A DNA stretch of 64,000 bases from Gammaproteobacteria bacterium (GCA_011523505.1 WTGP01000006.1:1-64000), one strand, 5' to 3'. Counted from the stretch's first letter, positions 1-64,000 are shown. Notes: a model not told the origin generated them from the letters alone. Translations and numbers: made by a program.

Positions 1-496
1 ACGTGCGAAGTTCCACCACCAGGCGCAACAGCCAGGCCCAGCCGTACATGCGCTCGAAAGAGCGGTTGTGGTCCTCGTCAAAGTACTCCGCTTCCTCCAG
101 CAACGCCTGGGTGCTGAATTGCGCCTCCAGCACGCTGCGGGTCAGTTCCGCGGCCGAATGCCCCGGATAGAGCTTCAGCAGACGCACGAGCAGCCAGTGG
201 CCATGCACCGCCGAGTGCCAGTCGAAGCAGCCGTAGAACACCGGGTGAAGCTGCCGGGGGGTCAATGCGGACCCGTCATCCACCATCACCTGCCCCGGCT
301 TGTTCGGATATTCCGTCGTAATGCAATCCAGCGCAAGCCGCGAGAACACGGCGGCCTGTTCATTGGTCATCGGCTGATCGAAGCGCGGCATCGCGTCTTC
401 TCCCATGATCGGAGTATCCGTTTGGGGATCGGCAGCGCCTGCGCCTCCTGCGCCCGCAAGAAGAACGGCGCCCATGCCGGCCACCAGTCGCCTCAC
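1..496 (-). CDS. DUF2891 family exported protein (3' end cut off by window)
   Basis: The reading frame runs off the window edge, so only the N-terminal ~165 codons are present. I chose a GTG start at 496 because it gives a signal peptide (Arg-Arg near the start, then an Ala/Gly/Leu-rich core ending in GAGAA) before the mature part. The segment containing VFYGCFDWHSAVHGHW, followed by a Leu-rich helix and an FDEDHNRSFERMYGW motif, is characteristic of DUF2891 proteins. Their function is unknown; the conserved His, Asp and Trp residues suggest an enzyme (inference). The GPP34 gene lies about 200 bases upstream on the same strand. An internal ATG at about 406 would lose the signal peptide and seems less likely. 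Confidence 0.75.
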   Translation of the reverse strand, partial: MRRLVAGMGAVLLAGAGGAGAADPQTDTPIMGEDAMPRFDQPMTNEQAAVFSRLALDCITTEYPNKPGQVMVDDGSALTPRQLHPVFYGCFDWHSAVHGHWLLVRLLKLYPGHSAAELTRSVLEAQFSTQALLEEAEYFDEDHNRSFERMYGWAWLLRLVVELRT

Positions 497-654
497 GCCG
501 CCGACCCGCGCCGGATGGACCGACGTCCGGCCGTGCAGAAGGTGGATACGCCGCTGACGGGCAATGGGACGCTGCGCGATTCGGGCTCGCATATCAACTC
601 CACGAAAGCAGGTGACTGGAAGTGGAGCCGGATGGTACCACTGTGCCCCCACTC

Positions 655-680
655 TGGCGGGACTGGCAATCCGCCCGCCA
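655..680. other. Hairpin between the GPP34 and DUF2891 genes
   Basis: A perfect 7-bp inverted repeat (TGGCGGG / CCCGCCA, 12-nt loop) lies 17 bases past the stop of the GPP34 gene in the transcription direction. No run of T follows on the minus strand, so it is at most a weak or factor-dependent terminator. The remainder of the 200-base gap (497-696) shows only an unconvincing short open frame. Confidence 0.3.
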
Positions 681-696
681 AACCCACTGCTCTTCG

Positions 697-1392
697 TCAC
701 GAGGAGCAGGCGCGGGCAAGCAGGACAGCGGCACTGGAGCCCGCCACAAGAGCAGCGCCGTTGATGATGGAATTGACCAGTTTCCGTTCGGCCACCGCCG
801 TGCGCACCGCAGGGATTACCGGGCCGGATTGCTCGGCCAGCGCGTTGAGCTGCTTCTTGCAGTTCTTCAGTTCCTCACTGAATTCCAGCTTGTCGAGGCA
901 CATGGTGGCATGCGCGAGACTTGCCAGTGCGGCGGTTTGCTCATCGGCTCTCTCTTTCTCCCGGATCGCGGCGCTCAGCCTCTGCACAATCTCCTCACGC
1001 GCTTCGGGCGAGCGAATGAATAACTTGCTCTTCTTTGTGGCAAGGATTTTCTGGTTCACCAGTCCCGAAACGACCGCATTCTTCAGTTTTGGCTTGGCTG
1101 CTCTCTGCAACCACCTGCCAATGCGCAAGGGCTTGAAGGGATCGGCTTTGTTCTCCAGACCTTTCAGAAAATCGTCCACCTCAGCATCGCCCACGGAAAG
1201 CTGCCCGCGCACCTGATAACCGCCGCGCTGAAAAGTGACTCGACCGCTACGCACAAGCAGGAACAGAATGGCGCCGGCCACGCCTATTTCCAGGTACTTC
1301 TTCTTGATCGTCACCGGATATTCGGCACCGGTCGACTCCAGGGCGAGCAGGACCAGCTGTTCATACAATGTGAGGTCGGTGCGGGACATCAT
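697..1392 (-). CDS. GPP34 (GOLPH3-like) family protein
   Basis: A 231-residue protein opening with LTLYEQLVLLALES, the signature start of GPP34/GOLPH3-type helical domains, then GVAGAILFLLVRSGRV, which matches the first helical hairpin of the family. In eukaryotes GOLPH3 binds phosphatidylinositol-4-phosphate on Golgi membranes. Bacterial members, seen mostly in Actinobacteria, have no settled role. A Lys-rich middle section and a hydrophobic C-terminal segment (VNSIINGAALVAGSSAAVLLA) suggest membrane association. The gene is visibly less G+C-rich than its neighbours, which fits recent acquisition. It is divergent from the CoA-ligase-like gene, 90 bases away. Confidence 0.65.
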   Translation of the reverse strand: MMSRTDLTLYEQLVLLALESTGAEYPVTIKKKYLEIGVAGAILFLLVRSGRVTFQRGGYQVRGQLSVGDAEVDDFLKGLENKADPFKPLRIGRWLQRAAKPKLKNAVVSGLVNQKILATKKSKLFIRSPEAREEIVQRLSAAIREKERADEQTAALASLAHATMCLDKLEFSEELKNCKKQLNALAEQSGPVIPAVRTAVAERKLVNSIINGAALVAGSSAAVLLARACSS

Positions 1393-1482
1393 GTTGTCCG
1401 GTCGGTTGGCCGGCGCAGGATAACAGCAACCACGGGGCGGCTATTCGCCCGGGGCGGTCCGTCGGCTATCCTCTACCGCTGA

Positions 1483-2865
1483 ATGGACAAGGAACACCTT
1501 CCGGACTACTTTTCGGTCGCCGACCCGGCTGGGCTGAGGCGCGAATATCCGCTGGGCGACGACTTCCTGGCGCGGTTCGCCGGCATGGGCCGCGACGAGT
1601 TGCGGGCGATCCAGGAAGGCCGCTTCCGGCGCTGCCTGGAGCGCGCCTGGGCCACGCCTTTTTACCGGCGGCTGTGGGGCGAGGCGGGGCTGGAACCGGG
1701 CGACGTGCAGAGCCTTGAGGACATTGAAAGGCTGCCGGTCTTCTCGAAGTCCGATCTCATGAAGAGCGTGGAGGCGAACCCGCCCTTCGGCGACTACCAC
1801 GCGCACCGCGACGACGATCCGCGGTCCGGCCCGGCCGGGCTCGTGATGCAAACCACCAGCGGCACGACCGGCGCGCCGCAGCCGATTTTCTTCGGGCCGC
1901 GCAGCCGCGAGCTGCAGGCGCTGCTGGTGGCTCGCGCCTGGCTGCTGCAGGGACTGAGGGCCGGCGACGTCGTGCACTCCAGTTACGCGCACGGAATGGT
2001 GAACGCCGGGCACTTCGTGCGCGAGGCCGCCCTGCACTACACCCGGGCGCTGCTGCTCTCGGCCGGCGCCGGCAACGAGACGCCCTCGGCCACCCAGGTG
2101 GGAAACATGGCGCGCTTCGGCGCCACCGTGCTGGTGGGCTTTGCCGACTACCTTCGCAAGCTCGCGGACACCGCCCGCAGCCGGGGGCTTCAGCCGGGGC
2201 GCGACATCCGGGTGCGGATGATCTCCACCCACCTGGGCCTGATGCCGCGCGAGGAACTGGCCGCAGCCTGGGCGGCGGAGTCGATCTACGACTGGTACGG
2301 CGTGGGCGACACCGGCCTGGTCGCCACAGAGGGGCCGGACCTCGATGGCATGCACGTCATGGAGGACGCCCACTTCCTGGAGATCCTCGACCCCGACAGC
2401 CAGCGCCCGGCGGCCGACGGCGAAGCGGGCGAGCTGGTCTGCACCTGCCTGTACAAGGACGACGCCTATCCCATCATCCGCTTCAACACGCGCGACATGA
2501 GCGCGCGGCTCGCCGGCGGCAACGCGCTGGGGCTGCCGTTCGACCGGATCGCCGGATTCCTGGGCCGCAGCGACAACATGGTGAAGTTCAAGGGCATCAA
2601 TTTCTACCCGGAAGCGGCCGCCGCCGTGCTGGTCGAGCTGGAGGAATACGCCGGCGACTACGTGTGCGTGCGCGAGGGCGAACAGCTCCGCATCGAGATT
2701 GAAGCCTGCGATCCGCAGCTACCGGGCCTGGCCGATCGCATCGGCGCGCTGATTCGCGAGCGGCTGGGTGTCCGGGTGCCGGTCGAGCTGTGCGAACCGG
2801 GAGCGCTTCGGGAACTCACCGGCTCCGAATCCCGCCAGAAACCCCGCCGCCTGATTACCCGCTGA
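1483..2865 (+). CDS. PaaK-like AMP-forming CoA ligase
   Basis: A 460-residue member of the phenylacetate-CoA ligase branch of adenylate-forming enzymes, expected to activate a carboxylic acid with ATP and couple it to CoA. Visible motifs are the nucleotide loop TTSGTTGAPQ (about 123-132), YDWYGVGDTG with its acidic follow-up, RFNTRDMSARL, and GRSDNMVKFKGINFYP near the hinge to the small C-terminal domain. The start of the protein (RFRRCLERAWATPFYRRLW) is also typical of PaaK-like ligases. The substrate cannot be inferred; no phenylacetate degradation genes are near. It stands alone, and its 3' end overlaps the convergent chelatase-like gene by 11 bases. Confidence 0.8.
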   Translation: MDKEHLPDYFSVADPAGLRREYPLGDDFLARFAGMGRDELRAIQEGRFRRCLERAWATPFYRRLWGEAGLEPGDVQSLEDIERLPVFSKSDLMKSVEANPPFGDYHAHRDDDPRSGPAGLVMQTTSGTTGAPQPIFFGPRSRELQALLVARAWLLQGLRAGDVVHSSYAHGMVNAGHFVREAALHYTRALLLSAGAGNETPSATQVGNMARFGATVLVGFADYLRKLADTARSRGLQPGRDIRVRMISTHLGLMPREELAAAWAAESIYDWYGVGDTGLVATEGPDLDGMHVMEDAHFLEILDPDSQRPAADGEAGELVCTCLYKDDAYPIIRFNTRDMSARLAGGNALGLPFDRIAGFLGRSDNMVKFKGINFYPEAAAAVLVELEEYAGDYVCVREGEQLRIEIEACDPQLPGLADRIGALIRERLGVRVPVELCEPGALRELTGSESRQKPRRLITR

Positions 2866-3955
2866 TCGTCTGCCGGACGGTGATCACGACCCATTCGGTG
2901 AAATTGGGGTGCTGCGACAGGCCTTTCTCGTTGAAGGTGTAGTCCAGGCCCATCAGGTCCTGCTTGATATGGTGCTGCAAACCGTCGGCCGAGGACGCGG
3001 GCGACACGACGATCAGCTTCTTGCCCTTGCGTTGCGCCTGCTGCATCCAGCGTTTCAGTTGCCGCACGTTGCCTTCGCGCACGGGCGGAATGGCGTCGTC
3101 CTGCAGGTTGATGGCCCGCACTTCGCTGATTCCCGTGGCGGCCTTCACCTGTTCGGCAAGGCTCTCGATCACCGGCAGGTCGAGCACGTTGTCGAAGTCG
3201 TCCTCGGGGCCGTGGGCGACCAGGAACAGTGCTTCGTTGTCCGGGTCGGTGCTGATTTCCAGTGCATGATCGGACAGGATTCCGGCGATCAGCGGATGGT
3301 CGTCCATGTGCGGCGCGAATACGAGCTTCGCGCTGGTTTCGATGGGTTTGACCGTCAGGTAGGAAGACTCTTCGCGCCGGCCCAGGATGTACTCCCACTG
3401 CCGGGTCATGGAGTTATGCACGGTCGACGTGGTCTGCACCAGCACGATGGTCCTGGCGCCGGCCGCTTCGAGATCGTCGATGGCCGCCTGCATGTGGGAC
3501 GAGGTCATCATGGCCATGCCGTAGCCGATGGCCGTCGGATATTCGCCGGCAATCGCGCGCATGGAATCGGTCATGATCCTGTCGCCGGCCTCGCTGACGC
3601 CATGTGACAGGACCAGCACGCCGATCTCGCCCCTGATGTCCGCGTCGCTGACGTACCAGGTGTAGTTCTCGCCCATCTGCGCCACGTTGATGCGCAGTTC
3701 GTTGTCCGTCAGCAGTCCGTACAGGGCGATCTTTTCCTTCAGTCCGGCAATGACGTCTTCGCTCAGCATGTCGCGCATGTCCATGCCCATGCGCCGGCGG
3801 CCCAGTTCGTCCGGCGGCGGCATCGGCATGTCGTGGCCCTGGTAACCGTGGGCGCGATGCGCGCCGTGGTCCTCGTGCTGGGCCTCTACGTATGCGCTGC
3901 CGAATCCCAGTGCAATCGCGGCTCCGGCCGCTACAAGAAATCGTCTAGGTCTCAT
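2855..3955 (-). CDS. Exported CbiX/SirB-type chelatase-like protein with His-rich N-terminus
   Basis: The 366-residue product begins with a signal peptide (to about residue 25) followed by a His/Met-rich stretch (HEDHGAHRAHGYQGHDMPM). Two similar halves each hold the chelatase motif: LVLSHG at 114-119 and LFLVAHGPEDD from about 243. Sirohydrochlorin and cobalt chelatases use such a His to insert metal into tetrapyrroles, but they are cytoplasmic; this one appears exported. The start at 3955 was chosen because a GGAGG lies just upstream and a signal peptide follows; the frame remains open further upstream. It is the last gene of a unit with an ABC ATPase (11-base overlap) and a permease. Metal or tetrapyrrole handling in the periplasm is inference. 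Confidence 0.7.
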   Translation of the reverse strand: MRPRRFLVAAGAAIALGFGSAYVEAQHEDHGAHRAHGYQGHDMPMPPPDELGRRRMGMDMRDMLSEDVIAGLKEKIALYGLLTDNELRINVAQMGENYTWYVSDADIRGEIGVLVLSHGVSEAGDRIMTDSMRAIAGEYPTAIGYGMAMMTSSHMQAAIDDLEAAGARTIVLVQTTSTVHNSMTRQWEYILGRREESSYLTVKPIETSAKLVFAPHMDDHPLIAGILSDHALEISTDPDNEALFLVAHGPEDDFDNVLDLPVIESLAEQVKAATGISEVRAINLQDDAIPPVREGNVRQLKRWMQQAQRKGKKLIVVSPASSADGLQHHIKQDLMGLDYTFNEKGLSQHPNFTEWVVITVRQTISG

Positions 3956-4658
3956 CTGGAGGTCCTCCCTTGAGATGCGGGGTTGACGGTGGACCGAGAA
4001 AACCGTCCTCGATTTCCGCCACCTGGTCGGCCCAGGACAGCATCGCCTGGTCATGGGTCACCATGAGCGTGGCGACGCCATGCTCTATGGTCTGTCTGGC
4101 CAGCAATTCAACCACTTCCCCGCCGCGGCTGTGGTCCAGCATGGAAGTCGGTTCGTCCACCAGCAACAGCGACGGTTCGGTCATGAGGGCTCGCGCTATT
4201 CCGACCCGCTGGCGTTCGCCGCCGGACATCTGGTCGGGCCGGTGCGAGGCGCGGTGCGCGAGGCCCACTTCTTCGAGAAGCCGACCGGCCCGTTCCCTGT
4301 GGGCCCCATCCGGTTTGCGGCCGTTGATGTGAGCCATCAGCAGAAGCTGGTCCATGGCGGTCAACGCGGCGACCAGGTTGGACTGCTGGAAAATGAATCC
4401 GATGCGCTCGCGCCGCAGTCGCGCGCGGTCGCGTTCGCCCAGCGCGGTCAGGTCATTGCCTTCGATGGCGATGCGCCCGGAGGTGGGCGGCAGCAGGCCG
4501 CCGCAGACCGCCAGCAAGCTTGATTTCCCGGCCCCCGACGGCCCCATCACGGCGCACAGGACGCCCGCCTCGACGGTCAGCGAGACCTTGTTCAGGGCGG
4601 TGACCTGCTGGTCGCCGTCGCCCAGAACGAGGGATACGGAATCGACGGCGAGCGTCAC
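3945..4658 (-). CDS. ABC transporter ATP-binding protein (LolD/MacB type)
   Basis: A 237-residue ATPase subunit with Walker A GPSGAGKSS (39-47), Q-loop QQSN, signature MSGGERQRVGIARAL, Walker B LLLVDEP and switch His in MVTHDQ. This arrangement matches the LolD/MacB/DevA group that pairs with FtsX-type permeases. The GTG start at 4658 overlaps the permease stop as GTGA, indicating translational coupling. The end overlaps the start of the chelatase-like gene, so all three are probably made together. Such systems use ATP to drive lipoprotein release or export from the periplasm rather than import; the cargo is unknown. Confidence 0.9.
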   Translation of the reverse strand: MTLAVDSVSLVLGDGDQQVTALNKVSLTVEAGVLCAVMGPSGAGKSSLLAVCGGLLPPTSGRIAIEGNDLTALGERDRARLRRERIGFIFQQSNLVAALTAMDQLLLMAHINGRKPDGAHRERAGRLLEEVGLAHRASHRPDQMSGGERQRVGIARALMTEPSLLLVDEPTSMLDHSRGGEVVELLARQTIEHGVATLMVTHDQAMLSWADQVAEIEDGFLGPPSTPHLKGGPPDET

Positions 4659-5806
4659 CGCAACTGCCCCAGGGCAATGATCGGATCGATTCGGGCAATC
4701 CGGCGCACCGCCAGGACCGCCCCCACCAGGCCGCCGCCGATGACCAGCGCGCCGGATATCAGCATGGCGCGGATATCGATCACATAGGGGATGTCGGTGC
4801 GTTCGACGATCAGGTCGCCAAGGCCGTAGCCGATCCCCACGCCGCAGGTGACGGCTACGGCCAGCAGCAGGGACACCTGCCCCAGGGCGTCCCGCACGAG
4901 ATATCCCGTCGACGCGCCCAGCGCCTTGATCAGGCCGATCTCCTGGGTGCGCTGTATGGTCCAGATGGAGAAGAACGCGCCGATGATCAGCGTCGCGATG
5001 ACCAGCAGAAAGCCCTGGTTGATGCGCACCGAGTCCCGCTCGGCCTTGTAGCCCGTGGACGCGACAAACGACATCGGCTTGTCGAGCGCGACCGTGAACA
5101 GCTCCTCGTCGACGGCGGCGATGTCCGTTGTTTCCTCGAGCTGCAGGGCCACCACGGTGGCGAAGTCGTAGAGGATGTCGGGCAGCGATTCGCCTTCCGG
5201 CGGCCCTCCCGGCGGACCGTAGGACGCTTCGGCCCAAAGGCGGAACGGCGCATACACGATGGGCGTGTGGGCGATGTTGTTGTGGGCGTCGAGCAGCCCC
5301 ACCACCTTGAGTTCGGTCAGCACCCGGTCCAGAACGATGGTGTCGCCGATCTCCACGTCGTTTTCCGCCACCAGCATGCGGCTGACCACCACGCCGTAGG
5401 GGTCGCCGCCGATCGCCTGGCCGGCGTCCGCGCCGGGGTCGATGAACGAACCCGGCTCCATGCCCCAGAGCGCCAGGGTGACCGGCTCGTCCTTGGAGGT
5501 GCGGGCGTTGAACATGGTGTTGCCCAGTTGGGTCGACGTCATTACTCCGGGCCGATCCGCCCATCCTTCCCACATCGCCCGCTCCACCATGCTGTTGGAC
5601 CAGGTGGGCTTGTCGTCGTATTCGAACGCGAGGTGGGTGATGGGCAGGGCGCGGATGCCGGAAATGTTGCGGTCGACCAGGCCGCTGGACAGGCCGGTCA
5701 GCAGCACCATCATCAGGGCCATCATGACGATGACCACGGCCATGAGCAGAAAGCGGCCCCTGGCGAAGACGAGATCCCTGAGCGCGAGAAACATGGGAGG
5801 CGTCAT
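4655..5806 (-). CDS. FtsX/MacB-type ABC transporter permease
   Basis: About 383 residues: one membrane segment at the N-terminus (FLLMAVVIVMMALMMVLLTG), a large periplasmic domain of roughly 200 residues, then three membrane segments near the C-terminus containing the FtsX-like stretch IQRTQEIGLIKALGAS. This is the layout of MacB, LolC/E and DevC permeases. The start is uncertain: ATG at 5806 and ATG at 5794 are both reasonable, and the frame remains open to 5854. It is first in the minus-strand unit with the ATPase and the His-rich exported protein, and is divergent from the S46 peptidase gene. Confidence 0.85.
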   Translation of the reverse strand: MTPPMFLALRDLVFARGRFLLMAVVIVMMALMMVLLTGLSSGLVDRNISGIRALPITHLAFEYDDKPTWSNSMVERAMWEGWADRPGVMTSTQLGNTMFNARTSKDEPVTLALWGMEPGSFIDPGADAGQAIGGDPYGVVVSRMLVAENDVEIGDTIVLDRVLTELKVVGLLDAHNNIAHTPIVYAPFRLWAEASYGPPGGPPEGESLPDILYDFATVVALQLEETTDIAAVDEELFTVALDKPMSFVASTGYKAERDSVRINQGFLLVIATLIIGAFFSIWTIQRTQEIGLIKALGASTGYLVRDALGQVSLLLAVAVTCGVGIGYGLGDLIVERTDIPYVIDIRAMLISGALVIGGGLVGAVLAVRRIARIDPIIALGQLR

Positions 5807-5912
5807 TCTATCCAGAAGCGTCCAAACCAGCATTCGGCCCAACACGGACTGCACTTGGTGGAAAATAGGGCGCTTCGTTGTCCGAACAATCCGAGATCAA
5901 GGGCCTTAACGC

Positions 5913-8096
5913 ATGAAAAAACCGCATCACATTCTCTCCACACTGTTGTGCGCGTCGCTTGCCGCCGCAATTTCCCCGACCGGGGCGTTCGCCAAGGAAG
6001 GCATGTTCACTCCGGAGCAGATACCGGGGATCGCGGGGGACCTGCGCGCCACCGGGTTGAATCTGGACCCGGCAACGCTGGCCGACCTGACCGCGTTCCC
6101 GATGGGGGCGGTCATTTCGCTGGGCGGCTGCACCGCCTCGTTCGTCTCGCCGAATGGCCTGGTGGTCACCAATCACCATTGCGCGCGCGGTTCGGTGCAG
6201 TTCAATTCCACCAGCGAGAACAACTATCTCGAGAACGGCTTTCTCGCCGCCTCGATGGCCGAAGAGCTCCCGGCCGCTCCAGGATCGCGCGTCTACGTCA
6301 CGCTGCAGGTGGACGACGTCACCGAGCGGGTGACCGGCGGACTGGACCCCGCGCTGGAGCCGCGCGAGCGTTTCGCGAAGATCGAGCAACGCCGCAAGGC
6401 CCTGATCGGCGAATGCGAGTCGGAACCCGGCTACCGCTGCCAGGCCGCGTCGTTTTTCGGCGGGCTGCAATACAAGCTGATCAGGCGTCTGGAGATTCGC
6501 GACGTACGCATCGTGTATTCGCCGGCCGACGCCATCGGCAGGTACGGCGGCGACATCGACAACTGGCGCTGGCCGCGTCACACCGGCGATTTCGCCTTCT
6601 ACCGCGCCTATGTAGGCCCGGACGGCAGGCCCGCCGACTATGCGGAAGAAAATGTCCCCTATTCGCCGCCCCACATTCTCGAGGTGTCCGCCGGCGGGCT
6701 GGAGAACGGCGATTTCGTGATGGCCATGGGTTACCCGGGAAGCACTTCGCGTTACGCCCGGCTCGCCTCCGTGAGGCAGACCTTCGATTGGCAATATCCC
6801 GAGTTCGTCCGCTTTTTCTCCGACTGGATAGCGACGATCGAGGCCGCCGCGCCGGAAGGCAGCGATGCCCGCATTCGCTATGCATCCAGGCTGGCGCAGC
6901 TGAACAACGTGCTCAAGAACCTCAAGGGCCAGATCGACGGCGCGCGCCGCAACGACCTGGTCGGGCGCCGGGCGCAAAGGGAAGCGGAACTGAACGAGTG
7001 GATCGCGGCCGACCCGCACCGGATGATGCTGGGCCAGGCGATCGGGGAGCTGGACGCGCTCTCGGAGGAACGGGCGGCGGAGGCCAAACGCAGCTATTGG
7101 TACGGCAATGCGCTGCGGCCCCAGCTATTGGGCGCGGCGCAACGCCTGTACCGTCTGGCGCACGAGCGCACCAAGCCGGACGCGGCGCGCGAGAGCGGTT
7201 ACCAGGAGCGCGACATGGCGATGCTCCGCCAGCGCATGAGCGTTATCGACCGCCGCTATGACCCGGCGGTGGACAAGGCCGAGTGGATGCTGTTTCTCAG
7301 GGGCTATCTGGCCCAGCCCGCAGACATGCGCATCGAGGCGCTGGACGAGGCCATGGGCCTCTCGCCCGAATTGAGCGACGAGGAACTTTCGGAAAAGCTC
7401 GACGGGTACTACGAAGATACGGTCCTGAACAGCCTGGATACGCGCCTGGCGCTCATGGACGCGTCACCCGAAGAGCTTGACGGCCATGCCGATCCCTTCA
7501 TTCGTCTGGCGGCGGCGCTGCACGAGACGCAGATGGCGCGGGAAGAGGCCGGCAAGGTCCGCAGCGGACGGGCCAACCTGCTCAACCCGCAGTACATGCG
7601 CGCCATCATCAGCTGGCAGCAGTCGCGGGGCCATGCCGCCTACCCGGACGCGAACTCCACGCTGCGGGTGACTTACGGCACGGTAATGGGCGGATCGCCG
7701 GCCGACGGACTTCTCTACGAGCCGTTCACGCGCCTTGAAGGCATCCTGCAGAAGGACACGGGCGAGGATCCGTTCAACTCGCCGGCCGCGCAGCTCGACC
7801 TGATCCGCGCGGACGACTACGGCGACTACTACCTGGATTCCATCGGCTCCGTGCCGGTCAATTTCCTCTCCGACCTCGACTCCACCGGCGGCAATTCCGG
7901 CTCGGCCACGCTGGACGCCGACGGCAAGCTGGTGGGGCTGCTGTTCGACGGCACGCTGGAAAGCGTCAATTCGGACTGGGACTTCGACCCGGACATCACG
8001 CGCACGATCCACGTGGACACGCGCTACATGCTCTGGGTCATGGAAAAAATCGACGGCGCCCAGGCGCTGATCGACGAAATGACCATCGTCCGCTGA
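5913..8096 (+). CDS. S46 family dipeptidyl-peptidase (DPP7/DPP11 type)
   Basis: A 727-residue exported serine peptidase with a signal peptide ending near AFA (about residue 27). S46 enzymes remove dipeptides from peptide N-termini in the periplasm. The catalytic His is in VVTNHHC (about 88-89), the Asp region is DIDNWRWPRHTGDF (about 213) and the Ser is in GGNSGSATL (about 661). Six residues into the following LVGLLFDG strand there is Gly in the FDG context, as in DPP7 with broad hydrophobic preference, rather than the Arg of Asp/Glu-specific DPP11; that reading is inference from alignment by eye. The length fits the family (700-720). It stands alone, followed by a hairpin. Confidence 0.93.
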   Translation: MKKPHHILSTLLCASLAAAISPTGAFAKEGMFTPEQIPGIAGDLRATGLNLDPATLADLTAFPMGAVISLGGCTASFVSPNGLVVTNHHCARGSVQFNSTSENNYLENGFLAASMAEELPAAPGSRVYVTLQVDDVTERVTGGLDPALEPRERFAKIEQRRKALIGECESEPGYRCQAASFFGGLQYKLIRRLEIRDVRIVYSPADAIGRYGGDIDNWRWPRHTGDFAFYRAYVGPDGRPADYAEENVPYSPPHILEVSAGGLENGDFVMAMGYPGSTSRYARLASVRQTFDWQYPEFVRFFSDWIATIEAAAPEGSDARIRYASRLAQLNNVLKNLKGQIDGARRNDLVGRRAQREAELNEWIAADPHRMMLGQAIGELDALSEERAAEAKRSYWYGNALRPQLLGAAQRLYRLAHERTKPDAARESGYQERDMAMLRQRMSVIDRRYDPAVDKAEWMLFLRGYLAQPADMRIEALDEAMGLSPELSDEELSEKLDGYYEDTVLNSLDTRLALMDASPEELDGHADPFIRLAAALHETQMAREEAGKVRSGRANLLNPQYMRAIISWQQSRGHAAYPDANSTLRVTYGTVMGGSPADGLLYEPFTRLEGILQKDTGEDPFNSPAAQLDLIRADDYGDYYLDSIGSVPVNFLSDLDSTGGNSGSATLDADGKLVGLLFDGTLESVNSDWDFDPDITRTIHVDTRYMLWVMEKIDGAQALIDEMTIVR

Positions 8097-8127
8097 TCCC
8101 GGCCCGGGTTCGCCGGAAAAAGCTCAA

Positions 8128-8153
8128 CCGGCCCCCCGCCCGCCGGGGGCCGG
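8128..8153. terminator. Strong GC hairpin between S46 peptidase and ATP-grasp genes
   Basis: A perfect 9-bp inverted repeat (CCGGCCCCC / GGGGGCCGG, 8-nt loop) starts 31 bases after the peptidase stop and ends 13 bases before the ATP-grasp start. No U-tract follows; instead ATACAAT comes next, which could be a -10 element but would place the transcript start almost at the ATG. It is either a weak terminator or a leader structure. Confidence 0.35.
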
Positions 8154-8166
8154 ATACAATGCCGGC

Positions 8167-9654
8167 ATGCCGGGAGGGCGGCAACTTGACGGCAGCGGCG
8201 AACAGGCATCGGCCCGGTCGCGGCTGTTCGCGAACTACGAGGTTCGCCCCGAGTTCTACGACGAGATGTTCGACGACGACGGCGCGCCGCGCGCGCATTG
8301 CCGAAAGCTCTACGAAACGCTCAACCGGATGCCGGCCGAGGACATCGCCGCGATGCAGGAACTGGCCGAGCGTTCTTTCCTGCACCAGGGGATCACCTTC
8401 GCCGTGTACGGCGAAGAGGGGGCCCAGGAGCGGATCATTCCGATCGATTTTCTGCCCCGGCTGATCGCGGCCGCGGAGTGGGATTTCATCGAGCGCGGGC
8501 TGAAGCAACGGCTCAAGGCGCTGAATCTGTTCCTGGCCGACGTGTACGGCCCGGGAAGGATCCTGTCCGACGGCGTGGCGCCCGTGGACCTGGTGCGCGG
8601 CTGCCCGCAATACCGCATCGAAATGCGCGGCGTCGAGGCCCCGCATGGCGTGTACGTGGCATTGTGCGGAACCGACCTGGTGCGAACCAACGAGGGCTTC
8701 AAAGTTCTGGAGGACAACCTGAGGGTGCCATCCGGCGTGTCCTACATGCTGGCCAACCGGCGCGCGCTCAAGGGCAGCCTGCGCGGCGTGTTCCGGCGCC
8801 ACCACGTTCGCGGCATCGGGCACTACGGGCAGCTGCTGCGAAAGACGCTCGAGGAGCTTGCGCCGCACGGCGTGTCCGATCCCTGCATTGTTCTGCTTAC
8901 GCCCGGAGTCCATAACGCGGCCTTCTACGAGCACATGTTCCTGGCACAGGAAATGGGCGTGGAGCTGGTGCAGGGCAGCGACCTCGTCGTTCACAAGGGA
9001 TTCGTGCATATGCGCACCACCGCCGGGCTGAAGCGGGTGGACGTGATCTATCGCCGCATCGACGACGATTTCATCGACCCGCTGGCGTTTCGCGCCGATT
9101 CGCAGATCGGCGCTCCGGGGCTGTTCTACGCCTACCGTCTCGGCAACGTAACGCTGGCCAACGCGCCGGGCACGGGCGTGGCCGACGACAAGAGCGTGTA
9201 TGCCTACGTACCCGAGATGATTCGCTACTACCTGGGCGAGGAACCGCTGCTGGCCAACGTCGAGACTCACCTGTGCCGTGATCCGGAAGCGCTGGCCTTT
9301 ACGCTGGACAATCTGGACAAGCTGGTGGTGAAGATGGTGGGCGAATCGGGCGGCTACGGGATGCTGGTGGGTCCTCACGCCACGCCGGAGGAACGAAACG
9401 ACTACGCCAGGGAACTCCGCAAGAATCCGTCGAACTTCATCGCCCAGCCCACGCTCGATCTGTCGGTCTCGCCTTGCCTGTCCGAGGGGGGCGCCGCGCC
9501 GAGGCATGTCGATCTGCGGCCCTTCGTTCTGCGGGGCCGGAAAACGAGGCTGGCCCCAGGGGCCTTCTGCCGGGTGGCGCTCACGCCGGGGTCGCTGGTC
9601 GTGAATTCGAGCCAGGGCGGCGGCGGCAAGGACCTCTGGGTGCTTTCGGAATAA
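8167..9654 (+). CDS. Circularly permuted ATP-grasp protein (DUF404/DUF407)
   Basis: The 495-residue sequence matches the circularly permuted ATP-grasp type 2 family throughout: it opens with YDEMFDDDGAPRAHCRKLYE, continues with GVSYMLANRRALKG and VTLANAPGTGVADDKSVYAYVPEMI, and has the Gly-rich nucleotide segment VVKMVGESGGYGMLVGP. ATP-grasp enzymes join a carboxylate to an amine or thiol through an acyl-phosphate; the substrates of this family are not established. It is the first gene of a three-gene unit with the alpha-E protein (6-base gap) and the transglutaminase-like protein, an arrangement widely conserved in bacteria and thought to make or process a peptide. Confidence 0.92.
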   Translation: MPGGRQLDGSGEQASARSRLFANYEVRPEFYDEMFDDDGAPRAHCRKLYETLNRMPAEDIAAMQELAERSFLHQGITFAVYGEEGAQERIIPIDFLPRLIAAAEWDFIERGLKQRLKALNLFLADVYGPGRILSDGVAPVDLVRGCPQYRIEMRGVEAPHGVYVALCGTDLVRTNEGFKVLEDNLRVPSGVSYMLANRRALKGSLRGVFRRHHVRGIGHYGQLLRKTLEELAPHGVSDPCIVLLTPGVHNAAFYEHMFLAQEMGVELVQGSDLVVHKGFVHMRTTAGLKRVDVIYRRIDDDFIDPLAFRADSQIGAPGLFYAYRLGNVTLANAPGTGVADDKSVYAYVPEMIRYYLGEEPLLANVETHLCRDPEALAFTLDNLDKLVVKMVGESGGYGMLVGPHATPEERNDYARELRKNPSNFIAQPTLDLSVSPCLSEGGAAPRHVDLRPFVLRGRKTRLAPGAFCRVALTPGSLVVNSSQGGGGKDLWVLSE

Positions 9655-9660
9655 CGCCGC

Positions 9661-10644
9661 ATGCTCGCGCGCAACGCCAGCGGCCTGTACTGGATGGGGC
9701 GCTACCTGGAGCGGGCGCGGCATGGATGCCGGCTGCTTCGCGACCAGCTCGCAACCATGGAGGACCGGCCGGTCGAGCAGATTGCGGACAGTTGGCGGCG
9801 GCTGTACCTGGCCGCCGGACGCTCGCCGGTGGGCGGCCACATCGAATCGACCGGCGACGAGGAGGACTTCATGGCGGCGGACGCCTATACGCTCGCCGAC
9901 GATCTGACATTCGCGCGCCATAACCCTGACTCCATCCGCAACTGCGTGGCCGCCGCCCGCGAGAACGCGCGCCAGATCCGCAACGTGATCGGCAGCGACA
10001 TGTGGTCGTGCCTGAACGTTACCCATCTGGACCTCCGCGGCCTGGAAATCCAGGCCATCTGGACCGCGCAGCCGGGCGACTTCTTCGCCCGAGCGGAGGA
10101 CAACATCCGCGCCTTTTGGGGAATTGCGGAAAGCGCGATGTACCGCGACGGCGGCTGGCATTTCCTGGTGCTGGGACGCTTCGTGGAGCGGGCCCAGCTG
10201 CTGGGCGCCCTGGTGGAAGCGCATATCGCCGTGTTCCCGTCAAGGAAGCGGGACAGCGAATGGGAATGGCGCTCGCTGCTTGCGGTGTGCGAGGCCCACT
10301 TCGCCTACCGCCACCTGTACCCGCTGGAACACCGGCCGGACCGCATTATCGATTTCCTTGTAGCCGACGCGCGCCTCGCGCATTCCCTCCGCCATTCGCT
10401 GCTCATGATCGCGGAATCGCTCAAGGGAGTGTCCGGAAGCCAGGCGCGGCAGGCCGAGGTTGCAAGGCGCGTCCGGCGCATGGCCGGATGGATAGACGGC
10501 GACTGGCCCCGGCGCGATCCGAATGACGACGAGGCTGCGCGCGCGGCCCTGGCGCGCCTGCGTCAATCCTGCCGGCAACTGCACGAAGATATCGCGACCG
10601 CCTTCTTCTCCATCGAAATCCAGGACCAGGACGGCCGGACGTGA
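9661..10644 (+). CDS. Alpha-E domain protein (DUF403)
   Basis: A 327-residue, largely helical protein with the hallmark N-terminus LARNASGLYWMGRYLERARH and repeated Arg/Glu-rich helices such as VVLGRFVERAQLLGAL-like segments. The alpha-E family has no proven activity and almost always sits between an ATP-grasp gene and a transglutaminase-like gene, as here. Its stop codon overlaps the GTG start of the next gene (GTGA), so the two are translationally coupled. It probably acts as a partner or scaffold of the ATP-grasp enzyme (inference from context only). Confidence 0.92.
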   Translation: MLARNASGLYWMGRYLERARHGCRLLRDQLATMEDRPVEQIADSWRRLYLAAGRSPVGGHIESTGDEEDFMAADAYTLADDLTFARHNPDSIRNCVAAARENARQIRNVIGSDMWSCLNVTHLDLRGLEIQAIWTAQPGDFFARAEDNIRAFWGIAESAMYRDGGWHFLVLGRFVERAQLLGALVEAHIAVFPSRKRDSEWEWRSLLAVCEAHFAYRHLYPLEHRPDRIIDFLVADARLAHSLRHSLLMIAESLKGVSGSQARQAEVARRVRRMAGWIDGDWPRRDPNDDEAARAALARLRQSCRQLHEDIATAFFSIEIQDQDGRT

Positions 10645-11534
10645 CACGCCACCACGTGGAGCATGTCTCCGAATTCAGCTACGGGGCGGCGGTGCATGGA
10701 AACCTGATGCTGCTTCGGCTGCATCCGAGCGAAGAATTCGGGCAGCGGGTCCTGTCGTTCCGACTGAAAGTCCGGCCCTCCGCCGACTGGGTGGCATGCG
10801 AGGACGCCTTCGGCAACCGGTGCCATCTGCTCAGCATTCATCGCCGGCACCGCCACGCCACGGTGCGCGCCAGCAGCGAAGTGGAAACAGACGCCGGGCC
10901 GCCGCTGCCGGAACGCATCGACGCGACCGCGTGGAGTGCGCTTTCGGACCCGGGCGTGTCACTGCGCTACTGGGAGTTCCTGGCGCATGGCGGGTTGGCC
11001 CGGCCGGGACCGGCGCTTGACGCGTTCGTTGAACAAAACGGTATCCGGCGCGGCGAGGACCCCCTGAGTTCCCTGCTGACCCTGTCGTCGAGACTCCACG
11101 ACGTGCTGCGCTACGAGCCCGGCAGCACCGCGGTGGACTCGCCCATCGAACGTATTCTTGCAACCGGCAGGGGCGTTTGCCAGGACTACGCCCACGTGAT
11201 GATCGCCATTGGCAGAACCTGGGGCATCCCCGGCCGTTACGTGTCGGGCTATCTCAATCCCGGTGCGGCTTCGGGCGAACGGCCCTTGCCGGCCGCCAGT
11301 CATGCCTGGGCGGAATTTCTTCTTCCGGAACTCGGATGGGTGGGGCTTGACCCCACCAACGGGGCCGCGGCCGGCGCGGGGCACATCCGCACCGCCGTCG
11401 GGCGCGACTATAACGATGCCGCGCCTACCCGGGGGACCGTTTTCGGCGGTGGCGAGTCCCGCCTGGGCGTCAAGGTCACGGTGAGGGAATCAGGCCCCGG
11501 GGCGAACGCCCGCGGTCCCCAGGCGGCTCAATAA
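10641..11534 (+). CDS. Transglutaminase-like cysteine protease family protein
   Basis: The 297-residue product has the bacterial transglutaminase-like N-terminal beta region (RHHVEHVSEFSYGAAVHGNLM) and then a catalytic core with Cys in GRGVCQDYAHVMI (about 182), His in ASHAWAEFLLPE and Asp in GWVGLDPTNG, the expected Cys-His-Asp triad. Members hydrolyse or crosslink peptide bonds. It starts with GTG at 10641 inside the end of the alpha-E gene. It is the last gene of the trio; the next gene (mpl) is convergent one base away. No Anbu-type proteasome homologue follows, unlike many related loci. Confidence 0.92.
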   Translation: MTRHHVEHVSEFSYGAAVHGNLMLLRLHPSEEFGQRVLSFRLKVRPSADWVACEDAFGNRCHLLSIHRRHRHATVRASSEVETDAGPPLPERIDATAWSALSDPGVSLRYWEFLAHGGLARPGPALDAFVEQNGIRRGEDPLSSLLTLSSRLHDVLRYEPGSTAVDSPIERILATGRGVCQDYAHVMIAIGRTWGIPGRYVSGYLNPGAASGERPLPAASHAWAEFLLPELGWVGLDPTNGAAAGAGHIRTAVGRDYNDAAPTRGTVFGGGESRLGVKVTVRESGPGANARGPQAAQ

Positions 11535-11535
11535 C

Positions 11536-12906
11536 TTATACGGGGCGGCGCCGCTCCAGCTCGGCGGCCAGCAGGCCGGCGGCGCCCGAAGCGCCGCTGT
11601 TGCTCATGAACACGACCGCATCGCCTGCCTCGGCAGCCGCGGCGGCGGCGCACGCAGCCTCGGCGGCGTCAGCGCACACCGTGACATGATCGTGGCCGGC
11701 AAACGCGGCTTCCGGATCCCAGTCCAGGCTTGCGGACGGAGCCAGCCAGGCGTGGGCGGCGCCTTCCAGCGCGCCGGGCAGTTTCGCCAGGTGCGCGCCG
11801 GCCCGCATGCTGTTGGAAGCCGGCTCGAAGACCGCCAGTACGCGGCGGTAGTCGCCGGACAGCGCTTCGAGTGTCGCCCGTATCTCCGTGGGGTGGTGGG
11901 CGAAGTCATCGTACAAGGCGACGCCGGAATCGCCGGCCGCGTAGCGGCCCAGCAATTGCAGGCGCCGCGCCGGCGGGACGAAAGATTCGAGTGCAGCGCA
12001 GGCCCGCTCGACTGGCACGCCAGCGGCATGCGCGGCCGCCACCGCGGCCAGTGCGTTGGACAGATTGTGCGCGCCAGGCAACGCCAGATCGCAATACGCT
12101 TCGCCGGACTGCCCCGAAATTTTCGCGCGAAAGCCCTCGATACGTTCCGCGCGCCAGTCCGCCCCGGATCCGGGATCGACCGAAAAGCGCTCCACCGGAC
12201 TCCAGCAACCCTTCTCAAGCAAACCGGAGATGTTGACGTCCGCGCCGTTGACGATCAGCCGTCCGGCGCCCGGGGTGCGCCGCAACAGCAGGTGAAACTG
12301 CCACAGCACCGCTTCCAGGCCATCGTAGATATCGGCGTGATCGTGCTCGATATTGTTGATGACGACCGTGCCGGCACGGTAGTGGAGGAACTTGGCGTTC
12401 TTGTCGAAGAACGTGGTGTCGTACTCGTCGCCCTCGATGACGAAATGCCGCCCGCCCCCCAGCCGGGCGGTGCGCTCGAAGTTTCCCGGCGCGCCGCCGA
12501 TCAGAAAGCCGGGGTCCAGGCCCGCCTCGTGCAGAATCCACGCGGCCATGCTCGCGGTGGTGGTCTTGCCGTGCGTGCCGGTAATCGCGATCACCTCGCG
12601 ATCGCGCAGCACCTGTTGGCCGAGCCATTCGGGACCCGACATGAACTTCAGGCCGCTGTCCAAAAGCGCCTCCACGATCGGCATGCCGCGCGACATCACG
12701 TTGCCTACCAGCACGAGGTCGGGCCCGGCGTCCAGTTGGGCGGGATCGAAGCCGACCACGGGTTCGATCCCCAGTTCCCGCAGGCGCGTGCTCATCGGCG
12801 GCCAGGCGGCGCGATCGGCGCCGGTGACTTCGTGGCCGAGTTCGCGGGCCAGGGCCGCAAGCCCGCCCATGAAGGTCCCGCAAATGCCGAGAATATGAAT
12901 ATGCAT
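11536..12906 (-). CDS. mpl: UDP-N-acetylmuramate:tripeptide ligase (murein recycling)
   Basis: A 456-residue Mur ligase. Mpl attaches recovered L-Ala-D-Glu-meso-Dap tripeptide to UDP-MurNAc in the cytoplasm, saving wall peptides. The N-terminus MHIHILGICGTFMGGLAALA is the typical Mpl dinucleotide-like fold; ATP binding is at ITGTHGKTTTASM, Mg/substrate residues in VIEGDEYDTTFFD, and the ligase signature DDFAHHPTEI with SNSM-like motif EPASNSMRAG near the C-terminal domain. The start at 12906 overlaps the previous gene's stop as TGATG. It is co-transcribed with the membrane protein and adk. Confidence 0.95.
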   Translation of the reverse strand: MHIHILGICGTFMGGLAALARELGHEVTGADRAAWPPMSTRLRELGIEPVVGFDPAQLDAGPDLVLVGNVMSRGMPIVEALLDSGLKFMSGPEWLGQQVLRDREVIAITGTHGKTTTASMAAWILHEAGLDPGFLIGGAPGNFERTARLGGGRHFVIEGDEYDTTFFDKNAKFLHYRAGTVVINNIEHDHADIYDGLEAVLWQFHLLLRRTPGAGRLIVNGADVNISGLLEKGCWSPVERFSVDPGSGADWRAERIEGFRAKISGQSGEAYCDLALPGAHNLSNALAAVAAAHAAGVPVERACAALESFVPPARRLQLLGRYAAGDSGVALYDDFAHHPTEIRATLEALSGDYRRVLAVFEPASNSMRAGAHLAKLPGALEGAAHAWLAPSASLDWDPEAAFAGHDHVTVCADAAEAACAAAAAAEAGDAVVFMSNSGASGAAGLLAAELERRRPV

Positions 12907-13436
12907 CAGGAAGCTTCGAGCGGGATTCCGAAAAGCTGGGTCAGCGTGACCAAGAGGATCATGTAGAGGAAATAGTGGGCCACGGACAGGAGCAGCCCCG
13001 CCCAGATGCCGCGATCCATGGCCCGGGCGAAGATGTTGCCCATGGCCAGCAGCCACCACGCGAGGAAGCCGTATTCCACCGCCTGAATGAAAAGCCCCGG
13101 CTGCTCTTGTGACGTGACGACGTAAACCAGCGGCAGATTCAGCGCGTTGATGATCGTCTGCACCCCGATCAGCGACACGAGCGTTTGCGGCCAGCGCTCG
13201 GGTTTGCCCGCCATCCAGAGCACGAATCGCGAGTAGCCGAGCAGGAGCAGCAGTTCGAATGCCACGACGGGCACGACGAATAACGCGGGCCCCGGCAACA
13301 GCATCAGGAAACCGATAGCGGTTACCGCAGCCCAGGGAGCCAGGCACAGGACCAGCATCTCGCGCGAACCCGGAAGCGAGTCCGGCCCGCGCAGACCGAG
13401 CGACACCATCAGGACGCCCTGGAATATTGCAACCAT
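12906..13436 (-). CDS. Integral membrane protein of unknown function
   Basis: A 176-residue protein I do not recognise. It has about five hydrophobic segments, including MLVLCLAPWAAVTAIGFLML, ALFVVPVVAFELLLLLGY and AGLLLSVAHYFLYMILLVTL, and no visible catalytic motif. It lies between adk (33 bases upstream) and mpl (TGATG overlap downstream), so it is translated together with mpl. It could be a Yip1-like or small permease-type protein, but there is no direct support for either. Confidence 0.7.
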   Translation of the reverse strand: MVAIFQGVLMVSLGLRGPDSLPGSREMLVLCLAPWAAVTAIGFLMLLPGPALFVVPVVAFELLLLLGYSRFVLWMAGKPERWPQTLVSLIGVQTIINALNLPLVYVVTSQEQPGLFIQAVEYGFLAWWLLAMGNIFARAMDRGIWAGLLLSVAHYFLYMILLVTLTQLFGIPLEAS

Positions 13437-13469
13437 CGCGACTGGATTCCTTCTTGCCGACCGAGCCCG

Positions 13470-14147
13470 TTAGCCAGGGGCGAGGTCGAGGCCGGTTCCG
13501 GAGCCGGGGGAAGGCTCAAGCGCCGCCGAAACCCGCGCAAAAACTTCGGCGGGCGAGCCCAGTCCGTCAACGCGGCGCAGCAGGCCGGAGTAGTGCTCAA
13601 GCAGCGGGCGGGTCTGGCGCTCGTACACGGCCAGCCGGTTGGCGATGGTTTCCTCCCTGTCGTCGTCGCGCTGGATCAGCTCGCCGCCCGCGGCGCGACT
13701 CGCCGCCAGTTCCTCCGGCGACGAGAAATGAATGTTCAGCAGTTTGCCGGTGGCCGAACAGGTCCGGCGGCCGGTCAGCCTCTTCATCAGTACGCCGTGA
13801 TCGACTTCCAGCATCAGCACCGCATCCAGTTGTTGCCCCGACCTCTCAAGCAGTTCTCCGAGCAGCCGGGCCTGCGAAAGGTTGCGGGGGAAGCCGTCGA
13901 GGATAAAGCCGCCGTCACAATCGTCCCGCCCCAGACGCTCGCCGAGAAGCTGCATGACCAGTCGGTCGGAAACCAGCTCCCCGGCATCCATCGCCGCCTT
14001 TGCCTCAAGCCCCAGCGGGGTGCCGGCCGCCACGGCGGCGCGCAGCAGGTCGCCGGTGGACACCTGGGGCCAGCCGTTCTGCTCTTCCAGCCGACGCGCC
14101 TGGGTGCCCTTCCCTGCGCCCGGGGCGCCCAGAAAAACAATCCGCAT
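13470..14147 (-). CDS. adk: Adenylate kinase
   Basis: A 225-residue nucleoside monophosphate kinase that interconverts ATP + AMP and 2 ADP. Motifs are the P-loop GAPGAGKGTQ (7-16), STGDLLRAAV for AMP binding, FILDGFPRNLSQA, and a LID region GRRTCSATGKLLNIHFSSP without the four-Cys zinc site. The ATG at 14147 has a clear GGAGGAC ribosome site six to ten bases upstream; the frame remains open further upstream but without family similarity. The tail is Pro/Ser/Gly-rich and slightly longer than in E. coli (214 residues). It heads a unit with the membrane protein and mpl, and is divergent from the PPi-PFK gene. Confidence 0.96.
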   Translation of the reverse strand: MRIVFLGAPGAGKGTQARRLEEQNGWPQVSTGDLLRAAVAAGTPLGLEAKAAMDAGELVSDRLVMQLLGERLGRDDCDGGFILDGFPRNLSQARLLGELLERSGQQLDAVLMLEVDHGVLMKRLTGRRTCSATGKLLNIHFSSPEELAASRAAGGELIQRDDDREETIANRLAVYERQTRPLLEHYSGLLRRVDGLGSPAEVFARVSAALEPSPGSGTGLDLAPG

Positions 14148-14228
14148 CGAGTCCTCCGGCCTGGCTTGGGCAGCGGTCAAGGGGGTGCTATCGTACACGC
14201 TGGTCCACGCAGAAAAGCGACTGTCCGC

Positions 14229-15485
14229 ATGCCCGCGCCCAACGCACTCTACGCCCAGTCGGGCGGTCCCACAGCCGTCATCAATGCTACCGCTCAGGGC
14301 GTTATCGAGGCGGTCCGCCGGGCGAGACCCGCGGTCGGCAAGCTGTACGCCGCGCGAAACGGCATCCTCGGGGCGCTGCACGAGCAGTTGCTGGATACCG
14401 ACGCCGCCTCCGCGGAGGACGTGGCCGCCCTTGGCCAGCGTCCCGGAAGCGCCTTCGGAACGGCCCGCTACAAGCTGGCCCGGTTCGAGGACGACGAGCG
14501 CGAGTACCACCGGCTGATCGACGTGTTTCGCGCGCACGACATCGGCTTCGTGTTCTTCAACGGCGGCAACGACTCCATGGACACGGCGCTCAAGCTCTCC
14601 GGACTGGGGCGGCGGCTGGATTACCCGCTCACATGCATCGGCCTGCCCAAGACCGTCGACAACGACCTGCCGATCACCGACTGCTGCCCCGGCTTCGGCT
14701 CGGCGGCGAAGTACGTGGCCGTGTCCACCCGGGAGGCCGCGCTGGACGTTGCCGGCATGGCGCGGACCTCAACCAGGGTCTTCATCCTGGAAGTCATGGG
14801 ACGGCATGCGGGCTGGATCGCCGCCGCCGGAGGGCTGGCGGGATCGGGCGCGGGCGACGCGCCGCACATCATCCTGTTCCCGGAAGTTCCGTTCGAGACC
14901 GACCGCTTCCTCGAGCGGGTCCGGGAGTCGGTCGAGCGGCACGAATACTGCGTGATCGTGGCCAGCGAGGGGGCCCGTTACGCCGACGGCCGCTTCCTTT
15001 CCGAGGCCGGCGGCACCGACGCCTTCGGCCACAAGCAGCTCGGCGGACTGGCGCCGGTGCTGGCGAACATGGTCCGCGAGAGCCTGGGCTACAAGCACCA
15101 CTACGCCATCAGCGACTACCTGCAGCGTTCGGCGCGGCACCTCGCGTCGGCCACGGACCTGGAGCATGCCTACGCGGCCGGGCGGTCGGGAGTCGAACTG
15201 GCGCTCGCGGGCGGCAACGCGTTGATGGTGACGATCAGCCGCACCGGCGACGATCCCTACACATGGGAAACGTCGTCCGCCCCCCTCGACCGGGTGGCCA
15301 ATCGCGAGAAAGAACTGCCGCGCGGGTTCATCACGGAAGACGGCTACGGCATCACCGAGGCGGCCCGAACCTATCTTCGGCCGCTGATCGAAGGCGAGGC
15401 CCTGCCTCCTTTCCGCGGCGGTCTGCCCGTCTACGCGGAACTCGACCTGCCGTCGGCGGAAAAACGCCTCGATCCGTTCGAGTAG
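14229..15485 (+). CDS. pfp: Pyrophosphate-dependent 6-phosphofructokinase
   Basis: A 418-residue PFK-family enzyme phosphorylating fructose-6-phosphate reversibly with pyrophosphate. Evidence for PPi use is Lys in LPKTVDNDL, where ATP enzymes have Gly (PGTIDND). The donor motif is GGNDSMDTA, so the residue that is Gly in GGDGS ATP enzymes and Asp in GGDDS PPi enzymes is read here as GGND. Further motifs are EVMGRHAGWIAAA (fructose-6-phosphate contacts) and PEVPFETD. The ATG at 14229 was selected because the family starts with APNALYAQSGGPTAVIN; the open frame upstream is antisense to adk. A PPi-PFK permits reversible glycolysis without a separate fructose bisphosphatase. Confidence 0.9.
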   Translation: MPAPNALYAQSGGPTAVINATAQGVIEAVRRARPAVGKLYAARNGILGALHEQLLDTDAASAEDVAALGQRPGSAFGTARYKLARFEDDEREYHRLIDVFRAHDIGFVFFNGGNDSMDTALKLSGLGRRLDYPLTCIGLPKTVDNDLPITDCCPGFGSAAKYVAVSTREAALDVAGMARTSTRVFILEVMGRHAGWIAAAGGLAGSGAGDAPHIILFPEVPFETDRFLERVRESVERHEYCVIVASEGARYADGRFLSEAGGTDAFGHKQLGGLAPVLANMVRESLGYKHHYAISDYLQRSARHLASATDLEHAYAAGRSGVELALAGGNALMVTISRTGDDPYTWETSSAPLDRVANREKELPRGFITEDGYGITEAARTYLRPLIEGEALPPFRGGLPVYAELDLPSAEKRLDPFE

Positions 15486-15491
15486 CACCGC

Positions 15492-15785
15492 TCAGCCGTG
15501 GCGGGCGGCGAAGAGGCGCAGCTGTTCCTCGGTGGCCGGCTTCTGGTACTTCTTCTTCCAATCGGCATAGGGCATGCCGTAGATGCGCTCGCGCGCTTCC
15601 GTCTCGGTCAGGTCGATTCCGCGTTCGTTGGCGGCCTCCGCGTACCAGCGACCCAGGCAGTTGCGGCAGAAGCCGCCGGCGATCATCAGGTCGATGTTCT
15701 GAACGTCCCTGTTCTCGTCGAGGTGCCTGAGCAGGCGGCGCAGCACCGCCGCTTCCAGCTCGCGGCCGGTTTCCTTGTCGATCAT
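15492..15785 (-). CDS. DUF1244 family protein
   Basis: A 97-residue protein typical of DUF1244: short, helical, with the strongly conserved stretch MIAGGFCRNCLGRWYAEAA and YGMPYADWKKKYQ near the end. The pair of cysteines (FCRNC) might bind metal or a small molecule, but function is unknown. I chose the ATG at 15785, which gives the family's usual start MIDKETGRELEAAVLRRLL. It is convergent with the PPi-PFK gene (6 bases apart) and divergent from prephenate dehydratase. Confidence 0.85.
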   Translation of the reverse strand: MIDKETGRELEAAVLRRLLRHLDENRDVQNIDLMIAGGFCRNCLGRWYAEAANERGIDLTETEARERIYGMPYADWKKKYQKPATEEQLRLFAARHG

Positions 15786-15858
15786 GCAGGTGCTCCTCGA
15801 ATCCAATGGACGGGGCGGGGGAGTATACTCGCGCCGTTTTCCGCGGAGCGCCATACGC

Positions 15859-16698
15859 GTGAGTATCGCCTATCAGGGCATCGCGGGCGCCTGGTCGCAT
15901 CTGGCCTGCAGCGCCGTTCATCCCCAAAGGGAGGCCATTCCCTGCCCGACGTTCGAGGATGTGTTCGAAATCGTGGAGGCCAGGCAAGCGAACCTCGCCA
16001 TGATTCCGATCGAGAACAACCTGGGCGGGCGTGTGGCGGACATCCACCAGCTCCTCCCGCACCAGGCCCTGCACATCGTGGCCGAGTACTTTCAGCCGAT
16101 ACGCCACGAACTGCTGGCCGTTCCGGGCGCGACCCCCGAGGGCCTGAAAGCGGTCTACAGCCATCCCCAGGCGCTGGCGCAATGCCGGCGCTATCTGCGC
16201 GAGCGCGGGCTGGAGCCGCGGGCTGCCAGCGACACGGCGGCAGCCGCGGAGAGGGTGGCGCAGCGGGGCGATCCGTCGATCGGCGCGATCGCTTCGGCGC
16301 TGGCGGGCGAACTGTACCAACTGGACAGCCTGGGCCGGGACATTCAGGACGAGCACCACAATACGACGCGCTTCATCGTTCTGGCCAGGGAAAAGAACAG
16401 CGGGCCGCCCGATCGGGACACCGACTACATCACCGCGCTGTGGTTCCAGCTTCGCAGCGTGCCGGCGGCACTGTACAAGGCACTGGGGGCCTTCGCGACG
16501 AACAACGTCAACCTCACCAAGCTCGAGAGCTATATTGGCTCGGAGAACTTCGACCGGGCGCGCTTCTACGTCGAGGTCGAGGGCCACGAGTCCCATGCGC
16601 CGGTGCTATCGGCGCTGGAGGAAATCGCCTATTACACCGACATCGTCCGCGTGCTCGGCAGCTTCCCCCAGCACGAGTTCCGGCGGCAACGGAACTAG
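15859..16698 (+). CDS. pheA: Prephenate dehydratase
   Basis: A 279-residue monofunctional enzyme converting prephenate to phenylpyruvate in phenylalanine synthesis. The catalytic domain (1-190) begins SIAYQGIAGAWSHLA and includes IPIENNLGGRVADIH and a TTRF motif (HHNTTRFIVLA), whose Thr is catalytic. A C-terminal ACT domain follows with SVPAALYKALGAFATNNVNLTKLESY, the typical phenylalanine sensing loop. No chorismate mutase domain is present. The GTG at 15859 fits the family's start; an ATG at 15775 would add 28 poorly conserved residues. The start here is Ser-Ile-Ala-Tyr, typical of the PDT domain. Confidence 0.92.
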   Translation: MSIAYQGIAGAWSHLACSAVHPQREAIPCPTFEDVFEIVEARQANLAMIPIENNLGGRVADIHQLLPHQALHIVAEYFQPIRHELLAVPGATPEGLKAVYSHPQALAQCRRYLRERGLEPRAASDTAAAAERVAQRGDPSIGAIASALAGELYQLDSLGRDIQDEHHNTTRFIVLAREKNSGPPDRDTDYITALWFQLRSVPAALYKALGAFATNNVNLTKLESYIGSENFDRARFYVEVEGHESHAPVLSALEEIAYYTDIVRVLGSFPQHEFRRQRN

Positions 16699-16771
16699 CC
16701 TTAACATAGGTGGCCCGCCGCGCGGAGATCGTTGCGGCGGCGCACGATAGCAACCATCCTGAGGTGCGAAA

Positions 16772-17083
16772 ATGCACAAGATTCTTGTCACATATACACG
16801 CCCCGACGATGTCGAGGCCTTCGATAACTACTTTCGCGATGTTCACGCGCCGATCGTACGGAAGATTCCGGGACTGAAGAAACTGGTGGTGAACCGGATC
16901 ACGGGCAATGCAATGGGCGGCGATCCCTCCTTCTATCTGGTGGTGGGACTGCAGTTCGGCTCCAGGGAGGACTTCGAAGCGGCAATGCGCTCGGAGGAAA
17001 ACGCCGCCGCGGGCAAGGACGCGGTCGAGTTCTGCCGGGCAACCGGCTCGGAATTCGAAGTAATGATCGCCCACGAAGAGTGA
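16772..17083 (+). CDS. EthD-like small protein
   Basis: A 103-residue ferredoxin-like alpha/beta-barrel protein of the EthD type: it begins MHKILVTYTRPDDVEAFDNYFRDVHAPIVRKIPG, with the conserved F..HF-type segment here YFRDVHAPIVRK. EthD proteins accompany catabolic oxidation systems and some act as lactone or dienelactone-related enzymes; most have no known reaction. It is 16 bases upstream of the ThDP enzyme gene on the same strand and probably co-transcribed. The GAGGT at 16758-16762 can serve as its ribosome site. Confidence 0.8.
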   Translation: MHKILVTYTRPDDVEAFDNYFRDVHAPIVRKIPGLKKLVVNRITGNAMGGDPSFYLVVGLQFGSREDFEAAMRSEENAAAGKDAVEFCRATGSEFEVMIAHEE

Positions 17084-17099
17084 CCGGACAAGTCGGCGC

Positions 17100-18728
17100 A
17101 TGAGTGAGCGGATGACGGGCGGCGAGGCGCTGGCGCGGTCGGTGCTGGCGCACGGCGTCGAAACCGTATTCGGACTGCCCGGCGGGCAGACCTACGGGCT
17201 CTTCGACGCGCTGGCGCAGTCCGAGCGTCCGGTCGAGGTCATCAACTCACGCCACGAACAGGGCGCGGCCTATATGGCGCTCGGTTATGCCGCCTCCACC
17301 GGGCATCCCGGCGTGTTCAGCGTGGTGCCGGGACCAGGCGTCCTCAACGCGGGGTCCGCCCTGGTCACGGCCTACGCCACCAACTCGCGCGTGCTGTGCC
17401 TGGCGGGGCAGGTCCCCTCGCAACATATCGACCAGGGTTGGGGCATGCTGCACGAAATCCACGATCAACTCGGGATCCTCCGGCGCCTGACGAAGTGGGC
17501 CGAGCGTATTCCCAACGGCGCGGATGCGCCGGAAATGGTGGCCGAGGCGTTTCGGCAATTGCACACGGGGCGGGCGCTTCCGGTGGCGCTGGAAATGTCT
17601 CCGGACGTGATGGAGGGCGATTGCGAAGCCACGCTGCTCGAACCGGTCTCCTCTTACGAAGTGAGCAAACCGGACCCGGATGCCGTGAAGGAGGCGGCCC
17701 GCATTCTGGGTTCCGCGCGAAATCCGATCATCATCGCCGGAGGGGGCGCGCTGGATGCAGGAGCGGAACTCAAGCGCGTGGCGGAAATGCTGCAGGCGCC
17801 GGCGGCCGCCAATTTCAACGCCAAGGGCGTCATCGACGAGCGTCACTACCTTGGGATCAACCTTCCGGCAGCCCACGCGCTTTGGAGCGACGCGGACGCG
17901 GTGCTGGCGGTCGGCACACGGCTCACGGAACCCGAACTGGAGTGGGGCCTGGACGACGGCTTGCCGGTCGTGCGGCTGGAGGCGGACGACAGCGCTTTCG
18001 ATCGCGGGCGGGCGCCGACCGTGGCGCTCTGCGCCGACGCCGGCGCCGGGCTGACGCATCTGGCGGATGCGCTTGAGAGCGCCAACCGCAAGCGCGGGTC
18101 GCGCAGGAAGGAGCTGCTGGGCCTGAAGCGACGATTCGGGAAGGAGTTCGCCCGCAACAACGCGCCCCAGGTTGCCGTGCTCGAAGTGGTCCGCGATGAG
18201 CTGCCCGAAGACGGCTTTCTGGTGGACGAGGTCACCCAAATGGCCTATACGTCCTGGTTCGCGTTTCCTTCCTACCGGGCGCGGCACTACATCAGCAGCA
18301 ACTTCCAGGGCAACCTGGGCTACGGCTATCCCACCGCACTGGGCGTGCAGGCGGCCCATCGCGACCGCAAGGTGGTCGCGTTCGCGGGCGACGGCGGGTT
18401 TCTCTACGCCGGCGCGGAAATGGCCACCGCCAAGCGCCACGGACTCAATGTCGTGGTGATCGTGTTCAGCAACGACGCCTACGGCAACGTGCGCCGCGAC
18501 CAGGCGCAACGCTATTCGGGGCGCGTTTTCGCTTCCGGCCTGACCAATCCCGATTTCAAGGCCATGGCCGAGTCGTTCGGGCTGGAAGCCTGGCGGGCCC
18601 GCACTCCCGAAGAACTTCGCAAGGCGCTTCGGGAAGCGCTCGAGGCCGATGCGCCGGGCCTGATCGAGATGCCGGTCAGCGAAATGCCCAGTCCCTGGCC
18701 CTACATCCTTTTGCCGCGGGTCAGGTAG
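17100..18728 (+). CDS. Thiamine diphosphate-dependent enzyme (acetolactate synthase-like)
   Basis: A 542-residue three-domain ThDP enzyme. The Pyr domain has FGLPGGQTYGLFDAL and the catalytic Glu in NSRHEQGAAYMALGYA (about 51). The PP domain has the ThDP-Mg motif GDGGFLYAGAEMATAKRHGLNVVVIVFSND. This is the shape of acetolactate synthase, benzoylformate decarboxylase and oxalyl-CoA decarboxylase relatives. There is no neighbouring small ilvN subunit and the context is catabolic, so a 2-keto-acid decarboxylase or carboligase is likelier than a biosynthetic acetolactate synthase (inference). It forms a unit with the EthD-like gene; its 3' end overlaps the convergent UbiD-type gene by 28 bases. 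Confidence 0.85.
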   Translation: MSERMTGGEALARSVLAHGVETVFGLPGGQTYGLFDALAQSERPVEVINSRHEQGAAYMALGYAASTGHPGVFSVVPGPGVLNAGSALVTAYATNSRVLCLAGQVPSQHIDQGWGMLHEIHDQLGILRRLTKWAERIPNGADAPEMVAEAFRQLHTGRALPVALEMSPDVMEGDCEATLLEPVSSYEVSKPDPDAVKEAARILGSARNPIIIAGGGALDAGAELKRVAEMLQAPAAANFNAKGVIDERHYLGINLPAAHALWSDADAVLAVGTRLTEPELEWGLDDGLPVVRLEADDSAFDRGRAPTVALCADAGAGLTHLADALESANRKRGSRRKELLGLKRRFGKEFARNNAPQVAVLEVVRDELPEDGFLVDEVTQMAYTSWFAFPSYRARHYISSNFQGNLGYGYPTALGVQAAHRDRKVVAFAGDGGFLYAGAEMATAKRHGLNVVVIVFSNDAYGNVRRDQAQRYSGRVFASGLTNPDFKAMAESFGLEAWRARTPEELRKALREALEADAPGLIEMPVSEMPSPWPYILLPRVR

Positions 18729-20035
18729 TCCTCCAGCCGCACGGCGTCCAGCCCCGGCACTTCCTTTACGACGAATTCGTCTTCCCGGCCGAAGGGACGG
18801 GTGGCGTCCAGCCCTACCCTGCCGACGAAATCGCTTTGCGTGTCACGATAGAACCCGGCGCGGTCGCTGATGACCAGGGTCCGCGCATCCACCCTGCCGC
18901 GGGTAATGAAGGCGTGCATCACGGCGTTCATGTCGCTCAGGTCCACGTCCTCCTCCACCACGCAGCACAACTGGTTGTAGTCGGCGTGGCTGTCGAAGAC
19001 GACTTCCATGACGTCCCGCGCGTGCCCGCGGTATTGCGGGCGGATCTGCACGGTCGTGTTCATGAACGCCGGCGCGCAGGAGACGTCGACGATTCCGGGC
19101 AGGCGCCGGCTCAAGTCGCGATAAACGCGCGCGGCGTTGATCGCTTCCAGCGGGGCGAGGTCCTCGCGCGATCCGCACAGCAGGCTGTGGAACATCGCGT
19201 CGCGCCGCCAGGTCACGCGCTCGACATCCATGACGTGGTTGGGGGCCTCGGGCACGTAGTAACCGAGCACCTCGCCGAACGGTCCCTCCAGGCGCCTTTC
19301 CGCCGGCAGTATCCGGCCCTCGATGACGACTTCGGTGGCGGCGGGAACCGGGAGGCCGCTGTGCGCGCCGGAATACACGTCCACGCGCTTGCCCGCCAGT
19401 TCCGCGGCCAGCGCGTACTCGTCGACTCCGGCAGGAAGATGAGTGCCGGCGGCCATGAACACGGCCGGCGAAACGCCGATCAGCAAAGCAACGGGCAGCG
19501 ACTGTCCGGCCTCCTCGGCGCGGCGCTGGTAGTCGGTGAGATCGTGGCTGTCGCCCAGCCGCAGGCGCAGTTCCCGCGGACCGGCATGCATCGCCCGGTG
19601 AAACGACAGGTTGGGCACGCCGGTATCGGGATCGAGGGCCAGAACGATCGCCGCGGTGAAATACGGCCCGGCGTCGCGCTCGTGGTAGGTGATCAGCGGC
19701 AGATCGGAAAGCTGCCCCTGTTGAAGGTCTCCGGGCGCCGGGGCCTCGCGTGTCGGCGCTGCGACCCGGGACTCCGCCGCGTCCAGCATGCTTGCGTAGG
19801 CGGCGGCGAATGGCCCCTCTTTCACGGGCACCAGGCTTCGCAGGCGCCGGGCATCGGCAAACAGGTTGGTCACGACTTCAAGCCGCGTCCCCTTGACGTT
19901 TCGGAACAGGATCGGGCGATTGCCCGCCTGCTGGGCGCGCTTGGTCACCGCAGCCAGTTCGAAACGCGGATCGACCGCCCTGTCCACGGTCAGCAGATCG
20001 CCGGCCTCCGCCAGCCGATTCACCCATTCCCTCAT
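18701..20035 (-). CDS. UbiD family decarboxylase
   Basis: A 444-residue UbiD-type protein. These enzymes use prenylated FMN (made by UbiX) to add or remove carboxyl groups on aromatic or unsaturated acids. It begins MREWVNRLAEAGDLLTVDRAVDP, has NLSFHRAMHAG, the cofactor/acid motif EGPFGEVLGYYVPE with conserved Glu residues, and NTTVQIRPQYRGHARDVMEVVF. The start at 20035 overlaps the MFS stop as TGATG, so the two are coupled. No ubiX is in the window, and the pairing with a carrier points to catabolic rather than ubiquinone use (inference). Confidence 0.87.
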   Translation of the reverse strand: MREWVNRLAEAGDLLTVDRAVDPRFELAAVTKRAQQAGNRPILFRNVKGTRLEVVTNLFADARRLRSLVPVKEGPFAAAYASMLDAAESRVAAPTREAPAPGDLQQGQLSDLPLITYHERDAGPYFTAAIVLALDPDTGVPNLSFHRAMHAGPRELRLRLGDSHDLTDYQRRAEEAGQSLPVALLIGVSPAVFMAAGTHLPAGVDEYALAAELAGKRVDVYSGAHSGLPVPAATEVVIEGRILPAERRLEGPFGEVLGYYVPEAPNHVMDVERVTWRRDAMFHSLLCGSREDLAPLEAINAARVYRDLSRRLPGIVDVSCAPAFMNTTVQIRPQYRGHARDVMEVVFDSHADYNQLCCVVEEDVDLSDMNAVMHAFITRGRVDARTLVISDRAGFYRDTQSDFVGRVGLDATRPFGREDEFVVKEVPGLDAVRLEDYLTRGKRM

Positions 20036-21267
20036 CAAGGCGCCCTCACGTGGTCGGACCAGCGCGGCAAAAAGCCGGTAATCAGCGCGGCGACTGCGCA
20101 GCAGCCCGCGCCGACGAGCAGCATGGCCGCATAGGAACCGTCGGCATCGTACGCGGCCCCGTAGGCCCAGGGACCGAGCGCGGTGCCGGCCAGAAACGCG
20201 CTGAACAGCAAGCCGTAGATCACGGCAAAGGACTTCAGGCCGAAATAGCGCCCGGCGAGATAGGCGAGCAGGTCGATTTCCGCGCCCATGCTCAGGCCCA
20301 GCAGCAGGGCCGCGGGAATCGCGAATCCCGCCGCGTTGCCGGTGGACAGGACGGCCATTCCGGCCGCGGAAAGCAGGAACACGACCAGTGCGACGCGGGG
20401 CGCGAAGATCCGGTCGATGAGATAGCCGATCACGACCCGCGAAACCATCACGGCGATGCCCACCATGCCGGCAATCCAGCCGGCCTCCTCGCCCGGAATG
20501 CCCATTCCGCTGAGCATCGGCTTGAAGTGCGCCAGCATGCCGTAAAGGCTGAACGACAGCAGCGCGAACACGCAGATCAGCATCCAGAACACGCCGCGGC
20601 CCATCGCCTCGCGCCAGGCGTCCCCGCCGGTTTCGACTGCGGCTCCTTCCGGGCCCTGCGGTCCGGCGGTTTGCGGGCGTGGCGGATCCTTCAGGAACAG
20701 GGCCACCAGCGGCGTGGCCACGAAGATGATGATCGCCCCCAGCGCCAGGAAGCTGAACCGCCAGCCGTAGGCGTCGTTGATGTAGCGCACCATGGGCGGA
20801 ACGTAGGCGTAACCGAGACCGGCGCCCGCCATGGCCGTGCCGATGGCCAGGCCGCGGCGGCGATCGAACCAGGACGAGACCGTGCGCATATAGGGCGGAC
20901 TGTTGGCGCCGGCGCCGAGCACGCCGATCAGGACATAGACGGTCAGCAGTATCCAGAGCGCATCCAGCCGCCAGCCCAGCATGCACAGGCCGACTCCGAG
21001 CACCAGCATTGAGGGCGCCAGCACCCGCCGGGAACCGTAGCGGTCTACCAGCCGCCCGATGAACGGCAGGGTCACGGCAAGGCAGAGGGTGAACAGGGTC
21101 AGCGCCAGGCTCATGTCGGCGCGCGCCCAGCCGAACTCCTGCTCGAGCGGCTCGATGAAGAGACTAAAGGCGCCGTAGGCGAACTGGCCGGGGCTGGTGG
21201 ACAGCCCGAAGGCCGCCACGGCCACGATCCACCAGCGCGCTCCTTTACTTTCCACGGTTTTCCTCAT
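20035..21267 (-). CDS. MFS transporter (OFA/monocarboxylate-like)
   Basis: A 410-residue carrier with 12 predicted membrane segments. The N-terminus (WWIVAVAAFGLSTSPGQFAYGAFSLFIEPLEQEFGW) resembles oxalate:formate/monocarboxylate antiporters, and the loop GRLVDRYGSRRVL is the MFS signature between helices 2 and 3. A carboxylate substrate would suit its coupling to the UbiD-type decarboxylase, for example importing the acid. It shares a very short divergent promoter region with the Rieske oxygenase genes. Confidence 0.85.
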   Translation of the reverse strand: MRKTVESKGARWWIVAVAAFGLSTSPGQFAYGAFSLFIEPLEQEFGWARADMSLALTLFTLCLAVTLPFIGRLVDRYGSRRVLAPSMLVLGVGLCMLGWRLDALWILLTVYVLIGVLGAGANSPPYMRTVSSWFDRRRGLAIGTAMAGAGLGYAYVPPMVRYINDAYGWRFSFLALGAIIIFVATPLVALFLKDPPRPQTAGPQGPEGAAVETGGDAWREAMGRGVFWMLICVFALLSFSLYGMLAHFKPMLSGMGIPGEEAGWIAGMVGIAVMVSRVVIGYLIDRIFAPRVALVVFLLSAAGMAVLSTGNAAGFAIPAALLLGLSMGAEIDLLAYLAGRYFGLKSFAVIYGLLFSAFLAGTALGPWAYGAAYDADGSYAAMLLVGAGCCAVAALITGFLPRWSDHVRAP

Positions 21268-21274
21268 GGGGCGC

Positions 21275-21287
21275 GCATACTATATGC
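21275..21287. promoter_or_regulatory. Palindrome in a 24-base divergent promoter
   Basis: The gap between the MFS start (21267) and the Rieske start (21292) is only 24 bases. It holds GCATA-CTA-TATGC, a perfect 5-bp-arm inverted repeat. TACTAT (21278-21283) could serve as -10 on the plus strand and TATAGT as -10 on the minus strand. The plus-strand transcript would start at about 21290-21292, that is at the ATG itself, so the oxygenase mRNA may be leaderless. Confidence 0.4.
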
Positions 21288-21291
21288 GGCC

Positions 21292-22542
21292 ATGTTCGGG
21301 GAAATGGTTCGGGTTGGGGCCGTCGACGGGCGGGTCTATACGAGCCGCGAGGTTTTCGCCGCGGAAATCGAACGGGTGTTCGCCCGTTGCTGGAACTACG
21401 TCGGGCACCTGAGCGAGATTCCGCAGCCGGGCGACTACCGGCGCGTAACGTTGGCCGGCCGGCCGTTGATCCTGATCCGGCACGAGGACGGAACCCCGCG
21501 CGTCCTGCTCAACCGTTGCGCCCATCGCGGCGCTGCCGTGGTGGGGCGCGACTGCGGCCGGGCCCGGCGGCTGCGCTGCCCGTATCACGGCTGGACTTAC
21601 GCGACCGACGGGGCGCTGAAGCAGCTTCCGCTGCCCGGCGGCTACAAGGGCGACGACGCGCCACGCTGCGGAGACCCGGCCTGGTCGCTCGAATCGTATC
21701 CGGCGGAAACGTACCGCGACTTCGCTTTCGTGCGCCTGGAGGAACCCGAAAAGGCGCCGCCGCTGGCGGAGTTCCTGGGTCCGGCGGGCGAGGCCCTGGA
21801 CCTGATGGCGGACCGCTCGCCAACAGGCAGGCTGGTCGTGGCCGGCGGCCGGCTGGCCATCGTGCTGCGCTGCAACTGGAAGGTGTACCTGGAGAACCTG
21901 CACGACGGCCTGCATCCGCCGCACGTGCACGAGTCCTCGATTTCCGCCGCCCGCGCAGCTGCCTCGGCGGAAGACCCTCCGGAAGAAGTTCGCTGGGTCG
22001 CTGCCAACGGCCAGCCACTGTCCACCTTCGGCGAGCTCGAGGTGCGCTGCCATCCCCATGGCCACAGCGACATGAGCGGCTTTCGCAAGGAACCGGACGG
22101 CATGGACGCCGGCTACCGGGCGGCGCTGGAAGAAGCCTGGGGCGCCGGGCGCGCGGAACGGGCACTGACCCGCAACCTGCACAACGCCTGCTTCTACCCC
22201 GGCGCCTCGGCCCATCCGCAATACATGCAGATGCGCCGGCTCACTCCGCTGGCGCCGGACCGCACGCTGGTCGAGAGCTGGACCCTGAAGGCGGACGGCG
22301 CCCCGGAGTCGCACTTCCTGCGCAACATCCGATACGCCAACACGATTCACTCGCCCTCTTCGCTGGTCAAACCGGACGATGCCGAAGCCTATCGCCGGGT
22401 CCAGCAGGGACTTGAGGGTCGGCCGGGACGCGTCAGCCAGCATCGCCGGGACGAAAAGCCCGGTCCCGGCCCGGACACTGCGCTGAGCGAAGAATACGTC
22501 CGCGCCCAGTACCGCGCCTGGCGGGCATTGATGGAGGATTAG
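21292..22542 (+). CDS. Rieske ring-hydroxylating oxygenase, alpha subunit
   Basis: A 416-residue terminal oxygenase subunit. The Rieske 2Fe-2S site is NRCAHRGAAVV (Cys, His) and RLRCPYHGWTYA (Cys, His) at about residues 80-105; the mononuclear iron region is NWKVYLENLHDGLHPPHVH, with the bridging Asp and two His. Such enzymes insert O2 into aromatic rings or C-H bonds using electrons from a ferredoxin. The beta subunit follows 3 bases downstream. The first ATG lies directly behind the palindromic promoter; an ATG at 21304 is a possible alternative. A 2Fe-2S ferredoxin gene sits 5.6 kb away. Confidence 0.93.
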   Translation: MFGEMVRVGAVDGRVYTSREVFAAEIERVFARCWNYVGHLSEIPQPGDYRRVTLAGRPLILIRHEDGTPRVLLNRCAHRGAAVVGRDCGRARRLRCPYHGWTYATDGALKQLPLPGGYKGDDAPRCGDPAWSLESYPAETYRDFAFVRLEEPEKAPPLAEFLGPAGEALDLMADRSPTGRLVVAGGRLAIVLRCNWKVYLENLHDGLHPPHVHESSISAARAAASAEDPPEEVRWVAANGQPLSTFGELEVRCHPHGHSDMSGFRKEPDGMDAGYRAALEEAWGAGRAERALTRNLHNACFYPGASAHPQYMQMRRLTPLAPDRTLVESWTLKADGAPESHFLRNIRYANTIHSPSSLVKPDDAEAYRRVQQGLEGRPGRVSQHRRDEKPGPGPDTALSEEYVRAQYRAWRALMED

Positions 22543-22545
22543 CCG

Positions 22546-23055
22546 GTGATCGTCCTGCCGGAAAACGTCGCAGTTCCCTCATCGCGGCTCAGGGCGGCGG
22601 AGCGCGTCCTGTACCTCGAATGCGAATACCTGAACCTGGGGCGGTACGACGAATGGCTGGCGCTGTTCAGTGAAGACTGCCTCTACTGGGCGCCGCTGTC
22701 ACCCGCCCAGGACGACGCGCAATCGCACTCGTCCCTCTTTCACGAGAACCGCGGGCTGATGCGAATGCGCATCGATCGCATAACGCACGAGGCCGCGCAT
22801 TCCCTTGCCGGCGGGATTGGCACGAGCCGCACCGTGGGCCCGGCCGCGCTTCGTGAAATCGAAGACGAAAGCCGCGACTGGATCGTGGAACGGCGGTTTC
22901 AGATGATCGAGCGCCAGGGCGAGAGGGTCCGCAACTTCGCGGGCCTGTTCGCCTACCGGCTGACGCCCGGCGGGAACAGCTTTCGGATTCGCGAAAAAAG
23001 AGTGGACCTCATCGACTGCGACGCTCCGCACGAGCCGCTGGAGGTCTTTTTCTAG
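22546..23055 (+). CDS. Ring-hydroxylating oxygenase, beta subunit
   Basis: A 169-residue cystatin/NTF2-fold subunit: AERVLYLECEYLNLGRYDEWLALFSEDCLYWAP at the start and RNFAGLFAYRLTPGGNSFRIREKRVDLIDCD at the end are the classic beta-subunit motifs. It has a structural role in alpha3-beta3 oxygenases. It starts with GTG three bases after the alpha subunit stop, so both are made from one message. Confidence 0.92.
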   Translation: MIVLPENVAVPSSRLRAAERVLYLECEYLNLGRYDEWLALFSEDCLYWAPLSPAQDDAQSHSSLFHENRGLMRMRIDRITHEAAHSLAGGIGTSRTVGPAALREIEDESRDWIVERRFQMIERQGERVRNFAGLFAYRLTPGGNSFRIREKRVDLIDCDAPHEPLEVFF

Positions 23056-23096
23056 CCCGCGTCACACTACCCATTCCGCCAGGAAGGAAAGCAATC

Positions 23097-24626
23097 ATGA
23101 GGAAACTGTGTTGGATATTGGCACCCGTGCTGATTCTGCTGTCCGCGTGCGCGCAGAATCCCGCGCTTGCGCCGGCCCGGCCGAACATCATCTTCGTGCT
23201 CACGGACGACCAGAGATATGACGCCCTGGGTTTTCTGAATGAGGAAATCGACACGCCGAACATGGACCGGCTCGCGGCGCAGGGCGTGCACTTCAGAAAC
23301 GCATTCGTGACGACCTCGCTGTGCTCCCCGAGCCGCGCTTCAATCCTCACCGGCCTCTATGCCCACGCGCACGGCATAGTCGACAATCTGCAGCGCAGCC
23401 TGAGTCCCGGCACACGCTTCTTTTCCCAGGACTTGCAGGAGGCCGGTTATCAGACCGCGTATGTCGGAAAGTGGCATATGGGCCTGCACGGCGACGAAAA
23501 ACAGCCGGGATTCGACCATTGGGTCAGCTTTGCCGGGCAGGGCAACTACTTTCCTGTTGACGGCAGCACGATCAACGTCAACGGAAACCGCGTTCCGCAG
23601 CAGGGCTACATTACCGACGAATTGACCGACTACGCGATGGAGTGGCTGGAAGCGCGCGAGCGCGGGAAACCGTTCTTCCTGTACTTGTCGCACAAGGCCG
23701 TTCACGCGGATTTCTTGCCCGCGGAGCGGCACAGGGCGCTTTACCCGGATGTCGAAATCAGGCTGCCGGACAGTTCGGCGGACACGCCCGAGAACTACGC
23801 CGGCAAGCCCATGTGGGTCCGCAATCAGCGCAACAGCTGGCACGGCGTGGATTTCGCCTATCACGGCGACCTCGATATTCGCGAATACAAGCGCAATTAC
23901 AACCGCGCACTGGCGGCAGTGGACGACAGCCTCGGAAGGCTTCTCGCGTGGATCGACGAACAGGGCATCGCGCAGGACACGATCGTCGTTTTCATGGGCG
24001 ACAACGGCTTCCTGTTCGGCGAACACGGACTGATCGACAAACGCAACGCCTATGAGGAATCCATTCGCGTGCCGCTGCTCGCCTACGCGCCCGGGCGCTT
24101 CCCGGCGGGCGCCGTGGTGGACGAGATGGTGGCCAACATCGACATCGCGCCCAGTCTGCTTGCGCTGGCCGGCGTCACATCCTCCAGTCCCATGCACGGC
24201 GTCGATTTCGGTCCGCTGGCCCATGGAGAGAACGTGCAGGACTGGCGTTCCGAGCTGTATTACGAGTACTTCTGGAACTGGGTTTTCCCCCAGACGCCCA
24301 CGACTTTTGCGCTTCGCACCGACGATTTAAAGCTCATTCAGTACCACGGCATCTGGGACACGGACGAGCTGTACGATCTGCGAAGCGACCCGGAAGAAAT
24401 GCGCAATCTGATCGAGGAGCCCGGGCACAAACCCGTCGTTCGGCGGATGCGGCAACGCCTGTATGCCCTGAACCTCGAAACCGGGGGACAAGCGCAGGTT
24501 CCCTACACGATCAAGGAAGGTCACGGTTTGCGCTTTCGCACGCCCGATGGCGCCGAACAGGCCGAATTCCCCGAATCGATCTATCGGCGGCCGAACCCGC
24601 CCGACATCGAAGACTACAAGGACTAG
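23097..24626 (+). CDS. Sulfatase lipoprotein (formylglycine type)
   Basis: A 509-residue sulfatase hydrolysing a sulfate ester. An N-terminal lipobox (ILLSACAQ, Cys at about 17) predicts membrane anchoring in the periplasm. The metal site opens with NIIFVLTDDQRYDALGF; the modification motif CSPSRASILTG (Cys at about 77) would become formylglycine; GKWHMGLHG and FMGDNGFLFGEHG supply further active-site residues. It lies 41 bases downstream of the oxygenase beta gene with its own AGGAAAG ribosome site. No sulfatase-maturing enzyme is in the window. The substrate, a glycan or aryl/sterol sulfate, is unknown. Confidence 0.93.
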   Translation: MRKLCWILAPVLILLSACAQNPALAPARPNIIFVLTDDQRYDALGFLNEEIDTPNMDRLAAQGVHFRNAFVTTSLCSPSRASILTGLYAHAHGIVDNLQRSLSPGTRFFSQDLQEAGYQTAYVGKWHMGLHGDEKQPGFDHWVSFAGQGNYFPVDGSTINVNGNRVPQQGYITDELTDYAMEWLEARERGKPFFLYLSHKAVHADFLPAERHRALYPDVEIRLPDSSADTPENYAGKPMWVRNQRNSWHGVDFAYHGDLDIREYKRNYNRALAAVDDSLGRLLAWIDEQGIAQDTIVVFMGDNGFLFGEHGLIDKRNAYEESIRVPLLAYAPGRFPAGAVVDEMVANIDIAPSLLALAGVTSSSPMHGVDFGPLAHGENVQDWRSELYYEYFWNWVFPQTPTTFALRTDDLKLIQYHGIWDTDELYDLRSDPEEMRNLIEEPGHKPVVRRMRQRLYALNLETGGQAQVPYTIKEGHGLRFRTPDGAEQAEFPESIYRRPNPPDIEDYKD

Positions 24627-25555
24627 TCCATGATCTGCGGAAGCGGCGGCAGCGTGTGAATCTCCAGCGCCGTCGTTACCGCCCGGGTTGACATCACCGG
24701 CACGCCGGAGGCGCGGGCCGTATCCTCGAGAATCGCGTGCTCGACGCTCAAGGCGTAGCGGCTTGCGGGCGCCAGGGCTGCCGCGGGAATGACGCGTTCG
24801 GTGTCGGAATAAAGCATGAAGCGCTGGCCCTGGAAGGGACGGCCGCTGTGGTCCACCTTGTAGTTCTCCTCGTCGCGCAATATCACGAAGATCATGTCGT
24901 CGCAGATTTCGCGCGGGTCCGGGCGACCGGAATCGAAAGGCGTGTACCTGACGACAAGGTCAAACATGGAATCGACGCCGTCGAAGCGGACCTGCTCGCC
25001 GTTCTGCTCCAACCACACCTGCGGACCCTCGGGGTATCGGCCCTCGCCGAGCCGGACGGGTATGGAAACCGGAGCGGTCGCGCCCGGCGGCGAGTAACGG
25101 AAGACGTACTCGCCGTTGGGCCATTCTTCGTCGATTTCCGCCTCGCTGCCGTAGGTCCGGTCGCCCCGAATGAGCAGTATCCGGTCTCTTGAAGGACCCA
25201 CGACGGCCCGCTGATCCGTGAATTGAACCTCGCGGCCGTCCGGCCGGACCAGCACAGCTTCGCCGAGCGGCGTTCCGTCGGCGAGGAAGATTTCGGAGAA
25301 GAAAGAGTAGTACTGGCGCTTTGGTTTGCCGGCGCCGACCTGCTCATACCCCGCGTGCTTGCCCACCACGGCGAAATTGACGTCCCGGGTCTGGGCGTCG
25401 GCCGGAGAAAACGCCAGGAACGCCAGCGCGGCGAATGCAAGAAGCGGCGGAAACGCGCAGCGAGCAAAGGCGTCCCGCCCCCGCAAGGGACGGGACCGCC
25501 TGGAGGGCAATGCCCCCTCTCCCGGGATCGGCTTCGCCGGCCGCCTACCGGCCAA
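24623..25555 (-). CDS. Exported protein of unknown function
   Basis: I do not recognise this 310-residue protein. It has a signal-like core (FPPLLAFAALAFLAFSPADA) but after an unusually long, Arg-rich 34-residue start. The mature part looks beta-rich (FVVGKH-, VLVRPDGREVQF-, YVFRYSPPGATAP-type strands). The only ATG in frame before the core is at 25555, inside the last codons of the TonB receptor gene; residues about 12-28 are encoded by a dispersed repeat. Translation after the TonB receptor by coupling is likely. Context suggests a role with that receptor. Its end overlaps the sulfatase end by 4 bases. Confidence 0.65.
   Translation of the reverse strand: MAGRRPAKPIPGEGALPSRRSRPLRGRDAFARCAFPPLLAFAALAFLAFSPADAQTRDVNFAVVGKHAGYEQVGAGKPKRQYYSFFSEIFLADGTPLGEAVLVRPDGREVQFTDQRAVVGPSRDRILLIRGDRTYGSEAEIDEEWPNGEYVFRYSPPGATAPVSIPVRLGEGRYPEGPQVWLEQNGEQVRFDGVDSMFDLVVRYTPFDSGRPDPREICDDMIFVILRDEENYKVDHSGRPFQGQRFMLYSDTERVIPAAALAPASRYALSVEHAILEDTARASGVPVMSTRAVTTALEIHTLPPLPQIMD
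25471..25523. repeat. Dispersed hairpin repeat, partial copy A
   Basis: Read on the minus strand it shows GGGAGAGGGGGCATTGCCC, 18 of 19 bases identical to the right arm of the copy at 55.7 kb, then GTCCCG in common. Adjacent CGTCCC/GGGACG forms a second small stem (25471-25492). It begins 22 bases beyond the TonB receptor stop and lies inside the N-terminal coding part of the next gene. Confidence 0.6.
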
Positions 25556-27992
25556 ACTTGTAACTGACCTTGGCGCCCCAGATACGCGGATGCGGACGCA
25601 GCCGGAACCCGCTGAAGCCGAAGTTCTCTCCGGTGCCCGTGAAGTACTCCTCGTCGGTCAGATTCTCGACGTAGGCCACGACTTCCCAGCACTCATTCAG
25701 ATGCACGCCGGCCCGCAGATTGAATATGTCCACTTCGGGGGTGCGGAACGGAAAGCCGTCGGTGCGGCTCGGAACCTGCGCGATCCAGTCCGTTTGCGTC
25801 AGCGGATCGGAGTAAATGGTCGCGCCGCTCGTCTGCAGGTAGGTCACGTCCTCGATGGTCGAGTACTGCGAGTCCTTGTAGATCCACTCCAGCCGCGCCC
25901 AGCCGTCGAGCTGATCCAGCGTGAACGCGTAGTCGGCGGCCATGCTCCAGGTCAGTTCCGGCGCCCGCGGCAGCGGCTGGCCCTTGAGGTCGACGAACAG
26001 GTTGCCGCTCAGCCGCGCGACGTCGTCGCTCAGGATCTCCGTGTCGATCACTCCAAGGCCCGCAGTCAGCGTCAGGTTTTCGGTGACCAGCGCCGCCAAC
26101 TCCGCTTCCAGGCCGGTGGCGCGCGCTTCCTGGACGTTGATCGTGAGCTCCACGTTGGTCGTGGCGTCGCCCGGCACCAGGAAGAAGAAGGTCTCGAGCT
26201 GCAGGTCCTCCCAGTCCAGCAGGAAGGCCGCGGCGTTGAAGCGGGCCCGCCCGTCGAACAGTTCGGACTTCACACCCACTTCGTAGTTGGTCAGGATTTC
26301 GGGATCGAAGACCTCGTTGATCGCCGAGTTGTCGGCGCCGTTGCGGCCCAGCGAGAAACCGCCGGCCTTGTAACCCCGCGACACCGTGGCGTAAACCGTG
26401 GCTTCGTCGGTGAGATCGTAGGACAGCGCAACCCGGGGAGAAAGATCGGTAAACGTTTCCTCGCCGCTGATCTCCATGGTCGGCACCAGGTTGTTGGGCC
26501 AGCGCGGATTTTTTGGCCCTGCCGGCGATGATCCATACGGCAGGTAGGTATTGGTGACATCATCGGATGTGTAGCGGCCGCCCAGCGTAAAGTCGAACCG
26601 GTCCGTCATGTGCCAGGTCACGTCCGTGAAGACCGCCACACTGGTCAACTCAAACCCGTCATCGGCGCAGGCCAGGCAGAAGAAGGACCCTTCCGGCCAA
26701 CCCCAAACGGCGGGGAGGAAGGCCGGGGGCAGCGCGGGGACTTGTAAGGCGTGGTCCACGCCATTGACCACGGTGGTCGTGCCCGACTGCACGGCATTCG
26801 ACATGTCCTTTTCGTCGCGGGCGTACATCGCGCCCACGGTCCAGTCGAAGGCATCGGACGTGATGTCCAGTCGCAGCTCGGTGCTGAACGACGTGCCTTC
26901 GCGTGTCTGATCGCGGAACACGACATTCGCGGGAACCAGGTCGTTGTCGAACACCCGGTCCAGCTCGGTGTCGATCCAGCCGCTGATCCAGTTGAGGGTA
27001 GCGGTGTCCGACATCTCGCGGCTGACCTTGAGTATGGCGATGCTGGTGCTGTTGTCGTTCTTCTCGCCTATCGCCGAGCGCGCGGTCTTGCTGCGGTTCT
27101 CGGGCCAGAAACCTGTGCCGGGGTCCACCGGCTCCCGCAGGCCACCGCTGGGTCCACGGAACAGGAAGGTGGCCACGGAGTCCGTGTCCCAGACGCCGGA
27201 CGGCACGTTCTCGTCGTGGCCCTGATTCTCGTCGCTGTTCATCAGCATCAGGTCCACGGTCGTGGCGTCGTCCAGCAGCCAGCGCGCCGACACCCGGAGC
27301 ATCGTGTAATCGTGGCCGGAATCGCCGCCGCCCGGCACGATGTTCTCGACCAGGCCGCCGGAATCCTCGTAGTAGAGCACGCCGCGCAGCATGAAGTTGT
27401 CCGATACGGGGAGGTTGATCATGCCGCTGAAGTCGTACTGTTCGGCGGCGTTTTCGAAGTTCCGGAATCCCAGCGAAGCGCTGTAGTCGAACTCGGGCTG
27501 CGGCTTGCGCGTGGTCAGGTTGAGCGCGCCGCCCACCGCGTTGCGCCCGAAATAGGTGCCCTGCGGACCGCGCAGCACTTCGAGCCGCTCAAGGTCCTGC
27601 AACTGCGGGTTGACCGTGCCCTGCCCCACCGACGCCACGCTGAACTCGTCCAGGTACACGCCGATGGACTGAATGAAGGAACTCTCGTCGGTGTTGATGT
27701 TGCTTACGCCGCGCATCGCGATGCTGATGCCGCGGGAGCCCACCTGGCCGTCTTCCGTATAGCTCACATTGGGCGTCAGGTTGAGATACTGCGCCGCCTC
27801 GGTGATATTGGCGATCTCGAGCGCCTCGCCCGTAAAGGCGGTCACCGCCACGGGAACTTCCTGCAGGCTCTGCTCGCGGCGCTGGGCCGTGACGATGATT
27901 TCCTCAAGAACCATGCCGTCTTCCTGCGCAACCGCCATCGGAGCGATCATCGCAAGGGCAAGAAAACCAAAGGGAATACTGCCTTTCTTCAT
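25545..27992 (-). CDS. TonB-dependent outer-membrane receptor
   Basis: An 815-residue receptor. After the signal peptide (to about 22) comes a TonB-box-like EEIIVTAQRREQSLQEVPVAVTAF, then the plug domain with GVYLDEF and LERLEVLRGPQGTYFGRNAVGGALNL, and a 22-strand barrel ending in Phe-Gly-Arg (SYKFGR). The sequence style (VTAQRREQSLQEVPVAVTA) is common in proteobacterial receptors for large hydrophobic or glycosidic substrates rather than siderophores. A strong ribosome site (GGAGG) precedes the ATG at 27992. The location between sulfatase/oxygenase and ferredoxin genes suggests it imports the substrate of this catabolic region (inference). Confidence 0.95.
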   Translation of the reverse strand: MKKGSIPFGFLALAMIAPMAVAQEDGMVLEEIIVTAQRREQSLQEVPVAVTAFTGEALEIANITEAAQYLNLTPNVSYTEDGQVGSRGISIAMRGVSNINTDESSFIQSIGVYLDEFSVASVGQGTVNPQLQDLERLEVLRGPQGTYFGRNAVGGALNLTTRKPQPEFDYSASLGFRNFENAAEQYDFSGMINLPVSDNFMLRGVLYYEDSGGLVENIVPGGGDSGHDYTMLRVSARWLLDDATTVDLMLMNSDENQGHDENVPSGVWDTDSVATFLFRGPSGGLREPVDPGTGFWPENRSKTARSAIGEKNDNSTSIAILKVSREMSDTATLNWISGWIDTELDRVFDNDLVPANVVFRDQTREGTSFSTELRLDITSDAFDWTVGAMYARDEKDMSNAVQSGTTTVVNGVDHALQVPALPPAFLPAVWGWPEGSFFCLACADDGFELTSVAVFTDVTWHMTDRFDFTLGGRYTSDDVTNTYLPYGSSPAGPKNPRWPNNLVPTMEISGEETFTDLSPRVALSYDLTDEATVYATVSRGYKAGGFSLGRNGADNSAINEVFDPEILTNYEVGVKSELFDGRARFNAAAFLLDWEDLQLETFFFLVPGDATTNVELTINVQEARATGLEAELAALVTENLTLTAGLGVIDTEILSDDVARLSGNLFVDLKGQPLPRAPELTWSMAADYAFTLDQLDGWARLEWIYKDSQYSTIEDVTYLQTSGATIYSDPLTQTDWIAQVPSRTDGFPFRTPEVDIFNLRAGVHLNECWEVVAYVENLTDEEYFTGTGENFGFSGFRLRPHPRIWGAKVSYKFGR

Positions 27993-28045
27993 CCGTTTTT
28001 CCTCCGGGGAACTGATGCCCGAAATTCGGGAAACTGCAAGTGGCG

Positions 28046-28072
28046 ATCATAACACCAAAGCCCTTTGGGCAA
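28046..28072 (-). promoter_or_regulatory. Candidate promoter and operator of the TonB receptor gene
   Basis: On the minus strand TATGAT (28051-28046) is a good -10 and TTGCCC (28072-28067) or TTTGCC one base further a moderate -35, with 15-16 bases between. The spacer holds CCAAAGCCCTTTGG (28055-28068), a perfect palindrome of 6-bp arms, an ideal place for a repressor to bind. Confidence 0.45.
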
Positions 28073-28120
28073 ACGGCCGCGAGGCTTTGACCAGAAGGGA
28101 TCAATAGGTCTCATATAGAT

Positions 28121-28444
28121 TCATAAAGTCTCATATTCGTAATCCAGTACCACCCGTTGGCTGAGCGGAAGCGACTGGCAGACCAGCACGAACCCGGCCT
28201 CGATTTCCTCCTCCAGAAGCGCATGGTCCTTGCGCATCCGGACTTCGCCCTCCACCAGTCGCGCCCGGCAGGTGGCGCAGATGGCGCCGCGGCAGGAATG
28301 CGGAGGCGTGTGCCCGGCCTCGATGGCGGCGCTCAGGACATCCAGCCCGCGCGACGGGTCCATGCGGAATTCGCGCCGCTGCCCGCCGAGCAGCAAGGTC
28401 ACGCTCACGACTCGCCCAGGCTGTATCGAATTGGTATTGGTCAT
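28121..28444 (-). CDS. 2Fe-2S ferredoxin (plant/oxygenase type)
   Basis: A 107-residue one-electron carrier. Cluster ligands are CRGAICATC (C-x4-C-x2-C, about 52-60) and a distant Cys in FVLVCQSLP (about 90), the pattern of chloroplast-type ferredoxins and the ferredoxin domains of oxygenase reductases. It lacks flavin and NAD domains, so a separate reductase is needed; none is in the window. The obvious partner is the Rieske oxygenase at 21.3-23.1 kb. It is transcribed ahead of the TonB receptor gene and is divergent from the SDR, 19 bases apart. Confidence 0.88.
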   Translation of the reverse strand: MTNTNSIQPGRVVSVTLLLGGQRREFRMDPSRGLDVLSAAIEAGHTPPHSCRGAICATCRARLVEGEVRMRKDHALLEEEIEAGFVLVCQSLPLSQRVVLDYEYETL

Positions 28445-28463
28445 TTCGGTTACTGTACGGCCA

Positions 28464-29246
28464 GTGAGCGATTTCCGAGAGCGTTACGGGGAGTGGGCCC
28501 TGGTTGCCGGCGCATCCGAAGGACTGGGCGCCGCTTTCGCCGAACAGCTCGCCGGGCGCGGCATGAATGTCCTGCTGCTGGCGCGCCGGGAAGAATTGCT
28601 GGCGGAACTGGCCGGGCGGCTGACCGCCGAATACGGCATCGATGCCCGCTGGCGGGTGCTGGACCTGTCGGACCCGGACCCGGCGGCGCGGCTCGAGGCG
28701 GCCTGCGGAGACATTTCGCCCGGCCTGCTGGTCTACAACGCGGCGCTGATCCCCACCGGCCCCTTTGTCGAGATGACACAGGACACGCTTGAGCGGATCG
28801 CGAGGGTCAACGTGCTGGGCCCGCTCGCCCTCACACGGGCGCTGCTTGATCCCATGCGCAGCCGCGGCCGGGGAGCCGTGGTCCTGATGTCCTCCATGTC
28901 GGGAATACAAGGCTGGCCGAGGATCGCAGCCTACGCGGCCACCAAGGCGTTCAACACAACGCTGGGGGAAGCGCTCTGGTACGAGTTGGGCGAAGAAGGC
29001 ATCGACGTGGTGGTGTCGTGCCCGGCCGCCGTCAGCACACCGGCCTATTTCAGGAACTTCGGACGCAGGGTGCCGGGCATGCTGACGCCGGAGACCGTCG
29101 CGCGCAAGACGCTGGACGCGTTGGGCAAGGGGCCAAGGGTGGTCCCCGGACTGTTCAACCGCATCGGGTGGCAGGTCATGACGCGACTGCTGCCGCGCAA
29201 GCCGCTGATCCGCGCGATGGGCAGGACGATGAAAAAGGTGGTATGA
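28464..29246 (+). CDS. Short-chain dehydrogenase/reductase
   Basis: A 260-residue Rossmann-fold oxidoreductase. Motifs: NAD(P) loop GASEGLGAAFAEQLA (about 15-29), NNAG-equivalent VYNAALIP, catalytic Ser in SSMSGIQGWP and Tyr-x3-Lys AYAATKAF. The later region with VVVSCPAAVSTPAYF resembles the 17-beta-hydroxysteroid/3-ketoacyl branch of SDRs, but substrate prediction is unsafe. The GTG at 28464 is taken as start since it gives the usual N-terminal length; an open frame upstream would run antisense to the ferredoxin gene. Its stop overlaps the next ATG (ATGA). Confidence 0.87.
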   Translation: MSDFRERYGEWALVAGASEGLGAAFAEQLAGRGMNVLLLARREELLAELAGRLTAEYGIDARWRVLDLSDPDPAARLEAACGDISPGLLVYNAALIPTGPFVEMTQDTLERIARVNVLGPLALTRALLDPMRSRGRGAVVLMSSMSGIQGWPRIAAYAATKAFNTTLGEALWYELGEEGIDVVVSCPAAVSTPAYFRNFGRRVPGMLTPETVARKTLDALGKGPRVVPGLFNRIGWQVMTRLLPRKPLIRAMGRTMKKVV

Positions 29247-30328
29247 GCGGCTTCCTGGCGGGCTTCTTTTCCTCCTGGCTGATTTTCGCCGCCATACTGG
29301 TCCTGCAACTGGTCCTGCCGGCGCGACGCATCGAAGGCTACGCCCGGCATGAGGAAACCGGCCGGCGCCTCGGCTACCGGCTGAACGGGCTGCCGGTTTT
29401 CGCAATCTGCGTAGCGGCCTGGTTCTTTCTGGGCCACTACGGCGTCGTGCCCTGGGACTGGCTGTGGCATCACCGCTGGTCCGGGGCGGCGGGCGGCTGC
29501 GTGCTCGGTCTGCTGGTGTCCGCGGCCGTCGTGTTTTCCGCTCCCGCCCGGCGGCGCTCGTGGCTGGCGGACTATTACCTGGGACGGCGGCCCAACCCGC
29601 GGATGTTCAGGGGACGCGTGGACGCCAAGATGTACCTGTACGTGGCCGGCGCGACGCTGCTGCAGCTGAACCTGCTGTCCTTCGCCGGTCATCACCATCT
29701 CGACAATCCCCTCGATCTCTCCCCCGGCGTCGTGCTCTACCTCATGCTGTTCACCTGGTTCATCTGCGACTACCTGTTCTTCGAGCGCGTACACCTCTAC
29801 ACCTATGACCTCTTTGCCGAGCGTCTGGGTTTCAAGCTCGTCTGGGGATGCCTGGCCTTGTATCCGTATTTCTATGGAGTCGGGCTCTGGGCGGTCGCCG
29901 ACCTTCCCGACCCGGAGGCGCCGCAATGGCTGTACTTCATTGCGGCGCTGGTCTTTTTCGGCGGCTGGATGCTGGCCCGCGGGTCCAACATGCAGAAATT
30001 CACTTTCAAACGCGATCCGGGGCGGGCGTTTCTTGGCGTCATGAAGCCCCGGGTCATTTCCGACGGCGCCCGCGGCATCCTGTGCAGCGGTTTCTGGAGC
30101 GTCTCCCGCCACGTCAACTACCTCGGCGAAATCATGATGGCCTGCGGCCTGGCGCTGTCGCTGGGCCGGCCGCTGGAACCGGGACCCTGGCTGTACCCGC
30201 TGTATTACGTGCTGCTGCTTGTCCCGCGCGAACGCGACGACGATCGCCGCTGCGCGGAGAAATACGGCGCGCTGTGGGACGAATACCGCAGGCGGGTCCC
30301 CTGGCGGATCGTCCCCCGCGTCTATTGA
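29243..30328 (+). CDS. ERG4/ERG24 sterol reductase-like membrane protein
   Basis: A 361-residue polytopic protein with about eight to nine membrane segments. The C-terminal section (SVSRHVNYLGEIMMACGLAL, then PRERDDDRRCAEKYGALWDEYRRRVPWRIVPRVY) matches the signature end of ERG4/ERG24 sterol C14/C24 reductases, including the conserved RDD, KYG..W..Y and RVPWRI(V)P positions. These enzymes reduce sterol double bonds using NADPH. Bacterial members are uncommon. The start ATG overlaps the SDR stop (ATGA), so SDR and reductase are translated together; a steroid or terpenoid substrate is a reasonable inference. Confidence 0.82.
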   Translation: MSGFLAGFFSSWLIFAAILVLQLVLPARRIEGYARHEETGRRLGYRLNGLPVFAICVAAWFFLGHYGVVPWDWLWHHRWSGAAGGCVLGLLVSAAVVFSAPARRRSWLADYYLGRRPNPRMFRGRVDAKMYLYVAGATLLQLNLLSFAGHHHLDNPLDLSPGVVLYLMLFTWFICDYLFFERVHLYTYDLFAERLGFKLVWGCLALYPYFYGVGLWAVADLPDPEAPQWLYFIAALVFFGGWMLARGSNMQKFTFKRDPGRAFLGVMKPRVISDGARGILCSGFWSVSRHVNYLGEIMMACGLALSLGRPLEPGPWLYPLYYVLLLVPRERDDDRRCAEKYGALWDEYRRRVPWRIVPRVY

Positions 30329-30331
30329 ACG

Positions 30332-31681
30332 TTAGTCCGAGATGTCCTCGAGGCGCTCGCCGGAGCGGACGTTGATCTGAAACAGTGTGGAAATGCCGGT
30401 CAGCAGGAGGCTGGGCAACACCGTAACGGTGAAAGCCCATTGCCAGCCGATGAGTACTGCCAGCGCACCGACCACCAGCGGATACACGGCAAAGCCGATG
30501 TTGATGCCGATTCCGGCCACGAAGGCTACCGCGGTGGCGCGCACCCGGGTGGGAAACACCTCCGCCAGGTAGGTCTGCAGCACGGCGATGGTTCCGTAGA
30601 AGAAGAAGGTCATTGCCGCCATCAGCGCGATGTCGGCCTCCAGTCCCAGGTCCAGCCAGAACACGGCTGCGCAGATGGGAATGGCGATGAACACCCAGAT
30701 CGCCACCGTATTGCGGCGCGTGGTGAGGAACTCGCCGACCAGTGAAGAGGCGATGTAGCCGATCGCACCGATACCGTATGACACGCCCACGATCAGGTTC
30801 GCCTCGTCCAGCGTGTGGCCCCGCACTTCGTGGAAGAACGTCGGGAAGAAGAACGCGGTTCCCGCGTAGGCGCCGCCAAAGGTCAGCGACGCTATCCAGC
30901 CGAGAGAAACGCGCCGGATGTATTGCGGGCTTAGCAGCAGGGCGATGCGATCCCTGGCCGTCATTCCAGTTTCGGCAGCGGCTTCCTGCGCCTCTTTTTC
31001 CGCCAGGAACCGCTTGCTTTCGGGAATGAACCAATAAAGGACTACAGCGATGGGTATGACGAGGAACGCCACCATGAACAAAAGGCGCCAGCTCCCGGCG
31101 CCCTGCACGGCCTCGGCGGACATCAGGCCCAGCGACTCGAGAAACGCGCCCACCGACCGGCCGATCGCCGGATTCCCCATCAATTCGACCGCCAGCAGTC
31201 CCCCGATAAACCATCCCAGCGGATAACCGATCTGCAGGATGCCGGCGTTGAACCCGCGGAAACGGGCGGGCGACGCCTCCACCACATACGAATTGATGAT
31301 CGGCACCATGCCCGAACACAAGCACCACCCGACCAGGCGCAGGAACACAAGCATGGCCAGCGTTTCCGCCAGCGAAAACAGGCCGACCATAAGCGCCGAA
31401 ACGGCAAGGAACACGGAGAACATCATCCGCCGGCCATAGCGGTCGGTGAGCAGCCCGGCCACCACGATGAAGAACGCGGCGGCCAGGAACGAGGCCGACA
31501 GGATCAGGCCGATTTGCGGATCGCCGATCGCGAAGGTCTCCTTGATCGGCGGGATCGCGTAACCGAAGAACGCCTGGTCCATGTTGGCCAGCGTCCAGCC
31601 GAACAGGCAGATGCCGAACACCTGCAGGAAGTACGGGTTCAGAAGCGCGCGCCAGTTGACGCGCTCGCCGGACTCAATCAA
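30332..31681 (-). CDS. MFS transporter (metabolite:H+ symporter-like)
   Basis: A 449-residue 12-helix carrier. It begins with NPYFLQVFGICLFGWTLANMDQAFFGYAIPPIKETF and has the loop GLLTDRYGRRMMFSVFLAVSALMVGLFSLA, the MFS A-motif, plus VVEASPARFRGFNAGILQIGYPLGW between helices 4 and 5, similar to aromatic acid and sugar porter symporters. The N-terminal Asp in NMDQ may take part in proton coupling. It is 28 bases downstream of another MFS gene and probably co-transcribed. Confidence 0.85.
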   Translation of the reverse strand: MIESGERVNWRALLNPYFLQVFGICLFGWTLANMDQAFFGYAIPPIKETFAIGDPQIGLILSASFLAAAFFIVVAGLLTDRYGRRMMFSVFLAVSALMVGLFSLAETLAMLVFLRLVGWCLCSGMVPIINSYVVEASPARFRGFNAGILQIGYPLGWFIGGLLAVELMGNPAIGRSVGAFLESLGLMSAEAVQGAGSWRLLFMVAFLVIPIAVVLYWFIPESKRFLAEKEAQEAAAETGMTARDRIALLLSPQYIRRVSLGWIASLTFGGAYAGTAFFFPTFFHEVRGHTLDEANLIVGVSYGIGAIGYIASSLVGEFLTTRRNTVAIWVFIAIPICAAVFWLDLGLEADIALMAAMTFFFYGTIAVLQTYLAEVFPTRVRATAVAFVAGIGINIGFAVYPLVVGALAVLIGWQWAFTVTVLPSLLLTGISTLFQINVRSGERLEDISD

Positions 31682-31709
31682 TTACGGTCCCTCCGTGAGT
31701 GCCCCGGCG

Positions 31710-33074
31710 TCAGGCCGAACTTTCCGCCTTTGCGGCGGCCGCGGCGCGCGATTCCCTGAGCATCAGACTTCCGGCGGCCGCCATGACCAGCAGGTTGGCC
31801 AGGCCCACCATGATGAACGGCGCCACCGGTCCGTGACGGTCATACAGGAATCCGCCCAGCGCCACGAAAACCAGAATGCCCAGCACTCCACTCAGGTTGA
31901 AGGCGCCGACGACCGTGCCGCGCGACGCCTTCGGCGCCTCGCGTCCGATGAGCGTGGTGGCGCCCCAGAAAGCGCTGATCTGGCCCGCGCCCAGCAGGCA
32001 CAAAAACGGAATCGATCTGACCGAAAGCAGGTCGCCGACGAACCACATTCCCAGGTAACCGATCGTCGCAACCCCGAAGGCCACCCCCAGCGCCAGGAGC
32101 CGGTCGCGCTTCTCCAGCAGGAATCCCAGCACGACAATCCAGAGCAAACCGGCGGTCTGGGCGACGGCAAACGGGCGCACGCTCATGGCCTGGGCCTCGG
32201 ATCCCGTAAGCCCCGCGCTCTCGACCGCAAATCGTCCCCACAGGGTCAGGAAACTGCCCAGGATCACGAGGTCGCTGCGGGCCACGAAGGCGCCCGCGTA
32301 GGCCACGGCGATGCGAGGATTCCTGATCGCCTCGCGCACGCCCGCGGTAAGCAATTCCTTCACCGGCGGGCGCTCCTCGCGCGTGGTCGGCGTGCCGGGC
32401 TGCAAGCCCCACGCCGCCACTGCGGCCGTCACGAACGCAACCGCCGCGACAAGGAACAGCCCCAGGGGCAGAACCGAGTCCTCGGGCAGGTCCAGGCTTT
32501 CCACGAGCACCCGGGCGCCGTCGCCGAACATCAGCTTGATCAGCACCACGCCCAGGCCGGTGAGCGCGCCGCTGATCGCCACCACGCGGCCACGCGAGAT
32601 TTCCTGCGGGTAGTCGGCCAGGATGGTGGCCAGCATGCCCGTGGCCGCGCCTATGCCCACCGCATAGAGAACGCGCGCACCGAACAGCTGCCAGATCTCG
32701 AAGGCGTAGGCGTGAAAGACGTAGCTCAGGCCCATGAGAAGCAGCCCGATCGCGAAGATCTGGCGGCGTCCGATGCGGTCCGCGGCCACGCCCACGAGGC
32801 CGAACACGGCGAGCAGCACGAATTCCGTCCACAGGACCAGGCCGCTGATCCATTGCCCCTGGTCCCTGGCCGGGATGCCGAAGTTCTCGCTCAGTACGTT
32901 GGTCTGCACGCCGGTGATCGCGGTAAGCAGTCCAACAGTGGTGAACGAAACGAACAGGAACGACCACGCGTTGGTAGTCGTGAGGCCCGGCACGAACCAC
33001 AATCCCGCCAGACGCTTGCCGGAGGGGTCCGGCTTCAGATCGCGCCCCTTGGCTGCGTGGAGTCCGTTGGGCAT
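31710..33074 (-). CDS. MFS transporter, paralogue of the carrier at 35.4-36.7 kb
   Basis: A 454-residue 12-helix carrier with the A-motif-like GVAADRIGRRQIFAIGLLLMG. It shares clear similarity with the product of 35374-36717: compare REAIRNPRIAVAYAGAFVARSDL with WRAARNPRVALAYVGALVSRGDL, and LIGREAP with LIGKEAP in the same place, followed by matching Gly-rich helices. It lies 107 bases downstream of a DUF1838 gene; the gap has a 6-bp hairpin (33105-33122, GGGTCT/AGACCC) without a U-tract and nothing else obvious. The pairing of carrier and DUF1838 is seen twice here. Confidence 0.85.
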   Translation of the reverse strand: MPNGLHAAKGRDLKPDPSGKRLAGLWFVPGLTTTNAWSFLFVSFTTVGLLTAITGVQTNVLSENFGIPARDQGQWISGLVLWTEFVLLAVFGLVGVAADRIGRRQIFAIGLLLMGLSYVFHAYAFEIWQLFGARVLYAVGIGAATGMLATILADYPQEISRGRVVAISGALTGLGVVLIKLMFGDGARVLVESLDLPEDSVLPLGLFLVAAVAFVTAAVAAWGLQPGTPTTREERPPVKELLTAGVREAIRNPRIAVAYAGAFVARSDLVILGSFLTLWGRFAVESAGLTGSEAQAMSVRPFAVAQTAGLLWIVVLGFLLEKRDRLLALGVAFGVATIGYLGMWFVGDLLSVRSIPFLCLLGAGQISAFWGATTLIGREAPKASRGTVVGAFNLSGVLGILVFVALGGFLYDRHGPVAPFIMVGLANLLVMAAAGSLMLRESRAAAAAKAESSA

Positions 33075-33181
33075 CTCAGAATCGCTCCCGTGCCGGCGAC
33101 GTCAGGGTCTGCTGAAAGACCCCGAAGCAAACGCGGCCGGCCGGCAGCAGCCGCGAGCGCTCATTCAAATGTTCGTGAAGC

Positions 33182-34210
33182 CTAGGTCTCCTGCTTCGGC
33201 GGCGCCGGCGTGCGCTCGATCGCGTACCACTCAAGGCTGGACAGGCTGGGCTCCTCCGGATCGTAGGTTTCCGGTGCGTTGAAATACTTGGGATGGTGCT
33301 TCTCCGCGTAGTCGAGCAGCTTGCGGTCGTGAATCTGTTCCAGGTCCTCGCCGGCGCCCATGAAGGCCGCGTACTGGCAGAAGCCGGGCGACTGCCCCAT
33401 CAGCATCCACGGCAGCCACGGCGTCGTGCGGTTCCAGACCCCGTGGTACGGCAGCGTGGTCAGGTCCGGGTTCTGCAGTTGCGCACCATCGAGGTGGAAT
33501 GCGAAGAACTCCGATACCTGCACCATCGAACCCGTGGACTCGCGCACCCACTTCGCCGGATCCAGCGCGTTCGGATAGTAGAGGTGGATATGGATTTCCA
33601 TGTCCACCCGGGGGCCGCGCTGCTGCCACGGCAGGACGAAGGGAATTTTCGGCGGCACTTCCTCATTGAGCCCGCCGAATCGCGGCGGTTCGGGAAAATG
33701 GTCGCTGATCACGTAGTTGAACGGATCGTTGGCGATCGGCACCACGGGCACGGTCTCGTTGGTATAGGGGTTCTCCCACTCCTCCAGCACCTCGCCGCTG
33801 CGCAGGTCGGTGTAGTAGCCCACCTCGCGCAGGATCTTGGCGATCGAACCGTCTTCGTTCTGCTGCAGGCGCGACACGCCGAAGCCGGCAAAGCCGAACA
33901 GGTCGCGGATCGCCTCGCCGGGGCGCACGCCCATCACGTAGCCCTTGAACCAGCCCGTCTTCTGAACGCTCTCGTCGAGGTTGCCCTGGGTGCGGGCGTA
34001 TGCGATCTTGTTGCCTTCGCCGGTGCTCAGGTCCACGTACGGGCCGCCCAGGTAATCCTTCGAGCCGTTGGCGTCGCCGTTGCCGACGTTCACATCGTCG
34101 TCATTGATGGTGACGTTGACGTCGCCGCAGGCGCCCATGCTCAGCGCCGCCGCGCCGAAGGCCCCCACGGCCCCGAAGCCCTTGATGAATTCCCGACGTT
34201 TCGATTGCAT
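33182..34210 (-). CDS. DUF1838 family exported protein (copy 2)
   Basis: A 342-residue protein. The N-terminus SKRREFIKGFGAVGAFGAAALSMGAC is a twin-arginine signal that also ends in a lipobox-like Gly-Ala-Cys, so it may be a Tat-exported lipoprotein; an odd Asn/Asp-rich linker (VNVTINDDDVNVGNG) follows. The body matches DUF1838: WFKGYVMGVRPGEAIRDLFGFAGFGVSRL, MEIHIHLYYPNALDP, GVWNRTTPWLPWMLMGQ. Function is unknown. It is very similar to the product of 34338-35351 throughout, ending in the same TPAPPKQ tail. Tat export hints at a cofactor-bearing or pre-folded protein (inference). Confidence 0.85.
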   Translation of the reverse strand: MQSKRREFIKGFGAVGAFGAAALSMGACGDVNVTINDDDVNVGNGDANGSKDYLGGPYVDLSTGEGNKIAYARTQGNLDESVQKTGWFKGYVMGVRPGEAIRDLFGFAGFGVSRLQQNEDGSIAKILREVGYYTDLRSGEVLEEWENPYTNETVPVVPIANDPFNYVISDHFPEPPRFGGLNEEVPPKIPFVLPWQQRGPRVDMEIHIHLYYPNALDPAKWVRESTGSMVQVSEFFAFHLDGAQLQNPDLTTLPYHGVWNRTTPWLPWMLMGQSPGFCQYAAFMGAGEDLEQIHDRKLLDYAEKHHPKYFNAPETYDPEEPSLSSLEWYAIERTPAPPKQET

Positions 34211-34248
34211 AGGTAATCCCCTTGTTTCGATATTCCCCGCTAAATCAA

Positions 34249-34263
34249 ACCCGCCGCGCGGGT
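34249..34263 (-). terminator. Likely intrinsic terminator between the two DUF1838 genes
   Basis: On the minus strand ACCCGC-GCG-GCGGGT forms a perfect 6-bp stem directly followed by TTGATTTAG. It lies 75 bases after the stop of the upstream DUF1838 gene and 39 bases before the next start, separating the two paralogous pairs. The rest of the 127-base gap shows no further structure I can support. Confidence 0.5.
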
Positions 34264-34337
34264 CCGCTCAAGGCGCCCGGCCTCAAGTCCCGGCGGGCGC
34301 GTGGCCTGCAAGGATACCAGCACCTCCGACCGGCCGA

Positions 34338-35351
34338 CTACTCCCCGGCATCCTGCTTCGGCGGCGCCGGCGTCTGCTCAATTTCGTACATCTCCAGGCT
34401 GGACAGGCTGGGCGTGTCCGGATGATAGGTCTCGGGCGCGTTGAAGTACTTCGCATAGTGCTTCTCGGTGTAATCCAGAAGCGCACGGTCGTGGATCTGC
34501 TCCAGGTCCTCGCCCGACCCCATGAAGCAGGCGTACTGGCAGTGTCCCTCGGCCTGGCCCATCAGCATCCAGGGCAGCCACGGGGTGGTGCGGTTCCAGA
34601 CACCGTGCGACGGGACCGCGGTGAGTTCGGGGTTCTGCATGTCGGCGCCGTTCAGGGAATAGGCGAAGAACTCCGATACCCGGACCCTTTCGCCCGAGGA
34701 CTCCCGCACCCACACTTCGGGATCGAGCGCGCTGGGGTAGTGAAGATGAATATGGCGCTCCATCTGCAGCCGTTCTCCCACCTGCTGCCATGGCAGCAGG
34801 AACGGCTCCACCGGGCGCACGTCGGCCTCGTTCAGGCCGCCGAACTGCGGCGGCCGCGAAAAGTGGTCCCGGATCACCATATTGAATGGATCGTTGGCGA
34901 TCGGCACCGTTTTGACGGTCTCGTCAAGATACGGGTTGTGCCACTCTTCCAGGATCTCGCCGCTGCGCAGGTCGGTGTAAAAGCCCACTTCGCGCAATAC
35001 CCGGGCGATGGCGCCGTCCGGCTGGGTCTCCAGGCGCGAAACCCCGAACCCGGCGAAGCCGAACAGGTCGCGGATCGCCTCGCCCGGCCGCACGCCCATC
35101 ACGTAGCCCTTGAACCAGCCGGGGCGCTGCTTGCTCTCGTCCAGGTCGCTGGCCAGGCGCGCATAGGCGATCTGGTTGTCCCCCGGGGTGCGCAGGTCCA
35201 GGTACGGACCGCTCAGGTAGTCGGTGGCGGCGCCGGAATCGCCTTCGGCGGCGACCGCCCTGCGCGGCGCCTGGCCGAATGCGAGCGCGGCGGCCCCGAG
35301 GGCTCCTACCGCGCCGAAGCTCTGAATGATTTCACGACGATTCTTGTGCAT
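34338..35351 (-). CDS. DUF1838 family exported protein (copy 1)
   Basis: A 337-residue paralogue of the preceding entry. The Tat-like signal is HKNRREIIQSFGAVGALGAAALAFGQAPRRAVA, here without a lipobox Cys, so it should be a soluble periplasmic protein. The shared core includes WFKGYVMGVRPGEAIRDLFGFAGFGVSRL, LPWQQ, GVWNRTTPWLPWMLMGQ and AGE-like GSGEDLEQIHDRALLDY. The strong identity across the full length indicates duplication. It is 22 bases downstream of the MFS gene at 35374-36717 with a GGGGGAG ribosome site, so carrier and DUF1838 protein form one unit. Confidence 0.86.
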   Translation of the reverse strand: MHKNRREIIQSFGAVGALGAAALAFGQAPRRAVAAEGDSGAATDYLSGPYLDLRTPGDNQIAYARLASDLDESKQRPGWFKGYVMGVRPGEAIRDLFGFAGFGVSRLETQPDGAIARVLREVGFYTDLRSGEILEEWHNPYLDETVKTVPIANDPFNMVIRDHFSRPPQFGGLNEADVRPVEPFLLPWQQVGERLQMERHIHLHYPSALDPEVWVRESSGERVRVSEFFAYSLNGADMQNPELTAVPSHGVWNRTTPWLPWMLMGQAEGHCQYACFMGSGEDLEQIHDRALLDYTEKHYAKYFNAPETYHPDTPSLSSLEMYEIEQTPAPPKQDAGE

Positions 35352-35373
35352 TTCCTCCCCCTTTTGATGCCGG

Positions 35374-36717
35374 TTACGGTCCGGCGATGCCTGCGGCCTG
35401 CGCCCTGCGGCGTCTGGATTCGTGCCGCAACAACAGCAGCGCGAGCGTGAACACTACCACGTTCCCGCAGCCCACCATCACGAAAGGACCGTAGGCCGCC
35501 CAGTTATCGAACAGCCAGCCGCCGAATACTCCCGAGCCCATGATCCCCACGGCGCCGAAAAAGCTGAACAGGCCGATCACCGCGCCTCGCCCGCGCACCG
35601 GCGCTTCCTTGCCGATCAGGGCGATCGCCGAGAGCTGCGCGCACATTTCGCCCATGCCGATCAGGGCGGCGCCGAGGAACATCCAGTTGCTGATGGGATC
35701 GGGGAAGAACGGCATCGCAAGGTAGCCGCAGGCCGCCAGGAACATGGCGATCGCGATGCCTGCCACGCGGTCGATCCGGTCGAGGATCGGCGCCATGATG
35801 GCCGCCCAGGGAACCGCAAACGCCTGGGCAACCACGTAGAAAAGGACCGCGCGCGCCTGCGCCTCTTCGCTGGTCAGGCCCTGCTCGATGCCCACCTGGC
35901 GCAGCCAAAGCGAATAGAACACGCTCACCACGGCCAGATCGCCGCGCGACACCAGCGCGCCGACATAGGCCAGCGCCACCCGGGGATTGCGCGCCGCCCG
36001 CCACGCCACGCCCCAGGTCTTGAAAATGCCTTCCCGTTTCGAAACCTGGGCCGGCGCCCCCGGCTTCAGGAAAACGATCAATACCAGCGCTACGACCATG
36101 CAGGCCCCTGCCGCGGTCCAGAACGTGGCCCGCCCCACCATGATCGAGTCCAGCCCCATGGCCTTGTAGCCTTCGATCAGCCTGCCGGCAAACCCGTTGA
36201 CCACGCTGATGCCGATCCCGTTGAGTATGAAGGCCACGGCCTGGAACCGGCTGCGCGAGGCCTCGTCGGGATAGTCGTTTATGACCGAAGCCAGCATGGC
36301 GGAAATGCACGCGGCGCCGATCGCGAATATGGGCCGCGCCAGGTACAGATGCTCGGCCGCGGTGGCCATGGGATAGAGCACGTAGCAGATGCCCACCATG
36401 CTGAAGCCAAGCGCGTACACCACCCGCCGCCCGACCCGGTCGGACAGCGTTCCCAGCAGGTACACCGTCGCGAGAACGACGAGTTCGTTGATCAGAAGAA
36501 GCCGGCCGGCCAGCCCGCCCCATTCGTCCTGGGGAATGCCCAGGTTCGTGAACAGATAACCCTGCTGCACGTTGATGAACGTGAGCAGGCCGATGGAGAA
36601 GAACGCGCCGAAATAGAGCGCGTTCACATGGCGGCTTCGCACCCCTTCCTCGAGGCGCAGCGGAATCAGCCCGAGGACCCGGTAAACGCCGCCCGTTGAC
36701 GATTGAGAATTCGACAT
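35374..36717 (-). CDS. MFS transporter, paralogue of the carrier at 31.7-33.1 kb
   Basis: A 447-residue 12-helix carrier with A-motif-like GTLSDRVGRRVVYALGFSMVG. The middle and C-terminal parts align with the other MFS protein next to a DUF1838 gene (see 31710-33074). It heads a two-gene unit with DUF1838 copy 1 and is divergent from the maleate-isomerase-like gene, 71 bases away. The transported compound is unknown; a link to DUF1838 function is inferred only from repeated pairing. Confidence 0.86.
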   Translation of the reverse strand: MSNSQSSTGGVYRVLGLIPLRLEEGVRSRHVNALYFGAFFSIGLLTFINVQQGYLFTNLGIPQDEWGGLAGRLLLINELVVLATVYLLGTLSDRVGRRVVYALGFSMVGICYVLYPMATAAEHLYLARPIFAIGAACISAMLASVINDYPDEASRSRFQAVAFILNGIGISVVNGFAGRLIEGYKAMGLDSIMVGRATFWTAAGACMVVALVLIVFLKPGAPAQVSKREGIFKTWGVAWRAARNPRVALAYVGALVSRGDLAVVSVFYSLWLRQVGIEQGLTSEEAQARAVLFYVVAQAFAVPWAAIMAPILDRIDRVAGIAIAMFLAACGYLAMPFFPDPISNWMFLGAALIGMGEMCAQLSAIALIGKEAPVRGRGAVIGLFSFFGAVGIMGSGVFGGWLFDNWAAYGPFVMVGCGNVVVFTLALLLLRHESRRRRAQAAGIAGP

Positions 36718-36788
36718 CCGGGCGGATACTCAACGATTTCAGCGGCAATTACAATCCCCGCACGCTCATCGGCCCCCGGAGGACCGCC

Positions 36789-37532
36789 ATGACCGATTAC
36801 CACGGCCACCGCCTGCGCGTCGGCCTCGCCGTGCCGTCCACGAACACCACGGTGCAGCCGGAGTGCGAACTGCTGCGCCCGCCGGGCGTCACCAACCACA
36901 CCGGCCGGGTGAGCATCCGCCAGCGCAAGATCACCACCGAGAAGGACTTCCTCGAACACGTGCAGGCCATGCGCGACGGCATGGGCGACGCCATCGACCG
37001 AGTCTGCTCGGCGCAGGTCGATCACGTCATCATGGGCGTGGCGCTGGAGGCGTTCTGGGGCGGCGTGAAGCAGGCGGCGGAGCTTCAGGACGGCCTCGAG
37101 CAGCGGGCCGGAGTCGGAATCTCGATGGGCTCGACGGCCACCGTCGCGGCGTTGCGGGCGTACGGGATCGAGAAGATCGCGGTGCTGACGCCGCACATGC
37201 CGCGCGGCGACGAACAGGTGCGCGACTACTTCGTGGAGGCGGGCTTCGACGTGCTGCGCCTGACCGGGCTCAAGTGCCCGTCGCCGATCGAAATCGCCCA
37301 CACGACGGGACCGCGGATGCGGTCGGCTTTACGCGAACTCGACGGCGACGACGCAAAGGCGATCGTGCAGGTGGGGACCAACCTGCCGGCCATGGACATC
37401 TGCGCCCAGGCCGAACCCTGGCTGGGCAAGCCGGTGCTGGCAATCAACGCCGTCACCTACTGGGACGCGCTAAGGCGTTGCGGCATCCACGACCGGATCT
37501 ACGGCCACGGCCGCATCCTGCAAGAGCACTAG
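36789..37532 (+). CDS. Maleate isomerase / arylmalonate decarboxylase-like protein lacking the catalytic cysteines
   Basis: A 247-residue member of the Asp/Glu racemase-fold group. The start RVGLAVPSTNTTVQPECELLRPPGV and the AINAVTYWDALRRCGI end match maleate cis-trans isomerases and arylmalonate decarboxylases. Those enzymes use Cys in the centre of each half; here the equivalent places read VIMGVALEAF and VQVGTNLPAMD, without Cys. The remaining cysteines are elsewhere. It may therefore catalyse another reaction or bind a ligand only. The ATG at 36789 has a strong GGAGG site (36778-36782) upstream. Its 3' end overlaps the convergent DUF945 gene by 4 bases. Confidence 0.75.
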   Translation: MTDYHGHRLRVGLAVPSTNTTVQPECELLRPPGVTNHTGRVSIRQRKITTEKDFLEHVQAMRDGMGDAIDRVCSAQVDHVIMGVALEAFWGGVKQAAELQDGLEQRAGVGISMGSTATVAALRAYGIEKIAVLTPHMPRGDEQVRDYFVEAGFDVLRLTGLKCPSPIEIAHTTGPRMRSALRELDGDDAKAIVQVGTNLPAMDICAQAEPWLGKPVLAINAVTYWDALRRCGIHDRIYGHGRILQEH

Positions 37533-39010
37533 CCGGGGGGCGCCGCGCCGGGAACGGCCGGAGAAGGCCCCAAAGGTATCGGCATCGGCCGGCCATTGAT
37601 ACTGAGCATGCCGTCGGCAAGCGCCAGGCTCACGGTGTAGGTGGTTTCGGTCGGCTGCAAAAGTCCCTGCATCAACCCCATCTGGATGATTCCCTGACCG
37701 AACAGTTCTTCGGCGGCCGCGATTGGAATCTCGGCATCCATCGAGTACTCCAGGCCGGAAAGAATGCCCAGCAAATTCACCTGCTCCAGCGTGGCCGGAG
37801 CGAACTCCCTGTCGAAGGCGTAGCGCAGGTCCAGGCGAAGAGTGTGCTCCCCCTTGTAGGTCAGCACTGCGTTCATGTCCGTGTACGGACCGTCGGCCAG
37901 CATTGCGACGATCGCTTCCTGCATGGCCCGGCTCAGCGGCGGAGTGGCGGCGGGAGGCGGACCGGCGGGAGGCGTCGCTGACAAATCCTGCGGGTTGTCC
38001 TCCGGCGCTGGCGGCGCGGCGGAAGCGTCAAAGATGCCTTCACCGAGCGCCGTAAGCAGTTGCAACAGCGAGTCCTCGCTGAAACCGCCGGCCGTCTGCC
38101 GAATTTCGATCGGCGCAAATTCACGATTCAGCACCTCCAGCGACTCGATTGTGATATCGCTGTCGACGCGATAGGTCCCATCCTCTTCCGGCGATGCCGT
38201 TTCCTCGGCGTTCATGCCGCTCATGCGGAAAACCGCGTCGCCTTCGGACCGCTCGACGAGGATCTCACCGATTAAGGAGACCGATTGCGAGGGAGCCAGT
38301 ATCGCTCCGCTTTCGAGGCCCTGCGGGAACTCGGTGCTGCTTTCCAGATCCGACATTGCAAAACGCAAACCGGTTTCGGCGACGCCGACGCTCATATCCA
38401 TGTTGCCGAGTGCCGCCCGCTGCAGCTGGAAGGACTCCGGACCGGTCCACTCGCCTTCCAGCACCACACCCTCCACATTGAGCGCCATCGGGCCGAAGTC
38501 CCAGGCCGCATCGGGAACCTCAAGGCGATTGTCCACCGTTGCGCCCGAAAATGAACTCACATAAAGCTCCAGATGGCCGTCCGCCGGGTCCCCGTCACCG
38601 GGGGATGCCGCGCCCTCTAAATCGACCCTTCCCCGGGCATGAAAAAGGCCGACTCCCGGACCCACGGCGAAGAACACCGGTCCGTGTGCGATTTCGATGT
38701 CGATCACAATCGGCCCGGATACCAGCATCTCGACTGCGGGCGGCAAATCCATTGCGTCAGCGCCCGGCAGCGCGCCCTGAGGGCCCAGGCCCGGCATCGG
38801 CAGGCCGCCCATAGGCTCCCACTCCAGCCGCGCCGTGGAAGAAAACCAGCCCCGCCGGTAATCCGTCAGCTCCATCTGGAAGCCGTACGGCATGTTGGCC
38901 ATACGTTCCCTGAGCGTGGTTTCCGTCACCTGGCCGAAGTACCCCGCCGGCAGCACGATGCCCGCCGCCACCAGAACCAGGACTGCAATTACGATCACCG
39001 ACTTCTTCAT
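37529..39010 (-). CDS. DUF945 (YdgA-like) family protein
   Basis: A 493-residue protein with one N-terminal membrane anchor (KKSVIVIAVLVLVAAGIVLPAGYFGQ) and a large periplasmic part. The early segment TLRERMANMPYGFQMELTDYRRGWFSSTARLEWE is the DUF945 hallmark (proteins related to E. coli YdgA). Function is unknown; the beta-rich repeats suggest lipid or envelope association. A Pro/Ala-rich linker (about 325-350) divides two halves. Its ATG overlaps the hutG stop (ATGA), an unexpected coupling to histidine degradation. Confidence 0.82.
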   Translation of the reverse strand: MKKSVIVIAVLVLVAAGIVLPAGYFGQVTETTLRERMANMPYGFQMELTDYRRGWFSSTARLEWEPMGGLPMPGLGPQGALPGADAMDLPPAVEMLVSGPIVIDIEIAHGPVFFAVGPGVGLFHARGRVDLEGAASPGDGDPADGHLELYVSSFSGATVDNRLEVPDAAWDFGPMALNVEGVVLEGEWTGPESFQLQRAALGNMDMSVGVAETGLRFAMSDLESSTEFPQGLESGAILAPSQSVSLIGEILVERSEGDAVFRMSGMNAEETASPEEDGTYRVDSDITIESLEVLNREFAPIEIRQTAGGFSEDSLLQLLTALGEGIFDASAAPPAPEDNPQDLSATPPAGPPPAATPPLSRAMQEAIVAMLADGPYTDMNAVLTYKGEHTLRLDLRYAFDREFAPATLEQVNLLGILSGLEYSMDAEIPIAAAEELFGQGIIQMGLMQGLLQPTETTYTVSLALADGMLSINGRPMPIPLGPSPAVPGAAPPG

Positions 39011-39849
39011 GTCACGCCTCTTATGTTTGAATTCGCGGATTGTAGCGAATCGGCCCACTCCAGCACGACCTCCAGGATTTGCCGCAGGCTGGAACGCAGC
39101 CTGGCCGCCCTGCTCCGGCTGAAGGTCTCCGGTGCGGCGCCGGCCATATAGGTGTCCTGGGCGATCTCCATCTGAAGCGCATGCAGGTCCCGCCCCGGCT
39201 GCCCGTACCGGCGCGTGATGAAACCGCCGATGAAGCGGCCGTTCACCGCGAATTCATACCCGCTTCCGGCCAGCACGGCAACCACGCGCTCCTGCAGCGC
39301 GCGAGCGCAACTCCGCCCCCGGTTCGTGCCCAGGTTCAGCGCCGGCAGGCGACCCGCGAATAGCCGGGGCACAACCGGTGCGATCGAATGACAGTCGTAC
39401 AGGACGGCCTTGCCATGCTGCCCGCAGACCCGTTCGAGTTCCGCTTCGAGCCGATCGTGATACGGCTGCCAGAACTGCATGCGCCTGCGCTCGATCTCCG
39501 CGTCGTCGGGTTCCCGCCCCGGCGAATAGACCGCCCCTCCGTCAAAGCGCGTGGCCGGGCAAAGGCCGGTCGCGGCCTGCCCCGGATACAGCGGGGCGCC
39601 GTCCGGCGGCCGGTTCAGGTCCACCACGTAGCGGTTGTAGTTGGCGCGAACTACCGTTGCGCCGAGGTCCAGCGCGAAGTCATGGAGTTCGTCCACGCGC
39701 CAGTCGGTATCGGGCAGTTCCCGGGCCGCCGCGGTCATGCGCGCCGCGATGGGACCGGGCACCCGCCTTCCCGAGTGCGGTATCGACAACACCAGCGCCG
39801 AGCCGCCGCGGGTGCAGGAGTAGATTCCGTCGGCCGGCGCACTGTGCAT
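39007..39849 (-). CDS. hutG: N-formylglutamate deformylase (amidohydrolase)
   Basis: A 280-residue hydrolase releasing formate and glutamate from N-formylglutamate, the last step of the HutF route. Motifs: LVLSIPHSGRRVPG, DTDWRVDELHDFALDLGA, NYNRYVVDLNRPPDG, and AVLYDCHSIAPVVPRLF with likely zinc-binding His and acidic residues. The start is uncertain: ATG at 39849 gives MHSAPADGIYSC; a TTG at 39873 (9 bases after the hutH stop) would add 8 residues, but GGAGG sits within that extension and could be the ribosome site. It is downstream of hutF and hutH. Confidence 0.88.
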   Translation of the reverse strand: MHSAPADGIYSCTRGGSALVLSIPHSGRRVPGPIAARMTAAARELPDTDWRVDELHDFALDLGATVVRANYNRYVVDLNRPPDGAPLYPGQAATGLCPATRFDGGAVYSPGREPDDAEIERRRMQFWQPYHDRLEAELERVCGQHGKAVLYDCHSIAPVVPRLFAGRLPALNLGTNRGRSCARALQERVVAVLAGSGYEFAVNGRFIGGFITRRYGQPGRDLHALQMEIAQDTYMAGAAPETFSRSRAARLRSSLRQILEVVLEWADSLQSANSNIRGVT

Positions 39850-39882
39850 GAAACGGACGGACGGGTCCTCCAACGGGGCCGC

Positions 39883-41430
39883 TCAGCTTTCTCCGGCCAC
39901 GAGTTCGGCGGCCAGCTCCGTCAGAACGCCGTCCTCGATCAATTCGCGAGCCGCCGCGATGTCCGGGGCGAACTCGCGGTCCGCAGCCCGCTCGGGCACT
40001 CTTGCGCGCAACAGGCCATGGATCCGCTCCAGCGCCTCCGACGAGCGTAGCGGCCTCAGCAGGTCGATGCCCGCGGCGGCCGCCAGCCACTCCACGGCCA
40101 GGATGCCCGCAGCGTTGGCGTTCATGCGGGCCAGGCGCCGCGAGCCGTGCGCCGACATGCTCACGTGGTCTTCCTGGTTGGCGGAAGTGGGGATGCTGTC
40201 GACGCTGGCCGGCGCCGCCATCTGCTTGTTCTCGCTGGCCAGGGCCGCGGCCGTGACATGGGCCAGCATGAAGCCGGAGTTCAGGCCCGGGTCCGGCATC
40301 AGGAACGGCGGCAGGCTGCTGAGCTCGCCGGTCACCAGCGCCGCCGTGCGGCGTTCCGACATGGAACCGGTCTCCGCAATCGCCAGCGCCAGTACGTCGG
40401 CGGCGAAGGCAACGGCCTGGCCGTGGAAATTGCCCCCGGACACCACCTCCTCCTGCTTCGAAAACACCAGCGGGTTCTCGGTCACGGCGTTGGCTTCGAT
40501 CAGCAGCGTGCGCCGGGCGTTGTCCACCATGTCCAGGCAGGCGCCCATCACCTGAGGCTGACACCGGAACGAATACGGGTCCTGCACCCGGTCGCAGTCC
40601 AGGTGCGAGGCGCGGATCTCGCTGCCCTCCCACAGCCGGCGCAGCACCCGCGCCACCGCAACCTGGCCGGGATGCGCCTTGAGCGCGTTCAGGCGCGGAT
40701 CGGAAAACGCGTCGGTGGCCCGGAAAGCATCGCAGGACAGGGCCCCGATCACCACGGCCGCCTTCAGGTTGCGGCGCGCCTCGATCATGCCGGCCAGCGC
40801 CTGGGCCGTGGAAACCTGCGTGCCGTTGATGAGATCCAGCCCCTCCTTGGGGCCCAGTTCGACCGGGTCCAGGCCCGCCTGCGAAAGCGCCTGTTCGCCC
40901 GACAGCGTGCGGCCGCGATAGCGGGCCTCGCCACGGCCCACCAGGACCAGCGCCAGGTGCGCCAGGGGCGCCAGGTCTCCCGAGGCGCCCACCGAACCCT
41001 GCGCCGGCACTACCGGCAGGAGGTCCTCGTTGATGCACCGGGCCAACAACTCCAGGAGTTCCTGCGAAACGCCGGCGTAGCCCGCCGCCAGGCTGTTCAG
41101 CTTGAGCAGCATCGTGAGGCGCACGATCGCGCCGGGCAGAGGTTTCCCGACGCCGGCGGCGTGCGAGCGGACGAGGTTGAGCTGCAACGTGCGCAGGTCG
41201 TCCGCGGGAATGCGCTCCAGCGCCAGGCGCCCGAAGCCCGTATTGGCGCCGTACACGGCGGCATCGCCGGCCGCGGCCCGCCGCAGCACCTTGTGGGCCG
41301 AAGCGCAGCGGGCAACGGCCTCCGGGTGCAGCGTCACGCGGATCGGTCCGGCCAGCGCCGCTTCCACTGCCTTCAGCCCAAGCGACTGATCGCCGAGCGT
41401 GAACGAAGCCGCGGCTGCGCCGGCGTTCAT
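39883..41430 (-). CDS. hutH: Histidine ammonia-lyase
   Basis: A 515-residue enzyme deaminating histidine to urocanate. The autocatalytic MIO cofactor forms from Ala-Ser-Gly at 149-151 in GSVGASGDLAPLAH. Other family landmarks are YGANTGFGRLA, GPKEGLDLINGTQ, QDPYSFRCQPQVMGA and SSANQEDHVSMSAHGSRR-type residues near the end (here PTSANQEDHVSMSAHG). Full length and intact. Its ATG overlaps the hutF stop (ATGA); hutG follows. Confidence 0.97.
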   Translation of the reverse strand: MNAGAAAASFTLGDQSLGLKAVEAALAGPIRVTLHPEAVARCASAHKVLRRAAAGDAAVYGANTGFGRLALERIPADDLRTLQLNLVRSHAAGVGKPLPGAIVRLTMLLKLNSLAAGYAGVSQELLELLARCINEDLLPVVPAQGSVGASGDLAPLAHLALVLVGRGEARYRGRTLSGEQALSQAGLDPVELGPKEGLDLINGTQVSTAQALAGMIEARRNLKAAVVIGALSCDAFRATDAFSDPRLNALKAHPGQVAVARVLRRLWEGSEIRASHLDCDRVQDPYSFRCQPQVMGACLDMVDNARRTLLIEANAVTENPLVFSKQEEVVSGGNFHGQAVAFAADVLALAIAETGSMSERRTAALVTGELSSLPPFLMPDPGLNSGFMLAHVTAAALASENKQMAAPASVDSIPTSANQEDHVSMSAHGSRRLARMNANAAGILAVEWLAAAAGIDLLRPLRSSEALERIHGLLRARVPERAADREFAPDIAAARELIEDGVLTELAAELVAGES

Positions 41431-42797
41431 TGCAGCAGTGCCCTGACCGCTTCGCGATAGCGGGCCACGATTTCAGGCTCGTTGACGTGCCTGCCGCCGC
41501 TCACGACCTGCCGGCCGCCCACGAAGACGTCGCGCACGCAGGCCGCGCCGCCCGCGAAGATCCAGGAATCGAGGACCTCATCGCCGTCACGGGCAATCAG
41601 AGCGGGGTGTTCGCCGTCGAGCACCACGATGTCGGCGCGCGCGCCTTCTTCCAGGACGCCGCAGCGCTGCGCCAGGGCAAGCGCACCGCCCTTCAGCGCG
41701 CCGCCCAGCAGGACTCTGCCCAGAGATTCGCCGGACTCGTCCGCCAATACGTTGCGGGACTCCGAGGCCAGTCGCTGCGCATATTCGAGCAGCCGCAATT
41801 CGTCGGTGGGAGATATCGTGATCTGACTGTCGGACCCGATCGAGAACCGGCCCTCCAGGTCCAGCCATTTACGGGCCGGGAAAGTGCCGTCGCCCAGGTT
41901 GGCTTCGGTGGTCGGACACAAGACGACGGAAGCCTGCGTGGCCGCGAGCGCGCTCCGTTCGGAATCGCTCATATGGGTAGCGTGAACCAGGTTCCAGCGT
42001 GCGTCAACCGCAATGCCGTCCAGCAATCGCCGCACCGGAGTAGCGCCGCACCAGGCCAGACAGTCATCCACTTCCGATCGTTGCTCGGCGACATGCATGT
42101 GGACCGGGGCGTCGGGGTCAGCCTGCCGCACGCCCGCAAGTACTTCCTTCAGCAACGGCTCGTCGACCGCGCGCAATGAATGCGGCGCAAACCCCAGGCG
42201 CACTTCAGGCCGGTCTTCGACCGCTTTCGCGAGGGCCGAGTAGATTTCCATGTAGCCGCCGGCATCGCAAACGAAACGCGCCTGCCCGGCGCCCGCCGGC
42301 GCCGGGCCGAAGCCGCCATGGACATAGAGGCTGGGCAGCAGCGTCAGTGCGATCCCCGCGTCTTCGGCCGCGGCGATGCAGCGCAGCCCCATTTCGGCCG
42401 GCTGCGCGTACGGCGAGCCGCCGGCGTCGTGGTGCAGGTAGTGAAACTCCGCCACCGAGGTATAGCCGCTCTTGAGCATCTCCATGTAGGCCAGCGACGC
42501 CACCGCCTGGAAGCGGTCCGGATCGATCCTTCCCACGATGCGGTACATGAGTTCGCGCCAGCGCGTGAAACTGTCGCGCCCGGCTCCCGTTTCCGCCAAT
42601 CCCGCCAGCAGTCGCTGGTGCGCATGCGAGTGCGCGTTCGGCACTCCCGGTATGGCCACACCGCCGATCACGGGCAAGGCTGCGTCACGACAGCCGGGTT
42701 CAAGCGAACGGATCATGCCCTGGCCGCTGATTTCGACCCGCACGTCATCGCACCATCCGTTCGGCGTCAGCGCTCTTGAAAACAGCAGGCTGGTCAC
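41427..42797 (-). CDS. hutF: Formimidoylglutamate deiminase
   Basis: A 456-residue amidohydrolase converting N-formimino-glutamate to N-formylglutamate plus ammonia. The zinc site opens with NAHSHAHQRLLAG, followed by VHMHVAEQ, LVHATHMSDSE and SIGSDSQITISPTDELRLLEY. The start is set at GTG 42797 (TSLLFSRALTPNGWCDDVRVEI), which matches the family's first strand; an open frame further upstream is antisense to hutI and lacks similarity. First gene of the hutF-hutH-hutG-DUF945 unit and divergent from hutI. Confidence 0.93.
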   Translation of the reverse strand: MTSLLFSRALTPNGWCDDVRVEISGQGMIRSLEPGCRDAALPVIGGVAIPGVPNAHSHAHQRLLAGLAETGAGRDSFTRWRELMYRIVGRIDPDRFQAVASLAYMEMLKSGYTSVAEFHYLHHDAGGSPYAQPAEMGLRCIAAAEDAGIALTLLPSLYVHGGFGPAPAGAGQARFVCDAGGYMEIYSALAKAVEDRPEVRLGFAPHSLRAVDEPLLKEVLAGVRQADPDAPVHMHVAEQRSEVDDCLAWCGATPVRRLLDGIAVDARWNLVHATHMSDSERSALAATQASVVLCPTTEANLGDGTFPARKWLDLEGRFSIGSDSQITISPTDELRLLEYAQRLASESRNVLADESGESLGRVLLGGALKGGALALAQRCGVLEEGARADIVVLDGEHPALIARDGDEVLDSWIFAGGAACVRDVFVGGRQVVSGGRHVNEPEIVARYREAVRALLQ

Positions 42798-42821
42798 GAC
42801 ACTTGTGTATGAATTCCCGTA

Positions 42822-42850
42822 TTGATTTTGCCGCAGGCACGTAGCAGAAT
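42822..42850 (+). promoter_or_regulatory. Candidate promoter of hutI-hutU
   Basis: TTGATT (42822-42827) and CAGAAT (42845-42850) are separated by exactly 17 bases, each matching 4 of 6 consensus positions for the housekeeping sigma factor. The transcript would start at about 42857, leaving some 20 bases before the leader ATG at 42878. On the left, ACACTTGTGT (42800-42809) has small inverted arms; a HutC-type repressor site is possible but not clear, and no hutC gene is in the window. Confidence 0.45.
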
Positions 42851-42877
42851 CGACAACAAAGGTACAAGGAGAGACCC

Positions 42878-42913
42878 ATGAGTCAGGACGCCGCGTTCCG
42901 GCAGTCCGCATGA
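42878..42913 (+). CDS. Eleven-codon leader frame coupled to hutI
   Basis: An ATG preceded by AAGGAGAG at normal spacing opens an 11-residue frame ([11 protein letters not shown]) whose TGA overlaps the hutI ATG as ATGA. hutI itself has no good ribosome site just upstream of its ATG, so ribosomes probably reach it by translating this leader. It could be a regulatory leader or the remains of a gene start. No homology is claimed. Confidence 0.5.
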
Positions 42914-44118
42914 GTTTGTTTCTCGGGAATTGCAGTATCGCCACTATGCAGGCCGGCGGCGCACCGTATGGCCTGGTGCGCAACGCCGGGATACGCATAC
43001 GGAACGGCCGCATCGCGTGGGTTGGCGCGGCTGCCGGACGCGAGGAGCAACCCACCGAAGAACGACTGGACCTGGGAGGGCGCCTGGTCACGCCCGGACT
43101 CATCGACTGCCATACGCACCTCGTCTACGCAGGCAACCGGGCGAACGAATGGTCGAGGCGCCTCGCGGGCGCCACCTACGAAGAGATCGCCCGCGAAGGA
43201 GGAGGAATCGCCTCAACCGTGCGCGCAACGCGCGAGGCGGTTGACGACGACTTGCTGGATACGGCCCGCGACCGGCTCCATGCACTTATGGCCGAAGGCC
43301 TGACCACCGTCGAAATCAAGTCCGGTTACGGCCTGGACCTAGAAACGGAACTCCGCATGCTCCGCGTTGCGCGAAAACTGGGCAGGAAGGAGAACGTGGA
43401 CGTGATCGCCACTTTCCTGGGCGCTCACGCGCTGCCGCCGGAACACGGCGATAACCGCGAGGGATACCTGCGCCTTCTGGTCGAGGACATGCTCCCGGCG
43501 GTGGCCGCGGAAGGCCTGGCCGACGCGGTGGACGCGTACTGCGAAGGCGTTGCGTTCACCACCGACGAGGTCGGGGAAATCTTCGAGCGCGCGCGGGCGC
43601 TGGGCCTGCCGGTGCGCCTGCACGCCGAGCAGTTCTCCGATTCGGGCGGCGCGGCGATGGCGGCATCGCTGGGCGCGCTGTCCTGCGACCATCTCGAGTA
43701 CCTTTCCCCCGAGGGAATCGACGCGATGGCGTCGGCCGGGACGGTTGCCGTGCTGGCGCCGGGCGCCTACTACTATCTTGGCGAGACCCGAAAGCCACCG
43801 GTTGAAGCACTACGGGCGGCGGGCGTGCCGATGGCGGTCAGCACCGACCACAATCCCGGCACCTCGCCGATGTTGTCGCTGCTCGCGGCCATGAACATGG
43901 CCTGCGTGCTGTTCGGGCTGACGCCGGAAGAGGCGCTGCGCGGCGCTACGGTGAACGCGGCGCGGGCGCTCGGACTGAACGACCGCGGCTCGATCGTGCG
44001 CGGCAAGCGAGCCGACCTGGCCGTGTGGGACGTGCAATCGCCTGACGAACTCAGTTACGCTCTCGGCAGCAACCCCTGCTACCGCGTATACAAAAACGGA
44101 GTACCCCGCGAATCCTGA
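42910..44118 (+). CDS. hutI: Imidazolonepropionase
   Basis: A 402-residue metallo-hydrolase opening the imidazolone ring to N-formimino-glutamate. The metal site is [20 protein letters not shown]; further family motifs are [52 protein letters not shown] and [10 protein letters not shown]. Complete length. The ATG at 42910 is overlapped by a short leader frame. hutU follows 20 bases downstream in the same direction. Confidence 0.97.
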
Positions 44119-44138
44119 GGAGTGTCGGGACAACGGCG

Positions 44139-45806
44139 ATGAAGAACAGTCGAACGATACGGGCGCCGCGAGGCTCGGAGCTGACGTGCAAATCGTGGCT
44201 TACCGAGGCCCCGATGCGCATGCTGATGAACAATCTCGACCCGGAAGTCGCGGAGAACCCGGCGGAACTGGTCGTGTACGGCGGCCGCGGCAAGGCCGCG
44301 CGCGACTGGGACGCCTTCGACCGGATGGTGGCGGCGCTCAGGGCGCTGGAGTCCGACGAAACCCTGCTGGTGCAGTCCGGCAAGCCGGTGGCCGTCCTGC
44401 GCACGTTTCCCGACGCGCCCCGGGTGCTGATCGCCAACTCCAACCTGGTACCGCACTGGGCCACGCTGGAGCACTTCAACGAACTGGACCGCCAGGGCCT
44501 GATGATGTTCGGGCAGATGACCGCGGGGTCCTGGATCTACATCGGCAGCCAGGGCATCGTGCAGGGCACCTACGAGACTTACGCCGAGATGGGCCGGCAG
44601 CATTTCGGCGGCGACATGCGCGGCAAGTGGTTCCTGACCGCGGGACTGGGCGGGATGGGCGGCGCCCAGCCGCTCGCCTGCACCATGGCCGGGGCCTCGA
44701 TGCTGGCGGTCGAATGCCGGCAGTCGGCCATCGATTTTCGTTTGCGCACCGGCTACCTCGACCGGCAGGCGGACGACCTGGACGAGGCCGTGGCGATGAT
44801 CAACGAGGCCTGCGATCGCGGCGAGGCCGTTTCGGTGGGCCTCAAGGCCAACGCCGCCGACATCTTCCCGGAACTGGCCGGGCGCTCCGCGGAAGACTCC
44901 CGATACGCGCCGGACGCGGTGTCCGACCAGACCTCCGCGCACGATCCGCTGAACGGCTACCTGCCGCAGGGCTGGACCCTGGAGGAACACGAGCGGCGGC
45001 GGCGCTCCGATCCGGCCGGCACGGTGCGCGCTGCAAAGGAGTCCATGGCGGTGCAGGTGTGCGCCATGCTGGATTTCTGGGGCCGCGGGATCCCGGTCGT
45101 CGATTACGGCAACAACATCCGTCAGATGGCGCTCGAAACGGGCGTAGAGAACGCCTTCGATTTCCCCGGTTTCGTGCCCGCCTACATACGGCCGCTGTTC
45201 TGCCGCGGCAAGGGCCCGTTCCGGTGGGTGGCGCTGTCCGGCGACCCGGAAGACATCGCGCGGACCGACGAGAAGGTCAGGGAACTCCTGCCGGACGACG
45301 CCGCGCTGCACCGCTGGCTGGACATGGCGGCGAAGCGGATCCGCTTCCAGGGCCTTCCGGCGCGCATCTGCTGGGCGGGCCTGGGCGACCGGCACCGGCT
45401 GGGACTCGCCTTCAACGCGATGGTGCGCAGCGGCGAACTGAAGGCGCCGGTGGTGATCGGGCGCGACCACCTCGACGCCGGCTCGGTCGCCAGTCCGAAC
45501 CGGGAAACGGAAGCGATGAAGGACGGCTCGGATGCCGTGTCCGACTGGCCGTTTCTGAACGCGCTGGTGAACTGCGCCTCCGGGGCGACCTGGGTGTCGG
45601 TGCATCACGGCGGCGGCGTCGGAATCGGCTACTCGCAGCACGCCGGCGTGGTGATCTGCTGCGACGGCAGCGAGGCGGCGGACCGGCGTGTTTCACGCGT
45701 CCTCTGGAACGATCCGGCCACCGGCGTGGTGCGCCACGCCGACGCCGGCTACGAAGAAGCGCTGGCCTGCGCGCGGACCTTCGACCTGAACCTGCCCTCC
45801 GCCTAG
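44139..45806 (+). CDS. hutU: Urocanate hydratase
   Basis: A 555-residue enzyme using tightly bound NAD+ as an electrophile to hydrate urocanate to imidazolonepropionate. Typical sequences: [32 protein letters not shown] at the start, [25 protein letters not shown], the NAD loop [16 protein letters not shown], and near the end [15 protein letters not shown] and [19 protein letters not shown]. It is intact and coded with hutI. It ends 13 bases from the convergent UMF1 gene. Confidence 0.98.
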
Positions 45807-45819
45807 TGCCGCCAGGCCG

Positions 45820-47106
45820 TCAGGGCCTGTATGCCGGACCTTGAGTCTCCTTCACGCGGGTGAGGAGGATGAAGCCGGCTACCAACAGCACCAGGATCGC
45901 GAGCACGCCCAGGCGCTGACTGTCCAGGACCAGGGCCGCGTAGCCGGTGAGGATCGGTCCCAGGATCGCCGCGAAGCGTCCGAACATGTTGTAGAAGCCG
46001 AACATTTCGGTGGACTTTCCGGGCGGGGCCAGGCGCGCGAACATCGATCGGCTCAGGCTCTGCACGCCGCCCTGGGCGAGGCCGATCATCGCCGCCAGCA
46101 GGTAGAAGTGCCAGACCTGGCTGGCCATGCTGGCCAGGAAAGTGACCAGGCAATAGACCGCCAGCGCCACGTAGATGCAGCGCCGCGGGCCGAAGCGGCG
46201 CCCGGCGAAACCGAACGCCAGCGTGGCGGGAAACCCGAGGTAGTTCGTCACCAGGATCGCGAACACGAGGTCGGACGGCGGCAGATTGATCGCCGCGCCG
46301 AAATCCACGGCCATCTTGATGATCGTGTAAACGCCGTCGATATAGAGGAAATACGCGAGCAGGAACAGCCAGAGCTGCGGGTAGCGGCGCGCCTCGCGCA
46401 GCGTGGAGGCGAGCTGCCGCCAGGCCGCGCCCAGGCGCGCCGGACGGCCCGCGCCCTTCGCGCGGCGGCCTCGCCTGAGCAGCGGAATCGAGAACAGCAC
46501 CCACCAGGCGCCCACCACCAGCATGCTCAGCTGCATCGCCTGCACCTGCGAATCCAGGCCGAAGCGCGCGGGGTCCACCGTGACCAGCGCGCACAGGGTG
46601 AAGAGCATTGCGCTGCCGATATAGCCCAGAGCAAAGCCGTATGCGGAAACCAGGTCGTATTCCTTCGGATCGGCAACCTCGGTCAGAAGCGCGTCGTAGA
46701 AGACATTGGCGGCGGAATAGCCGAGCCAGGCCAGAACGAACAGCGAAAGCCCCGTCGTCCATTGCCCGGCGCCCGGCAGCGCCAGCAGCACCGTGCATAT
46801 TGCGCCGGGCACCACGCACACCGCCAGCATCCCGCGCAGGCGCCCGCCCTGGTCCGCCAGCGCGCCCAGCAGCGGCGCGCCCAGGGCCAGCAGCAGCGCC
46901 GCGATGCTGTTGGCGGAGCCCCATATGAAGGTGATTTCGACGGAAGTCTCGCCCGCGGACCAGTGTTCGCGCAGCAGCAAGGGGACGAAGGACGTCATGA
47001 CGATCAGGGCGAAGGCCGAATTGGCCCAGTCGTACATGGCCCAGCGCCAGGCATCGCCCGACAGCACCCGCAGGGTTGCGGAACGCCTTGCCGGGGCAGC
47101 GCTCAA
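45820..47106 (-). CDS. UMF1-family MFS transporter (Atg22-like)
   Basis: A 428-residue carrier with about 12 membrane segments. The segment WRWAMYDWANSAFALIVMTSFVPLLL at the start is diagnostic of the UMF1/Atg22 family, as are GALADQGGRLRGMLAVCVVPGA and SAANVFYDALLTEVADPKEYDLVSAYGFALGYIGSA. Fungal Atg22 exports amino acids from vacuoles; bacterial members are uncharacterised. It is third in a unit after pssA and the UDG gene (6-base spacing). Confidence 0.88.
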   Translation of the reverse strand: MSAAPARRSATLRVLSGDAWRWAMYDWANSAFALIVMTSFVPLLLREHWSAGETSVEITFIWGSANSIAALLLALGAPLLGALADQGGRLRGMLAVCVVPGAICTVLLALPGAGQWTTGLSLFVLAWLGYSAANVFYDALLTEVADPKEYDLVSAYGFALGYIGSAMLFTLCALVTVDPARFGLDSQVQAMQLSMLVVGAWWVLFSIPLLRRGRRAKGAGRPARLGAAWRQLASTLREARRYPQLWLFLLAYFLYIDGVYTIIKMAVDFGAAINLPPSDLVFAILVTNYLGFPATLAFGFAGRRFGPRRCIYVALAVYCLVTFLASMASQVWHFYLLAAMIGLAQGGVQSLSRSMFARLAPPGKSTEMFGFYNMFGRFAAILGPILTGYAALVLDSQRLGVLAILVLLVAGFILLTRVKETQGPAYRP

Positions 47107-47112
47107 CGGGCG

Positions 47113-47922
47113 CTACGCTCCGCCGGCTTCCTGCAAGGCGTCCATCTCGCGCATGGCCAGTTGCAGGTCCTCCCAGGCCTTGCCCTTCTGCCCGGGTGAC
47201 CGCAGCAGGTAGGCGGGGTGATAGGTGACCAGCACCGGCGGTTCAAGGTGCGCGGCGTAGTGCAGCTTGCCGCGCATGGCGCCGACCGGCCGGTCGGTTT
47301 CGAGCAGGCGCTGCGCCGCCACCGCGCCCAGGGCCACGATCAGCCGCGGCGCGATCAACTCGATCTGGCGCTTGAGGTAGGGAATGCAGGCGGCGGCCTC
47401 GTCCAGGCCGGGATTGCGGTTGTTGGGCGGACGGCACTTGACGATGTTGGCGATATAGACCGTGTTACGGTCCAGGTTCATCGCCCGCAGCATCGCGTCC
47501 AGCAGCTTGCCGGCACGCCCCACGAACGGCTCGCCGCGGCGGTCCTCCTCCTCGCCGGGCCCTTCGCCGACGAACATCCAGTCGGCCCTGGGATTGCCGA
47601 CGCCGAAAACGGTCTGCCTGCGGCCGGAATGCAGCGCGCAGGCGGTGCAGGCCGCCACCCTGGTGCGCAGCGCCTCCAGTTCCGGCGGCGCGGCCGCAAC
47701 CGGCGGCGTTGAGTTCGACGCGCGCGAATCATCCTGGCGGCGCCGGCCCGCGGCGAGGTCCCGGGCGGGAGGGCGTTCCGCCGTCGCCGAAGACGGGCCG
47801 CCTTCGCTCCCGGAAGCCGCGCCCACGGGCGGGTCATCCGCCGTGCGTGGCATCCACACGGTCGTGTCCATCAGGTCCAGCAGATCGCGCTGCGCCCGGC
47901 TGAATCGGGTGTCCTGTCCCAT
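47113..47922 (-). CDS. Family 4 uracil-DNA glycosylase
   Basis: A 269-residue DNA repair enzyme removing uracil. An Ala/Pro/Arg-rich N-terminal tail (about 90 residues) precedes the core, which has the FeS-type cysteines [11 protein letters not shown], the catalytic loop [26 protein letters not shown] and [11 protein letters not shown], then [11 protein letters not shown]. Four Cys (two in CTAC, one in VKCRPP, one in AAACIPY) fit the 4Fe-4S cluster of this family. The ATG at 47922 is preferred; TTG at 47934 would add four residues. Between pssA and the UMF1 gene. Confidence 0.9.
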
Positions 47923-47951
47923 CGGGGCGCGCAAATGCTATGCGGCGCTGC

Positions 47952-48749
47952 TCACTCGGCGGCTTTGCGCATGACCCGGCGGCGGCTCTTCTGCGCCAGG
48001 CGCCAGACCAGGAGGCCCGGGCCCAGCCCCACGTAAACGCCGAACAGGGTGAACAGCATGAGCGGGGCGTCCAGCGCGATCAGTGCGAAACAGGCGGGAA
48101 TCGCCGCCATCTGGGTGAATTTCAGTCGCCGGTTCATGGCGAAGTGCTTGAAGCTGGGATAGGCGATACGCACGCACATCAGGGTCGCGGCCGCCAGAGT
48201 CACGAAGCCCGCCAGAATGAGGACCGGAAGGCCCGTCCATTGCGAATCGGCCGCAAGCCAAACGAAGCCCGCCACGAAGCCCGCGGCGGCGGGGCACGGG
48301 AGCCCCTCGAAGAAGTTCTTGTCGCTCACCGATTCCCGGGCCGTGAATCGGGCCAGCCGCAGCGCCGTCCCGACCGCGAACAGGAAGGCGATCACCCAGC
48401 CGACCTTGTCCCAGACCCAGCCGTAATCCCCCATGTATTTCAGGCCCCACTGGTAGACCACCACCGCGGGACCCAGGCCGAAGGCGACCACGTCGGACAG
48501 GGAGTCGTACTGGCGGCCGAATTCGGTTTCGGTCCCGGTCAATCGGGCGACGCGCCCGTCGAGGGCATCGAGAATCATCGCCACGTACAAGGACACCGCG
48601 GCGTTCACGAAGTTTCCGTCTGCCCCGGCCACGATGGCGTAGAAGCCGGCAAACAAGGCGCCGCTGGTGAGCAGGTTGGGGAAAAGGTAAATACCCCTCT
48701 TGCGGATCGCCGCCCTGCCCCTGGCAAATTTTTCGCGGTTGACGTCCAT
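47952..48749 (-). CDS. pssA: CDP-diacylglycerol-serine O-phosphatidyltransferase
   Basis: A 265-residue membrane enzyme making phosphatidylserine, the precursor of phosphatidylethanolamine. The CDP-alcohol phosphotransferase signature D-G-x2-A-R-x8-G-x3-D-x3-D is exact: [24 protein letters not shown]. Around it are about eight hydrophobic segments, beginning with [21 protein letters not shown]. This is the integral-membrane type, not the soluble E. coli phospholipase-D type. It is first in a unit with UDG and UMF1 genes and divergent from proS. Confidence 0.94.
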
Positions 48750-48816
48750 CCGCGCAAGTCTGCCACAGCCAATTCCGCGGCGTTGTGCTGCCTGCGCCCT
48801 CTTCGCCGGCTTCCAC

Positions 48817-48822
48817 TACAAT
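48817..48822 (+). promoter_or_regulatory. Candidate -10 element of proS
   Basis: TACAAT in the 99-base pssA/proS divergent gap lies 26 bases before the proS ATG, matching five of six consensus positions. No clear -35 is found at 16-18 bases. Support is therefore limited to the hexamer and location. Confidence 0.3.
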
Positions 48823-48848
48823 TGCCGCTCCGTTTGTCGGACCCCACG

Positions 48849-50558
48849 ATGCGACTTTCCAAACTGCCCCTGGCCACGCTGCGCGAGACCCCGGCCGACG
48901 CCGAAATCGCCAGCCACCGCCTCATGCTGCGCTCCGGCATGGTGCGCAGGCTGGCTTCCGGGCTGTTCACCTGGATGCCGATGGGCTGGCGCGTGGCGCG
49001 CATCGTCGAGCGGGTCACGCGCGAGGAAATGGAGCGCATCGGCGCGCACGAGGTGCTGATGCCGGCCGTTCATCCGGCCGAACTGTGGCGCGAGAGCGGC
49101 CGCTGGGAGGACTACGGCGACCTGCTGTTGAAGATGCGCGACCGGGGCGAGCGCGAGTACTGTTTCGGGCCCACGCACGAAGAGGTGATCACCGACATCG
49201 CGCGGCGCGAACTGAAGAGCTACCGGCAACTGCCGGTCAGCTTCTTTCAGATCCAGACCAAGTTCCGGGACGAGATCCGCCCGCGCTTCGGCGTGATGCG
49301 GGCGCGCGAGTTCATCATGAAGGACTCCTATTCGTTTCACCTGGGCGAGGATTCACTGCGGGACACCTACGGCGAGTATCGCGAGGCGTACCGCCGGGTA
49401 TTCGAGCGCCTGGGCCTGAATTACCGCGTGGTGCAGGCGGATTCGGGCGAAATCGGCGGCTCGCGCTCGCAGGAATTCCACGTGCTGGCCGATTCCGGCG
49501 AGGACCTGATCGTCTGGTGCGACGGGGACGATTTCGCCGCCAACCTGGAACTGGCGCCCGCCCTGCCGCCCGAAGGCGAGCGGGAGGCGCCCGGCGACGC
49601 CATGTCGCAGGCGCATACGCCGGGCATGCGCACGATGCGGCAGATCGCGGCGCACCTCGACCGGCCCCTGGAGAACTGCCTCAAGACCCTGCTGGTGAAG
49701 GGCGAGGGCGGCGGCGTTGCGGCGCTGGTGCTGCGCGGCGACCACGAGGTCAACGAACTGAAGGCGACGGCGCTGCCCGGGGTCGCCAAACCGCTGCAGC
49801 TGGCCAACGCGCAGGAGGTGGCGCAGGCGGCAAGCTGCCCGCCGGGATTCGTGGGCCCTGTGAACCTGTCCGTGACCACCTACGTGGACCACGCCGCCGG
49901 GCACCAGGCGAACTTCGCCTGCGGTGCGAACCGGCGCGACAAGCACTTCGTGAACGTCAACTGGGGCCGGGACCTGCCCGAGCCCGAGTGCGTGGACCTG
50001 AGAAACGCCGTGGAGGGCGACCGCAGCCCGGGCGGCGGGGGCGGTCTGCAGATCGCCCGGGGGATCGAGGTCGGCCACATATTCCAGCTCGGCGACAAGT
50101 ACAGCCGCTCGATGAACGCAGCCGTGCTCGACGAGAACGGCGCCGAGCAGCACATGCAGATGGGCTGCTACGGGCTGGGCGTGACCCGCACCGTGGCGGC
50201 GGCAATCGAGCAGAACCACGACGAGCGGGGCATCATCTGGCCGGAAGCGATGGCGCCCTTCAGCCTCGTGATCGTGGCGCTGAACATCGCCCGCGACGAA
50301 GAAGTGCGGGCGACGGCGGAGCGGCTCTACGGGGACCTGCAATCGCAGGGCGTGGAAGTGCTGTTCGACGATCGCGACGCGAGTCCGGGCGTGAAGCTGG
50401 CGGACGCCGACCTTATCGGCATTCCGCACCGGGTCGTCGTGAGTTCGCGCGGGCTCAAGCAGGGGACGCTGGAATACAAGCACCGCCGCTCGGACGAAGC
50501 AGAGCACCTGAGCGCGGCGGAAGCCGCGGAGTTGCTGGAGGAGCGCGCCAGGCGCTGA
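48849..50558 (+). CDS. proS: Prolyl-tRNA synthetase
   Basis: A 569-residue class II synthetase of the bacterial type with an editing insertion. Motifs: RSGMVRRLASGLFTWMPMGWRV (motif 1 region), FGPTHEEVITDIARRELKSYRQLP, FRDEIRPRFGVMRAREFIMKDSYSFH (motif 2), then the INS editing domain (about 230-390), GYGLGVTR-like CYGLGVTRTVAAAIEQ (motif 3), and an anticodon-binding C-terminus with DDRDASPGVKLADADLIGIPHRVVV. Intact and of expected length. Its stop abuts the convergent acylphosphatase gene. Confidence 0.97.
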   Translation: MRLSKLPLATLRETPADAEIASHRLMLRSGMVRRLASGLFTWMPMGWRVARIVERVTREEMERIGAHEVLMPAVHPAELWRESGRWEDYGDLLLKMRDRGEREYCFGPTHEEVITDIARRELKSYRQLPVSFFQIQTKFRDEIRPRFGVMRAREFIMKDSYSFHLGEDSLRDTYGEYREAYRRVFERLGLNYRVVQADSGEIGGSRSQEFHVLADSGEDLIVWCDGDDFAANLELAPALPPEGEREAPGDAMSQAHTPGMRTMRQIAAHLDRPLENCLKTLLVKGEGGGVAALVLRGDHEVNELKATALPGVAKPLQLANAQEVAQAASCPPGFVGPVNLSVTTYVDHAAGHQANFACGANRRDKHFVNVNWGRDLPEPECVDLRNAVEGDRSPGGGGGLQIARGIEVGHIFQLGDKYSRSMNAAVLDENGAEQHMQMGCYGLGVTRTVAAAIEQNHDERGIIWPEAMAPFSLVIVALNIARDEEVRATAERLYGDLQSQGVEVLFDDRDASPGVKLADADLIGIPHRVVVSSRGLKQGTLEYKHRRSDEAEHLSAAEAAELLEERARR

Positions 50559-50843
50559 TCAGTGGGTGCGGAAGTCGGGGAGGTGCTGCCACTGGTCCAG
50601 CGGCTCGTCCGCCTGCTGAACCTCGGCTACCTGCGCCGACGGCGGTCCGTCGCGCAGCCACTCGGCCAGTTCGTCCACCTTTGATTCCGGCCCCAGGGCC
50701 AGGACCATCACGTTGCCGTTAGGGAGGTTCCTGGCGCGCCCGCGCAGGCCGAGACGGTGCGCGACGCTGGCGGTGCTGGCGCGGAAGAACACGCCCTGCA
50801 CGCGTCCTGAAACGATATAGCGGCGGCAGACCTCTCCGGACAT
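50559..50843 (-). CDS. acyP: Acylphosphatase
   Basis: A 94-residue small alpha/beta enzyme hydrolysing acyl-phosphates such as carbamoyl- or acetyl-phosphate. The active-site loop GRVQGVFFR supplies the catalytic Arg (about 22), and RNLPNGNV the catalytic Asn (about 40). Length and fold order are normal. It is convergent with proS without any gap and divergent from the M24 peptidase gene. Confidence 0.94.
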   Translation of the reverse strand: MSGEVCRRYIVSGRVQGVFFRASTASVAHRLGLRGRARNLPNGNVMVLALGPESKVDELAEWLRDGPPSAQVAEVQQADEPLDQWQHLPDFRTH

Positions 50844-50915
50844 GAACGGAAATTCTACCCGCTAGGCGCCGGCCACGGGAGCCCCGACCGCCGGTCCGGT
50901 TATTCCGCGAGGCAT

Positions 50916-50921
50916 TAGAAT
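50916..50921 (+). promoter_or_regulatory. Candidate -10 element of the M24 peptidase gene
   Basis: TAGAAT matches five of six -10 positions and would place the transcript start at about 50928. This decides against the upstream TTG at 50924 as a start codon and favours ATG 50939 or 50951. Confidence 0.35.
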
Positions 50922-50938
50922 CGTTGGCCGAGCGAAAT

Positions 50939-52267
50939 ATGGAATTTTCCATGGGCGGCCAGCAATCCTTCCGCGAAACTTTCGCCCAGGGCGGGTCGCT
51001 GCTCCAGGGCGGTCCTCTTTTCAACCGCGAACGGGCGGAAAAGGTGCTGAAGGAGGAATCGCTTGCCGGGCTCATCGTTGCCGAGCCGGTCAACGTCTTT
51101 CACCTGACCGGCTACTGGCCGCAGCTGGGCAAGATGGGCTTCGCCGCGCCCAGCATCGCCCTGCTCTCGGCCGACCCGAAGAAGCCGGTGGCGCTGGTCA
51201 TGCCCCAGTTCCTCCATTACTACGTTTACGCCGACGCCAACTTTTCCGGCGATGTCGAGCCCTGGCTCTACACCTACCGGGCCGTCAGCGCCACTGCAAT
51301 ACAGGGCGATCATGACGAACCCACGGCGGGCGCGTTGCACGTTTACCGGGACAAGGGCGATGTCCCGGTGGGCGAACTGGAACTGCATCGCCGCGCGGCC
51401 GTGGAGGCGGTTACCGAACGCCACGGCGTAAGCGCCGAACGGGAATTCGCCATGGTCAAGGCGGCGCGCGCGCTGGACATGACCGGCGGGCGAATCGGCG
51501 TAGACCACATGGCGATCATGGCCATGCTGGAGTCCTCGCCGCTGTCGGCTGACGCCGTGCCCGCGGACAATACCCTGCGCAAGATCCGCCTGGTCAAGTC
51601 GCCGCGCGAGATCGAACTCATGCGGCTGGCCGCGCAGGCCAACGCCGAGGCCGCGCTGGCCGCCGCCGGTACGGTTCGCGAGGGAGCGACCACCCAGGAA
51701 CTGAGAGCGGCGTTCTTCTCCGAGGCCGCCGCCCGCGGCAACGCCGGAGTGTTCATGGCCATCGACCGGATGATCACGGAAGTGGTGGACTTCGAGTTCC
51801 GGGAGGGGACCGCTTTCTTCGTGGACTGCGTCAGCAGCGGCTGGCACTACCACGGCGATTTCGGCCGAACCCTATTCCTGGGCGAACCGGCCGCGGCGAT
51901 GCGCGACGCCACCCGCGCAATGCACGTCGGCTGGGAAGCGATCCGCGAACGGCTGCGCCCGGGGCTGCGCTATTCGGAAATCCCGCCGATCGGCCACAAG
52001 GCCGTGCGCGCGGCCGGGCTGGACTTCGACATCCCGTTCTCGCCGCACAGCGTGGGGCTCACCCACACCGACGAGCCGGGCCAGGACGGGCGGCCCTACT
52101 GGGTCAAGGACGACCTGACGCTGGAACCGGGGATGATCCTGAGCGTCGACTGCCCGGTCCTGAACACCGGAATGGGCGGCTCGGCCCACCTGGAAGACCT
52201 GAGCCTGATCACCGCCGACGGCGCCGAGCCCATCCACACGATCACCGACCCCGTCATCGTCGTGTGA
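50939..52267 (+). CDS. M24 family metallopeptidase (Xaa-Pro aminopeptidase-like)
   Basis: About 442 residues in two domains: a creatinase-like N-terminal domain (to about 170) and a pita-bread peptidase domain. Metal ligands can be read as two Asp in FFVDCVSSGWHYHGDFGRT, His in PHSVGLTHTDEPG and acidic residues in GMILSVDCPVLN and AHLEDLS. In most M24 enzymes the fourth ligand lies in a TIEPG motif with Glu; here SVDCP has Asp, so metal binding or activity may differ. Start chosen from the promoter position. It is followed 10 bases later by the WrbA-like gene. Confidence 0.85.
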   Translation: MEFSMGGQQSFRETFAQGGSLLQGGPLFNRERAEKVLKEESLAGLIVAEPVNVFHLTGYWPQLGKMGFAAPSIALLSADPKKPVALVMPQFLHYYVYADANFSGDVEPWLYTYRAVSATAIQGDHDEPTAGALHVYRDKGDVPVGELELHRRAAVEAVTERHGVSAEREFAMVKAARALDMTGGRIGVDHMAIMAMLESSPLSADAVPADNTLRKIRLVKSPREIELMRLAAQANAEAALAAAGTVREGATTQELRAAFFSEAAARGNAGVFMAIDRMITEVVDFEFREGTAFFVDCVSSGWHYHGDFGRTLFLGEPAAAMRDATRAMHVGWEAIRERLRPGLRYSEIPPIGHKAVRAAGLDFDIPFSPHSVGLTHTDEPGQDGRPYWVKDDLTLEPGMILSVDCPVLNTGMGGSAHLEDLSLITADGAEPIHTITDPVIVV

Positions 52268-52277
52268 CGCCCCGGCA

Positions 52278-52880
52278 ATGACCAGCGAACTCAAGATCCT
52301 GGTGGTGTACTACTCGGTCAAGGGCGCCACCGAGGCCCTGGCGCGCTCCATCGGCCGCGGCATCGAGATGACGCCCGGCTGCGAGGCCGTGCTGCGCGCC
52401 GCACCCGCGGTCGCCGCGCAGTCCGGCGAGGCCATGCCCGCCGTCCCCGAAAGCGGCGCGCCCTATGTCGCCAAGGACGATCTGCGCGATTGCGCGGGCC
52501 TGGCGCTCGGCAGCCCCACGCGCTTCGGCGCCCCCAGCGCTCCGGTCCAGCATTTCCTCGACGGACTCGCGGCGGAATGGGTCTCGGGCCTGCTCGTGGA
52601 CAAGCCGGCCGCGGTGTTCACGTCGTCGAACAGCATGCACGGCGGCCAGGAAGCGACGCTGCTGTCGCTGGCGGTGCCGCTCATGCATCACGGCATGCTC
52701 ATTACCGGGATCCCCTACACCGTGCCCGAATTGCGCAAGACCACCTCCGGCGGCTCCCCGTACGGCGCATCGCACGTCGAGCGCACCAGCACGAACGGCC
52801 TCACGCAAGACGAGAAAACCCTCGCCGAAGCCCTCGGCCGCCGCCTCGCCCAACTCGCCCGCACCCTGCACACGCCCTGA
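52278..52880 (+). CDS. WrbA-like NAD(P)H:quinone oxidoreductase
   Basis: A 200-residue flavodoxin-fold protein. FMN contacts are visible in VVYYSVKGATEALARSIGRGIE (phosphate loop), GSPTRFGAPSAPVQHFLDG and FTSSNSMHGGQEATLLSLAVPLMHHGM, a sequence typical of WrbA. WrbA performs two-electron quinone reduction, limiting oxidative stress. It is slightly different at the C-terminus (PYGASHVERTSTNGLTQDEKTLAEALGRRLAQLA), as usual for the family. It follows the M24 gene and precedes dapD by 69 bases. Confidence 0.9.
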   Translation: MTSELKILVVYYSVKGATEALARSIGRGIEMTPGCEAVLRAAPAVAAQSGEAMPAVPESGAPYVAKDDLRDCAGLALGSPTRFGAPSAPVQHFLDGLAAEWVSGLLVDKPAAVFTSSNSMHGGQEATLLSLAVPLMHHGMLITGIPYTVPELRKTTSGGSPYGASHVERTSTNGLTQDEKTLAEALGRRLAQLARTLHTP

Positions 52881-52949
52881 CGAACGCCATAGTGAGATAA
52901 TTGCGGGCGCCGTTGGATTAGCGGCGGAAATCACTCCCGAGAGACTGAA

Positions 52950-53762
52950 GTGCAAGACCTGCGCAACATCATCGAAGCCGCGTACGAACAGCGTGCGGAA
53001 CTCGCGCCCGACAGCGCGCCCGCCGAACTGCGCGCGGCCATCGACGAGGCAATCGGCCTGCTCGACCGCGGCGAGGCGCGCGTGGCCGAACCGGCCGAGG
53101 GCGGCTGGCAGGTCAACGAGTGGCTCAAGAAGGCCGTGCTCCTTTATTTCGCGGTTACGCCCAACCGCGAGATCCCCGCCGGGCATACGCGTTACTTCGA
53201 CAAGGTCCCGCTGAAATTCGCCGGCGGCGACATCGAATCGTCCGGCGTGCGCGTGGTGCCCGACGCGCAGGCGCGGCGAGGGGCCTACATCGCGCCCGGC
53301 GTCGTGCTGATGCCCAGCTACGTGAACATCGGCGCCTACGTGGACAGCGGCACGCTGGTCGACACCTGGGCCACTGTGGGAAGCTGCGCCCAGATCGGCA
53401 AGAACGTTCACCTTTCCGGGGGAGCGGGCATCGGCGGGGTGCTGGAGCCCCTGCAGGCCACGCCCACCATCATCGAGGACGACTGCTTCATCGGCGCGCG
53501 CTCCGAGATCGTGGAGGGCGTGATCGTGGAGCGGGGCGCGGTCATCGCAATGGGCGTCTATATCGGGCAGAGCACCCGCATCTACGACCGGGCGCGCGAC
53601 GAGGTCCTCTACGGACGGGTGCCCGCCGGCTCGGTCGTCGTTCCCGGCAGCCTGCCGGACGGCAAGAGCCGGGCGCAACTCTACTGCGCCGTCATCGTCA
53701 AGCAGGTGGACGAACGCACCCGCCGCCGCACTTCCTTGAACGAGCTGCTCCGCGATGGCTGA
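52950..53762 (+). CDS. dapD: Tetrahydrodipicolinate N-succinyltransferase
   Basis: A 270-residue left-handed beta-helix acyltransferase in lysine/meso-Dap synthesis, using succinyl-CoA. The helical N-terminal domain is followed by hexapeptide repeats such as [48 protein letters not shown] and the motif [21 protein letters not shown]. The start is GTG at 52950 and the dapE start lies within its last codons (8-base overlap). Dap also feeds peptidoglycan, complementing mpl. Confidence 0.96.
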
Positions 53763-54912
53763 ATCCCGCGACCAGCGCACGATCGACCTCGCACTGGAGT
53801 TGATGCGGCGCCCATCGGTGACCCCCGCGGACGGCGGTTGCCAGGAACTGATTGGCCGCATGCTGGAAGAGGCCGGCTTCAGCGTCGAGCACATGCCCTT
53901 CGGCAAGGTCTCCAACCTCTGGGCGCGGCACGGCGGCGACTCGCCGGTGCTTTGCTTCGCCGGCCACACCGACGTGGTGCCCCCGGGGCCGCTGAAGGAC
54001 TGGGACCACGATCCGTTCGAGCCGGAACTCGATAGCGGCTGGCTCAAGGGCCGGGGCGCCGCCGACATGAAAACCGGCATCGCGGCCATGGTCCGCGCCG
54101 GGATCGACTTTGCCGGCGAACACCCCGAACACCGCGGCTCGGTCGCGTTGCTGATCACCAGCGACGAGGAGGGCCCGGCCAGGGACGGCACCCGCCGCGT
54201 GATGGACACGCTGAGCGCCCGCGACGAAACGATCGACTGGTGCGTGGTGGGCGAGCCCTCCTGCTCGGAGCAACTCGGCGACACCCTGCGTGTGGGGCGG
54301 CGCGGTTCGCTGAGCGCCACCATGACCGTTCACGGCGAACAGGGCCACGTCGCCTACCCTGCCCTGGCGCAAAACCCGATTCAGAGCTTCGCCCCGGTGC
54401 TCGCCGACATGTACGCGACGCCGCTGGACCAGGGCAACGAGCATTTCCCGCCGACCGGTTTCCAGGTCGTCAAGGTGCAGGCCGACGCGGGGGCGACCAA
54501 CGTGTTCCCCGGCAAACTGGTCACGCGCTTCAACTTCCGCTTCACCAACCAGTGGAAGAGCGAGCAGATCAAGCAGTGGGTCGAAGACCTGCTCAGCCGC
54601 CACGACATCGAGTACGAGATCGAATGGCGCCCCGCCGGCGAACCCTTCCTGACCGCCCACGGCCCGCTGGTCGAGACGGCCCGCGATATCGTGCGCGAGG
54701 AGTGCGGGATCGACCCCGAACTGTCCACGGGCGGCGGCACTTCCGACGGGCGATTCATCGCGCTGCACGGCGCCGATGTGGTGGAATTCGGCGTGATCAA
54801 CCGCACCATCCACCAGGTCAACGAGCGGGTCCACGCCAGCGACGTCGAAGGGCTCAGGCGCGTCTACGCGCGGATCATGGAGCGGCTGCTGCTCGACCCG
54901 GATTCGGAGTAG
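53755..54912 (+). CDS. dapE: Succinyl-diaminopimelate desuccinylase
   Basis: A 385-residue zinc M20-type hydrolase releasing succinate from N-succinyl-LL-Dap. Metal/catalytic sites: [14 protein letters not shown] (His, Asp), [15 protein letters not shown] (bridging Asp), [15 protein letters not shown] (catalytic Glu pair), [22 protein letters not shown], and the last His in [19 protein letters not shown]. Complete. Coupled to dapD. Confidence 0.96.
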
Positions 54913-54916
54913 GCCG

Positions 54917-55717
54917 ATGGACGTGGGTTTTATCGGCGTCGGCACGATTACCGAGGCGGTGGTCACGGGCCTTTGCGAGGCGGAGGTCCCCGGTGTTTCG
55001 ATTCTCCTGTCGCCCAGGAGCGTCGATCGCTCGCGCAGGTTAAGCGAGCGCTATGCCGCCGTGCAGGTGGCTGCCGATAACCAGCAGGTGCTGGACCGTT
55101 CGGAGCTGGTATTCCTCGCCGTGCGTCCGCAGGATGCCGCCGATGTTCTTGGCGCGCTCCGCTTCCGGCGGGACCTCAAGGTCGTGAGCTTTATCGCGAC
55201 GATAAGTTCCGGGGAAATCGAGCGGCAGGTCGGCCCCGCCGCGTTCCTCGGCCGCGTCGCGCCGGTGCCCCCGGTGGCGCGGCGCAGCGGCCCGATTGCG
55301 ATGTGTTCGCCGAACCGGGAACTGGCCGGATTCCTTGACCCCCTGGGGACCGTGATTGAAGTTTCGGACGAGGCGCAGCTCGACGCCTTCTTCTCGGTTT
55401 CGGCGCTGATGGCCCCCTATTTCGAGCTACTGGAGTCCGTATCGGCCTGGCTGCGCGCCCAGGGCGTCGATCCGGTGGAAGCGGACGCCTATACCGGCGC
55501 GCTGTTCCGCGGCATAGCCCAAAAATCGACCCAGCCGAAAGGCGAGGGCTTTGCCGACCTGGTCGAGGAGCACGCGACCCGCGCCGGAATCAACGAGCAA
55601 CTCCGCCGCGAGTTGATTGCCGCCGGGCTATACGACCGGATCCAGGCCGGCCTCGACCTCATACAGTCGCGGATGCAGGGCCGCGCCACCCTGGACGACA
55701 CCCTCGACCTCGAGTAG
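54917..55717 (+). CDS. P5C-reductase-like NAD(P)-binding protein
   Basis: A 266-residue protein that begins like ProC (VGFIGVGTITEAVVTGLCEA; later LVFLAVRPQDAADVL and KVVSFIATISSGEIERQ). The usual MPN-containing loop of P5C reductase is replaced by RVAPVPPVARRSGPI, and the conserved C-terminal dimer domain with its TVxGSGPAY sequence is not evident. It is therefore a divergent relative, possibly with a different imino or keto substrate. Start at 54917, 4 bases after dapE, so it may be co-transcribed with dapD-dapE. A hairpin repeat starts 3 bases past its stop. Confidence 0.7.
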   Translation: MDVGFIGVGTITEAVVTGLCEAEVPGVSILLSPRSVDRSRRLSERYAAVQVAADNQQVLDRSELVFLAVRPQDAADVLGALRFRRDLKVVSFIATISSGEIERQVGPAAFLGRVAPVPPVARRSGPIAMCSPNRELAGFLDPLGTVIEVSDEAQLDAFFSVSALMAPYFELLESVSAWLRAQGVDPVEADAYTGALFRGIAQKSTQPKGEGFADLVEEHATRAGINEQLRRELIAAGLYDRIQAGLDLIQSRMQGRATLDDTLDLE

Positions 55718-55719
55718 CC

Positions 55720-55796
55720 GGGAGCGAGGGCATGACCCTCGCGACGTCTCGTCCTCGTGGAGGGCGGGACGGCGCGGGGGCAATGCCCCCGCTCCC
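55720..55796. repeat. Dispersed hairpin repeat, full copy B (REPIN-like)
   Basis: A 77-bp imperfect inverted repeat in a convergent gap. The left arm (55720-55751) and reverse complement of the right arm (55765-55796) agree at 26 of 32 positions by hand count. Each arm is itself a hairpin: GCGAGGG-CATGA-CCCTCGC on the left and, read in reverse, GCGGGGG-CATTG-CCCCCGC. The A-T pair of one arm is a G-C pair in the other, a compensated change. The flanking 55797-55803 holds nothing else. Confidence 0.7.
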
Positions 55797-55803
55797 AGGA
55801 GCG

Positions 55804-56568
55804 TCAGAACAGGTCCCAGGGGTAGGACATCTCCGAATCGACCGCGGCCAGCACCTTGCCGGTCGTCGCGTTGTCGTCGAGCGCCTCGACAATCAGGCCG
55901 GCCAGGTCGCTGCGGTTGATGATGCCTTCGGCCTCGCGGCTCTCGCTCAGGTAACCGTTGCCGGTGGGCTCGTTCGAGCGGAGCGCGCCGGGACGGATGA
56001 TCGTGTAGTCCAGGCCGCTGGCCATCAGGTGGTCTTCGGCCTGCGTCTTCAGCGGCAGGATTTCGCGCAGGAACACGCGGGCCAGCCAGGGCGCCGCATA
56101 GTGGCTGTCGCCCGAGCCGATGCTGGTCACCAACACCATCCGCTGCACGCCGGCCGCCTCGGCGGCGTCGAAGATATTGCGGTTGCCGAGGTAATCCGGG
56201 CGCGGATCGCAACTGAAGCAGCCCACCGTCGTGATGACCGAGGTGTAGTCGCCGCCGTCGAAGGCCGCCTGCACGCTTACCATGTCCAGCGCGTCGCCAA
56301 CGGCGTAGTTCACGCCCAGCGGCTCCAGCCCGGAACGGTCCGAGGACGGGCGGACAAAGGCCGTGACCCGGTCGCCCCGTCCCGCCAGGATTTTCGCGAC
56401 CTCCAGCCCCGTGTTCCGGGTGCCGCCGAACAGCAGCACATGGTGACCGCCCTCGGGGGCCGCGTCGGCCTCCATTTCGAAGACGGGGTACTGGGTGGTT
56501 CGGAAGGACAGCAAGACCAGAACGGCGATGACCGCGAGGACTATGAGAATAATGCGTTTTTTGGTCAT
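55804..56568 (-). CDS. Membrane-anchored NmrA-like NAD(P)-binding protein
   Basis: A 254-residue atypical SDR. An N-terminal hydrophobic anchor (RIILIVLAVIAVLVLLSF) is followed by the nucleotide loop HVLLFGGTRNTGLEVAKILAG (about 42-62) and VGDALDMVSVQAAF, DYTSVITTVG. Catalytic Tyr-x3-Lys is absent, as in NmrA-type redox sensors and epimerase-like proteins. A membrane-tethered Rossmann protein facing the cytoplasm is unusual. It follows the beta-propeller gene by 27 bases on the same strand. Confidence 0.75.
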   Translation of the reverse strand: MTKKRIILIVLAVIAVLVLLSFRTTQYPVFEMEADAAPEGGHHVLLFGGTRNTGLEVAKILAGRGDRVTAFVRPSSDRSGLEPLGVNYAVGDALDMVSVQAAFDGGDYTSVITTVGCFSCDPRPDYLGNRNIFDAAEAAGVQRMVLVTSIGSGDSHYAAPWLARVFLREILPLKTQAEDHLMASGLDYTIIRPGALRSNEPTGNGYLSESREAEGIINRSDLAGLIVEALDDNATTGKVLAAVDSEMSYPWDLF

Positions 56569-56595
56569 GAGAAGGCCTCTTTCGGGCGAATCCGG

Positions 56596-57609
56596 TCAGC
56601 CGGGAAACTGGGCCACGCCGGAGAGCGAGTTTGTTTGCCCGATGTTGTTGCTTCGGACGACTTCCCCGGTTTCGCGGCTGATGATCACGACCTCGCCGGT
56701 GAAGAAGTTGCCCACGATGATTCCCGCGCCGTCCACCGTCGGCCCCGAGGCCGCCCACCCGGGACTGCGCATGTCGTAATAGCGGAGCGTTTCGCCTGAG
56801 TCCTTGTCGAGCACCACCAGGCCGTTGCCGGTGCTGATCAGCAGCGATCCGTCGAGCATCGGCATCAGCGTGAGGACCATGAATACGTTCTCGTCGTCCT
56901 CGAACACCCTGAGGTCCGGCAACTGCCGGTCGTTGGCCAGGTCGTACTGCATGACCCGGTTGCCGGTCTCGGACAGATAGACCATTCGCGTGTCGTCGTC
57001 GGTCAAAACGGTCGATGTCACACCGTGGATGCCCACGACGCCGCCATGCGTGTCCGAATGAAATTCCCTCAGCAGCCGGGCATCGGGACTGAACTTGAAG
57101 ATGTTGCCGTCGCCGATCACGTCGCGGCCGGTCAGCAGATTGAACACGGTCGTGTTGGTGGGAATGGTCGTGTTGGGACCCTGCAGGTGCTCCCCGAAAT
57201 ACAGGCTGCCGTCGCGGGCGAAGGTCACGCTGCTCAAACTGCGCTCAGAGAACCTGCGCACCGGCTTCTGCACCCCGTCCGGGCCGATTTCAACCACCGC
57301 CGGCGTGCCCTGAGCAAAGGCCCACAGTGTGCCGTCCGGGGCGAAATTAAGGCCGCCGATCTTGTGCGTGGTGCCTTTCGTGTAGAGCTCGCCCTTGAGG
57401 TCCAGTTCCGCGTCGTACTGGAAGATGCGCCCGGTGCCCATGTGATCGTCCGTGGGATGGTCCATGATGGTGGACGCGACGAAGATGTCGCCCTTGACGA
57501 AGGGCTGAAACGTGTTGACCCGCTCCCCGTCGCCCCACGCCAGGCTCGTCGCCAGGAGCAGCGCCGGCGCCAATGCCCGGGCCCTCGAATACGGATTGCG
57601 GCTCGGCAT
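56596..57609 (-). CDS. Exported beta-propeller protein (NHL/SMP30-like)
   Basis: A 337-residue protein with a signal peptide (ARALAPALLLATSLAWG) and repeated strand motifs typical of a propeller: IGGLNFAPDGTLWAFAQG, LSSVTFARDGSLYFGEHLQG, GDGNIFKFSPDARLLREF, VMQYDLANDRQLPDLRVFED, LMPMLDGSLLISTGNGLVVLD, and GPTVDGAGIIVGNFFTGEVVIIS. No catalytic motif is recognised. Its ATG overlaps the stop of the cytochrome/GLUG gene (TAATG), so the two are produced together and may act as a complex (inference). Confidence 0.72.
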   Translation of the reverse strand: MPSRNPYSRARALAPALLLATSLAWGDGERVNTFQPFVKGDIFVASTIMDHPTDDHMGTGRIFQYDAELDLKGELYTKGTTHKIGGLNFAPDGTLWAFAQGTPAVVEIGPDGVQKPVRRFSERSLSSVTFARDGSLYFGEHLQGPNTTIPTNTTVFNLLTGRDVIGDGNIFKFSPDARLLREFHSDTHGGVVGIHGVTSTVLTDDDTRMVYLSETGNRVMQYDLANDRQLPDLRVFEDDENVFMVLTLMPMLDGSLLISTGNGLVVLDKDSGETLRYYDMRSPGWAASGPTVDGAGIIVGNFFTGEVVIISRETGEVVRSNNIGQTNSLSGVAQFPG

Positions 57610-59501
57610 TACATTTCCCCCATGCCGTCTGTGTCCCCGGAAGGGTATCCTGCCTCAAAGGTACAGCGGATTACCGGAAACTCGCCGGAACCGCGGAAGT
57701 CCCAGATTCGATTGTCCGGCACGCGCTCGTCGGGATCGATAAAGCCGTTGCCGTTGGCGTCGCAGTAGGCATCGATGAGTCCCAGGAAATCGCCGGGCCG
57801 CGGCGCCCATCCAGTTTGTTCGGCGGTCAGTGCGCCCAGGTCTGATGCGCCTGCGGAATAGGACATCGCGGACCAGAAGTTGCCGTCCTCCTCGCCCTCC
57901 ACCATGAACCCGGAAATTCCTCCGGAAGCGCCCTCGCTCGATACCGGCCCCGCGGCATAGCTCATGCGCACGCTGCCGTTGTTGCGCCCCACCAGCCCGC
58001 CCACGGCATCGCCGCCGAAAACAGCGCCGGCAGCGTAACTGTTGCGCACCTCGCTTAAGGAGTTGAACCCCACGAGGCCGCCGATATTGCTCCCGTCACC
58101 CTCGACCGCCGCGATCGAAAAACTGTTGCGCACCTTGGCGTCGGTGTTCATTCCAACCAGGCCGCCCAGGTCGTTGCCGCCGATCACCTGGCCCGTGGAA
58201 TAGCTGCTCAGGACCAGGCCGAAGGTGTTCAGCCCCACCAGCCCGCCCAGGCCGCGGCTGCCCGATACTTCGGCGTTCGACCGGCTGAAATAGACGCCGC
58301 CGCGCACGTCGCCGATCAGCCCGCCCACCGCCTGGTTGCCCGAAACCGTGCCGGCCGACTCGCTGTAGGCCACCAGGCCGCCGCTTCCGCCCACCAGAAC
58401 GCCGAGCGCCAGGTCGCCGGCCACCTCGCCCTCGGCGCGGCAGCGGTAAACCATGCCGAAATTGCTGCCCACCAGCAGGGCCACGCCGCCGCGGCCGATC
58501 ACGACCGCATCCTCAAGCACCAGGTTGCGAACGGTGCCCTGCGCGCCCAGAACGCCGATCAGGCCGATCCCGCTGCCCCCGGGTTTGGAGATGCGCAGTC
58601 CGCGAATCGTGTGTCCCCCGCCGTCGATTACGCCCTGAAATCCAAAGCGGTCCAGCGTCACCATGCAGTTTCCCGCCGGGCCGCAATCGCCTATCGGCTC
58701 GAAGTTGGGGACCGTGGAGGCGTCGAGGTCGCGCGCCAGGCGGTAATTGCGCGCCATGCGTACGGCGCGCTCCAGCGTGGTGGACTGGCCTTCGCCGCCG
58801 CCGAGATTGCCGATGGCCTCGAGCTGCCGTATGTCGCAGATTTCGTAGTAGCCGTCTGCGTCGCCGTCGACGACGAACTCGTCGGCATCGTCCGGGGCGG
58901 CATCGTAGGCGTCCGCCAGCCCGTCGCCGTCGCGGTCGGAGTCGGCGCTCCCGGACAGGCCCGCGCAGGCCGCGTCGCCGACCTGGCCGGGAGCCTGCGC
59001 CGCATCGCGGATGGCCTGCGCCAGCATGCTGTTGTAGCGGGCGATATGGTCGCTGTGATCGAACTTGGGCGGTCCCGCCGGCCCGCGGGGCGGACCTCCC
59101 TGTTGGGCGCCCGCGGGCGGTCCGGCGGCGGCCGGCGCCCCTTCCTGCGTGCGCTCCCATATCTCCCGAGGCGTCAGGTAGCCCGGCTGGCTGGCGTAAT
59201 AGGCGGCGATGTCCTCGAGATCCTGGTCCGTCTTGCCGAGCACCGATCCGCGCATGAGCGAGTGCGTGCGCCCGCCGTCGCGGTATTCCTTCAGCGAAAG
59301 GTAAAGGTAGCGCTCGTGCTGCCCGCCGATCTTCGGATTGATCGGCGACGGACTGTAACCGTCCTGCCCATGACAGGCGAAGCACTCCCGGGCCAGGCGC
59401 TTGCCCCGCTCGATGTCACCCTTCGCCCACGCCGATCCGGAACCGCCCGTCGTCAGGAATAGCGCCAGCATCAAGGCCGAAATCGAAGGTAGTCTTGCCA
59501 T
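57609..59501 (-). CDS. Cytochrome c / GLUG-repeat fusion protein
   Basis: A 630-residue exported protein. Order: signal peptide to about 26 (ALFLTTGGSGSAWA); a class I cytochrome c domain with haem motif CFACH (40-44) to about 115; a Pro/Gly/Ala linker; a calcium-binding-like acidic stretch DSDRDGDGLADAYDAAPDDADEF (about 200); then a beta-helix with several GLUG repeats (GGLIGDVRG, GGLVGLNTF, GGLVGMNTD, GGLVGFNSL, GGLVGRNNG, each followed by a short variable piece and SYS/SYAAG). GLUG repeats are normally found in adhesins; combining them with a haem domain is unusual. The start at 59501 gives the signal peptide. Confidence 0.8.
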   Translation of the reverse strand: MARLPSISALMLALFLTTGGSGSAWAKGDIERGKRLARECFACHGQDGYSPSPINPKIGGQHERYLYLSLKEYRDGGRTHSLMRGSVLGKTDQDLEDIAAYYASQPGYLTPREIWERTQEGAPAAAGPPAGAQQGGPPRGPAGPPKFDHSDHIARYNSMLAQAIRDAAQAPGQVGDAACAGLSGSADSDRDGDGLADAYDAAPDDADEFVVDGDADGYYEICDIRQLEAIGNLGGGEGQSTTLERAVRMARNYRLARDLDASTVPNFEPIGDCGPAGNCMVTLDRFGFQGVIDGGGHTIRGLRISKPGGSGIGLIGVLGAQGTVRNLVLEDAVVIGRGGVALLVGSNFGMVYRCRAEGEVAGDLALGVLVGGSGGLVAYSESAGTVSGNQAVGGLIGDVRGGVYFSRSNAEVSGSRGLGGLVGLNTFGLVLSSYSTGQVIGGNDLGGLVGMNTDAKVRNSFSIAAVEGDGSNIGGLVGFNSLSEVRNSYAAGAVFGGDAVGGLVGRNNGSVRMSYAAGPVSSEGASGGISGFMVEGEEDGNFWSAMSYSAGASDLGALTAEQTGWAPRPGDFLGLIDAYCDANGNGFIDPDERVPDNRIWDFRGSGEFPVIRCTFEAGYPSGDTDGMGEM

Positions 59502-59542
59502 GAAAATCCGCGTTGCGAGGCGGCCAACAATACAACAGGCAA

Positions 59543-59571
59543 TTGCAATGGGGGCGGGCAATCGCTAAAAT
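59543..59571 (+). promoter_or_regulatory. Promoter of rpsU
   Basis: TTGCAA (59543-59548) and TAAAAT (59566-59571) are spaced by exactly 17 bases, a good housekeeping promoter. The transcript would start at about 59578, giving a leader of 22 bases with GAGGA before the TTG start codon. Confidence 0.65.
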
Positions 59572-59599
59572 CCGCGCTCCTTGCGATGAGGACGGCAAC

Positions 59600-59815
59600 T
59601 TGCCTAGCGTACGGGTAAAGGAAAACGAAGTCTTTGATGCGGCGTTGCGCCGCTTCAAGCGCGCCTGCGAGAAGGCCGGCATCCTGGCCGACGTGCGCCG
59701 CCGCGAGTTCTACGAGAAGCCGACTCAGGTCCGCAAGCGCCAGAAGGCCGCCGCCGTCAAGCGCCAGGCCAAGCGCACCAGCCGCGAACAGAACCGCCGC
59801 CGCCGCCTCTACTAA
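59600..59815 (+). CDS. rpsU: 30S ribosomal protein S21
   Basis: A 71-residue protein near identical in pattern to other S21: [42 protein letters not shown], ending in basic NRRRRLY. The start codon is TTG at 59600, judged from family length (71) and GAGGA upstream; no ATG is in a suitable place. In related bacteria rpsU, dnaG and rpoD form one operon; here a toxin-antitoxin pair on the other strand separates rpsU from dnaG. Confidence 0.96.
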
Positions 59816-59854
59816 CCCCCACGTAGGCCGCGATCGGGCGGTCGAGCCTTCTTC

Positions 59855-60247
59855 TCAGTTCGCGCGGTCGAGAAACATTCGCGGTGACCAGACCTCGACC
59901 GACCCGTATCGCGCCTCGGTGAAATCGCGTGCGTTTCCCGTGATCAACGTCGCGCCGCCGGCCTCCGCAGTCGCAAGATAGACCTCGTCGTCAGGATCGC
60001 GAATACCGAACACCACATTGGCCGGCTCGACAATAGCCGCCAAGCGCTCGATCTCGCTGATGACGAAAGTCAAAGTCTCTCTGTGTAGCCTCTGGCTTGG
60101 CCGCTCAGCGATGGCTTTGTATTCGGACAAGATTGGTCTGGACAAGACGATTTCGTGTCCTCGGGCCACCCGGTTGATGACTTCGCGGCATGTGCCGTCA
60201 ACTCTCGCCGCCGACACCAGAACATTGCAATCCAGGACAACCCTCAT
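59855..60247 (-). CDS. PIN-domain toxin (putative ribonuclease)
   Basis: A 130-residue PIN-fold protein of the toxin branch. Acidic metal ligands appear in order: Asp in RVVLDCNVLVSAA (6), Glu in LSRPILSEYKAI (about 42), Asp in IRDPDDEVYLATAE (about 87-90) and Asp in LITGNARDF (about 108). Such toxins cut RNA when their antitoxin is lost. The ATG overlaps the antitoxin stop (ATGA). Opposite in direction to rpsU and dnaG. Confidence 0.87.
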   Translation of the reverse strand: MRVVLDCNVLVSAARVDGTCREVINRVARGHEIVLSRPILSEYKAIAERPSQRLHRETLTFVISEIERLAAIVEPANVVFGIRDPDDEVYLATAEAGGATLITGNARDFTEARYGSVEVWSPRMFLDRAN

Positions 60248-60537
60248 GCCCCGCGGCTGCGGCGTTCACGGCGCGATCGGGCTATGTCGTCGATCGCGTC
60301 GCGCATGATTTCGTCCTCAGATCGCCCGCGATCCGCGGGCGATGGCTGAGCCTCAGCAAATTTCGCGGCAATGCGGTCGGCCGCGGCGACTCGGTCCACC
60401 ACCTCTTTGGGCTTGAACAAAATACCGTCGCCGATAAGGGTTGCCTCCATGATGTCACCCTCGCGTAGGTCAATATCTTTGCGAAGCTTGGCGGGGATAG
60501 TTACCTGGAATTTCGGTTTCACGGTTACAAGCGCCAT
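60244..60537 (-). CDS. AbrB/MazE-type antitoxin
   Basis: A 97-residue partner of the PIN toxin. The N-terminal swapped-hairpin DNA-binding domain is clear: ALVTVKPKFQVTIPAKLRKDIDLREGDIMEATLIGDGILFKPK. The remaining acidic/basic helix (ADRIAAKFAEAQ..., EDEIMRDAIDDIARSRRERRS) is expected to wrap around and block the toxin. It probably represses its own promoter through the palindrome immediately upstream. Coupled to the toxin by ATGA. Confidence 0.87.
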   Translation of the reverse strand: MALVTVKPKFQVTIPAKLRKDIDLREGDIMEATLIGDGILFKPKEVVDRVAAADRIAAKFAEAQPSPADRGRSEDEIMRDAIDDIARSRRERRSRGA

Positions 60538-60564
60538 AGTGACCTCGCTTATTAATGTTGGAAA

Positions 60565-60585
60565 GTTGTAAAATCATACTATAAC
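60565..60585 (-). promoter_or_regulatory. Imperfect palindrome over the toxin-antitoxin promoter
   Basis: GTTGTAAAAT followed one base later by its imperfect complement (7 of 10 positions) lies 28 bases upstream of the antitoxin ATG. It includes TATAGT/TATGAT, plausible -10 hexamers read on the minus strand. The A+T-rich patch stands out in this G+C-rich region. Antitoxins of this type normally bind such sites. Confidence 0.4.
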
Positions 60586-60650
60586 GCAGGGCGCGAAAAA
60601 AGCGCGGTCCGGTTTGGGAGAGCGCGGCGGATGGTGCAATATTCGGGTTT

Positions 60651-62312
60651 ATGGCGGGGCCGATTCCGAGAGAGTTCATCGACGATCTCCTCGATCGCGC
60701 CGACATCACCCAAATCATCGGCGAACGCGTCAAGCTGAAGCGCGCCGGCCGCGAGTACAAGGGACTGTGCCCGTTCCACAACGAAAAGACCCCGTCGTTC
60801 ACCGTCAGCCCCACCAAGGGCTTCTTTCACTGCTTCGGGTGCGGCGCCCACGGCAGCGCCCTGAGCTTCATGATGCAGCACGACCGGCTCGACTTCCCCG
60901 CGGCGGTCGAGGCGCTGGCCGACCGCTACGGCCTGGAAGTGCCCCGCAGCGGGCCGTCACGGCCCTCCGGCAAGGGCCTGTATGAACTGCTGAACGGGGC
61001 GGCCCTGCACTACATCGAAGGACTCAAGGCCAGCACCCCGGCCAAGGACTACCTCAAGGGCCGCGGACTGACCGGCAAGATCGCGCAAGCCTTCGGGATC
61101 GGCTACGCGCCCGCGGGCAACGGCATCCTGGCGCGCTTCGGCCAGACGGAGGACGACCGCCGCAGGCTGGTCGATGCCGGCTTGGCGCTCAAGGGCGATT
61201 CCGGCGAGCTCTACGATCGCTTCCGCGACCGCATCATGTTCCCGATCCGCGACCGGCGCGGTCGCGTCACCGGCTTCGGCGGGCGGGCGATGGGCGACGT
61301 GCAGCCGAAATACATGAACAGCCCGGAAACGCCGGTGTTCCACAAGGGCCGTGAGCTCTACGGACTGCACGAACTCGGCCGGCAAAAGGTCGGCCGCTGC
61401 GTGCTCGTGGAAGGCTACATGGACGTGATCGGGCTGGCCCAGCATGACGTTCCCGGCGCGATGGCCACGCTGGGGACCTCGATCACGCCTCAGCAGCTCA
61501 CGCTGCTTTTCCGGATTTCGCCCAGCGTCGTGTTCTGTTTCGACGGCGACCCGGCCGGGCGCAGGGCGGCCGAGCGGGCGATGGAGCGGGCCCTGCCCGA
61601 GATGCGCGGCGGCCGCCAGTTGAGTTTCGCCTTTCTGCCCGAGGGCGAGGACCCCGACAGCTACGTGCGCTCCGAGGGGGCGGCGGCCTTCAACAAGGTG
61701 CTGGATTCCGCCACGCCGATGTCCGAATTCCTGATGCAGACGCTTTCGGCGCAGTGCGACCTGGCCACCGCGGAAGGACGCGCGCGGATTGCCGAGCTGG
61801 CGCGGCCGCTGATCGGCTCCACGCCCATCGGCGTATACCGCGACCTCCTCGTGAACCGCCTGGCCGACGAGGTGCAGCTTCCGCGCGAGCGCCTGGGACA
61901 GCTTCTGGAAACTTCGCAGCGCCGGCGCGCAAGCGTTCGCCGGCCGGCGGCGCCCGGAACGCTGCGAAACGATCCCTGGGGCAACCTGGCCGAATCCCTG
62001 GCCGGCCTGCTGCTCAATTTTCCGGAACTGGCCATGGATGCCGACCCCCTGCCGGAACTTCAGTACCTGAAGGATCCCCGGGTCGGACTGCTCGCGGAAC
62101 TCTTCGAAACGGCGCGCTCGACACCCGGTATCAGCCCGGTCAAGCTCGTCGAGCGCTACCGCGAACGGCCCGAACACGGCCTTTTGTCGCGACTTCTGGC
62201 AAGGGAAACCGAACTCACCCCCGAACAGGCCAAACGGGAGTTCGAGGAGGGCGTCGCCAGGCTGCGCAGGGAAAATTCCATCCGCGAAATGGCGGCCCGC
62301 ACCCCGTCGTGA
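60651..62312 (+). CDS. dnaG: DNA primase
   Basis: A 553-residue primase making RNA primers at the replication fork. The zinc domain has Cys40-His43 and Cys61-Cys64 (CPFH...CFGC); the RNA polymerase domain includes GFGGRAMGDVQPKYMNSPETPVFHKG, the TOPRIM region VLVEGYMDVIGLAQ and FCFDGDPAGRRAAERAME; the C-terminal helicase-binding part (about 430-553) is recognisable but short compared with E. coli (581 residues). The ATG at 60651 gives PIPREFIDDLLDRADI, the usual start. Confidence 0.97.
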   Translation: MAGPIPREFIDDLLDRADITQIIGERVKLKRAGREYKGLCPFHNEKTPSFTVSPTKGFFHCFGCGAHGSALSFMMQHDRLDFPAAVEALADRYGLEVPRSGPSRPSGKGLYELLNGAALHYIEGLKASTPAKDYLKGRGLTGKIAQAFGIGYAPAGNGILARFGQTEDDRRRLVDAGLALKGDSGELYDRFRDRIMFPIRDRRGRVTGFGGRAMGDVQPKYMNSPETPVFHKGRELYGLHELGRQKVGRCVLVEGYMDVIGLAQHDVPGAMATLGTSITPQQLTLLFRISPSVVFCFDGDPAGRRAAERAMERALPEMRGGRQLSFAFLPEGEDPDSYVRSEGAAAFNKVLDSATPMSEFLMQTLSAQCDLATAEGRARIAELARPLIGSTPIGVYRDLLVNRLADEVQLPRERLGQLLETSQRRRASVRRPAAPGTLRNDPWGNLAESLAGLLLNFPELAMDADPLPELQYLKDPRVGLLAELFETARSTPGISPVKLVERYRERPEHGLLSRLLARETELTPEQAKREFEEGVARLRRENSIREMAARTPS

Positions 62313-62348
62313 GGCCGGCGGCAGCCGAAACGCAGGGAGACTTCCGAA

Positions 62349-62735
62349 ATGGCGCAGAAAATCTACCTGGCGGTCGTGGGCGGCATCTTCGTCGCTTCGG
62401 CCGTGTTTGCCCTTATCGATCCACACACCCTGGGGGCGGCCATGGGCATTGCAGCGGCGGACCCCTCGGGCGTGACCGAAATCCGCGCGACCTACGGCGG
62501 CCTCGTGGCGGGCATCGGACTGCTGATGATCTCCGGTGTGTGGTCGCGGCGACTGGCTTTCGCCGGCCTCGCATGCGCGGTGTTCGGCGTCGGCGCCCTG
62601 GCTCTGACCCGTCTGCTCGCCGAGGTCTTCGACGGCAACCCGGGAATCTCCGCGAACCAGGGCCTGGCGACCGTCTTTGAACTCGTTGTTCTGGCTCTGG
62701 GCGTGGTCTTCCTGCGGCGGGCGCTCAGGGAATGA
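62349..62735 (+). CDS. DUF4345-type small membrane protein
   Basis: A 128-residue protein with four membrane segments: IYLAVVGGIFVASAVFALI, TYGGLVAGIGLLMISGV, LAFAGLACAVFGVGALALT and ELVVLALGVVFLRRAL. The pattern (first helix, a conserved EIRATYGG, then three helices) corresponds to DUF4345. Function is unknown. It lies 36 bases past dnaG in the same direction and 163 bases before rpoD, so it may belong to the same transcript. The rpoD leader has GATAAT (62858-62863), a possible -10 of an internal promoter. Confidence 0.75.
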   Translation: MAQKIYLAVVGGIFVASAVFALIDPHTLGAAMGIAAADPSGVTEIRATYGGLVAGIGLLMISGVWSRRLAFAGLACAVFGVGALALTRLLAEVFDGNPGISANQGLATVFELVVLALGVVFLRRALRE

Positions 62736-62898
62736 CAGGCGCCCGGGCGAATGCGGGCATTGAATTCCGCTGAGACGGTTCCCAAATCCGAAGCATCAAG
62801 TAACGCAGGCAGGGCGCCGCTTCGGTTTCCCTGCTTTATGGACCGTCAAAAATGAGCGATAATTGTTCGATTCACCCTCCCGGAGGCACGCGCCGCAC

Positions 62899-64000
62899 AT
62901 GACCGCCGGAACCACGACACAACGAACGCGCCAGAGAAACTGGCTGAAAAACCTCATTTCGCTGGGAAGGCAGCGCTCGTACATCACGCACACGGAACTG
63001 ACCGACCAGCTCCCCGACGAGATCGTCGAGATGGAGCAGATCGAGGAGATCATCAACGTGCTGCGCGACATGGACATCAAGGTGTACGAGGAGGACGAGG
63101 TTCCGGATGCGGACACCCTGGCGCTGACCGAAGGCGAATCCACCGACGAAGGCGACGTGGACGAGGCCGAGGACGCGATCAGCGCGTTCGAGGTCGAACT
63201 GGGCCGGACCACCGATCCGGTGCGTTTGTACATGCGCGAGATGGGTTCGGTGGAACTGCTGACCCGCGAAGGCGAAATCAGCATCGCCCGCCGCATCGAG
63301 CAGAGCCGCAGCGAAATCAAGCGCCTGATGGCCTATTACCTGCCCTCCGTGCAGCACCTGCTGAACCGCTTCGAGGAATGCCGCGCCGGCCAGATGAAGC
63401 TGAGCGACCTGGTGGCCGGGATCATCGATCCGGACGAGCCCGAAGACCTGCGTCCCGCCGCGGAGCGCGACCCGGCGGACAACGCCGCCCGCAAACAGCC
63501 GCCCGACCCCGTGGAGCTGGAAAGGCGCCTTCTGGCGCTCAAGGCCCAGTGCTCCCGCGTGCATCGCGCCCTGAAACGCGTGCGCAAACAGGAACTTCAG
63601 GCCCAGAACGGCGGAGATCCCGAACACTATGTGCTGTCCTGCCGCAATCTGAACCGCACCCAGCAGATCATGAGCCGCATGCTGCTGGAGCTGAAATTCA
63701 CGCCGCGCGCCTTCGACGGCATGCTGGGCGCGCTGCACACCACGATGCGCGCGCCGTCCGACGACCAGGACGCGCTCTATCCCTCTTCCGTCGCGGGCTG
63801 CGAGAAGCGGCTGCGCCGGATTTACGTCCGCATGGCGAAGGTTCCGGTCAGGAGCTTCAAGGACTACTTCGCCAACGAACCGAGCAGCGACGAGTGGCTT
63901 GAGGAGCAGCTGGCCAGCGAGGAATACGGCGCGAAGCTGGCGCCTTACGCCGAGGAAGCGCGGCAGCTCACCCGGCGGCTGCGCCGGGTGGAGGACCAGT
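62899..64000 (+). CDS. rpoD: RNA polymerase sigma factor RpoD (3' end cut off by window)
   Basis: The first ~367 codons of the housekeeping sigma factor. Region 1.1 is seen in QRNWLKNLISLGRQRSYITHTELTDQLP with MDIKVYEEDE; an acidic linker follows; region 1.2 is DPVRLYMREMGSVELLTREGEISIARRIEQS; then the large non-conserved insert of proteobacterial sigma-70 (about 140-360). Regions 2-4 lie beyond the window. The ATG at 62899 has GGAGG 12 bases upstream. It is the last gene of the rpsU-dnaG-rpoD locus. Confidence 0.96.
   Translation, partial: MTAGTTTQRTRQRNWLKNLISLGRQRSYITHTELTDQLPDEIVEMEQIEEIINVLRDMDIKVYEEDEVPDADTLALTEGESTDEGDVDEAEDAISAFEVELGRTTDPVRLYMREMGSVELLTREGEISIARRIEQSRSEIKRLMAYYLPSVQHLLNRFEECRAGQMKLSDLVAGIIDPDEPEDLRPAAERDPADNAARKQPPDPVELERRLLALKAQCSRVHRALKRVRKQELQAQNGGDPEHYVLSCRNLNRTQQIMSRMLLELKFTPRAFDGMLGALHTTMRAPSDDQDALYPSSVAGCEKRLRRIYVRMAKVPVRSFKDYFANEPSSDEWLEEQLASEEYGAKLAPYAEEARQLTRRLRRVEDQ

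Follow-up and report, generated by a model that had tools for sequence, protein, structure and literature searches.

Related systems and layout of the locus

Cytochromes c4 and c552 (6q2u, 1etp, 1cno) are relatives of the N-terminal domain of the first protein considered here, which is homologous to one half of cytochrome c4 and shares its CXXCH motif and Met ligand. Cytochrome c4, however, is a free two-haem carrier, whereas the present protein has a single haem site and continues into an acidic linker and a beta-helix of GLUG repeats. Such repeats, forming a right-handed beta-helix, are also found in proteins of the IgA1-protease type (PF07581; 6xja, 3n6z); unlike these, the protein analysed here has no protease or cell-wall anchor domain, and it has instead an N-terminal cytochrome and a partner beta-propeller. 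This propeller resembles those of SMP-30/gluconolactonase and virginiamycin B lyase in its conserved acidic and His residues and in the weak profile matches found for relatives, but it scores below the family thresholds, is exported and is tied to the cytochrome–GLUG partner. In NirS and quinohaemoprotein alcohol dehydrogenase a c-type haem domain and a propeller occur together in the periplasm, the propeller being eight-bladed and the cofactor d1 haem or PQQ; at the present locus the propeller is of a different family and a beta-helix lies between haem and propeller. The third protein shares the NAD_binding_10 Rossmann fold with ChuY/ShuY and biliverdin reductase B (5guy, 5ffq, 1hdo), from which it differs in being membrane-anchored at its N-terminus and in keeping a CxxC pair; among the flanking genes scanned, none for haem uptake was seen.

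The three genes lie on the minus strand of the window, by which we mean the whole analysed stretch of 64,000 nucleotides, with the following features:

54917-55717, plus: pyrroline-5-carboxylate-reductase-like (proC-like) gene, on the far flank of the three genes
55804..56568, minus: NAD(P)-binding protein, 254 aa, membrane-anchored, optional part (Pfam NAD_binding_10 and ChuY profile match)
56497..56556, minus: N-terminal hydrophobic segment of this Rossmann protein, residues 5-24 (homologue comparison)
56596..57609, minus: beta-propeller, 337 aa, exported (ORF, AlphaFold fold match and orthologue clade)
57607..57611, minus: TAATG stop/start overlap (sequence)
57609..59501, minus: cytochrome c–acidic repeat–GLUG protein, 630 aa, exported (ORF, Pfam and 28 homologues)
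57612..57866, minus: its C-terminal Cys- and Asp-containing tail, residues 546-630 (homologue alignment)
57867..58739, minus: GLUG right-handed beta-helix region, about residues 255-545 (Pfam Glug and family profile)
58851..58943, minus: acidic Ca2+-binding-like repeat, residues 187-217 (conservation in aligned homologues)
59187..59420, minus: cytochrome c4-type monohaem domain, residues 28-105 (Pfam Cytochrom_C and family profile)
59253-59255, minus: axial Met83 (invariant among homologues)
59370..59384, minus: haem attachment motif CFACH, residues 40-44 (in 28/28 homologues)
59424..59501, minus: probable Sec signal peptide, residues 1-26, ending SAWA-KGD (read from sequence; hydrophobic leader in aligned homologues)
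near 59600, plus: rpsU with a TTG start, on the opposite flank of the three genes

As the sequence-only reading of this DNA had noted, the stop of the cytochrome–GLUG gene overlaps the propeller start, base 57609 being common to the stop TAA and the ATG (1-base overlap). All three genes proved to be under purifying selection (dN/dS 0.09-0.23 against genus relatives), and the three ORFs are thus real coding genes.

Domains of the three proteins

The Pfam search of the cytochrome–GLUG protein returned Cytochrom_C at residues 30-101 (E 6e-7) and, in the same protein, three stretches of Glug (PF07581; E 2.8e-13, 49.7 bits against a curated cut-off of 20.5). Compared with solved structures, the family profile matched cytochrome c4 6q2u in the haem domain (E 8e-38) and IgA1 protease 6xja/6xjb in the GLUG part (E 7e-8). 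The acidic stretch, DSDRDGDGLADAYD...DGDADG, gave no Pfam model at E<=0.1 and resembles the thrombospondin-3/EF-type Ca2+ motif; D189, D191, D193, G194, D212 and D216 of the repeat are invariant in the alignment of homologues. The sequence-only reading had proposed that a haem c domain, an acidic calcium-like stretch and GLUG repeats occur in one exported protein, and this was borne out by the ORF, the signal peptide and the Pfam matches, the acidic part being recognised by sequence resemblance. The composition is not peculiar to the window: the cytochrome, the acidic repeat and GLUG form one protein in the homologues read, and the acidic motif, together with CXXCH and the Met ligand, was present in all 28 of them as well as in the window, so that the possibility, raised beforehand, of GLUG homologues lacking the haem motif was not realised. 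A single CXXCH was found per protein in the homologues read, not the two haem sites of cytochrome c4, and the domain is therefore c4-like rather than a cytochrome c4. From the invariant haem ligands a redox role of the protein appears likely. The tail pattern YCDxxGxGxI...W.F....P.IRC is present in most aligned homologues and missing in genus g23. The AlphaFold model of the full protein, computed with seven close sequences as input, was poor (pLDDT 41).

For the second protein a beta-propeller fold was supported by the AlphaFold model (pLDDT 73, pTM 0.74), which in structure comparison matched known propellers with Z of 22-25 over about 250 residues, six-bladed ones standing on top. The Pfam search gave no family over threshold for its sequence; the match to PQQ_2 (E 5e-4, 20.3 bits against a cut-off of 27.6) does not place it in the BamB/PQQ_2 family. 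The residues D54, D55, H56, R61, H82, E140, E214, D223 and N301 are kept both in the unit propellers, i.e., those encoded next to a cytochrome–GLUG gene, and in their paralogues, and the family seems to possess a conserved polar site, which would suit catalysis or ligand binding. Unit propellers carry leader peptides, whereas most paralogues start without one, as cytosolic proteins do. The genomic contexts of the paralogues also differ: some follow an alpha/beta hydrolase gene in family f1, others are located near SDR and Rieske oxygenase genes. A run of genes for a Ser/Thr kinase, a PP2C phosphatase and a cytosolic propeller recurs in family f15 (L156:2448-5191, L168:1148-3932 and similar loci), its propeller being a paralogue of that in the window. 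An assignment as PQQ-dependent sugar dehydrogenase was rejected, since no PQQ-enzyme family exceeded its threshold and the conserved residues are common to the cytosolic paralogues.

The third gene encodes, as had been read from the sequence, a membrane-bound NAD(P)-binding protein: it matched NAD_binding_10 (PF13460; E 8.5e-36, 124 bits against a cut-off of 27.2), which places it among the atypical SDRs, and has the N-terminal hydrophobic segment. Its family profile matched best ChuY (5guy, E 2e-32), with ShuY in second place and a weaker match to biliverdin reductase B, so the protein may be described as a ChuY/BVR-B-like atypical SDR, profile similarity alone not making it a member of the ChuY family. 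Haem-utilisation genes (radical SAM genes of the chuW/hutW type) were not recognised in the part of the flanking genes scanned. The start KKR precedes the hydrophobic segment, and a basic N-terminus followed by such a segment is found in 7/7 homologues. Since a basic start, a hydrophobic segment and an acidic stretch follow one another, the positive-inside rule suggests a periplasmic position of the Rossmann domain, both in the window and in close relatives. Such an orientation would sit badly with the use of NAD(P)H, a cofactor that cells do not normally supply beyond the inner membrane. Within 55807-56568, a CxxC pair (C117, C120), kept in all seven homologues, would suit a periplasmic disulphide.

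Linkage, fusions and distribution

Within the genus the first two genes of the unit were found in 8/9 genomes, G006 being without the locus. In the order, 29 of 296 genomes contain a homologue of the cytochrome–GLUG protein matching beyond the haem domain (8 in f1, 20 in f15 and 1 in f3), some of these being split at contig ends. The best 25 propeller matches among the 296 genomes (E<=1.3e-151) all adjoin a cytochrome–GLUG gene, and the next matches are paralogues located elsewhere. This gap in scores is not independent evidence by itself, because the search profile contained unit propellers; in the tree, however, 26 unit-linked propellers form one clade (support 100/99) apart from the mostly cytosolic paralogues, and the clade provides evidence for the partnership that is independent of the score gap. 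Within the genus, rpsU and the proC-like gene on the flanks are for the most part conserved too, while outside it the flanks change and the cytochrome–GLUG/propeller pair stays, hence the pair is not just shared synteny. The linkage of the two genes is conserved and not due to chance; three families of the order show it, as does a distant MAG, contrary to the possibility, allowed for in the sequence-only reading, that the genes are unlinked elsewhere. In four g20 genomes (G072, G152, G155, G158) the cytochrome–GLUG gene has no propeller next door, and the haem protein may accordingly work without it. No dehydrogenase of a known type was consistently linked to the unit. A molybdenum hydroxylase, considered as a partner in g20 (upstream genes of 773 and 163 aa), was ruled out, these genes encoding PBP1b and a TPR protein.

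The initial view of three genes as one unit was upheld for the cytochrome–GLUG and propeller genes, which are linked and in places fused, and not for the Rossmann gene, which adjoins the unit in f1 except G001, in genomes of g38/g45 and in L087, and is not beside it in g15, g20 and g23. The Rossmann gene is thus an optional third part, and the core consists of the cytochrome–GLUG protein and the propeller.

Two kinds of fusion were observed. In G176 (L098:5749-8187, minus strand) the cytochrome, acidic, GLUG and propeller parts form a single frame of 812 aa, and in its sister G130 (L108) GLUG and propeller share one frame with the same junction, a frame break preceding the upstream haem part. 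At the junction (..HATGTVTVTHVNTVQPFVKGDI..) the beta-helix passes directly into the first propeller strand, without a linker or a propeller leader. The second kind, found in G161 (L091) and G010 (L109), is a propeller with a C-terminal NTF2/SnoaL-like domain (SnoaL_2 weak, E 1e-3). Since both kinds argue that the fused parts work together, the beta-helix–propeller fusions support a single functional assembly that the first two proteins would form. Separate NTF2-like genes, mostly with leader-like N-termini, were located near the unit in L087, L089, L095, L101 and L107, and a second cytochrome c gene was found at most two genes from the unit in three g38 genomes (G093, G161, G149) as well as near fused genes. 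Several genomes also encode, near the unit, another group of exported SnoaL-like proteins, part of them with a twin-arginine-like leader (L090:8895-9581, L091:1594-2364, L103:5405-5977).

Outside the order, no cytochrome and GLUG in one protein was found among the matches listed for samples of the class (369 genomes) and the phylum (398 genomes), in which the top candidates per genome were scored; the matches there were c4-type cytochromes or GLUG regions of large proteins, and the plasmid matches listed were GLUG-only. In these samples the combination is therefore restricted to this order and the divergent MAG L087. A literature search on GLUG with cytochrome c, which covered part of the journals, yielded no description. 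The early impression of novelty is thus upheld in part. In another class, a frame of 1787 aa (L175, G737:C16) matched the GLUG part with E 2e-53 without a haem domain and may be related to whatever gave rise to the beta-helix part.

The MAG L087 (JAQWRV010000013.1), named Rhodospirillaceae, carries at 7378-11694 an NTF2-like gene and the whole three-gene unit. Its ribosomal protein S7 is, as we take it, alphaproteobacterial, and the MAG probably belongs to that class. Its DnaG is 42% identical to that of the window, against 51-53% for other families of the order, whereas its unit proteins are 68, 76 and 70% identical to those of the window and closer to them than the f15 proteins. The GC content of the unit and its flanks is 52%, compared with about 66% in the window, and both resemble the rest of the L087 bin. 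Because DnaG is divergent while the unit proteins are close, the simplest reading is that the unit would have moved as a whole block to the L087 lineage, a residual chance of misbinning being left.

Proposed function and alternative readings

Our preferred reading, to which we give a probability of about 0.45, is that of an operon for an envelope redox assembly, with the propeller as the substrate-binding or catalytic part. The cytochrome–GLUG protein would be exported and take one c-type haem (His/Met, cytochrome c4 type), and a presumably Ca2+-stabilised acidic linker would join this haem head to the rigid GLUG beta-helix. The dedicated exported propeller is predicted to dock on the far end of the helix, in the periplasm or at the cell surface, and to bind or convert the substrate there; against an enzyme role counts the fact that no enzyme family matched it at threshold. 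The haem head may then connect the assembly to the pool of periplasmic cytochromes by electron transfer, and the anchored NADP-type reductase and/or the NTF2/SnoaL-like protein added in some lineages would probably serve the same compound. An electron-transfer or contact-sensing complex had been suggested from the sequence; of these, electron transfer is based on a single haem domain of c4 type, and nothing directly supports contact sensing. More tentatively, the locus may represent a new class of envelope redox assembly, a cytochrome on a Ca2+-stabilised beta-helix with a dedicated propeller cap, spread as a block between bacterial classes, with which marine, often host-associated bacteria oxidise or sense an extracellular compound. 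If true, such bacteria would have a new way of mounting a haem carrier at some distance within their envelope. The linkage, the natural fusions and the apparent block transfer lead to the specific prediction that the cytochrome–GLUG protein binds the propeller.

Alternatively, the proteins could form a surface scaffold or adhesin, with GLUG and the propeller attaching to a ligand of the host or matrix, and with a cytochrome head that is structural or redox-sensing and carries no respiratory electrons. Surface proteins, IgA1 proteases among them, do contain GLUG beta-helices, the isolate names of several named carriers suggest MAGs from sponges or corals, and binding propellers (nidogen, LRP6, Kelch) prevail among the propeller's fold matches, although no function was assigned from fold matches to Keap1, LRP6 and similar proteins. 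We regard this explanation as doubtful, given that the Cys, His and Met for haem binding do not vary in any homologue, a constancy for which a head of purely structural role would have no need, and that the Pfam search detected neither a surface-sorting nor an outer-membrane domain.

A periplasmic catabolic set is also conceivable, if unlikely: the propeller would have hydrolase, lactonase or lyase activity (SMP-30/Vgb-like), its small-molecule substrate would also be handled by the anchored SDR and the NTF2-like protein, and electrons from an oxidation step would end on the cytochrome protein. Consistent with it are weak SGL/Vgb_lyase matches in relatives, the SDR profile with its matches to ChuY and other reductases, and the D/H/E/N set shared with cytosolic paralogues, some of which stand beside the hydrolase, SDR and Rieske oxygenase genes mentioned above. 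All enzyme-family matches of the propeller are nevertheless below threshold (for SMP-30/gluconolactonase, PF08450, the window propeller gave no match and that of L091 reached 15.9 bits against a cut-off of 26.3), the paralogues following the kinase–PP2C pair suggest regulation over catabolism, and the periplasm normally offers no NAD(P)H.

That the neighbours are merely co-inherited without functional meaning, as the conserved flanks within the genus might suggest, is highly improbable, being contradicted for the first two genes by their persistence beside changing flanks, two kinds of fusion, one clade of dedicated propellers and the apparent joint transfer to a distant MAG; for the Rossmann gene it is possible.

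As a separate observation on the rpsU flank, genes for a MazE-type antitoxin (60244-60537) and a PIN-domain toxin (59855-60247) lie on the minus strand between rpsU and dnaG. Since rpsU and dnaG are only about 265 bases apart in G008, the pair looks like an insertion in the lineage of the window.
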